DNA of 32,711 nucleotides from Chitinophagaceae bacterium (GTDB taxonomy: Bacteria; Bacteroidota; Bacteroidia; Chitinophagales; Chitinophagaceae). Location of the stretch: assembly GCA_947379895.1 (NCBI GenBank), contig CANCPA010000033.1, forward strand, positions 1 to 32,711. Reading direction: 5' to 3'. The notes beneath the pieces were generated by a model. The model saw only the letters and a list, made by a program, of their open reading frames with translations. It had not been told where the DNA came from and searched no databases. The translations under genes and the position numbers were made by a program. Below, piece by piece: positions 1-32,711 of the stretch (position 1 is its first letter; each line of letters starts with the position of its first letter).

Positions 1-21
1 TACTTACAAATTTCTTACAAT

Positions 22-53
22 TTGCCACTTACAACTTCCGACCGTTATATTTG
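22..53 (+). promoter_or_regulatory. Probable promoter of lepA (Bacteroidota type)
   Basis: TATATTTG at 46-53 matches the Bacteroidota -7 consensus TAnnTTTG exactly, and a TTG lies at 22-24, 21 bases upstream, in the place of the -33 element. The predicted transcript would start very near the lepA ATG at 62, leaving a very short leader. The surrounding 1-40 is rich in CTTACAA words that belong to a repeat seen elsewhere in the window. The call rests on motif matching only. Confidence 0.45.
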
Positions 54-61
54 CCACAGTT

Positions 62-1846
62 ATGAAGAATATCAGGAATTTTTGCATCATTGCACACATC
101 GATCACGGAAAAAGTACATTAGCAGACCGTTTACTTGAACATACCAAAACTATTGGTGAACGGGATATGATGAATCAGGTATTAGATGATATGGATCTTG
201 AACGTGAAAAAGGTATTACGATTAAGAGTCATGCCATCCAAATCAATTACCCTTCAAATGGTACTAACTATGTTTTAAACCTTATCGATACTCCCGGGCA
301 CGTTGATTTCAGTTATGAAGTAAGCCGTGCACTCGCTGCTTGCGAAGGGGCATTGTTATTGGTAGATGCTAGTCAGGGTATTCAGGCACAAACCATCAGC
401 AATTTATATTTAGCCATAGAAAATGACCTCGAAATCATCCCTGTTATCAATAAGATTGATATGGATGGGGCGATGATTCCTGAAGTACAGGATCAAATTA
501 TAGATTTGATAGGCTGTAAGATTGAAGATATCTTGTTGGCGAGTGGAAAAAGTGGAATTGGTATTGAGGAAATTCTCGAAGCCATCATTGCTCGTATCCC
601 CGCACCAAAAGGAGATTACGAAGCACCTCTACAAGCATTAATCTTTGACAGTGTTTATAATAGCTTCCGTGGTATCATTATTTATTATCGGATATTAAAT
701 GGTGTATTAAAGAAGAATGATAAAATACGTTTCATCGCTTCAGGTTCCGATTATAATGCGGATGAGGTAGGCGTTTTGAAATTAACGATGACTGAAAAAC
801 CTGAAGTGAAGGCGGGTGATGTAGGTTATTTGATTACCGGAATCAAGAATGCTAAAGAAGTAAAAGTGGGTGATACCATCACACTTGCTAATAATCCGGG
901 TCAAATGATTAATGGTTTTAAGGAAGTAAAGCCAATGGTATTTGCCGGTATCTTCCCTGTAGAAACGGATGCATTTGAGGAGTTGAGAGATTGTATGGAT
1001 AAACTACAATTGAACGATGCCTCCCTTACTTTTGAGTTAGAAACTTCTCAGGCACTAGGTTTTGGTTTCCGTTGCGGATTCCTTGGATTGCTACACATGG
1101 AAATCATTCAGGAACGTTTAGAACGTGAATTCAATCAAACGGTAATCACTACAGTTCCTAATGTGGGTTTCATCGCTTATACATCAAAAGGGGAGAAGGT
1201 GATTGTAAATAATCCTACCGAGATGCCCGAACCAACAAAAATTGCTAGGATTGAAGAGCCTTATATTCGTGCACAGATTATCACTTCACCCGATTATATT
1301 GGTAATATCATGACGTTGTGTTTAGGCAAGCGTGGTATCTTATTAAATCAATCTTACCTCACTCCAAACAGGGTTGAATTGACCTTCGAATTACCGATGA
1401 CGGAAATCGTATTTGATTTTTATGATAAATTAAAGAGTCAGACTCGTGGTTATGCATCATTCGATTATACACCTATTGAAATGCGTGATGCGGATATTGT
1501 TAAAATGGATATTCTCCTCAACGGTGAAAAGGTAGATGCCTTGAGTGCCTTGATACATCGTAGTCGTGCGGCAGATTTTGGTAGAAAGCTCTGTGAAAAA
1601 CTGAAGGAGTTATTAACTAAACAACAGTTTCAGATTGCTATACAAGCTGCAATTGGTGCGAAAGTTATTGCTCGGGAAAATATCAGTGCGATGCGGAAGG
1701 ATGTGACTGCAAAATGTTACGGAGGTGATATTAGCCGTAAACGTAAGTTGTTGGAAAAACAAAAAGAAGGAAAGAAGAGAATGCGTCAGATAGGAAACGT
1801 AGAAGTTCCGCAAGAAGCGTTCTTAGCAGTACTAAAACTAGATTAG
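62..1846 (+). CDS. lepA: Elongation factor 4 (LepA), ribosome-associated GTPase
   Basis: LepA is a translational GTPase that binds the ribosome and is linked to back-translocation and to 30S biogenesis. The 594-residue product has the full family length (about 599 in E. coli). The G1 motif AHIDHGKST is at residues 11-19, the G3 motif DTPGH at 76-80 and the G4 motif NKID at 130-133. The LepA-specific C-terminal domain is present: the stretch ending [20 protein letters not shown] is near residues 556-575. The ATG at 62 puts [19 protein letters not shown] at the usual N-terminus and follows a TAnnTTTG box closely. There is no Shine-Dalgarno sequence. The gene is followed at once by a repeat-rich hairpin region and then rluF on the same strand. 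Nothing is missing or odd in the protein. Confidence 0.97.
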
Positions 1847-1854
1847 ATTGATAG

Positions 1855-1948
1855 GTTGTGAGTAGTGAATGATGAGTTTACACATCACTCACTACTCACC
1901 ACTCACCACTCACCACTCATAATTCATACCTCATCACTCAGCACTCCT
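1855..1948. repeat. CTCACCACTCA word repeat with hairpin between lepA and rluF
   Basis: 1858-1874 and 1883-1899 form an inverted repeat matching at 16 of 17 positions (GTGAGTAGTGAATGATG against CATCACTCACTACTCAC), with an 8-base loop. It is followed by several ACTCACC copies up to about 1918 and degenerate CATCACTCA copies to about 1945. The same words occur inverted at 19951-20075. It could act as a terminator-like hairpin for lepA, although no T-run follows. It ends right where the conserved part of rluF begins. Confidence 0.7.
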
Positions 1949-1950
1949 CC

Positions 1951-2676
1951 ATAAGTTTAAATAAGTTCATCAGCGACACGGGCTATTGTTCTCGTAGGGA
2001 GGCTGATAACCTCATTACTCAAGGAAGAGTCTTATTAAATGAAGAGATTGCTCAATTAGGCAACCGATATCAAGTGGGAGATAGTGTAGAAGTAGATGGC
2101 AGCTTAATTACTACAGCTACTACTCAAAAAAAGAAGGAGAAACTCGTGTATATTGCCTTCAACAAACCTGTTGGCATAACGGTAACCACCGAAGAAAAGA
2201 TTGCAGGTAATATCATTTCTTATATCAAATACCCCAAAAGGATTTTTCCTATCGGACGATTAGATAAAGACTCTGAGGGACTTATCTTTTTGACGAATGA
2301 TGGCGATATCGTTAATAAAATACTCCGTGCCGGTAACAACCACCCCAAAGAATATATTGTAAAAGTTAACAAGCCTGTAGATGCCTATTTTACGGATAGG
2401 ATGGCTGCGGGTGTACGGATAAAAGACGGGATGACAAAACCCTGTATCGTAAAGAAAATCAGTACCCATACTTTTCGAATCATCCTTACTCAAGGACTTA
2501 ATCGACAGATACGCCGCATGTGCGAACACTTCGATTATAAGGTAATGAGTCTGCAACGGACAAGAATCATGAATGTAAAACTAGATGGCTTGGCACTAGG
2601 TAAATGGCGATACCTGAGTGAAGTAGAAGTTAAGACAATCATGGAAATGATTAGCGATTCGAGTAAGACGGGATAA
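1951..2676 (+). CDS. rluF: 23S rRNA pseudouridine synthase, RluF type
   Basis: RluF converts U2604 (E. coli numbering) of 23S rRNA to pseudouridine. The frame encodes an N-terminal S4 RNA-binding domain (LNKFISDTGYCSRREADNL, from 1957) and then the RsuA/RluF catalytic domain. GRLDKDSEGL carries the catalytic Asp at 2263-2265, residue 105 if translation starts at 1951, next to D107 in E. coli RluF. GLNRQIRRMCEHF and RTRIMNVKL further on are RluF-like. The long basic C-terminal tail of E. coli RluF is absent. The start is a problem. The first ATG in frame is at 2074 and would remove the S4 domain. Between the in-frame TGA at 1873-1875 and 2074 there is no ATG, GTG or TTG in frame. I place the start at ATA 1951 by homology. 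The product is secure; the start is uncertain and the gene could be impaired. Confidence 0.85.
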   Translation: MSLNKFISDTGYCSRREADNLITQGRVLLNEEIAQLGNRYQVGDSVEVDGSLITTATTQKKKEKLVYIAFNKPVGITVTTEEKIAGNIISYIKYPKRIFPIGRLDKDSEGLIFLTNDGDIVNKILRAGNNHPKEYIVKVNKPVDAYFTDRMAAGVRIKDGMTKPCIVKKISTHTFRIILTQGLNRQIRRMCEHFDYKVMSLQRTRIMNVKLDGLALGKWRYLSEVEVKTIMEMISDSSKTG

Positions 2677-2755
2677 AAGAAATATCATTAATTGTGTTTA
2701 GAAGTTGTGAGTTATACGTTATAATTAAAAAAACAATTGACATATAAAGTGCATT

Positions 2756-3021
2756 GTTACTATTCAGGAGGTTTTACCACTAAGATCACAAAGTTATTTA
2801 CCAAGAAACACAAGGATTTAAGGGGTTTATATTCGCTTAATCTGTTTAAATTTTATGTTACTACTCAGGTATTTTTACCACAAGGGTCGCAAGGTTTTGA
2901 ACAAAGGAACACAAGTAACAATATACTTTTTAGGTACTTACCTGCCAATTATTTAAATAGAAGTCCTTGTGTCCCTTTTTTTTCTTTGATTTCCTTGTGG
3001 TAAAAGCTCCTGAGTAGAAAC
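2756..3021. repeat. Inverted-repeat element, TACTACTCAGG...TTTTACCAC family
   Basis: This 266-bp element fills most of the 483-bp gap between rluF and the ABC permease. Its left end GTTACTATTCAGGAGG (2756-2771) continues into TTTTACCACTAAG. Its right end is the inverse, GTGGTAAAAGCTCCTGAG to 3015, continuing to 3021. A second left-type end lies inside at 2857 (GTTACTACTCAGG followed by TTTTTACCACAAGG). The interior is degenerate ACAAAG/ACACAAGG words. Other copies are at 22216-22297 and, as a fragment, at 18314-18334. No transposase is present, so this would be a non-autonomous or structural repeat. Just before it, 2698-2724 carries a GTTGTGAGTTATACGTTATA word repeat. The rest of the gap (3022-3160) shows nothing I can name. 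Confidence 0.65.
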
Positions 3022-3160
3022 GAATATTTGTTTACGGAATCTTGTTACCAAAAATATTACCCCATGGACCAGGCTTGCCATTTTTATTTAAAAGATTGAC
3101 CTACTAACACTTTTTTAATTAATGAAAAATACATTTTAGTTTACTACTTCTAAGCCCTCC

Positions 3161-4408
3161 CTACTTCGTCCTAATTGCCACCACAGGATCCATCTTTGCA
3201 GCAATTGAAGCGGGAATAATACCCGAAAGTATTCCTAATATCACACAGATACTCAAGGCTAAACTAATTATACTTGGTGCAATAAAGATAGGAAAGGGCA
3301 AAACGGTACTTAATACAGTTGCTAAAATCCAAACAAACAACAACCCAATTGACCCTCCAATAATACATAAGAACGCACTCTCAATCAAAAACTCTGTCAA
3401 AATTGTACGTCTCTTAGCGCCTAATGCTTTCTTTAATCCAATCTGACTTGTTCTTTCCCTAACCGTTACAAACATGATATTTGCTACCCCAAATGCACCT
3501 ACTATCAGACTCAATCCCGCAATTGCCCATCCTCCTAAATTTATGGAACCAAAGAGTGCATCCATTTTATCTGCAAATGAACTGATATCATTTAAACTGA
3601 AGTTATCATCCTGCATAGGTTTTAGCTTCCTGATTTGCCTCACTACACCCTTTAATTCCTCTTGTAGTGCTTTTGTTGCAATTCCCTCTTTCCCTTGAAT
3701 TAATATTGAGGGCTCGGATTTGTCGACATTATATACTGTTGCAAAATAATTATATGGAGTAATGAGGGCATTGTCAAAATCAAAAACATTGGCAAATGAC
3801 TGTCCTTGTTTTTTTATGACGCCTGTGATTTCTAGTTTACGCCCTTTGACTGTAATTTCTTTGCCAATTGCAATATTAGGACTTCCATAAAGTTGTGTAG
3901 CAATTTCAACTCCAATAACAACAGAAGGAGTCCCTCGGTTAAATTCACCATCCGATAGATAGCGGCCACTTTGTGTTTCGATAGATTGTATTTTACTAAA
4001 ATCTTCTGTAGTTCCAAAAATTGAGATATTCGAAAGTATATTATCTCCAAAGCTAGCACTTCCCATTTGTCGGCATAGGAATGCAATGTTTCCCGATAAA
4101 AAAGACTTCTCCTTGATAAAATGTAATTCAGAAACTTTCGGAACAGGTCTATTAATGTATTTCCACCAAGGATAATTTTCACCACCCCCATATTCCCACT
4201 TATCTAAGTAGATACAGTTTGAACCGATTTGCTTAATGTCGCCCTGCACTTTTCTTTTTAAGCTGTCTACAGTTGCTAATACACCGATGATACAAAAAAT
4301 GCCAAAAGTTACTCCTAACAAGGACAGGAAAGTACGAAGCTTATTGGCTTTCAATTCGCCAAGGGCCATCTTGAAACTGTTCCAAAGTATAGTTAGTAAC
4401 TTTATCAT
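3161..4408 (-). CDS. MacB/FtsX-type ABC transporter permease
   Basis: This 415-residue protein has the MacB-type permease layout. It has one N-terminal membrane segment (about residues 24-46, FLSLLGVTFGIFCIIGVLA), a periplasmic MacB core domain (about 50-280) and an FtsX domain with three further membrane segments (about 290-315, 338-365 and 378-403). The cytoplasmic loop sequence RTSQIGLKKALGAKRRTIL is the classic FtsX-family coupling motif. Such permeases work with a MacB-type ATPase and often an HlyD-type adaptor in export or lipoprotein handling; neither partner is nearby, so the substrate cannot be named. The gene stands alone, divergent from the large LamG gene at 4575. The ATG at 4408 gives the typical short cytoplasmic N-terminus ending NKLRTFLS. 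Confidence 0.9.
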   Translation of the reverse strand: MIKLLTILWNSFKMALGELKANKLRTFLSLLGVTFGIFCIIGVLATVDSLKRKVQGDIKQIGSNCIYLDKWEYGGGENYPWWKYINRPVPKVSELHFIKEKSFLSGNIAFLCRQMGSASFGDNILSNISIFGTTEDFSKIQSIETQSGRYLSDGEFNRGTPSVVIGVEIATQLYGSPNIAIGKEITVKGRKLEITGVIKKQGQSFANVFDFDNALITPYNYFATVYNVDKSEPSILIQGKEGIATKALQEELKGVVRQIRKLKPMQDDNFSLNDISSFADKMDALFGSINLGGWAIAGLSLIVGAFGVANIMFVTVRERTSQIGLKKALGAKRRTILTEFLIESAFLCIIGGSIGLLFVWILATVLSTVLPFPIFIAPSIISLALSICVILGILSGIIPASIAAKMDPVVAIRTK

Positions 4409-4524
4409 TGGGTAAAAATAAGTATCTTGTTCATATAATCTAAACTAAATACAGGTTTTTTAGAAGAGATAGCAAAGTGATTTAATCTAATTTAAAAAAC
4501 AAATAAGTCATTTATTATGTCGAA

Positions 4525-4559
4525 TTGTAAATAATGGAAGATTACAAATGTTACATTTG
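4525..4559 (+). promoter_or_regulatory. Possible promoter of the LamG/PKD gene
   Basis: TACATTTG at 4552-4559 fits the TAnnTTTG -7 box, 15 bases before the ATG at 4575. The nearest upstream TTG (4525-4527) is 24 bases away, which is longer than usual, so the -33 part is weak. The 166-bp gap between this gene and the divergent ABC permease must hold both promoters; I cannot point to the one for the permease. Confidence 0.3.
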
Positions 4560-4574
4560 CTTAAATCACAGTAA

Positions 4575-7500
4575 ATGATCAAACTATTTAAAGAATCTAA
4601 TAAGTGGCATCATCTATTTAATTTGTTGTTCTTAATTATGTTACATTGTTCAATGCTCGCTTTTGGACAAGTGAATTTGACGAATGGATTAATGGCATAT
4701 TATCCTTTTAATGGAAATGTAAAGGACTTGAGTGGGAATGGGAATAATCCCATTTTTAATAATACTACTTTAACTACAGACCGATTTGGGAATCCAAATA
4801 GTGCTTGTTTGTTCGATGGGAATAGTTCATATGTTCAAATTCCAAATAGTCCAACTTTAAATGCAAATAATACTTTAACTATGTCAGCATGGGTAAAGGC
4901 AAATGGATTTTATCCCGGCAATTGTCATGCAAATTATATTATAGGTAAAGGAATAGGAGGGACTCCGCTGTATGAGTGCGATTTTTTTGATGGACCATAT
5001 ACAAACTTTACACATTGTAATAATAACCCTCCTGATGTTTTCCATGAAAGTTTTGCTGCTGTTGGTGTTTTTACTACATCTGCAGGTCCTTTTGTGAAGA
5101 AGGATCAATGGTATTTTATTACTATTACTTATGATGGTAAAACCGCTAAGTATTTTTTGAATGGCGCTTTAGTAGCTAGTGGCAATTATTCAAACACTTT
5201 TTCTAATAGTTATGATTTATTTCTAGGAAGAAATGATCCTATTCAATCTCCATTTTGGCTCAACGGAGTATTAGATGAAGTTAGAATTTATAATAGAGCG
5301 CTTAATAGCGCAGAAATAAATGCCCTATATAAAGAACCTAATCCGATACCTACAAATAGTTGTAATTCATATTTGTTTGTACCTGCTGAACTTGCAGGTG
5401 TACAAATCGGCAATCTTACAATTACGGGAGATCAATTAACAGTTGAAGCTGTATTCAATAGAACCGAACCCTATACTAGGGGGTATTTATATGCGGGTGA
5501 TTTAGTTTCGAAGCATGATGGACCCGCAAATGTAAATTATTTACTTCGGCCAAATGATGCAGAAATTACTACTTCGTTTGGTTATTTTCATACACCCGAC
5601 ATTTGCCCAATCGAGTTAAATAAGACATATCATGTTGCAATGGTTTACGATGGCAAAACGCTTAGGTTTTATCGAAATGGATATTTAATGAGTTCTGTAC
5701 CCGCTTTTGGAAATCTAGTTACAAATAATTTATTGACAACTATTGGGTCAGCTCCAAATCGTACCTTTACAGATATAGAAAGCCTCCGGGGATTTATCAA
5801 TGAAGTGCGTATCTGGAATGTGGCTCGTACTTCGTCACAGATTCAAACATTTATAAACACTCCTCTGCCAAGTCCAACTACACAATCGGGGCTACAGGCA
5901 TATTATCAATTTAATAGTCTTACGAATCTACAAGGGAATCCTGCATGGAACGGAACTATCGTTGACGGTGCAACAATCAATCAAACAAATCCTACCTGTA
6001 CTACATTTACACCTGATTCTTGTAGTAAAATAAAGCCCATTCTCCCATTGGTAGGCTTCAATGTCGTAGATACAGTTTGCCTTAATACGCCAATAAATTT
6101 AATAAATACCTCAAATGGAGTGACAACTTATAATTGGAATTTTTGCTCTGCAGACATAAACGGAACTATGGATCCCTTTACAACGGCTCCGTATTGCTCC
6201 ACTACAAGTGTAAACATCTTAAGTTCTACGAACGCTTCTCCTCTGCCTGTTTTCTATTCAACTCCTGGTAAATATAATATTTGTCTCACTATCAACGAAG
6301 GACTACCTACTCAGGCTTCTTTTTGTAAGCCAATTGTGGTTTTGCCCCCTTCATCGGCTCTTGACTTTAGTTTTGTTCAAGATAACTGTAACCCTAAAAT
6401 GGTTGCTTTTCATAACAAATCAGTTCCTATTCCTGGCATAACCTTTTCTTATGATTTTGGTGATGGATCCTTTGCAACACAACCTAATTTGATTACTTCT
6501 ACCAAATACTATGATAACTTTAATAATTATACTGTTACCTTAACAAATACTTCAGGGTGTGCCGATACCATTCAGAAAATTATTCCTGTTTACTTAAAAA
6601 AAGATAGCCTTATTATTAATAACGATACTACAATTTGTAAATACAGTAGCATTCAACTCAGTGCAATCAATGCATCTAGCTATTGTTGGAAACCTGGTAT
6701 TGGGCTTTCAGACTCAACTTCTCAACATCCTGTTGCTTCACCAAAAAATACCACTACTTACTATTTAAATGCCCAGATTATGGGGCCGAATCTAGTCACA
6801 AATGGAGACTTCTCATCAGGAAATGCTGGATTTACCTCCGATTATCATGACTCTATTAATGGTTATCATACAGGAACATTTACAGTAGATACAACAGCTG
6901 CAATTTGGCATCCATTTTTATCAAGGTGTCATGACCATACATCGGGCGATGGGAAAATGATGATTGTTAATGGTGCTTATAATCAGGGTGCTGCTATTTG
7001 GAAACAAACAATTAATAATATACAACCAAATACAGATTATTTATTTTCTGTGTGGTTGCAGTCCTTATCAATTTCTAATCCTGCTCAAATAAAGTTCTAT
7101 GTAAACGGCAATCCAATTGGAGGTTCGTTCAATGCAATACTTGATACCTGTATTTGGCAACAACCTCTCTCTACTTGGAACTCAGGGAATAATACTACTG
7201 CTACAATTTCCATTGTTAATCAGGATACAATAGGTGCAGGTAATGATTTTGCTTTGGATGATATCTCTTTTAGTGCAACTGCCGTAATTAATGATTCTGT
7301 TACAATTAAAGTGGATGCCCCTTTACAATCGCCTAATATAGATACCACAATTTGTTTAGGACAGTCGGTTGAATTAAATGCCAATCTTGCCAATTCCTAT
7401 CAATGGAGTGCATCGCCCTTTCTTTCAAATCTTGTCATACAAAACCCAATTGCAAGGCCTACTTTATCATCAGTTTTTAATGTGAACAGGTATAATACTC

Positions 7501-10199
7501 AAGGATGTTATGTAACTGATACTTTTAAAGTCGAAGTGTTGACAATTAAGGCTTCCCTCGACTTTAGCTTCTCTGAAAATATTTGCAATCCCTTAAGTAT
7601 TCAATTTAAAAATGAATCAACCAATAGCAATGCCTATTTATGGAGTTTTGGTGATGGAAATATGAGTAGTTCAGTCAACCCACAAAACAAATACAATAAC
7701 TATGGTTCTTACAAGGTGACCCTTCAAAATACTGATGGTTGTATTGACAGTGTCACCAAATATGTGAGCGTTAATGTTCGTATTGATAGTTTAATTACAA
7801 CAAAGGATACTTCTATATGTGGAGGTTCTCCATTTCAACTTCAATCGCTCCCTGCACTTGAATATTGTTGGTATCCCACTTTTGGATTGTCCGATCCAAC
7901 TATTCCCAATCCTATTGCTACCACAAATGTGCCTACGACCTATTATGTAAATGCCAAAGTAGTCGGCAATAATCTAATTGTAAATGGTGATTTTTCTCAA
8001 GGAAGTACAGGGTTTACTACAGACTATTATTATGCTTTTCCAAATACTATCGAAGAGCAATATTATGTAGGTACTAATGCTCAATTATGGAATGGAGGTA
8101 TGAGCGCCTGTGGTGACCATACAACAGGAAAAGGCAATTACTTGATGATTAATGGTGCAAACTTGGCAGGAAAAATTGCTTGGGAAGAAAAAAATATAAC
8201 AATACAACCAAATACCAATTATGCTTTTTCTGCATGGGTCGAAGCTCTTTTTCCTGAAGATCCTGCTATATTGCAATTCTCAATAAATGGACATAAAATT
8301 GGCCAAACGTTTCAAGCACCTGGACCAAATACAACCTGTTTATGGCGGCAGTTTTATGTAGTTTGGAATTCAGGCACTAATAAAACTGCTGACATTTCTC
8401 TTATTAATCTTAATACTATCAAGAATGGGAATGATTTTGGTTTAGATGACATCTCCTTTTCTAAGTTGGATATTATCAAGGATTCTATCAATATAATTTT
8501 AAAGCAGACACCTGTGGTTACTATAATTAATAACGACACTTCTATCTGTGAAAGGGATAGTTTTCAATTAAGAGCAATTGGCGCAACTCAATTTGAATGG
8601 ACTCCTTCTAATTCCCTTTCCAATCATTCTGTATTCAACCCAATTGCATTTCCATCTGTCAATACAAAGTACAAGGTTACAGGTACTAATTCACAGGGTT
8701 GTTCAGCAATAGACTCGATTAATCTTGTCGTTAATCCATTGCCCTCCTTTAACATAACAAAAGATACAAGTATTTGCTTAGGCAACTCTATCGGATTGTC
8801 CGTTCAAAGTAGTACAGTAAATGCCTATTCGTGGTATCCACAAACCTATTTATCCTCTTCAATTGATCCCAATCCTTTTGCAAAGCCTACCGAAACAATT
8901 AAATATTTTGTTTCTGTTACCGATCAAGATAATTTTTGTACGGATAGAGATAGTATAAAAATTACAGTTTTGCCTTTGCCCATTGTACAAACTAGGACAG
9001 ATACAAGTATTTGTTTGCAATCCACTACAACCTTATTTACGAGTACTAATGCTGACCATGTTAGATGGTATCCTGTTTTTGGATTATCCGACTCTACAGT
9101 ATTAAGTCCAATCGATACGGCAATTTTTCTTGGTGCAAACACATATTGGGTCACTGCATTTTCTAATAAGGGTTGTATTTCAACAGACAAAGTAACAATC
9201 ACAGGCCTTGCACTTCCTACTGTAAGAGTAGAGAAGGATAGTTTTTCAATTTGTTCTAAAAAGTCGGTTCAACTAAATATTAAGACTTCACCTATTACGA
9301 ATTTAAAATATAATTGGATGCCTGTAGAAGGATTAAATCTTACAAATATTCCTAATCCAATTGCAACCCCCGACAATTCCACTACTTATCATATACTAAT
9401 TACGGCTACTAATAATTGTAAGGCTGAGGATTCTGTTTATTTATTTGTAAAACAGTTACCCCAATTCACGATCGAGCCTGCTAATTCTGCTATTTGTTTA
9501 GGCGATTCAATACTAATAGCTGTAAAAGGTGGCGATCAATTTCATTGGTTTGATAGTCAAATTTTTAATCAAGATTCGTCAGCAAATTATGTTCATCCTA
9601 TTGCCACTACCACCTTTAAGGTATCGGTAAAAGATACTTTGTGTCAGATTGCAATACCCCTTTATACAACTGTTACAGTAAATTATCCTCCTGTTATTTC
9701 AATTCAAAAATCAAATGATATTGATTGTTTTCATACTACCGCTACCCTTACTGCTCGAGGAGGAACAAAATATCAATGGGCTCCTATCGATTCTATTGTT
9801 GCAATTAATAGGGAATCAATTGTAGTAGCTCCCAATCAATCGGCTGTATACACTGTTAAAGCATTCTCTGATAATGGCTGTGTTACAGATAGCAGTATCA
9901 GAGTCAATGTTGTAAAAGGAGATATAAGTAAAAATTTTCCCGCTGCAAATGCATTTACACCTACCATTAACAGTAATAATTGTTTTGGCGTAAAAGAATG
10001 GGGGCATCTTGACAATTTACAATTATCTATTTTTAACCGTGCAGGACAACGTATTTTTTACACTACTAGTCTAGATGGTTGTTGGGATGGAGTTGTTAAT
10101 GGAAAAATGCAGGACGCAGGTACTTATATTTACGAGATAAAAGCAACCACGCTCTGTGGATTAATCTATAGAAAAGGCACAGTTGTATTGATAAGATAA
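4575..10199 (+). CDS. Giant secreted LamG/PKD/Ig-like protein with type IX C-terminal domain
   Basis: This 1874-residue protein is probably exported and surface-attached or released by the type IX secretion system. A signal peptide covers about residues 1-32. Two LamG/concanavalin-like domains follow (about 35-255 and 270-480), each with a DEVRIYNRA or NEVRIWNVA motif. Next are a first PKD-like domain (about 492-592) and two copies of a larger module. Copy one has PKD at 598-672 (YDFGDGS) and an NGDFS domain at about 739-912. Copy two has PKD at 997-1067 (WSFGDGN) and an NGDFS domain at about 1132-1301. Each copy also has a Cys-rich Ig-like repeat (DTTICKYSS, DTSICGGSP). Five or so more such repeats lead to a C-terminal CHU_C/gliding-motility-associated domain (about 1788-1874: FTPTINSN, IFNRAGQRIFYT, DAGTYIYEIKA). 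The domain types suggest glycan binding or adhesion; no catalytic domain is visible. Confidence 0.88.
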   Translation: MIKLFKESNKWHHLFNLLFLIMLHCSMLAFGQVNLTNGLMAYYPFNGNVKDLSGNGNNPIFNNTTLTTDRFGNPNSACLFDGNSSYVQIPNSPTLNANNTLTMSAWVKANGFYPGNCHANYIIGKGIGGTPLYECDFFDGPYTNFTHCNNNPPDVFHESFAAVGVFTTSAGPFVKKDQWYFITITYDGKTAKYFLNGALVASGNYSNTFSNSYDLFLGRNDPIQSPFWLNGVLDEVRIYNRALNSAEINALYKEPNPIPTNSCNSYLFVPAELAGVQIGNLTITGDQLTVEAVFNRTEPYTRGYLYAGDLVSKHDGPANVNYLLRPNDAEITTSFGYFHTPDICPIELNKTYHVAMVYDGKTLRFYRNGYLMSSVPAFGNLVTNNLLTTIGSAPNRTFTDIESLRGFINEVRIWNVARTSSQIQTFINTPLPSPTTQSGLQAYYQFNSLTNLQGNPAWNGTIVDGATINQTNPTCTTFTPDSCSKIKPILPLVGFNVVDTVCLNTPINLINTSNGVTTYNWNFCSADINGTMDPFTTAPYCSTTSVNILSSTNASPLPVFYSTPGKYNICLTINEGLPTQASFCKPIVVLPPSSALDFSFVQDNCNPKMVAFHNKSVPIPGITFSYDFGDGSFATQPNLITSTKYYDNFNNYTVTLTNTSGCADTIQKIIPVYLKKDSLIINNDTTICKYSSIQLSAINASSYCWKPGIGLSDSTSQHPVASPKNTTTYYLNAQIMGPNLVTNGDFSSGNAGFTSDYHDSINGYHTGTFTVDTTAAIWHPFLSRCHDHTSGDGKMMIVNGAYNQGAAIWKQTINNIQPNTDYLFSVWLQSLSISNPAQIKFYVNGNPIGGSFNAILDTCIWQQPLSTWNSGNNTTATISIVNQDTIGAGNDFALDDISFSATAVINDSVTIKVDAPLQSPNIDTTICLGQSVELNANLANSYQWSASPFLSNLVIQNPIARPTLSSVFNVNRYNTQGCYVTDTFKVEVLTIKASLDFSFSENICNPLSIQFKNESTNSNAYLWSFGDGNMSSSVNPQNKYNNYGSYKVTLQNTDGCIDSVTKYVSVNVRIDSLITTKDTSICGGSPFQLQSLPALEYCWYPTFGLSDPTIPNPIATTNVPTTYYVNAKVVGNNLIVNGDFSQGSTGFTTDYYYAFPNTIEEQYYVGTNAQLWNGGMSACGDHTTGKGNYLMINGANLAGKIAWEEKNITIQPNTNYAFSAWVEALFPEDPAILQFSINGHKIGQTFQAPGPNTTCLWRQFYVVWNSGTNKTADISLINLNTIKNGNDFGLDDISFSKLDIIKDSINIILKQTPVVTIINNDTSICERDSFQLRAIGATQFEWTPSNSLSNHSVFNPIAFPSVNTKYKVTGTNSQGCSAIDSINLVVNPLPSFNITKDTSICLGNSIGLSVQSSTVNAYSWYPQTYLSSSIDPNPFAKPTETIKYFVSVTDQDNFCTDRDSIKITVLPLPIVQTRTDTSICLQSTTTLFTSTNADHVRWYPVFGLSDSTVLSPIDTAIFLGANTYWVTAFSNKGCISTDKVTITGLALPTVRVEKDSFSICSKKSVQLNIKTSPITNLKYNWMPVEGLNLTNIPNPIATPDNSTTYHILITATNNCKAEDSVYLFVKQLPQFTIEPANSAICLGDSILIAVKGGDQFHWFDSQIFNQDSSANYVHPIATTTFKVSVKDTLCQIAIPLYTTVTVNYPPVISIQKSNDIDCFHTTATLTARGGTKYQWAPIDSIVAINRESIVVAPNQSAVYTVKAFSDNGCVTDSSIRVNVVKGDISKNFPAANAFTPTINSNNCFGVKEWGHLDNLQLSIFNRAGQRIFYTTSLDGCWDGVVNGKMQDAGTYIYEIKATTLCGLIYRKGTVVLIR

Positions 10200-10340
10200 C
10201 AAATACCAATGCTGTCGATTCTTCCTTGAAGCACATGAAAATTCCTTAGAGTGCAACAAATACAATTCCTCACTTTGTCAATCATCCTTGCAATAACAAA
10301 AGGCAATTCTGAGGGGATATGGGCTTCTCCTTAAATACAT

Positions 10341-10361
10341 TATGAAAGCAATCCTTTCATA
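10341..10361 (+). terminator. Small hairpin downstream of the LamG/PKD gene
   Basis: TATGAAAG at 10341-10348 and CTTTCATA at 10354-10361 pair perfectly over 8 bp with a 5-base loop, about 140 bases after the stop codon. No T-run follows, so a terminator role is only possible, not shown. Confidence 0.25.
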
Positions 10362-10433
10362 TACATCGATTTAGACTTACCATGATTCACTAATTACTAA
10401 AAAGTTATTCAATCTGTACTGGGATTAATATAT

Positions 10434-10818
10434 AGTTTTACGGGTGTATAAAAGTTTTTCGCTTACCATTACTAAACTACATTATCACCAATGTAGTTTA
10501 GTAATAATTTCCACACAGCTAAATTTATAAAATAGCTTTTTTTCAAATTGTTTTTCTAGTACTCGCTTTCTCACCAGTCCTTACATAAGCCACCTTAGGG
10601 CAATCTGCTTTCAGCGAAGCTGAAATTGAGAAAAATCCGTAGGATATTTTTCTCAAAAGGTTGAACGGAGTGGCGTTGTAAGGACGAAGCCTGCCGGCTC
10701 AGAGGCAAAAAAATCGAATAAATCCATATTCTAATCGGTTTGAACTTTTAGCTTTCATAAATCGAATTTATTTAGGTTTAATATTTTAAGCGAAAAACTT
10801 TTATGCACCCAGTTTTAC
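10434..10818. mobile_element. MITE-like element 1 with perfect 8-bp target duplication
   Basis: The element proper is 10442-10810 (369 bp). Its terminal inverted repeats, 10442-10465 and 10787-10810, match at 23 of 24 positions and read GGGTGTATAAAAGTTTTTCG inward from the left. The bases directly outside are identical direct repeats, AGTTTTAC at 10434-10441 and at 10811-10818, which is a target site duplication. There is no open frame inside large enough for a transposase, so it would be non-autonomous. The interior is highly structured: a perfect 16-bp hairpin (10468-10483 with 10490-10505) and a branched fold at 10577-10685. A relative with the same ends and its own 8-bp duplication is at 18501-18613. 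The autonomous partner is not in the window. Confidence 0.82.
10577..10685. other. Branched multi-hairpin structure inside MITE-like element 1
   Basis: An outer imperfect stem pairs 10577-10595 (GTCCTTACATAAGCCACCT) with 10667-10685 (GGAGTGGCGTTGTAAGGAC). Inside it, two hairpins stand next to each other. TTTCAGC/GCTGAAA at 10609-10625 has a GAA loop. TTGAGAAAAAT/ATTTTTCTCAA at 10626-10656 is perfect over 11 bp. The two share a boundary, so the whole would fold as a junction. It could be a structured RNA or a DNA cruciform tied to transposition. No expression signal is visible. Confidence 0.5.
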
Positions 10819-10825
10819 TGCTTTT

Positions 10826-11255
10826 TTTGCTGTTTTCTGATGATTCCTTACAGCTTTCAGATGATTCCTTATACCTTTTTTGTGATTCCTTATATATATA
10901 ACATACAAGCATCGTCATTTTGGTAGATTCCTTACAGTTTCCTCATGATTCCTTATACCTTTTGGTTGATTCCTTACAAAAAAAACATGCAAGCTTCATC
11001 ATGTTGGTATATCCGTTACAGGTTTTTCATGAGTTGATACAGGAAATAGATGGTCTCTTACACCTTTTTGATGAAGCTATACATAAGTCAAGTACATTCC
11101 TTAGGGTTTTCTGATGGTTCCTTACAGGAAATAGATAGTCTCTTACACCTTTTTGATGAAGCTATACATAAGTCAAGTACATTCCTTAGAGTTTTCTAAT
11201 GATTACTTATATGAATTCGGTGGATGCTTACACTTTTTGAATGATACTATATATA
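10826..11255. repeat. 21-bp tandem repeat array (minisatellite)
   Basis: About 19 degenerate units of roughly 21 bp fill this stretch. Read on the minus strand, the core is TAAGGAATCATCAGAAAAC preceded by TG or TA. The best units are at the left end. In one minus-strand frame they read as heptapeptides such as CKESSEN, YKESSES and CKESTKM, but stops interrupt the frame. A higher-order duplication is clear: the 85-bp block (about four units) starting at 11041 recurs at 11126 with only a few changes. The array lies exactly between MITE-like elements 1 and 2. It may be a decayed repeat-protein gene or a non-coding satellite. Confidence 0.75.
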
Positions 11256-11268
11256 TGTCAATTTCATT

Positions 11269-11370
11269 GGGAGCATAAAAATTATTTCGCTTATTCAGAA
11301 GCCGCCTACCTGACAGGTTTTCAAAACCTGTCAGGTATAATAAGATGAAAGCAAAAACTTTTATTCTCTC
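11269..11370. mobile_element. Decayed MITE-like element 2 carrying a 29-bp palindrome
   Basis: The left end GGGAGCATAAAAATTATTTCG starts at 11269 and the right end AAAAACTTTTATTCTCTC stops at 11370; both resemble the ends of the elements at 10442 and 18509 with several changes. The interior holds a perfect palindrome, ACCTGACAGGTTTT at 11308-11321 and its complement at 11323-11336, around a single C. The flanks (ATTTCATT and TATAATAT) do not match, so no target duplication survives. It lies about 65 bp upstream of the TonB-dependent receptor gene. Confidence 0.55.
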
Positions 11371-11435
11371 TATAATATGCAAATCATTTTATACACTTGC
11401 ATCTTTATTATCTTCGCCGTCTTAATAATTTGTAG

Positions 11436-13934
11436 ATGCGTATATATCAGGTGCTTTTATTATTTTGTTTGTCACCCCTTTTTACATGGTCGCAGTCTCA
11501 TGCTTATGTTTCAGGAAAGGTTGTCGATGAGAACGATGCTCCACTTCAAGGGATAACTGTTCAATTACTCACCAAACAAAAGAGCGCATTAACTGATAGT
11601 TTGGGACATTTCAAGATTGCAGTAGCACCGAATAAAAACACAGCAATTATTTTCTCATCTATTGGCAGAGCCACTGTACAAAAAAGCTTCATTGTTGCGA
11701 GTGGTAAAACTGAAAAGGTAATTATTCGCCTTCAGCCTAGCATTTCTCAAATGCAGGATGTAGTAGTTAAAGATAATCGGAATCGAAGGGATGCAGGGGC
11801 AGTTAGTATTGATGCAAAGCAGGCGATTCTTAATCCCTCACCCAATAGTAATATTGAGAGTTTAATAAAAATATTTGTAGGTAGTAATAATGAACTTACC
11901 TCTAACTATTCTGTTCGTGGAGGTAACTACGATGAAAACCTGATGTATGTAAATGACTTTGAAGTTTTTCGTCCTTATTTAGTCAATAGTGGTCAGCAAG
12001 AGGGGCTTAGCTTCATTAATCCTGAATTGACGGGAGGGATTAAGTTTTATAATGGAGGGTTTCAATCTAAATATGGGGACAAATTGAGTAGTGTATTGGA
12101 TATTACCTACCGAAAACCTACAAAATTCGGAGGATCTATTTATACGGGACTACTCGAACAGGGTTTGCATCTTGAAGGGATATCTTCCAATAAAAAGTTC
12201 ACCTATTTATTTGGAGTCAGAAATAAAACAAATAGAAACCTTTTAAGTAGTCAGGAAACAACGGGGAATTATGTTCCCTCATCTTCCGACTTGCAAACAT
12301 TGCTTACTTGGCAAGCATCTAACAAATGGCAATTCGATTTATTAGTCAATCTTTCAGCTACTAAATTCACCTTCTTCCCACAATCAAGTCAGTTGACTTC
12401 ATCAGTTTTTACTGCCCTTTATTCACAAAGTCTAGGGTTAAATATCGACTTTGCAGGACAAGAAAAGGATAGATATAGTACTAATTTTATTGGATTTTCT
12501 GCTACACAATCTGTTCGAAAGAACTTGAAACTAAAATGGATGTTAAGTAGTTTTACTGATGTAGAACAACAGAATCAAGATATTTTAGGTGCGTATCTTT
12601 TTGGAGAGCGAGATTATACACAAGGGAGTAAAACGTATGGCTCAATAGTTAATCCATTAGGGGCGGGGGTTTATCAAAATTTTAGTAGAGATAATCTTAC
12701 AATTAATGTTTTAAATGCAGGACATAAAGGAACACTTGAATTGGGCAAAAACTTTATTCAATGGGGGGCAAATGTTGAACAGCAAACAATAACTGATAAA
12801 ATAAATGAGTGGCAAATGAATGATAGTGCAGGCTATTCATTGCCTTATAATCCTCAAAAAATTGCACTATCCAATGTTTTAAAAAGCAATGAGAATCTAA
12901 ATGCTACACGTATCAGCGGTTATGTTCAAGATAATATTCAATTTAAAGATAGCAGTGATGTGGTGATGCAGATTGGTGCACGTTACAATTACAATTCTTT
13001 AAATAAGGAATTTTTAGTTTCGCCTCGAATCGGAATTTCTTTTAAGCCAAAAAATTGGAAGAAAGATGTCATTATTAAATCATCAATTGGAGTTTATCAA
13101 CAACCCCCTTTTTATAGAGAATTGCGTGGTTATAATGGCGTAGTTAACGCTAATCTGTTGTCGCAAAAGAGTTGGCAAATAACTACAGGTTTGGATTATA
13201 ATTTTAGATTGTTTCAACGTCCTGCACGCTTAACAACGGAAGCTTATTTCAAGAGTATGTGGGATGTAATACCTTATGATGTTAATAATGTAAGAGTTCA
13301 ATATTTTGGACAGAATAATGCTAAAGCTTATGCAATTGGTATTGAAAACAGGTTATATACAGAATTTGTAAAAGATGCAGAAAGTTGGTTGAGTTTTTCA
13401 ATCATGCAGTCGAAAGAAAAGATCGACAACTTTACGTATAACCAATATACAAATGCTTCAGGTCAGGTAATTTCTGCCGGAATGAAAGATCAAGTTGTTA
13501 CTGATAGTATTTCTAATAGTGTGGGTTGGATGCGTCGACCTTCTGACAGAAGATTTACTTTAGGTTTCTTTTATCAAGACTATATGAGTAACAATAAGAA
13601 CTTAAAGTTTTATATGAATACTATTTATGGCAGTAATCTACCTTACAATATTCCTGGAAGTGTCAAATATCGAAATGCATTAACAATTCCAAGTTATATT
13701 AGAGTTGATATGGGATTCAGCGCCATGCTTTTAGATGGGGAGAAGCCAACTAAAAGTCATTCTCCTTTTAAAAACTTTAAGAGCATTTGGGCAAGTTTAG
13801 AAGTATTTAATGTAATTGATCATGCGAATACAATAAGTTATTTGCTGATTAAGGATTTTCAAAACAACACGTTTGCAATTCCAAATACTTTAACTCCTCG
13901 ACTTTTGAATCTAAAATTAGTTGCAAGATGGTAA
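11436..13934 (+). CDS. TonB-dependent outer-membrane receptor with carboxypeptidase-regulatory-like domain
   Basis: This 832-residue protein is an outer-membrane beta-barrel transporter powered by TonB/ExbBD. It starts with a signal peptide (about 1-20, MRIYQVLLLFCLSPLFTWSQ). A CarboxypepD_reg-like beta-sandwich follows (about 24-105, YVSGKVVDENDAPLQGITVQ), as is usual in Bacteroidota receptors. The plug domain comes next (about 108-230), with the typical YSVRGGNYDENLMYVN stretch. The rest is a barrel rich in aromatic beta-strands, ending in LKLVARW with the C-terminal aromatic residue needed for barrel assembly. There is no SusD-like gene beside it, so it is not a SusC/D pair, and the substrate (siderophore, vitamin or oligomer) cannot be told. 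It appears to be a single-gene unit; the next gene starts 165 bp later. Confidence 0.93.
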   Translation: MRIYQVLLLFCLSPLFTWSQSHAYVSGKVVDENDAPLQGITVQLLTKQKSALTDSLGHFKIAVAPNKNTAIIFSSIGRATVQKSFIVASGKTEKVIIRLQPSISQMQDVVVKDNRNRRDAGAVSIDAKQAILNPSPNSNIESLIKIFVGSNNELTSNYSVRGGNYDENLMYVNDFEVFRPYLVNSGQQEGLSFINPELTGGIKFYNGGFQSKYGDKLSSVLDITYRKPTKFGGSIYTGLLEQGLHLEGISSNKKFTYLFGVRNKTNRNLLSSQETTGNYVPSSSDLQTLLTWQASNKWQFDLLVNLSATKFTFFPQSSQLTSSVFTALYSQSLGLNIDFAGQEKDRYSTNFIGFSATQSVRKNLKLKWMLSSFTDVEQQNQDILGAYLFGERDYTQGSKTYGSIVNPLGAGVYQNFSRDNLTINVLNAGHKGTLELGKNFIQWGANVEQQTITDKINEWQMNDSAGYSLPYNPQKIALSNVLKSNENLNATRISGYVQDNIQFKDSSDVVMQIGARYNYNSLNKEFLVSPRIGISFKPKNWKKDVIIKSSIGVYQQPPFYRELRGYNGVVNANLLSQKSWQITTGLDYNFRLFQRPARLTTEAYFKSMWDVIPYDVNNVRVQYFGQNNAKAYAIGIENRLYTEFVKDAESWLSFSIMQSKEKIDNFTYNQYTNASGQVISAGMKDQVVTDSISNSVGWMRRPSDRRFTLGFFYQDYMSNNKNLKFYMNTIYGSNLPYNIPGSVKYRNALTIPSYIRVDMGFSAMLLDGEKPTKSHSPFKNFKSIWASLEVFNVIDHANTISYLLIKDFQNNTFAIPNTLTPRLLNLKLVARW

Positions 13935-14099
13935 GAAATGGGCATAGGAGGGAAAGAGAAAAAGAGAAAAAGATGTTTAGAAGTAAGTTATTATAAAAAA
14001 TGAATAAACAGTAACCTTAAACTTCAACCTGTAACTAGCATCCTGCAATTTGCTTATAGTAACTAATATTTTGCAACAAATAATTAGCCTTTTCTATTA

Positions 14100-15545
14100 A
14101 TGTATAAATACGGTTTTAATATATTATTGTTCAAGATACTGCTAATTACTTTGTTAGTTATTAGTGAAGTCACTGCACAAAAGGTTCAAAAGCCTATTGA
14201 CAGCAGCAATAACAAAAATGCTGTTTTAGATATTTCTAATGGTGGACAGGTTGAAAGGGAGTCAATTGTTTTAGCAGGAGAGGATATTAATAAAAAAATC
14301 AAGGATAATATTTTTATAAAGGTAGAAACGAGTAAAAAAGAATGCTTTGTCGGAGAGCCTTTATTAGTTCAATACAAACTCTGCACGAGACTACACAGTA
14401 ATTCAAAAGTTCTTTCGCCCCCTACTTTTTCTGGTTGTAGTGTTATTGAAATGACTTCTTCTGAAGTTAAGGTTGCAGAGGAAAAAATTAATGGTAAGTT
14501 TTTCAAAACTTATATTATCCGTAAAGTTCAATTATTCCCCATACAGGAAGGGCGCTTAGCTTTAGGGATTGCAACAGTTGATAATGAAATCAAATTTATT
14601 GAACAACATACAAGTAGTAATATTTCAATAAATAAGAAAGCACTTATAATAAACGACTCTACATTTATTAAAGTTAAGCCACTGCCAATTGATACATCTA
14701 AATTAGGGTTCTCAGGTGCAGTTGGTAAATTTTTCATGATTGGGAAGGTAAATAAGACTAATGATACCGCTAATAATAACAACCAACTAGAAATTACTAT
14801 TAGTGGCAATGGGAATTTCATGAGTATTCCTTGTCCCCATATTGCGTGGCCTTCGAATATTCAGCCTTTTGAATCGAGAAGTACTGAATTGCTTGATAAA
14901 CTCTCATTTCCCATTTTAGGTGAGAAAAAGTTTCTTATCCCCTTTATTTGCCAAAAAGAAGGAGAGGTGATTATTCCTTCGATTGTTTTGAGATATTTTG
15001 ATCCGGATACTAAGCAATTTACAAATGCTGAAATCGATTCAATTCATATCAAAGTTGCTCCACCTGTTCACATCAATATTGATGCACTATTAAAAGAAGA
15101 AGAAAAAACTGAGGATGAGGTTACCCTCATTTTTATAGTGTCTTCAATTGTTTTAGTGATAACAATGATACTTTTTATTGTGTTATGGAAAGCAAAAAAG
15201 AAAAAAAGTCTCCGACAATATGAAAAGTTCATTAAATCCGAAAATGCATTATTAAAAGAGAATATAATTGCGGAAGACAAAATCCGAGAATTTGAAATAG
15301 ATGAAGTCAGTTTGCCTCAAGTGGATTTTAATAAAAAGCTTGTGTTATTATCTGAATTAGCAGATGAGAAAATATTTTTCAGGGACGCAATTGATTTATG
15401 TGAAAGCATAATATCTAGTAACTCATGTATTTATGAAGAAGAAGAGCTAAATAAGATTATTGCCCTTTGCAATGAAGCGCTGTATTCATCAGTAAATACA
15501 AATAGCTATTTGATTTTTTTGCGAATTGAAAAAGTGTTGAATTAA
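14100..15545 (+). CDS. BatD-like membrane-anchored protein
   Basis: This 481-residue protein has the layout of BatD (oxygen-tolerance/aerotolerance) proteins. There is an N-terminal signal segment (about 1-26). A periplasmic part starts IFIKVETSKKECFVGEPLLVQYKL (from about residue 77), the hallmark BatD opening for its Ig-like domains. It also carries the pattern LEITISGNGN followed by FPILGEKKFLIPFICQKEGEVIIPSI. One membrane helix lies at about 343-365 (LIFIVSSIVLVITMILFIVLW), then a basic stop-transfer and a cytoplasmic tail of about 115 residues. BatD is normally encoded with BatA/B/C/E VWA and TPR proteins and a MoxR ATPase; none is next to it here, so this is an orphan copy. The role in stress tolerance is inferred from the family. 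Confidence 0.75.
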   Translation: MYKYGFNILLFKILLITLLVISEVTAQKVQKPIDSSNNKNAVLDISNGGQVERESIVLAGEDINKKIKDNIFIKVETSKKECFVGEPLLVQYKLCTRLHSNSKVLSPPTFSGCSVIEMTSSEVKVAEEKINGKFFKTYIIRKVQLFPIQEGRLALGIATVDNEIKFIEQHTSSNISINKKALIINDSTFIKVKPLPIDTSKLGFSGAVGKFFMIGKVNKTNDTANNNNQLEITISGNGNFMSIPCPHIAWPSNIQPFESRSTELLDKLSFPILGEKKFLIPFICQKEGEVIIPSIVLRYFDPDTKQFTNAEIDSIHIKVAPPVHINIDALLKEEEKTEDEVTLIFIVSSIVLVITMILFIVLWKAKKKKSLRQYEKFIKSENALLKENIIAEDKIREFEIDEVSLPQVDFNKKLVLLSELADEKIFFRDAIDLCESIISSNSCIYEEEELNKIIALCNEALYSSVNTNSYLIFLRIEKVLN

Positions 15546-15880
15546 AAGTGCTGCTTTTATTAGGCTAAAAGATATTGATTTGTTTGTTTAGGTAGTTTTT
15601 TAGAATTTCTAGGGATCTTAGTTTGATTAATTGGGTTAGATGTCGAAATATTTTCAAATTATTGATTAGAATCTGAAACCTATTTTTGGGAAAGGTTAAT
15701 TAAAACACATTCAATCCTTATTTTTGCGACGTTAATTTGAAAAGATAGCATTGATTTGCATCTATTTGTAATTTGTTGATTTTTGTTTTTCAAGTTAACA
15801 ATGTTATTCTTTCAATAGGAAAGAATTAATATTAAAACTGAATCTCTCTAACATTGCTAGTTTTGTGTTCAATTTAAATT
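15546..15880. other. 335-bp gap between the batD-like gene and the flippase-like gene
   Basis: This stretch is AT-rich and holds no open frame of note, no copy of the repeat families found elsewhere and no strong hairpin. The only signal is a TAGTTTTG box at 15858-15865 near its right end, listed separately. Confidence 0.6.
15858..15865 (+). promoter_or_regulatory. Possible -7 box of the flippase/rfaE2 pair
   Basis: TAGTTTTG fits TAnnTTTG and lies 15 bases before the ATG at 15881, the same spacing as for the LamG gene. No convincing TTG is found about 20 bases upstream, so the promoter is tentative. Confidence 0.3.
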
Positions 15881-16885
15881 ATGAATAAGAAAGCGACTAA
15901 TATTTTTAAGTACATCATCTTCTTAGGAATTGGTGTTTTCTTAGTTTGGTGGAGTCTCCATAAAATACCTGACAATAAATGGTCTGAATTCAAAACTGCA
16001 CTAGTAACTGCTAATTTTTGGCTATTAATTCCTGTTTTTTTTATATTGACTACAAGTCATATTCTTAGGGCAATTAGATGGAATACCCTTATGAAACCTA
16101 TGGGATATCAGCCTCGAATAGTAAATACCTTTTTTGCAGTAATGATCGGTTATCTTGCAAACCTTGCTGTACCCCGATTAGGAGAAGTTTTAAAATGTAC
16201 ATTGCTTTCTAAATATGAGAATGTTCCTGCCGAAAAGTTAGTGGGTACAATCGTAATTGAACGTGCAGTTGATGTAGTTTGCTTAGTTGTTGTTTTTATT
16301 TCGGCTTTTGCACTTCAATATGAATTAATTGGTGAATTTGGCAAACAATTACTCTCTAGTCTTTTTTCTAATAATAGTGGAAATTTTTCATGGACAAAAG
16401 TCGGCATCGCAATTGGTGTAATTGCAGCGATTATTTTATTTATTAAAGTATGGTTTAAAATCTTTTCCCATTTGAAAATTGTTATTGCACTCGAAAAAAT
16501 ATTTAAAGGTATTTGGGAAGGTCTTACATCAATCAGAAATGTTCAGCAAAAAGGACTCTTTTTGTTTTGTACAGTGGGTATTTGGGTGCTATATATTGCT
16601 GGAACTTGGGTAGGTCTGTGTGCAACTCAAAATACTGCCCACTTGGGTTTTGGTGCGGCATTATCTGCATTAGCATTTGCAAGTATTGGTATGATAATTA
16701 CACCCGGAGGGATAGGGGCTTATGCAATATTCCTTGCTAAAGTTTTAGAAAAAAATGATATACCTTATGAAATTGGATTGGCAAACGGCACACTTCAATG
16801 GTTTGCTCAATTCTTAATTGTTGTGATTATGGGCTTTATCTCTGTGGGATTATTACCTTGGTATAATAAAAAGCAATCATTCTAA
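15881..16885 (+). CDS. YbhN/LPG-synthase-TM family integral membrane protein (flippase-like)
   Basis: This 334-residue polytopic membrane protein belongs to the lysylphosphatidylglycerol synthase TM region / YbhN (UPF0104) family. Family members carry 7-9 helices and are proposed to move or flip lipids or lipid-linked sugars. Visible family signs are the stretch SHILRAIRWNTLMKPMGYQP (about residues 60-79), MIGYLANLAVPRLGEVLKCT (88-107) with the conserved Pro-Arg-x-Gly-Glu, and GGIGAYAIF in the C-terminal half. The stop codon TAA at 16883-16885 shares one base with the ATG of the rfaE2-type gene, so the two are co-translated. That link to a heptose/sugar nucleotidyltransferase suggests a role in envelope glycan or lipid export, but this is inference. 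Confidence 0.85.
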   Translation: MNKKATNIFKYIIFLGIGVFLVWWSLHKIPDNKWSEFKTALVTANFWLLIPVFFILTTSHILRAIRWNTLMKPMGYQPRIVNTFFAVMIGYLANLAVPRLGEVLKCTLLSKYENVPAEKLVGTIVIERAVDVVCLVVVFISAFALQYELIGEFGKQLLSSLFSNNSGNFSWTKVGIAIGVIAAIILFIKVWFKIFSHLKIVIALEKIFKGIWEGLTSIRNVQQKGLFLFCTVGIWVLYIAGTWVGLCATQNTAHLGFGAALSALAFASIGMIITPGGIGAYAIFLAKVLEKNDIPYEIGLANGTLQWFAQFLIVVIMGFISVGLLPWYNKKQSF

Positions 16886-17379
16886 TGAAACAAATTAATG
16901 CGATTCAAAATAAAATTTACACTTTATCTGATTTAAAGGCAGTTGTGAATGGGTGGCGGCTAAAAGGAAAAACTATTTCTTTTACAAACGGTTGTTTCGA
17001 CATTCTCCATGATGGTCATATTTTTTCACTTTCTCAAGCTGCTAAAGAAGCCGATATCTTAATCGTTGGTGTTAATAGTGATGCGAGTACTAAAAGATTG
17101 AAGGGAAACGAGCGTCCTGTGAATAATGAACAAAGTAGATCCTTAATTCTAGCTAGTTTGACTATTGTTGATGCAGTAGTAATTTTTGAAGAAGATACTC
17201 CACTAAATCTAATTTCTACATTGCTTCCTGATGTGCTTGTAAAAGGAGGCGATTACACAATTGAACAAATTGTCGGCGCAAAGGACGTTATAGCAAATGG
17301 AGGTAATGTTATTATTAATCCTATAGTTCAAGGTTTTTCAACAACAGGTATCATTGAAAAAATACGAAAGCTTGGATAA
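16885..17379 (+). CDS. rfaE2: RfaE2-type nucleotidyltransferase (D-glycero-beta-D-manno-heptose 1-phosphate adenylyltransferase)
   Basis: This 164-residue cytidylyltransferase-fold enzyme matches the separate C-terminal half of HldE (RfaE domain II), which makes ADP-heptose for lipopolysaccharide core. The nucleotide-binding motif FTNGCFDILHDGH is at about residues 33-45, with the HxGH signature at 42-45. VGVNSDASTKRLKG and the terminal FSTTGIIEKIRK are also typical. The kinase half (RfaE1) is not in this window. It overlaps the flippase-like gene by one base. The alternative, another glycerol-3-phosphate cytidylyltransferase-like enzyme, is less likely because of the RPVNNEQSR and STTGIIEKI motifs. 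Confidence 0.88.
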   Translation: MKQINAIQNKIYTLSDLKAVVNGWRLKGKTISFTNGCFDILHDGHIFSLSQAAKEADILIVGVNSDASTKRLKGNERPVNNEQSRSLILASLTIVDAVVIFEEDTPLNLISTLLPDVLVKGGDYTIEQIVGAKDVIANGGNVIINPIVQGFSTTGIIEKIRKLG

Positions 17380-17444
17380 AAGAAATTGAAAATAAGTGCT
17401 CTTTTAAGACTAACTAAGTTCTATTTTTATTAATTAACTTTCAA

Positions 17445-18071
17445 TTATTCAAACCCATGTTCAATTGCATATCTAGTAATATCTGCATTAGATGTAATGT
17501 GCATTTTCTCTAAAATCCTAGTTCTATAAGTACTGATTGTATTTACACTAAGTGAAAGGTCTTCTGCAATATCAGATAATTTTTTTCCTTTGGCCAATAA
17601 TTGAAATACTTCCATTTCCCTATCTGAAAGTGTTTTATGTGGTTGATCCATATCTTCGTCAACATGATATTGTATCAGTAATTCCGCAATTTCTGGAGTT
17701 ACATATTTTTTCCCGTTTAAAATTTGTTCTATAGCCTTAACAAGTTCTTCAGGAGCTGTTTCTTTAGTCAGATATCCTGAAGCGCCTGCTTTAAAAGTCC
17801 GTACAGCATAATGTTCAGGGGAATGCACACTTAGTATTAATACAGGAATCTTAGGATAGTTATCCTTTACAAATTTTACAATGTCTAGTCCAGATCTTCC
17901 AGGCATTGAGATGTCGGAGATTATTACAGACCAAACTCTATCATCAATTTTTTTTATTATATCAGCACCATCAATTGCTTCTTCAATATATGCATGTGGA
18001 TAGGCTTCCGTAAGAATCATCTTTAAGCCTTTCCTTACAACACTGTGATCATCACCAATTAAAATATTCAT
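17445..18071 (-). CDS. NarL/FixJ-family response regulator (REC + LuxR-type HTH)
   Basis: This 208-residue two-component regulator has a receiver domain with acidic pocket D7/D8, phospho-acceptor D53 (IISDISMPG), conserved S81 and K103 (GYLTKE). A LuxR-type DNA-binding domain follows in the last 65 residues: LSDREMEVFQLLAKGKKLSD and then SVNTISTYRTRILEKM. It should act as a phosphorylation-dependent transcription factor in the cytoplasm. No histidine kinase gene is adjacent, so it is an orphan whose partner lies elsewhere. It is convergent with rfaE2 (65-bp gap). All residues needed for phosphorylation are present. Confidence 0.93.
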   Translation of the reverse strand: MNILIGDDHSVVRKGLKMILTEAYPHAYIEEAIDGADIIKKIDDRVWSVIISDISMPGRSGLDIVKFVKDNYPKIPVLILSVHSPEHYAVRTFKAGASGYLTKETAPEELVKAIEQILNGKKYVTPEIAELLIQYHVDEDMDQPHKTLSDREMEVFQLLAKGKKLSDIAEDLSLSVNTISTYRTRILEKMHITSNADITRYAIEHGFE

Positions 18072-18144
18072 TTTTGTTTTTCTATTATCTAAAAGGTTAG
18101 GTGCAAATTCTTAAACCGAACAAAGGCAAACGAATTTATTTTGG

Positions 18145-18171
18145 CAAAAGTACCTATAAACATAATAGCAA
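18145..18171 (-). promoter_or_regulatory. Possible promoter of the response regulator gene
   Basis: On the minus strand TACTTTTG (18152 to 18145) fits TAnnTTTG and a TTG (18171 to 18169) lies 16 bases upstream of it. This would give a leader of about 65 bases before the ATG at 18071. The region is AT-rich, so chance matches are easy. Confidence 0.3.
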
Positions 18172-18283
18172 ATTTTATTAATGAAAACGAAATAGTGAGT
18201 TATTTGTTACGACTTTAGAATTTTTATCACAATGAACCAAATAAATTCTCAAATAATCAAAAAGAGAATATTGATGATCGGAA

Positions 18284-18334
18284 GTTTCTTTTAATAAAAT
18301 CTTAAAAGAAACAATACTACTCAGTGGGTTTTAC
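18284..18334. repeat. 11-bp perfect hairpin followed by a fragment of the TACTACTCAG family
   Basis: GTTTCTTTTAA at 18284-18294 and its exact complement at 18302-18312 form a hairpin with a 7-base loop. Directly after it, 18314-18334 reads ATACTACTCAGTGGGTTTTAC, which resembles the end of the elements at 2756 and 22216. It is part of the 602-bp gap 18072-18673, which also holds a MITE-like element. Outside these pieces the gap shows nothing I can name. Confidence 0.4.
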
Positions 18335-18500
18335 GAAAATAAAAGCATTGGCATTCACTACAAATCACATGTCTTAGTATGAATGGATGTAAATAACCTT
18401 TTCACAAATTAGGTATCTCAATAAGAATTTAAAATCCAATTAGTATTGTTTATTCAGCTATAAATGAGAAAAACATAATTACACTGTTTGAATTTGATTG

Positions 18501-18613
18501 AAATAAATGGGTGCATAAAAGTTTTTCGAGTGGACACGCTGTGAGGCAGACTGCCGAGGTTCGTGTCTCTACGAAATTCTTTAAGCGAAAAGCTTTTATG
18601 CACCCAAATAAAT
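18501..18613. mobile_element. MITE-like element 3 (97 bp) with 8-bp target duplication
   Basis: The element proper is 18509-18605. The left end GGGTGCATAAAAGTTTTTCG (18509-18528) and the inverted right end (18586-18605) match at 19 of 20 positions. Outside them lie identical direct repeats AAATAAAT at 18501-18508 and 18606-18613. The interior has a GACACG/CGTGTC stem (18533-18538 with 18562-18567) enclosing GGCAG/CTGCC, so the whole folds into a long hairpin. It has the same ends as element 1 (10442-10810) but a different, shorter core. It is too short to encode anything. It sits about 60 bp past the stop codon of the DUF1501 gene. Confidence 0.8.
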
Positions 18614-18673
18614 CTTAAATGGTTGATATAGTTTTTTTTCCTTGTTCTATTTTGGAATGCCCCACTAGGAAAC

Positions 18674-19942
18674 TTACCCCTTCATCACTCCAATTTTCTT
18701 TCCATCCCATTCAGGAAATAATACCCTGTCATTATTTATTTTCAAATGACTATCCGCCACTTCACTAAACACACTCCTGAAATCGGTGGTAACAGGAACG
18801 TCCCGACCGTCTTCCAAATTTTCCTTTGCTAATAATGGCATATTTCCATGAACAATTCCACCATTCACATCATTGCCTAACAGGAACAAACAACTTCCAC
18901 GACCATGATCAGTACCGCCTGTACCGTTTTGCTTTACTGTACGCCCAAACTCGGTCATTGTCATCAAGGTTACATCATCTTGATAAGTAGAAATATCTGC
19001 CCAAAAAGCATTGATACAATTGCTTAAATCTCCCACGTTTCTTGCAAAAGCTCCCCCCTCAGTTCCTTGATTATAATGCGTATCCCATCCTCCACATTCG
19101 GTAAAGGCCACTTCAAGCCCTACATCCATTTTTATCAACTGCGCAATCTGCTTTAAAGAATTACCTAATTGTGTTTCAGGATATACCGCACCATTTGCAG
19201 GCTTATAGTTCTTGGTATTAGCCTTTTGTAACATCTTCACGGCATCAAAACTCTCTTTTCCTGTCCTACTTAATAAATTAGAAGATGTTTGATCGTACAA
19301 TTCCTCAAAACTCTTAGCCGCCAAATTTGCTGCCAAAGGATTGCCTCGCATCTGAATGGCAAAGTCCTGTAGGTTATTGATCGCTAATGAAGGGTTGTCG
19401 CCATAAAAAGATTTAGGCAAGGAACTCGTAATACTTACCGCCTGAAAGGGTGTTGCCCCGTCATGCCCTAACAATCCTACCGCCCTATTCAACCATCCTG
19501 TACTCGTACCCTTATTGAAAGGAGTGCCTGCCTCCATATAATCCTGCGCATCAAAGTGTGAACGGGTACTATTCGGCGAACCAACAGCATGAACAATTCC
19601 TAATCTCTTTTCCCTAAACAAGGGTTCAAAAGCCTTCATAGTGGGGTGCAAACCAAAACGCCCATCAAGGTCAATCAAGGGCGAATTAGATGAGCCTTTC
19701 GCTGCGGTCATGAATAAGTTAGGCCTCGCCAATTTCAGATTATCATCTGTAAAAGGAGTAACCGCCATCAATCCATCCATTGCACCTCGTTGAAAGATGC
19801 AGACAAGTTTCTTACTCTTCTTATAAGGAGCAATGATTTTGTTACTATTTGCCGCATTAGCAATAAATGCGGGTACGCCGCCAATCCCTGTAGCAAATAA
19901 GGCGAGTGCCCCCGACTTGATGAAACCTCTTCTTGTTGACAT
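18674..19942 (-). CDS. DUF1501 protein with Tat signal
   Basis: This 422-residue DUF1501 protein (alkaline-phosphatase/sulfatase-like superfamily, function unknown) begins with a twin-arginine signal, TRRGFIKSGALALFATG (RR at 4-5), so it is probably exported folded. Family motifs are FQRGAMDGLMAVTPF (about 50-64), SHFDAQDYMEAGTP, FTECGGWDTHYNQG and MTEFGRTVKQNGTGGTDHGR. The conserved Asp/His-rich patches suggest metal binding. DUF1501 genes commonly follow DUF1800 genes in Bacteroidota and Planctomycetota, and two DUF1800 genes lie just upstream on the same strand. The pair is therefore likely a functional unit. The 138-bp gap before it holds a word-repeat hairpin. Confidence 0.9.
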   Translation of the reverse strand: MSTRRGFIKSGALALFATGIGGVPAFIANAANSNKIIAPYKKSKKLVCIFQRGAMDGLMAVTPFTDDNLKLARPNLFMTAAKGSSNSPLIDLDGRFGLHPTMKAFEPLFREKRLGIVHAVGSPNSTRSHFDAQDYMEAGTPFNKGTSTGWLNRAVGLLGHDGATPFQAVSITSSLPKSFYGDNPSLAINNLQDFAIQMRGNPLAANLAAKSFEELYDQTSSNLLSRTGKESFDAVKMLQKANTKNYKPANGAVYPETQLGNSLKQIAQLIKMDVGLEVAFTECGGWDTHYNQGTEGGAFARNVGDLSNCINAFWADISTYQDDVTLMTMTEFGRTVKQNGTGGTDHGRGSCLFLLGNDVNGGIVHGNMPLLAKENLEDGRDVPVTTDFRSVFSEVADSHLKINNDRVLFPEWDGKKIGVMKG

Positions 19943-19950
19943 GTTCTTCT

Positions 19951-20075
19951 AAGTTATGAGTGATAAGTTATGAGTGATAAGTTATGAGTTATGAGCGATG
20001 AGTTATAAGCGATGAGTGATGAATTGTGAGTTTTTAATTGAACAGAGCTTAATTTTTAACTCATCACTCATAACT
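19951..20075. repeat. AGTTATGAGTGATGAGT word repeat with hairpin
   Basis: Degenerate GTTATGAGTGATAA/GATGAGTTATAAGC units run from 19951 to about 20030. At 20059-20075 the inverse ACTCATCACTCATAACT occurs, pairing with the first unit at 16 of 17 positions. The words are the same as in 1855-1948. It fills the gap between the DUF1501 gene and the DUF1800 gene upstream. Confidence 0.65.
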
Positions 20076-20080
20076 AGATT

Positions 20081-22114
20081 TCACCTTCTTTGAAATTCAG
20101 GCGAGCCAATGATAATTCCTGCCACTTGAGATAGCATATTATTATTATTTGCTGCCATACTATTCAAAGATGCTTGTTTATTATTGTTTAATTCATTCTT
20201 CTTCGTTGCGTCCTTACTTTTCGAATCATTCTTTACCCCTGAATCCATCATAGTCATCATCATATCGTTGCCCATAGCAGGATGTTCAGGTTCATTTTTA
20301 ACTGCCTTTCCTGCTGCCGCAATCTTATTGCTTAATTGTGGGTCATTTACTAATGGCATCAATCTATTTACCGTTTCTTTTACATCCCTTTCGGGTAATA
20401 ATAATTTGCAATAAGTAGTCAAGGCCGCCTCCATACTTTCAGGTTCATGATGATTATTCAATGCCGCTAAGTTGAATGTTAAACCAGGAATCTTCTGATT
20501 TGCTAGTGCCAAACCAAAATTCATCCTATTTAATAGCGATCCTGTATTTATCCAATATTGTGCCCTGTCGGGAAATCCTGTAGGTGCTTGATAATGATAC
20601 ATCTTTTCGCCCATTCTGCTTATCCAACTAAATAATTGATAGGGCTGCGTAACCTTTGCATTCAATGCCCTTATTGTACTGATAGTTAATTCGAAAGGAG
20701 ATTTAATTTTTTCCCTCAATGAATTTTTGCTCCAAAATTCTGGCGATGCTACCATTGTTGTCAATACTTGCCTGATATCGCCATCCTGTTTCAAAAAAGT
20801 GGTGGCCATCTTTTCAATTAAATCCTTCGAAGGATTGTCGCTCACAAACCGCACAGCCAATTTCTTACAAATAAAATGAGCCGTAGAATTGTGGTGTGCA
20901 AGCATTGTAATTAATTTCTTCCCTTCATCAACGCCCCCTTTCACCGGGAAAGTATTGCCAAGCACCACCTTTTCAGTTTGGTCGTGTTTATTAACAGCAA
21001 ACATGAAATCGCCATCATGAACATATCCTTGTTCTGTTAATTTCTCAATGCCCACTTTGTCAATCATTTTTTGGATGCCTTGCAAGCCTTGATTGTCATT
21101 CATAGGAAAGATTGTCCAACCCGTCAATACCTTTGCAGCATTCGTTACATCTGTTTGTGTATAGCCTCCATCCACACCGAGCGTATGCAATTCCATTATT
21201 TCACGCGCATAATTCTCATTCAATCCCTGAAGGTTCTTTAGGTAATTGATTTTATTTCCTAAGTCTTTAAACTTACTTCCTGTATCTCCCTTAGCCCGCA
21301 TTTGTTGTTGCTGCTGATATAAGTCTTTCAAATTTTTCGCAACCACCTCAGGTCCTTGATTATTCATACTTGCCACACTCCTAAAGTTGTCGAGATAAGT
21401 TAACATGGCAGGCGATTTTGCAGTAGCTGCTAATAAATCCTCAAACTTACCCAATGAATTTGGTCTGATGACATCCTTTTCATAGCAAATAACATAATTA
21501 GTAGAATTATCTTTCGTAACATCTACATTAAAATGGTTGTACCAAAAGCTCGTCATCACCTCTTGCAATTGATTGTTAGTTGATGCTGAACGAATAATTT
21601 TTTGGCCAATCAATTGTCTTACTACTTCCTGTTGCTGTTTGAATCCCCTTTCTTTCATAAAGGAATCAATTTGAGCCTTGTGATTTTTATATTCAAAATG
21701 AAGAGCTGAATCTTTTGGAACAACCCCTTCTTTAATAGCCAAATTTATCAATTGACCACTATTCAAATACGTATTAATCAGTTGTTTGTTGTTCAAGTTA
21801 AGCGTTTCGTAAGGTGCAAGTGCCACATTTAGCGAATCATCGGGCAGATTTGCGGCTAACTGTTGTTCAAACCATTTTACCAACCCCATCTTTACTACTT
21901 CATCAATTTGATTAGGCGTTGTTCCAAAAGTAAAACGACTCAATAAATGTGCTGCTGCCTGTCGTTCAGTGAGTCCTGCCCTTTTAAAAGGAAATTTTAA
22001 TGAACTTAGGCTATCAGAGCTGTCGTTAATAATGAAAGAAGATAAAACCGGAACTATTCCGATTAGGAAAAATAATATGAATACAACCGAAGAATATTTT
22101 TTCATGCCAAACAA
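20081..22114 (-). CDS. DUF1800 protein, downstream paralog
   Basis: This 677-residue DUF1800-family protein (function unknown) has an N-terminal signal segment (about 4-26, SSVVFILFFLIGIVPVLSSF). The start of the family domain is AAHLLSRFTFGTTPNQIDEV (about 54-73). In the middle LNENYAREIMELHTLGVDGG is the DUF1800 signature, and the end has SPFELTISTIRALNA and QAPTGFPDRAQYWINTGSLL. A low-complexity Met/Asn/Lys-rich stretch (about 620-665) precedes the terminal IIIGSPEFQRR. It is a tandem paralog of the next gene upstream, similar along its whole length and ending in the same residues. The homologous start would be the internal ATG at 22105 (MKKYSS) rather than 22114. Its stop codon is about 140 bp before the DUF1501 start. 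Confidence 0.9.
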   Translation of the reverse strand: MFGMKKYSSVVFILFFLIGIVPVLSSFIINDSSDSLSSLKFPFKRAGLTERQAAAHLLSRFTFGTTPNQIDEVVKMGLVKWFEQQLAANLPDDSLNVALAPYETLNLNNKQLINTYLNSGQLINLAIKEGVVPKDSALHFEYKNHKAQIDSFMKERGFKQQQEVVRQLIGQKIIRSASTNNQLQEVMTSFWYNHFNVDVTKDNSTNYVICYEKDVIRPNSLGKFEDLLAATAKSPAMLTYLDNFRSVASMNNQGPEVVAKNLKDLYQQQQQMRAKGDTGSKFKDLGNKINYLKNLQGLNENYAREIMELHTLGVDGGYTQTDVTNAAKVLTGWTIFPMNDNQGLQGIQKMIDKVGIEKLTEQGYVHDGDFMFAVNKHDQTEKVVLGNTFPVKGGVDEGKKLITMLAHHNSTAHFICKKLAVRFVSDNPSKDLIEKMATTFLKQDGDIRQVLTTMVASPEFWSKNSLREKIKSPFELTISTIRALNAKVTQPYQLFSWISRMGEKMYHYQAPTGFPDRAQYWINTGSLLNRMNFGLALANQKIPGLTFNLAALNNHHEPESMEAALTTYCKLLLPERDVKETVNRLMPLVNDPQLSNKIAAAGKAVKNEPEHPAMGNDMMMTMMDSGVKNDSKSKDATKKNELNNNKQASLNSMAANNNNMLSQVAGIIIGSPEFQRR

Positions 22115-22157
22115 ATTTATGTACTAACGACTCTTGTTTTAAGTTGCAGTTGACTAT

Positions 22158-22182
22158 GTCAAAGTGACAAAGTTTAAACCGA
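22158..22182 (-). promoter_or_regulatory. Conserved upstream block of the downstream DUF1800 gene
   Basis: TCAAAGTGACAAAGTTTAAA (with one more match on either side) is nearly the same as the block at 24353-24377 upstream of the paralog. A short GTTGACTA motif also lies at the same distance beside both. Conservation at both copies suggests a shared promoter or operator duplicated with the gene. No exact TAnnTTTG box is present on the minus strand; the closest is CACTTTG/TACTTTG. Confidence 0.4.
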
Positions 22183-22215
22183 TTAATAGTAGTCTATCCT
22201 TCTCACCGATTTTAT

Positions 22216-22297
22216 GTTGCTACTCAATTATTTTTACCACAATTGTCATAAGGTTTTCTCATTGTTTCCCTTGTGTTAAATCCTTCTGAGTAGTAAC
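22216..22297. repeat. Compact copy of the TACTACTCAG inverted-repeat family
   Basis: This 82-bp element starts GTTGCTACTCAATTATTTTT and ends with the inverse CTTCTGAGTAGTAAC. The outer 11 bases pair with one mismatch, followed inward by TTTTACCACAA against TTGTGTTAAA. It lies in the 190-bp gap between the two DUF1800 genes and could fold as a hairpin in the transcript. It shares its ends with 2756-3021. Confidence 0.6.
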
Positions 22298-22304
22298 ATT
22301 GTTT

Positions 22305-24311
22305 TTATCTTCTCTGAAATTCAGGCGAACCAATGATGATACCCGTCACCTGATTAATCATCGAATTGCTACCCACTTTCGACTGCATTTGAGTGATTGA
22401 CGATTCCTCATTTTTGTCCTTTCCTTTCTTTCCTTTTTTTGCATCATTCGTAGTCATCATTTCATCACCGGTCATCGTCTGACCCATTTGTGGTGAAACC
22501 GCTTTACCTGCCGCAGCATCCACCTTATCATGAATTTGAGGGTCATTGATGAGTGGTGTCAATCGCTTGACAGTTTCAGTCACATTCCTTTCGGGCATCA
22601 ATATTTTGCAATAAGTAGTTAAAGCTGCCTCTGTACTTTCAGGTTCATGATTGTTATTGAGTGCCGCCAAATTGAACGTTACGCCAGGAATTCTTTGTGA
22701 TGCCAAAGCCAAACCAAAATTCATCCTATTCAATAAGGAACCTGTATTAATCCAATATTTCGCCCTATCGGGAAATCCTGTAGGTGCCTGATAATAATAT
22801 ATCCGTTCTCCCATTTTGTTTATCCAATTCGCCAATTGATAAGGTTGTGCTATTCCAGCATTCAAAGCTCTAACTGTACTGACAGTCAATTCAAATGGTG
22901 ATTTAATTTTTTCCCTAATAGCCTCCTTACTCCAAAATTCAGGTGCATTCACCATCGTCAATATTACCTGTTTGATATCGCCATCGTTATTTAAAAAAGT
23001 GTTTGCCATTTTCTCAATTAAGGTAGTAGGTGGATTGTCACAAACAAAATGAACGGCCAATTTCTTGGAAATAAAATGTGCCGTTGACGAATGATGTGCC
23101 AACATGTCTAACAGCCTTACTCCTTCTTCATAGCCTTCATTTGCAGGGAACTTCTTACCAAGAATAGTCTTTTCTGTTTTGTCATGTTTATTTGGGGTAA
23201 ACATAAAGTCACCATCATGTACAAATCCCTGCTGTTTAAGTTTATCCTCACCTACCCGTTCAATTAGTTTTGTCATAAAATCTTTGCCTCCATACATTTC
23301 CTGCATCGGAAATATTGTCCATCCTGTCAAGACTTTAGCAGCATTTGTGACATCGCTTTGAGTATAGCCTCCATCAACACCCAAAGTGTGTAGTTCCATT
23401 ACTTCACGAGCATAATTTTCGTTGAGACCTTGCGCCTTTTGCGACTTCTTTATTTTTTCAATCACATCCTTAAATTGCTGACTCGTGTCGCCACTATTGC
23501 GCAATTCAAGTTGTTTGGCATAAAGTTCCCGCAATCGTTTGGCCCCCGCTTCATTTGCCACAGAACCCGATTCGTTAGCCACACTCCTGAAGTTATCCAA
23601 ATAAGTAAGCATTGCCGGCGACTTAGCTGTTGCCAATAAGATCGAGCCAAACTTTCCTAAGGCATTAGGACGTATTTCATTTTTTTCATAACAGGTAACA
23701 AAATGAATACAATCTTTTTTGGTCAGGGAAACATTAAAATGATTGAACCAAAAACCCGTCATTACCTCCTGCAACTGATTATTTGAATAGGCAGCACGCA
23801 AAATCTTTTGATTAATCAATTGTCTGATTAATTCTCTTTCAGGTTTCAAGCCATTTGCCTTCATATAAGCTTCTAACTGTGCCCGATTTGCTTTTTTATC
23901 AAATTGTCCGGTATCCTTTTCAAGTTTCCCTTCCTTTATTGCCTTCCTCAAAATTTGTTGGTTATTGCGGGGAAATGTATTTACAATTTCTTTATTTTTC
24001 ATGGACAAAGTTTCATAATCGCTTAACATCGCATTTAAGGAATCATCGGGTTGATTCGCTTGTAGTTGTTGCTGCAACCAATTTTCCAAACCCATCTTCA
24101 CCACTTCGTCTATTTGGTTAGGAGTAGCCCCGTAAGTAAAACGACTCAACAGATGTGCAGCTGCTTGACGTTCGGATAGTCCTGCCTTTTTATAGGGAAA
24201 CTTTATGATTGGATTATTAGAGTTACTATCAGTACTAGTAAAAGAAGATAGAAAAGGTATTGCTCCTATAAATAAAAGAAATAGTAATATGACCGATGAA
24301 ATCTTTTTCAT
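22305..24311 (-). CDS. DUF1800 protein, upstream paralog
   Basis: This 668-residue DUF1800-family protein is the first gene of a three-gene minus-strand set (DUF1800, DUF1800, DUF1501). It has a signal segment (1-24, MKKISSVILLFLLFIGAIPF). The family domain starts AAHLLSRFTYGATPNQIDEV (about 50-69) and the signature is LNENYAREVMELHTLGVDGG. SPFELTVSTVRALNAGIAQP and QAPTGFPDRAKYWINTGSLL follow, then a Lys-rich linker (KKGKKGKDKNEES) and the terminal IIIGSPEFQRR. It differs from its paralog mainly in the linker and in the region after the signal peptide. The start is clear, and the gene is complete. Function is unknown; export to the periplasm or cell surface is inferred from the signal. Confidence 0.9.
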   Translation of the reverse strand: MKKISSVILLFLLFIGAIPFLSSFTSTDSNSNNPIIKFPYKKAGLSERQAAAHLLSRFTYGATPNQIDEVVKMGLENWLQQQLQANQPDDSLNAMLSDYETLSMKNKEIVNTFPRNNQQILRKAIKEGKLEKDTGQFDKKANRAQLEAYMKANGLKPERELIRQLINQKILRAAYSNNQLQEVMTGFWFNHFNVSLTKKDCIHFVTCYEKNEIRPNALGKFGSILLATAKSPAMLTYLDNFRSVANESGSVANEAGAKRLRELYAKQLELRNSGDTSQQFKDVIEKIKKSQKAQGLNENYAREVMELHTLGVDGGYTQSDVTNAAKVLTGWTIFPMQEMYGGKDFMTKLIERVGEDKLKQQGFVHDGDFMFTPNKHDKTEKTILGKKFPANEGYEEGVRLLDMLAHHSSTAHFISKKLAVHFVCDNPPTTLIEKMANTFLNNDGDIKQVILTMVNAPEFWSKEAIREKIKSPFELTVSTVRALNAGIAQPYQLANWINKMGERIYYYQAPTGFPDRAKYWINTGSLLNRMNFGLALASQRIPGVTFNLAALNNNHEPESTEAALTTYCKILMPERNVTETVKRLTPLINDPQIHDKVDAAAGKAVSPQMGQTMTGDEMMTTNDAKKGKKGKDKNEESSITQMQSKVGSNSMINQVTGIIIGSPEFQRR

Positions 24312-24352
24312 AACAATGCAATTGAGTGTTGTTTGATGTTGTTGTTGACTAA

Positions 24353-24377
24353 TTCAAAGTAACAAGGTTTAAATTGA
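24353..24377 (-). promoter_or_regulatory. Conserved upstream block of the first DUF1800 gene
   Basis: TCAAAGTAACAAGGTTTAAA recurs with few changes at 22158-22182 before the paralog. On the minus strand it reads TTTAAACCTTGTTACTTTGA, which offers a TTG and a TACTTTG close to the -7 consensus but one base short. It lies about 40 bp upstream of the ATG at 24311. Confidence 0.4.
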
Positions 24378-24479
24378 ATTATTTCAGTATCCGAATAAAC
24401 CGATTCATCTAAGTGTACTTTCCACTAACTCCGCCAAATCGGTTTATGGCAAATTCAGCTATTGACCGCTGAAACAAAA

Positions 24480-24716
24480 ATGATGAATACGATGAATGTT
24501 AAGCTTTATGATTTTGCTAGAACTAAACTAAATCTCAGTGAATCTGATGCAAAGGAGTTTATACAGACAATTGATGAAGTGGTTATAGAGGATATAAAAG
24601 CAGTTACAAATGAGTATAAAAGTTTGTGGAAAGATGACTTTTATACACTTGATAGAAGAATATTAGAATCGAAAAATGATATGTACAAGGCGATGTTTGT
24701 AACTAGTCTAGTATAA
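24480..24716 (+). CDS. Small protein cut short by an in-frame stop before its membrane segment
   Basis: The frame encodes about 78 residues, MNVKLYDFARTKLNLSESDAK onward, with a helical, charged middle (about FIQTIDEVVIEDIKAVTNEY). This resembles small coiled-coil/DUF1640-like proteins of Bacteroidota that end in a single membrane helix. Here the frame stops at TAA 24714-24716, but the same frame continues for 16 codons to TAG 24765-24767 and would read FLAIMGGVLAIGKMMK, a plausible membrane segment and basic end. TAA could come from CAA by one change. So the gene looks like a recently truncated or broken one, unless the stop is read through or is a sequence error. Starts at TTG 24462, ATG 24480, 24483 or 24492 are possible; 24492 fits the family best. 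Confidence 0.6.
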   Translation: MMNTMNVKLYDFARTKLNLSESDAKEFIQTIDEVVIEDIKAVTNEYKSLWKDDFYTLDRRILESKNDMYKAMFVTSLV

Positions 24717-24804
24717 TTCTTAGCTATCATGGGAGGCGTTTTAGCAATAGGAAAAATGATGAAATAGATAACAATCAAAGCGAAAGATCACTCTTTCTTC
24801 ATAT

Positions 24805-24852
24805 AAAAAAGCCCTATCAGAATTTATTCCTGACAGGGCTTTTTCTTTTTTT
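24805..24852. terminator. Bidirectional rho-independent terminator
   Basis: AAAAAAGCCCTATCAG, a 9-base loop and CTGACAGGGCTTTTTTC form an 11-position stem with one A-C mismatch, flanked by an A-run on the left and a T-run on the right. It therefore works in both directions: for the small plus-strand gene and for the minus-strand catabolic operon whose last gene, aldA, ends at 24864. Confidence 0.85.
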
Positions 24853-24863
24853 GCAAGCAATTA

Positions 24864-26312
24864 TTAATGTCTTTGTAAATAAACCACTTTTGTTTGTAGA
24901 TACTCTTCCATACCATGTTTGCCATCCGCACCACCGATGCCCGATTTGCGCCATCCTGCATGGAATCCTTGCATTCCTTCAAAATGTTCCCTATTCACAT
25001 ACACTTCTCCGAACTTCAATTGCTCGATACCATACTGTACCTTATTAATGTTTTCAGAGAAAATAGAAGAAGTTAACCCATATTGACAATCGTTAGCATT
25101 TGCAATCGCCTCATCTAATGAATCAAACGGCATAACAGGTAAAACTGGACCGAAGATTTCATCCTGAATGATTTCAGAATCTTGTGTGCAACCTGTAATC
25201 AATGTTGGTTCGTAATAATAACCCTTACCAAAAGCACCGTTTGGATTTCCACCAAGCAGAATATCTGCACCCGCAGCTTTTGCACGTTTCACCATGCCAT
25301 CAATCTTGATGACCTGATCTTTTGAAACCTGACTACTCATCTCTGGATTTCCTGTATCAAAAGCATCGCCTACCTTCACTTTCTTAAAGCGGGCAATTAA
25401 TCTCTCCATAAATGGTTCATAAATCTTCCTATCCACATACACTCTTTCCGCACAGTTACATACTTGTCCACTGAAAATAATTCTCGAATTTGTCACACCT
25501 TCAATTGCCACATCCAAATCAGCGTCATCACAAACAATTACTGGAGCCTTACCGCCTAATTCGAGAGATACTTTAGTAATATGTTCAGCACTTGAAGAGA
25601 TAATCTGACGACCGGCCTCTAGGCTACCTGTCAAACTAACAATGCCAGTAATTGGACTCTTCACTAACGCATCTCCGATCAAACTTCCACTTCCACATAC
25701 AAAATTTACTACCCCTTTTGGTAATCCTACGCTTTGCAACATCGTCGTAAACTCCATAATGGTATTTGGTGCGATAGAACTTGGCTTGATAACAATTGTA
25801 TTTCCTGTTACCAAAGCAGGTGCCACCTTACGCGCCATTACAAAGAATGGAAAATTCCAAGGACAAATCCCTACTGCAACCCCGATTGGGCATTTATGTA
25901 AGAAAATTTGTTCTCCTTTTCTGTCGCTCTGAATAATTTCACCTTCAATTCTTCTTGCCCATGCAGCGTTGTAGTCAAAATAAGTTGCCGTAAAGTCAAT
26001 TTCCACTTGAGCCAAACCAATCACCTTGGCTTGTTCGCTTGCAAGTGTCCGTGCAAGATGTTCTCGGTTTGCCCTGATTACATCTGCCATTTTGTTCAGA
26101 TAGCCTGCTCTTTCTGCGGCTGTCAATGCTTCCCAAGCTGGCTGTGCAGCCTTAGCAGCTTCCAATGCTTTTTCTGCATCTGCATTACTACCCTTTGGTA
26201 TGGTAGAAATTACTTCTTCAGTGCATGGATTGATCACTTCAATCACATCGGTTGAAGTTGAAGAAACTAGTTCTCCATTGATGTACTGTTTGTACGATTT
26301 AACACTACTCAT
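24864..26312 (-). CDS. aldA: Lactaldehyde dehydrogenase (AldA)
   Basis: AldA oxidises L-lactaldehyde, made from fucose or rhamnose, to L-lactate with NAD+. The 482-residue product is close in length (479 in E. coli) and in sequence along its whole length. The catalytic Cys is C285 (SGQVCNCAERV) and the general-base Glu is E251 (LELGGKAP), the same numbers as in the E. coli enzyme. The substrate-side motif VNREHFEGMQGFHAGWRKSG near the end is AldA-specific. It is the last gene of the minus-strand sugar operon, after the kinase, with a 112-bp gap filled by word repeats, and it ends just before a strong terminator. The start at 26312 (MSSVKSYKQYINGE) agrees with the family. No residue needed for activity is missing. 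Confidence 0.94.
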   Translation of the reverse strand: MSSVKSYKQYINGELVSSTSTDVIEVINPCTEEVISTIPKGSNADAEKALEAAKAAQPAWEALTAAERAGYLNKMADVIRANREHLARTLASEQAKVIGLAQVEIDFTATYFDYNAAWARRIEGEIIQSDRKGEQIFLHKCPIGVAVGICPWNFPFFVMARKVAPALVTGNTIVIKPSSIAPNTIMEFTTMLQSVGLPKGVVNFVCGSGSLIGDALVKSPITGIVSLTGSLEAGRQIISSSAEHITKVSLELGGKAPVIVCDDADLDVAIEGVTNSRIIFSGQVCNCAERVYVDRKIYEPFMERLIARFKKVKVGDAFDTGNPEMSSQVSKDQVIKIDGMVKRAKAAGADILLGGNPNGAFGKGYYYEPTLITGCTQDSEIIQDEIFGPVLPVMPFDSLDEAIANANDCQYGLTSSIFSENINKVQYGIEQLKFGEVYVNREHFEGMQGFHAGWRKSGIGGADGKHGMEEYLQTKVVYLQRH

Positions 26313-26364
26313 GTTGTTTTATTTTAAAGTAAAAGAATAGACGCTTTTTTGAGTAATATGTTTT

Positions 26365-26459
26365 AAGTTGTACGTTTTAAGTATTAGGTTGTAAGTAAAA
26401 GGCAGCAATTAATTCAACTAGCGATTAACGTATAACGTACAACTTATTACTTACAACTT
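26365..26459. repeat. GTTGTAAGT/GTTGTACGTT word repeat across the end of the kinase gene
   Basis: 26365-26398 reads AAGTTGTACGTTTTAAG followed by TTGTAAGTAA. 26425-26459 holds the inverse words (TTAACGTATAACGTACAACTT, then ACTTACAACTT). The right half lies inside the 3' end of the rhamnulokinase-like gene and includes its stop codon. Relatives of these words are at 1-40 and 2698-2724. Confidence 0.55.
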
Positions 26460-27906
26460 CATATTGTGTTTCCCACTCTAATTTTTCTGTTGGCAAATAA
26501 GTTTTTGTCTCAACCGAATTTCTCATCACCTCCCTGATATCATCAAAAGAGGAAAGTTCTTTCATAGCTAATGCCTGTACCAATATATTGCCTGATGCAG
26601 TTGCTTCTACAGGGCCTGCAATAACAGGAAGTTGAGTCGCATTTGCTGTCAATTGACAAAGTAAGTGATTCTTTGTACCTCCTCCGATTGCATGAATAGC
26701 CTTAATTTCGAAAGATGCATGACGAGCTAATTTATCCAAAGTAAACCTGTATTTCATCGCAAGACTTTCGAAAATACATCTTGCCCATTCGCCATAAGTC
26801 TGAGGAATTGATTGATTGGTTTTTATAAGATAATTGGTAATCATTGTTACCATGTCACCTGCTTGTTTGAAATCGTCGGCATCGCAATCAATGAATCTTT
26901 CAAATGGCTTTGCCAATAAAACCTCTGCATCTATCTGAGCATAAGTTACTTTCTGTCCTTGCTTTTCCCATGATTGAATACATTGTTCTATTAACCAAAA
27001 GCCTGTAATGTTTTTCAGGAAACGAATCGTTCCATTTACGCCGCCTTCATTTGTAAAGGAATCAGCAAAAGTTTCTTCATTGATGATTGGTTGTGCAGAT
27101 TCAATACCCATCAATGACCATGTTCCCAAACTTAAGTAGGCAAATTCACTCCCTTTTGCAGGAATTGCAGCAACTGCAGATGCTGTGTCATGAGAGGCAA
27201 CGGCAATTACTGGAATTGAAGGAACATTGAGATGCTGTGAAAGTTGTGGAGTTAGTGTTCCTACTGTTTCTCCAGGGAATACAATCTTTGAAAATAAATC
27301 TTTTCCTATGCCAAGCTTAGAAAGCAAAAAGCTATCCCAATCTCGTTCCTTGCAATTCAATAAAGAAGAGGTGGAGGCAATAGTGTATTCGTTCAAATAG
27401 ACGCCTGTTAATAAGTAGTTTAATAAGTCGGGTACAAACAATAGTTTCTTTGCATTCGTAAATGTATTGGTCTTTAGCTTTTTCTGAGCAAATAATTGAA
27501 ATATAGAATTTAATTGCATGGTCTGAATGCCTGCAATTGAGTACAATTCACTGATTGGCATTATTTCATTGGACAATTGTTCTACTGCACCGTCAGAGAT
27601 GGAATCCCGATAAATATAAGGAAGTCCTGTTAGGTAGCCATCTTCATTTATCAATCCAAAGTCAACGCCCCATGTGTCAATGCCAATAGATTGAATGGCA
27701 AAACCTTTTTGTGTGGCAAATTGAATGCTATTTAATATCTCATCAAATAGCTTGTAGATATTCCAAAATAGATGTCCATTTACAGGTACAAAGGCGTTGG
27801 AAAAACGATTGACCTCTACCGTTTCCAATTTTCCATTTTCTAAAAAGCCTACAATACCCCGACCACTTGTAGCGCCTAAATCAATCGCTAGATAACATTT
27901 TTTCAT
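26425..27906 (-). CDS. rhaB: Rhamnulokinase-like FGGY carbohydrate kinase (RhaB type)
   Basis: The enzyme transfers phosphate from ATP to L-rhamnulose or L-fuculose. From the start at 27906 it has 493 residues (489 in E. coli RhaB). The FGGY N-terminal ATPase motif is AIDLGATSGRG. SIGIDTWGVDFGL and GLPYIYRDS are RhaB-like. VASHDTASAVAAIPAKG holds the catalytic Asp at residue 240 (D237 in E. coli), and LSLGTWSLMGIE and GGGTKNHLLCQLTANAT complete the fold. I prefer ATG 27906 (or 27912) to the ATG at 27945, which lies inside a perfect hairpin. The last residues (YEVVSNKLYVIR) are encoded by a word repeat, so the natural C-terminus has probably been replaced. Because the operon carries FucI and FucP, the real substrate may be L-fuculose; similar Bacteroidota kinases are named either way. 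Confidence 0.9.
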   Translation of the reverse strand: MKKCYLAIDLGATSGRGIVGFLENGKLETVEVNRFSNAFVPVNGHLFWNIYKLFDEILNSIQFATQKGFAIQSIGIDTWGVDFGLINEDGYLTGLPYIYRDSISDGAVEQLSNEIMPISELYSIAGIQTMQLNSIFQLFAQKKLKTNTFTNAKKLLFVPDLLNYLLTGVYLNEYTIASTSSLLNCKERDWDSFLLSKLGIGKDLFSKIVFPGETVGTLTPQLSQHLNVPSIPVIAVASHDTASAVAAIPAKGSEFAYLSLGTWSLMGIESAQPIINEETFADSFTNEGGVNGTIRFLKNITGFWLIEQCIQSWEKQGQKVTYAQIDAEVLLAKPFERFIDCDADDFKQAGDMVTMITNYLIKTNQSIPQTYGEWARCIFESLAMKYRFTLDKLARHASFEIKAIHAIGGGTKNHLLCQLTANATQLPVIAGPVEATASGNILVQALAMKELSSFDDIREVMRNSVETKTYLPTEKLEWETQYEVVSNKLYVIR

Positions 27907-27922
27907 ACGCATTCTTTTAAAG

Positions 27923-27956
27923 AAATATGAAGTATGAAATAACATACTTCATATTT
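27923..27956. repeat. Perfect 14-bp inverted repeat between the aldolase and kinase genes
   Basis: AAATATGAAGTATG at 27923-27936 and CATACTTCATATTT at 27943-27956 match perfectly around a 6-base loop. It lies just after the aldolase stop and just before the kinase start, on the operon transcript. It could tune expression of the downstream genes or be an operator; it is AT-rich and has no T-run. Confidence 0.55.
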
Positions 27957-27968
27957 ATATTTAAAAAC

Positions 27969-28775
27969 TTATTTTCCAAAGTCCTTATAAACAATCATCA
28001 ATTCCTCCATTTCAGCATCAGTCAATCCTGTTGGTTCAAAACCTGCTGCCTTGCATTGCAAGTACATACCTGCTGATTTGTTTAATACATCAATTACATC
28101 AAATGCTTGAGTTAAAGATCTACCTACAGCAAAAGCCCCATGTTTTTGCCAAAGTATGGTATTCTTAGTCGCCAATTTCTCAATTGTAGCATTTGCAATC
28201 TTAGTATTGCCAGGAATCTGATAAGGGATGAAACCCATGCCTGTAGGAGCAAATACTACAGTTTCAGGGTGCATTTTCCAAAGAGTCTTGTTGATAATTT
28301 CCTCAGTAATCATTTCAGGATGATGAGAGAAACTAATCAAATCGGATGGATGTGTATGAAGAATAGTATTGTAGCCCGGTTTCGTTTCCTTCAATACACC
28401 ATGACATGCCAAATGCGTAGGTAACTCGGATGTGGGCCTGATTGCTTTACCAAAAGATGTAAAATAGATTTTGTAAGAAATGCCGTCAGCACCTACTCCT
28501 ACAATCATCGTATGTTCTTTTGGTTGTTTGGAGATTTCTCTCATCCGATGACCTGTACCTGTTATTAATACAAATTCATTTGCTAATGCAGGAATTGGTG
28601 AAGGCAATACCAGATCTTCCAAAACTGAAAAGTCTTTAAATGTTTCTTCTGAAACATCAGATAACCTGATTGAGATGTTTCCTGCATTTAATTCTGCCCA
28701 TCCGCGCTGCCACAGATATCCTGAAATTTCGGATAACTCTACATAAAGTGGCTCTAAAATTGAAATGTTACTCAT
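27969..28775 (-). CDS. rhaD: Rhamnulose-1-phosphate aldolase-like class II aldolase (RhaD type)
   Basis: The enzyme splits L-rhamnulose 1-phosphate (or L-fuculose 1-phosphate) into DHAP and L-lactaldehyde. The 268-residue product resembles RhaD (274 in E. coli) more than the shorter FucA. GWAELNAGNISIRL matches the RhaD phosphate-binding stretch GWDERNGGNLTLRL. The Zn ligands are present at H140 and H142 (TILHTHPSDL) and H212 (LWQKHGAF), and the catalytic Glu is E117 (RPTSELPTHL), within one residue of the E. coli numbers. It begins 14 bp after the reductase gene and is followed by the kinase, so the three are one operon. Whether it acts on the rhamnose or the fucose intermediate cannot be told from sequence. 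Confidence 0.9.
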   Translation of the reverse strand: MSNISILEPLYVELSEISGYLWQRGWAELNAGNISIRLSDVSEETFKDFSVLEDLVLPSPIPALANEFVLITGTGHRMREISKQPKEHTMIVGVGADGISYKIYFTSFGKAIRPTSELPTHLACHGVLKETKPGYNTILHTHPSDLISFSHHPEMITEEIINKTLWKMHPETVVFAPTGMGFIPYQIPGNTKIANATIEKLATKNTILWQKHGAFAVGRSLTQAFDVIDVLNKSAGMYLQCKAAGFEPTGLTDAEMEELMIVYKDFGK

Positions 28776-28789
28776 AATCGAACGTTTGA

Positions 28790-29947
28790 TTAGCCTTTAA
28801 AGGCCGTTAAATAAATATTTTTAATATCATTAATTGTTACTTCTTTAGGATTTCCCCCTGTACAAACATCATTCATTGCTTGTGCCGCTAATTTATCGAT
28901 GTCTTCCACCTTAAACTTTGTGTCTTTCAAGGAGGGGATCTTTAATTTAACTGCCATTTCCTTCAATGTCTCAATAGCTAGTTTGCCTGCCTCGTTAACC
29001 GAAAGTCCTGTAATATCTTTTCCCAAAGCCTGTGCGATTAAGGCAAATTTCTCAGGACACGCATCAAAATTGAATGCCTCAACATAAGGAAGAAGAATTG
29101 CATTCGCTACTCCATGTGGCAAATCATATTCCGATCCTAATTGATGTGCCATCGAATGCACGATACCCAATCCACAATTGGAAAAAGAAAGACCTGCTAT
29201 ATAGGAAGCCCAAGCCATCTTGGAACGTCCCTCTATATTTTGACCATCAAAAACGGCTGTTTCTATTGATTCACCGATCAATTTGATAGCCTCTAATGAC
29301 AGTGCATCTGACAAACGAAATGCTCCCTTAGTTATAAAAGATTCGATTGCATGTGTCAGAGCATCCATTCCCGTTGCTGCTGTTAATCCCGCAGGCTTTG
29401 CTAGCATCAATTCAGGGTCATTTACTGCAACTGAAGCTAAACAGTTTGGATCAACCATCACCATCTTTATCTTCCTTTCTTCATCAGAAATTACATAATT
29501 GATGGTAACCTCAGAAGCCGTTCCTGCAGTAGTGTTCACTGCAATAATTGGAACAGACTTAAAGCGGGATTTCCCAATACCTTCAAAATCTACAATGTTT
29601 CCACCATTTGTTTCCAACAAACCAATTGCCTTTGCTGCATCTTGTGGTGAACCACCTCCAATTGACAGGATACCTGTGCAATTTTCTGATTTATACAACT
29701 CTAACCCATGATTCACATTTGCCACAGTCGGATTCGGCTTCACATCGTCATAAACTACATAATCAATCTTTGCCTCGTCAAGCAAGTCAGTAACCTTACT
29801 CACTACACCAATTGAACGTAACACCTTGTCTGTTACTACCAATACCTTAGTGATTTTTAAACTACGAATCTCAGTAACAACCTCCTTAATTGCTCCCGGG
29901 CCAATCAAGTTAATTGCGGGCCAATAAATTCTGCGATAATCTTCCAT
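28790..29947 (-). CDS. fucO: Lactaldehyde reductase (FucO), iron-dependent alcohol dehydrogenase
   Basis: FucO reduces L-lactaldehyde to L-1,2-propanediol with NADH, the route used when oxygen is short. The 385-residue product is a group III Fe-dependent alcohol dehydrogenase close to E. coli FucO (382). NAD binding is at GGGSPQDAAKA (about 98-108). The metal ligands are D195 and H199 (GMDALTHAIES), H264 (VHSMAH) and H278 (YDLPHG). MEDYRRIYWPAINLIGPGA at the N-terminus differs from E. coli, but the PTVANVNHGLELYK and GLSFSNCGLGIVHSMAH stretches are typical. It shares the operon with aldolase, kinase and AldA, so the cell can send lactaldehyde either way. Confidence 0.92.
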   Translation of the reverse strand: MEDYRRIYWPAINLIGPGAIKEVVTEIRSLKITKVLVVTDKVLRSIGVVSKVTDLLDEAKIDYVVYDDVKPNPTVANVNHGLELYKSENCTGILSIGGGSPQDAAKAIGLLETNGGNIVDFEGIGKSRFKSVPIIAVNTTAGTASEVTINYVISDEERKIKMVMVDPNCLASVAVNDPELMLAKPAGLTAATGMDALTHAIESFITKGAFRLSDALSLEAIKLIGESIETAVFDGQNIEGRSKMAWASYIAGLSFSNCGLGIVHSMAHQLGSEYDLPHGVANAILLPYVEAFNFDACPEKFALIAQALGKDITGLSVNEAGKLAIETLKEMAVKLKIPSLKDTKFKVEDIDKLAAQAMNDVCTGGNPKEVTINDIKNIYLTAFKG

Positions 29948-30065
29948 GTTTTACTTTTAAATATACTTTAGATTTGAAAAATGATTAATCAACACTGTTT
30001 TTGGATGTTTCTAATCACTAATACTTCTAAAAATATTTGCTTGCGCATGTAGAAGTTCTTCGCTT

Positions 30066-30095
30066 GACTTGTTTCATTGGTTTCCGAAACAAGTC
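30066..30095. promoter_or_regulatory. Perfect 10-bp inverted repeat upstream of fucO
   Basis: GACTTGTTTC at 30066-30075 and GAAACAAGTC at 30086-30095 pair exactly around 10 bases. It lies in the 221-bp gap between fucP and fucO. It may be an operator or an RNA hairpin; no T-run follows on the operon strand, so it is unlikely to be a simple terminator. The rest of the gap shows no clear promoter box. Confidence 0.4.
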
Positions 30096-30168
30096 TGAAA
30101 TATTTGAGATGCAAAGTAAAATTCAATAAATCTATTCGCATCCTGACGCACCCTGAGTTGTCTAAAAC

Positions 30169-31464
30169 TTAGTGAGATGCCACCACATTCACTTCAGTAT
30201 CGTACAAATCCCCTTTTGGTTTCGACCCGATAAATGCATAGTATAATATATATACATAACTTACAAATGGAATCGTCATTGCAATAGCCATACTTTGTGT
30301 TTTATCGGAAATTAATCCCATCAGCGGAGTCCAAATTGCTCCACCAATGATGGCCATGATGATCATAGATGCGCCTAATTTGGTATGTGGCCCCAAACCC
30401 TTGATGCCAAGTGCAAATATGGTAGGGAACATCAGCGACATGAAGAAACTTGACAATACTAATGCCCATGCGCCCAAAAATCCTGGCATTAAAATAGCCA
30501 CGGCAACCATCGCTAAGTTGATAAGCGTATAGATGCCCATTAGCTTATTAGGAGCAAAAACCCGCATCAAAGCAGTGGCAACAAATCTACCTACTCCAAA
30601 AGCCAATAATGAAATAAATAAATACAATCCTGCCTCTTTTTCGGGCTTGTGCATATAGTCCTTTACATATTGAATCATAAAACTCCAAGTCCCTACTTGT
30701 GCACCTACATAAAAGAATTGCGCTAATACTCCTTGCAAGAAATGTGGATATTTGAACAATGCGGAAACCTTTCCATGTTCTCCTTCGTGTGATGTCTTTT
30801 TATCGACAGGAAATTTTATCTTCCATAAGAGTAATGCCCAAAGGAAAATAACCGACCCTATCACTAAATAAGGTGGTACAACCCTCAATATCTCAGTATG
30901 TAAATAGGGTTTGTAAGTTCCTGCTTGTTTCATAGCCTCCACTTCTGCAGTAGGTAATTCCTTCCCGGAAAATATAAAGAAGGTGCCAATCAATACGCCC
31001 GACATCGCACCTAAAGGATTAAATGCCTGAGAAAGATTGAGCCTTTGTGCAGCAGTTTCAGGATCTCCCAAAACTGAAATAAAGGAGTTTGACCCGGTTT
31101 CAAGAAAAGCAAGTCCTGTTGCAATCACAAAAAGTGCTGTCAAGAAAAATACATAACTACCTAACACGGCAGCAGGCCAAAACAGATAACACCCTGTTCC
31201 AAAAAGGAGTAATCCGATAATCAGCCCTGTCTTATAATCGTATTTATCCATAATCATGGCAGCTGGCATTGCTAAAAGGAAATAACCTAGATAAAAGGCG
31301 GATTGTACCAAGCCTGCCTGAAGTCTATTCAGTTCGAACGACTTCATAAACTGTGGTATCAGGATGTCGTTCAAATTGTTAGGTAATGCCCACAAATAAA
31401 ACAGGGCGGTCACCAAGATAAATGGGATAATTGTTTCTTTACTGACTACTTTATGTTGACTCAT
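30169..31464 (-). CDS. fucP: L-fucose/H+ symporter (FucP-type MFS permease)
   Basis: FucP imports L-fucose with a proton across the inner membrane. The 431-residue product has the 12-helix MFS layout of the FHS family and the same length as E. coli FucP (438). The first helix ends LWALPNNLNDILIPQF, with D33 in the place of the proton-coupling D46. GLAFLETGSNSF carries E122 in the place of E135, with a constant offset of 13. LNLSQAFNPLGA, LAQFFYVGAQVGTWSFMIQY and SLMFPTIFALGIKGLG are family hallmarks. A different sugar (galactose, glucose) is possible for FHS-family members, but the FucI neighbour supports fucose. A 392-bp repeat-filled gap separates it from fucI upstream. Confidence 0.92.
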   Translation of the reverse strand: MSQHKVVSKETIIPFILVTALFYLWALPNNLNDILIPQFMKSFELNRLQAGLVQSAFYLGYFLLAMPAAMIMDKYDYKTGLIIGLLLFGTGCYLFWPAAVLGSYVFFLTALFVIATGLAFLETGSNSFISVLGDPETAAQRLNLSQAFNPLGAMSGVLIGTFFIFSGKELPTAEVEAMKQAGTYKPYLHTEILRVVPPYLVIGSVIFLWALLLWKIKFPVDKKTSHEGEHGKVSALFKYPHFLQGVLAQFFYVGAQVGTWSFMIQYVKDYMHKPEKEAGLYLFISLLAFGVGRFVATALMRVFAPNKLMGIYTLINLAMVAVAILMPGFLGAWALVLSSFFMSLMFPTIFALGIKGLGPHTKLGASMIIMAIIGGAIWTPLMGLISDKTQSMAIAMTIPFVSYVYILYYAFIGSKPKGDLYDTEVNVVASH

Positions 31465-31481
31465 TTTACTTTATTTTATTT

Positions 31482-31852
31482 TTACCACAATGTTCACAAG
31501 GGTTACTACAAGGAACACTAAGCTTTTATTTTCTTACCACAATGTTCACAAGGGAATTACAAGGAACACTAAGGTTTTATTTGTTTTACCACTAGGTTCA
31601 CAAGGAAAAAACTATGAACACTAAGTATTATTTTTTATTTACCACTAAGTTCACAAGGAAGAAACTACGAAAACTAAGTATTATTTTTATTTACCACTAA
31701 GTTCGCAAGGAAGAATCAAAGGAAACTAAGTTATTTAATACAAAATATACCTTGTGTTCCTTGTATTTTATCCTTTTTTTCATTGTGGTAAATTCTTTTT
31801 TATAAATAATCCTTGTGTTCCTTGTGATTTTTCCTTGTGATCCTCGTGGTAA
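31482..31852. repeat. 52-bp tandem array plus two inverted units between fucI and fucP
   Basis: Five direct units start with TTACCAC at 31482, 31534, 31586, 31639 and 31691, a period of 52-53 bp. Each reads about TTACCACTAAGTTCACAAGG and ends in ACACTAAG and a T-rich run. Two inverted units follow, ending in GTGGTAA at 31785-31791 and 31846-31852 (period 61). Direct and inverted units would pair into a large hairpin. Words such as TTTTACCACAAGG are shared with 2756-3021 and 22216-22297. The array fills almost the whole 392-bp gap inside the operon. Confidence 0.8.
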
Positions 31853-31856
31853 AAAA

Positions 31857-32711
31857 CTATTTATACAATGAACCGTAATTGGCACAAGCACGGAAATCTG
31901 CACCCTCTGATTCCTGACCAAATGCAGACCATGCACTAGGACGGAAAATCTTATTCTCATCCACATTATGCATACAAACAGGAATACGAAGCATTGATGC
32001 CAACGTAATCAAGTCCGCACCAATATGTCCATAACTGATTGCACCATGATTTGCACCCCAATTTGCCATTACAGAATAAATATCCTTGAAGGCACCCTTG
32101 CCTGTAACATTTGGCACAAACCAAGTGGTAGGCCATGTTTCGTTGGTACGCTTATTGATTTTATCATGTACATCAGCAGGAATATCAACACTATAACCCT
32201 CAGCCAATTGCAAAACAGGCCCTTGACCCTTTACCAAATTGATTCTTGCCATTGTCATCGGCATGCCACCTTTAGAGAGGTATTCTGAAGAGAAACCACC
32301 TCCACGGAAGTATTCTGTAACTGCAGGATACCAGGTAGTAGCATCCAAACAAGCCTTTGCTTCCTCGGCAGTGATGTCGTAATAAGGTTTCATACCAGGT
32401 TTGCCATCAATGTTTTGTTGACCTGTACCATCTAAGGTAGCAGAACCTGAATTAATCAAGTGCAGCAATCCATTCGCAGCATCACCTTCCAATTTTCTTC
32501 CTGCCACTTTTTCTAGTGCATTCGGACTCCAATAGGTTCTGACATCAGCAAATATCTGAGCCGTATTCGTCAATAAATGACCAAACAACATCGTTACGCC
32601 GTTCAATGCATCGTTTTCTGTAGCCACCATATATGCTTGACGGATACCATTCCAATCGAACGATGAATTTAGGATTGCTTCCAAGAAATCACCATTAGGA
32701 GAGTGGTCAGT
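31857..32711 (-). CDS. fucI: L-fucose isomerase, C-terminal part (cut by the window edge)
   Basis: FucI converts L-fucose to L-fuculose with Mn2+. The frame is open to the last base of the window, so only the C-terminal 284 residues of a protein of about 590 are seen; the ATG at 32684 is internal. The visible start [20 protein letters not shown] matches the middle of E. coli Fuc[59 protein letters not shown] and the terminal [16 protein letters not shown] match its C-terminal half. It stands first among the visible genes of the operon, so the promoter and any regulator (FucR/GntR type) should lie past the right edge. Confidence 0.93.

Follow-up and report, generated by a model that had tools for sequence, protein, structure and literature searches.

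The window analysed here, i.e. the whole 32,711-bp stretch of Chitinophagaceae DNA, carries elements that we interpret, with a probability of about 0.8, as MITEs mobilised by an ISKra4-type transposase and having interchangeable interiors, the interior of element 1 carrying a structured domain that is found also without these ends. Elements 1 and 2 are non-autonomous MITEs with ends of about 23 bp (GGGTGCATAAAAGTTTTTCGCTT) and 8-bp target duplications. Element 1 (10442-10810, 369 bp) lies between a left terminal inverted repeat at 10442-10465 (+ strand, GGGTGTATAAAAGTTTTTCGCTTA) and a right one at 10787-10810 (- strand, TAAGCGAAAAACTTTTATGCACCC), which match at 23 of 24 positions; the initial annotation was thus right about inverted repeats but not in calling them perfect, since they differ by a single T/C mismatch at position 6. 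The 8-bp duplication that it proposed was read on both sides as AGTTTTAC (10434-10441, with an exact copy at 10811-10818). Folding places a hairpin with a perfect 16-bp stem next to the left end (10468-10505), and copies L006 and L030 have A-T in place of C-G in this stem, both arms having changed. Element 2 (18509-18605, 97 bp) is a short MITE whose ends match at 19 of 20 positions and, as had been claimed, has the same ends as element 1 with a different duplication (AAATAAAT, at 18501-18508 and 18606-18613). The interiors of the two elements are unrelated and the ends alone are common to both. A third, decayed element of 102 bp (11269-11370) has the same ends with 5 mismatches each and flanks agreeing at 2 of 8 positions, i.e. 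without a target duplication, and contains a palindrome copy (GACCTGACAGGTTTT..AAAACCTGTCAGGTC) at 11307-11337. According to the list of open reading frames, element 1 is intergenic between a 1874-aa CHU_C-tailed protein and a CarbopepD/plug protein, and element 2 is intergenic between a response regulator and a DUF1501 gene.

The window holds several other repeats. A tandem array of 84-85-bp units (GATTCCTTAC... / GTACATTCCTTAG...) occupies 10842-11261, immediately right of element 1, and similar DNA was seen in genome G009 and at other places in the own genome. At 31523-31864, successive repeats of 52-53 bp (ACCACTAAGTTCACAAGGAA) lead into a 61-bp repeat that has an inverted partner, and similar pieces were seen at 2749-3021 and 22209-22299; a 14-bp tandem repeat (TAAGTTATGAGTGA) is intergenic at 19950-20033; and two adjoining DUF1800 genes at 20081-24311 are 78% identical in DNA over stretches.

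The 20-base end GGGTGCATAAAAGTTTTTCG was found four times in the window with at most 3 mismatches, and never in 100 shuffles. Over the whole genome (a draft of 5.3 Mb in 401 contigs) the same threshold yielded 115 ends (51 forward and 64 reverse), against 0 when the pattern was read backwards; loci L001-L070 cover all but two of the genome places listed for this end. Copies of element 1 matching over at least 208 bp at 88-100% identity were present at 11 places (itself included), 6 of them end to end. Among 59 sampled genomes, ends with at most 2 mismatches occurred in 11, namely 10 of the 13 of the genus (the own genome included) and one other with a single match.

To assess target duplications, we compared the flanks of paired ends with a null in which right flanks were re-dealt among pairs 2000 times. 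In the own genome, the 42 paired elements had flanks agreeing at 8/8 positions in 11 cases, at 7/8 or more in 15 and at 6/8 or more in 18, with null means of 0.28 (8/8) and 0.40 (at least 7/8) and maxima of 3 and 4. For 33 pairs at sister-species loci the corresponding counts were 15 (8/8) and 18 (at least 7/8), with null means of 0.43 and 0.57 and maxima of 4 and 4. A duplication length of 8 fits because the ninth flank base agrees in only 4 of the 11 own and 2 of the 15 sister exact pairs. The genome search that the initial annotation had suggested, for the 20-bp end together with its flanking 8-mers, therefore bore out its claim of one non-autonomous family with independent insertions, both by the number of ends over the backward control and by the excess of exact duplications. 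Copies without duplications, which it had named as evidence against the family, do exist (in 24 of the 42 own pairs the flanks match at less than 6 of the 8 positions) but are outweighed by the excess of exact pairs. One of these, L002, carries the flanks of two other copies and so represents recombination or misassembly; at least 9 are fragments of larger units, having one inner flank in common (TTAAAATA or GAATTATT); the remaining ones are unexplained or diverged.

The genomes are drafts in which repeats break contigs. Ends were also joined across different loci by their flanking 8-mers, using only exact matches because at one mismatch the control count (11) equalled the real one (11). This yielded 7 joins: IS ends L001/L026, long copies L012/L038, L002/L044 and L002/L005, and larger units. 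Letter shuffles averaged 0.69 such joins (at most 4), and the three controls had 0, 1 and 0. Of the larger units, two (L010/L058 and L037/L049) combine a left end of the hairpin type with an IS right end, and one (L020/L024, common 8-mer CACCAAAG) contains a Y1 transposase ORF (PF01797) and REP-like palindromes. We also observed that L020, L021 and L025 (own-genome contigs C240, C267 and C363) carry a Y1/RAYT-like gene with palindromes TTCCGTAGGAACG bounded by one such end, the ORF having been read in L020 and L025, and that the contig starts of L033, L037 and L051 have in common a repeat beginning ORF MGTEKVANVYTVKVSKSFESDGKLGVYEPSFRR, which may mark where another repeated element ends.

The comparison with empty sites, also suggested by the initial annotation, gave no clean one in related genomes. 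The joined flanks of the insertion between the response regulator and the DUF1501 gene, searched in sister genomes, matched the DUF1501 gene in 9 of them, in loci of 2.1-3.2 kb with no family end at 4 mismatches; these are not clean empty sites because the match ends at the gene and the response-regulator neighbour was not found there. Element 1 had no match in plasmid and phage records, and viral contigs held 0 exact matches to the end pattern and 0 to a core pattern.

Directly inside these ends we found C-terminal pieces of one transposase (97, 102 and 41 aa). Taken alone, the pieces score weakly as ISKra4 (21.6 and 23.8 bits, cut-off 205). In the own genome an end lies directly behind an ISKra4-type C-terminus at L007, L037 and L026, and the right end L026 pairs with the left end L001, on another contig, via the identical 8-mer TTCCATAT. 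A copy in G011, of the same genus (L100), encodes a 346-aa ORF whose stop codon lies 3 bases before the 20-base end and which matches NF033572 (ISKra4) with an E-value of 3.3e-54 and 184.6 bits, below the curated cut-off of 205, covering profile positions 70-422 and leaving about 70 N-terminal positions uncovered. The 71-aa ORF upstream of it, in another frame, matched no family; the left end of this copy is absent, the contig ending there. In G002, a decayed copy of 855 bp (L102) retains both ends, with 3 and 5 mismatches, enclosing N- and C-terminal transposase pieces with stops; it has no target duplication. A relative in G090, of another family, has 38% identity and was the sole match among 395 phylum genomes at 1e-20; it is 1304 bp long, with ends GGGTGCAT..ATGCACCC (longer reading GGGTGCATTTCAAAA / TTTTGAAATGCACCC) and flanks without duplication.

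Because the same ends bound ISKra4-family transposase pieces, the helper is most likely an ISKra4/ISMich2-type IS, an assignment made from the shared ends. ISKra4-family ends typically start with GGG, as do the ends described here. The ISMich2 group of the ISKra4 family is placed in p-MULT4, of the Mutator superfamily, and a conserved -1 frameshift is described for ISMich2 (PMC3942029). The present elements resemble this group in a match to the NF033572 profile, although below its curated cut-off, in the GGG-starting ends, in the 8-bp duplications of the MITEs and in two ORFs that meet at an A-run: those of the G090 relative (L162) meet at ten A's, fitting a -1 shift, and the decayed L102 also fits -1. 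They differ in that L100, with nine A's, needs a +1 shift or a one-base length change, and in that the genus has no intact copy. The initial annotation had asked for an IS with the same ends, and ISKra4-type pieces do lie behind them, but an intact helper with both ends was not found in the own or sister genomes. Of the helper pieces in the own genome, two are truncated where contigs end, another belongs to a rearranged unit and a fourth is an N-terminus at a contig end. The contigs are apparently size-sorted and the last and smallest (C401) has 3005 bases, so shorter contigs bearing an intact IS may have been dropped. We propose that an ISKra4-family DDE transposase (p-MULT4, probably ISMich2-like) would cut and join the MITE ends in trans.

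Element 1 carries, at 10569-10711 on the + strand, a structured domain of about 144 nt (models R1 and R2), whose folding z is -5.6 for the + strand against -4.4 for the opposite one. A search of the window against Rfam gave no match reaching the gathering score; at E of 10 or less there were six sub-threshold matches in the window, none over the domain, and at E of 1 or less there were none for eight other core loci. When 14 copies were aligned with MAFFT, 98.2% of cells were paired, and compensatory changes occurred in 10 of the 44 pairs (shuffle mean 4.3, reached in 0/500). In an alignment of 50 matches (44 distinct rows), which leans to the model it was fitted to, 42 of the 44 pairs show compensatory changes (shuffle mean 26.8), with 439 compensatory cells against 121.8 in shuffles (0/500) and 95% of cells pairing against 71.8% in shuffled and 36-53% in slid controls. 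The + strand is probably the folded one, because G.U cells number 92 (one pair supplying 38 of them) and A.C cells 16; pairs with any G.U number 24, and those with any A.C 11.

Using R1, we detected the domain in 8 of 13 genus genomes and in 22 of 195 family genomes, representing 19 of 101 genera, with at most 14 copies per genome. With R2, under stricter filters that lose weak matches, 4 of 395 phylum genomes were positive: the own genome, two of the family and G201, from another family. Flanking inverted repeats beyond shuffles were present at 5 of the 6 loci chosen within the genus. The 26 loci tested from 19 genomes outside the genus had no flanking inverted repeats exceeding all 100 shuffles within 120-140 bases, one of them, L218, standing at 0.04. 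Most copies lie between genes, with 44 of 49 loci free of overlap with any mechanical ORF of at least 100 aa, and in 29 of 41 cases the first ORF downstream runs in the same direction. The copies aligned from G451 and G564 are for the most part alike in little else than the domain, though some have common flanks, and in G602 a longer unit is common to eight domain copies. G201, from another family of the class, has six domain matches in one orientation close to a contig end, spanning about 6.2 kb (contig C14, L273, 4902-11104). In G606 (contig C221, L276, 2049-4328), four matches of 28 to 112 bits lie on one strand around an IS110-family transposase gene; an IS110 bridge-RNA reading was considered and dropped. 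In the open-access literature we found no paper on a Chitinophagaceae structured RNA or on Chitinophaga MITEs.

By its fold and location, the domain is probably a structured intergenic repeat similar to ERIC/RU elements, acting at the RNA or single-strand level, and may have a regulatory or recombination role. An unlikely but serious competitor is that the core is a folded single-stranded DNA site or hairpin whose covariation stems from arm-to-arm correction of palindromes and not from RNA. This would suit the dispersed, mostly intergenic copies, the one-orientation clusters in some genomes and stem sequences that are genome-specific (near-uniform, being common to nearly all of 21 aligned copies from three genomes), and RAYT transposases are described as acting on single-stranded REPs (PMC3733652). 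Against it, conserved unpaired segments and a branched fold exceed the needs of a hairpin; the excess of G.U over A.C cells marks one folded strand and fits RNA or one DNA strand equally.

To compare interiors, we clustered the 75 paired elements at a threshold of 0.38 (shuffle maximum 0.26), resulting in 8 distinct sequence classes of 25, 17, 14, 9, 6, 2, 1 and 1 members, element 2 belonging to the commonest. Duplications of at least 7/8 were found in 13, 2, 7, 7 and 4 copies of the first five classes, respectively. Lengths inside a class are for the most part constant to within a few bases, apart from outliers such as a length of 215 in one class. In the own genome, 7 places have the palindrome of the third element; at 3 of them it is enclosed by the ends, one pair of which is decayed, and at the other 4 it has no ends. 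The family is therefore defined by its ends and not by its interiors, since interiors are unrelated and a palindrome occurs outside the ends. The ends tolerate varied interiors: eight sequence classes, six of them with at least 2 members, lie between the same ends and were presumably acquired by capture. The lengths of short elements with unrelated interiors concentrate at 91-93 and at 102-104 bp, a difference of about one helical turn that could reflect phasing of both ends; the length vector is 0.946 at 10.5 bp (p of about 0.001 against uniform lengths), in a post hoc test in which periods of 10 and 11 give 0.93 and 0.94 and the classes are perhaps not independent.

It is improbable that the elements are instead internal-deletion derivatives of ISKra4-type IS with ordinary interiors. 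In favour of it, IS sequence is kept in L058/L010 and L037/L049, and the decayed IS L102 bears a deletion. However, inspection by eye showed no likeness to either IS end in the interiors of element 1 and the short classes, and these interiors are also unlike one another; the palindrome just described occurs in four places without ends, and the core is found in other genera, at the 26 tested loci without flanking inverted repeats.

That element 1 is no more than a long MITE with an interior that folds by chance, its likeness to sister copies being a meaningless shared repeat, seems very improbable: MITEs usually fold well, and folding z is -9.2 for element 1 and -6.3 and -5.6 for element 2, but the compensatory changes exceed both shuffles and slid controls and domain matches reach 19 genera of the family. 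As for recombination sites of the attC or cassette type, which bear AAC/GTT outer triplets, we consider this origin of the core to be just as remote. The one-orientation clusters (6 matches in the G201 cluster, 4 in G556, and others in G564, G606, G451 and G569) speak for it; against it, the core has no such triplets by eye, the G556 cluster consists of four near-identical tandem units at 254-bp spacing, and other copies are solitary and in mixed orientation relative to genes.

Our preferred reading, that of a structured domain carried between mobile ends, extends to the sister species. The domain occurs in other genera without the ends of element 1, and in sister species between other ends. 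Six sister genomes have the middle part of element 1 without the rest of it, in most cases at 82-90% identity, and the domain copies there sit between the ends CAGGGCAAACGCATATAAATTT (CAGGGCAAACGC...) with duplications of 9-10 bp. Among 50 loci examined, some of them the same place, 15 copies had both CAGGGC-type ends at 7 or fewer mismatches; 13 of these are 264-291 bp long (the others 228 and 255), 8 of the 15 being 264-268 bp. By reading, duplications of 9-10 bp were exact in 8 of the 15, agreed at 8-9/10 in 3 and were lacking in 4. Because both end types carry the domain, a structured intergenic element appears to have become the cargo of two MITE families. A diverged CAGGG...CCCTG copy was also seen by eye in the own genome (contig C97).

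Element 1 likely arose by nested capture of such a cargo element, a history with moderate support from sequence comparison. Its 369 bp are approximately the combined length of a cargo element of 264-268 bp with its duplication and of a short MITE of 92-103 bp, which would place an inner, formerly CAGGGC-type element with decayed ends at about 10514-10786 (boundaries approximate), inside a short MITE. On the left, the arm of element 1 is similar to those of sister elements (at best 0/300 single-base shuffles; 0.02 or less in 6 of 9 copies), and the right arm resembles sister right arms at less than 0.05 in only 2 of 9 copies. Compared with the known short classes, the outer part of element 1 matched none that stands out. 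Most likely, the cargo element would have inserted into a short GGGTGC MITE and the compound would then have amplified as one unit of about 370 bp.

Several known systems invite comparison. Correia/NEMIS, RUP and ERIC are described (PMC2229807) as bacterial MITEs that are short, non-coding and multicopy, with inverted ends and target duplications. The present elements share all of these features, and differ in the 8-bp duplication and in one end pair common to eight interior classes. The same paper gives ERIC/IRU/RU-1 and YPAL/RU-2 as intergenic, 127-168 bp long and stably folding. Likened by description, the 144-nt core agrees with ERIC/RU in size, intergenic location, stable fold and scattering over related bacteria, and departs from them in having no Rfam match, a branched modelled fold of 44 pairs and two kinds of transposon ends in one genus. 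REP/RAYT palindromes and TIRtrons (PMC3733652) are likewise palindromic intergenic repeats, and a Y1 ORF is present in the unit L020/L025; unlike theirs, mobility here leaves 8-bp duplications at inverted ends, a trait suggestive of a DDE enzyme and not of tyrosine-transposase chemistry.

In plant Pack-MULEs, Mutator-superfamily ends enclose unrelated captured DNA. The elements described here similarly have Mutator-superfamily ends around unrelated DNA, which may likewise have been captured, and are distinguished by being bacterial and by a cargo that is palindromic or structured and does not consist of gene fragments. We tentatively suggest, at somewhat less than even odds, a bacterial counterpart of Pack-MULEs, in which ISKra4-type ends repeatedly take up unrelated structured DNA, including an undescribed Chitinophagaceae RNA family of about 144 nt carried on at least two transposon families that differ in ends and duplication lengths.

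Fixed transposon ends with varying cargo in bacteria make the origins of MITE interiors open to study across close species. The domain adds a covarying structured element without an Rfam match, present in 19 of 101 sampled genera of one family. If it acts as RNA, it would be a candidate regulator partly spread by transposons, and if it acts as single-stranded DNA, it would be a new sort of dispersed palindrome.
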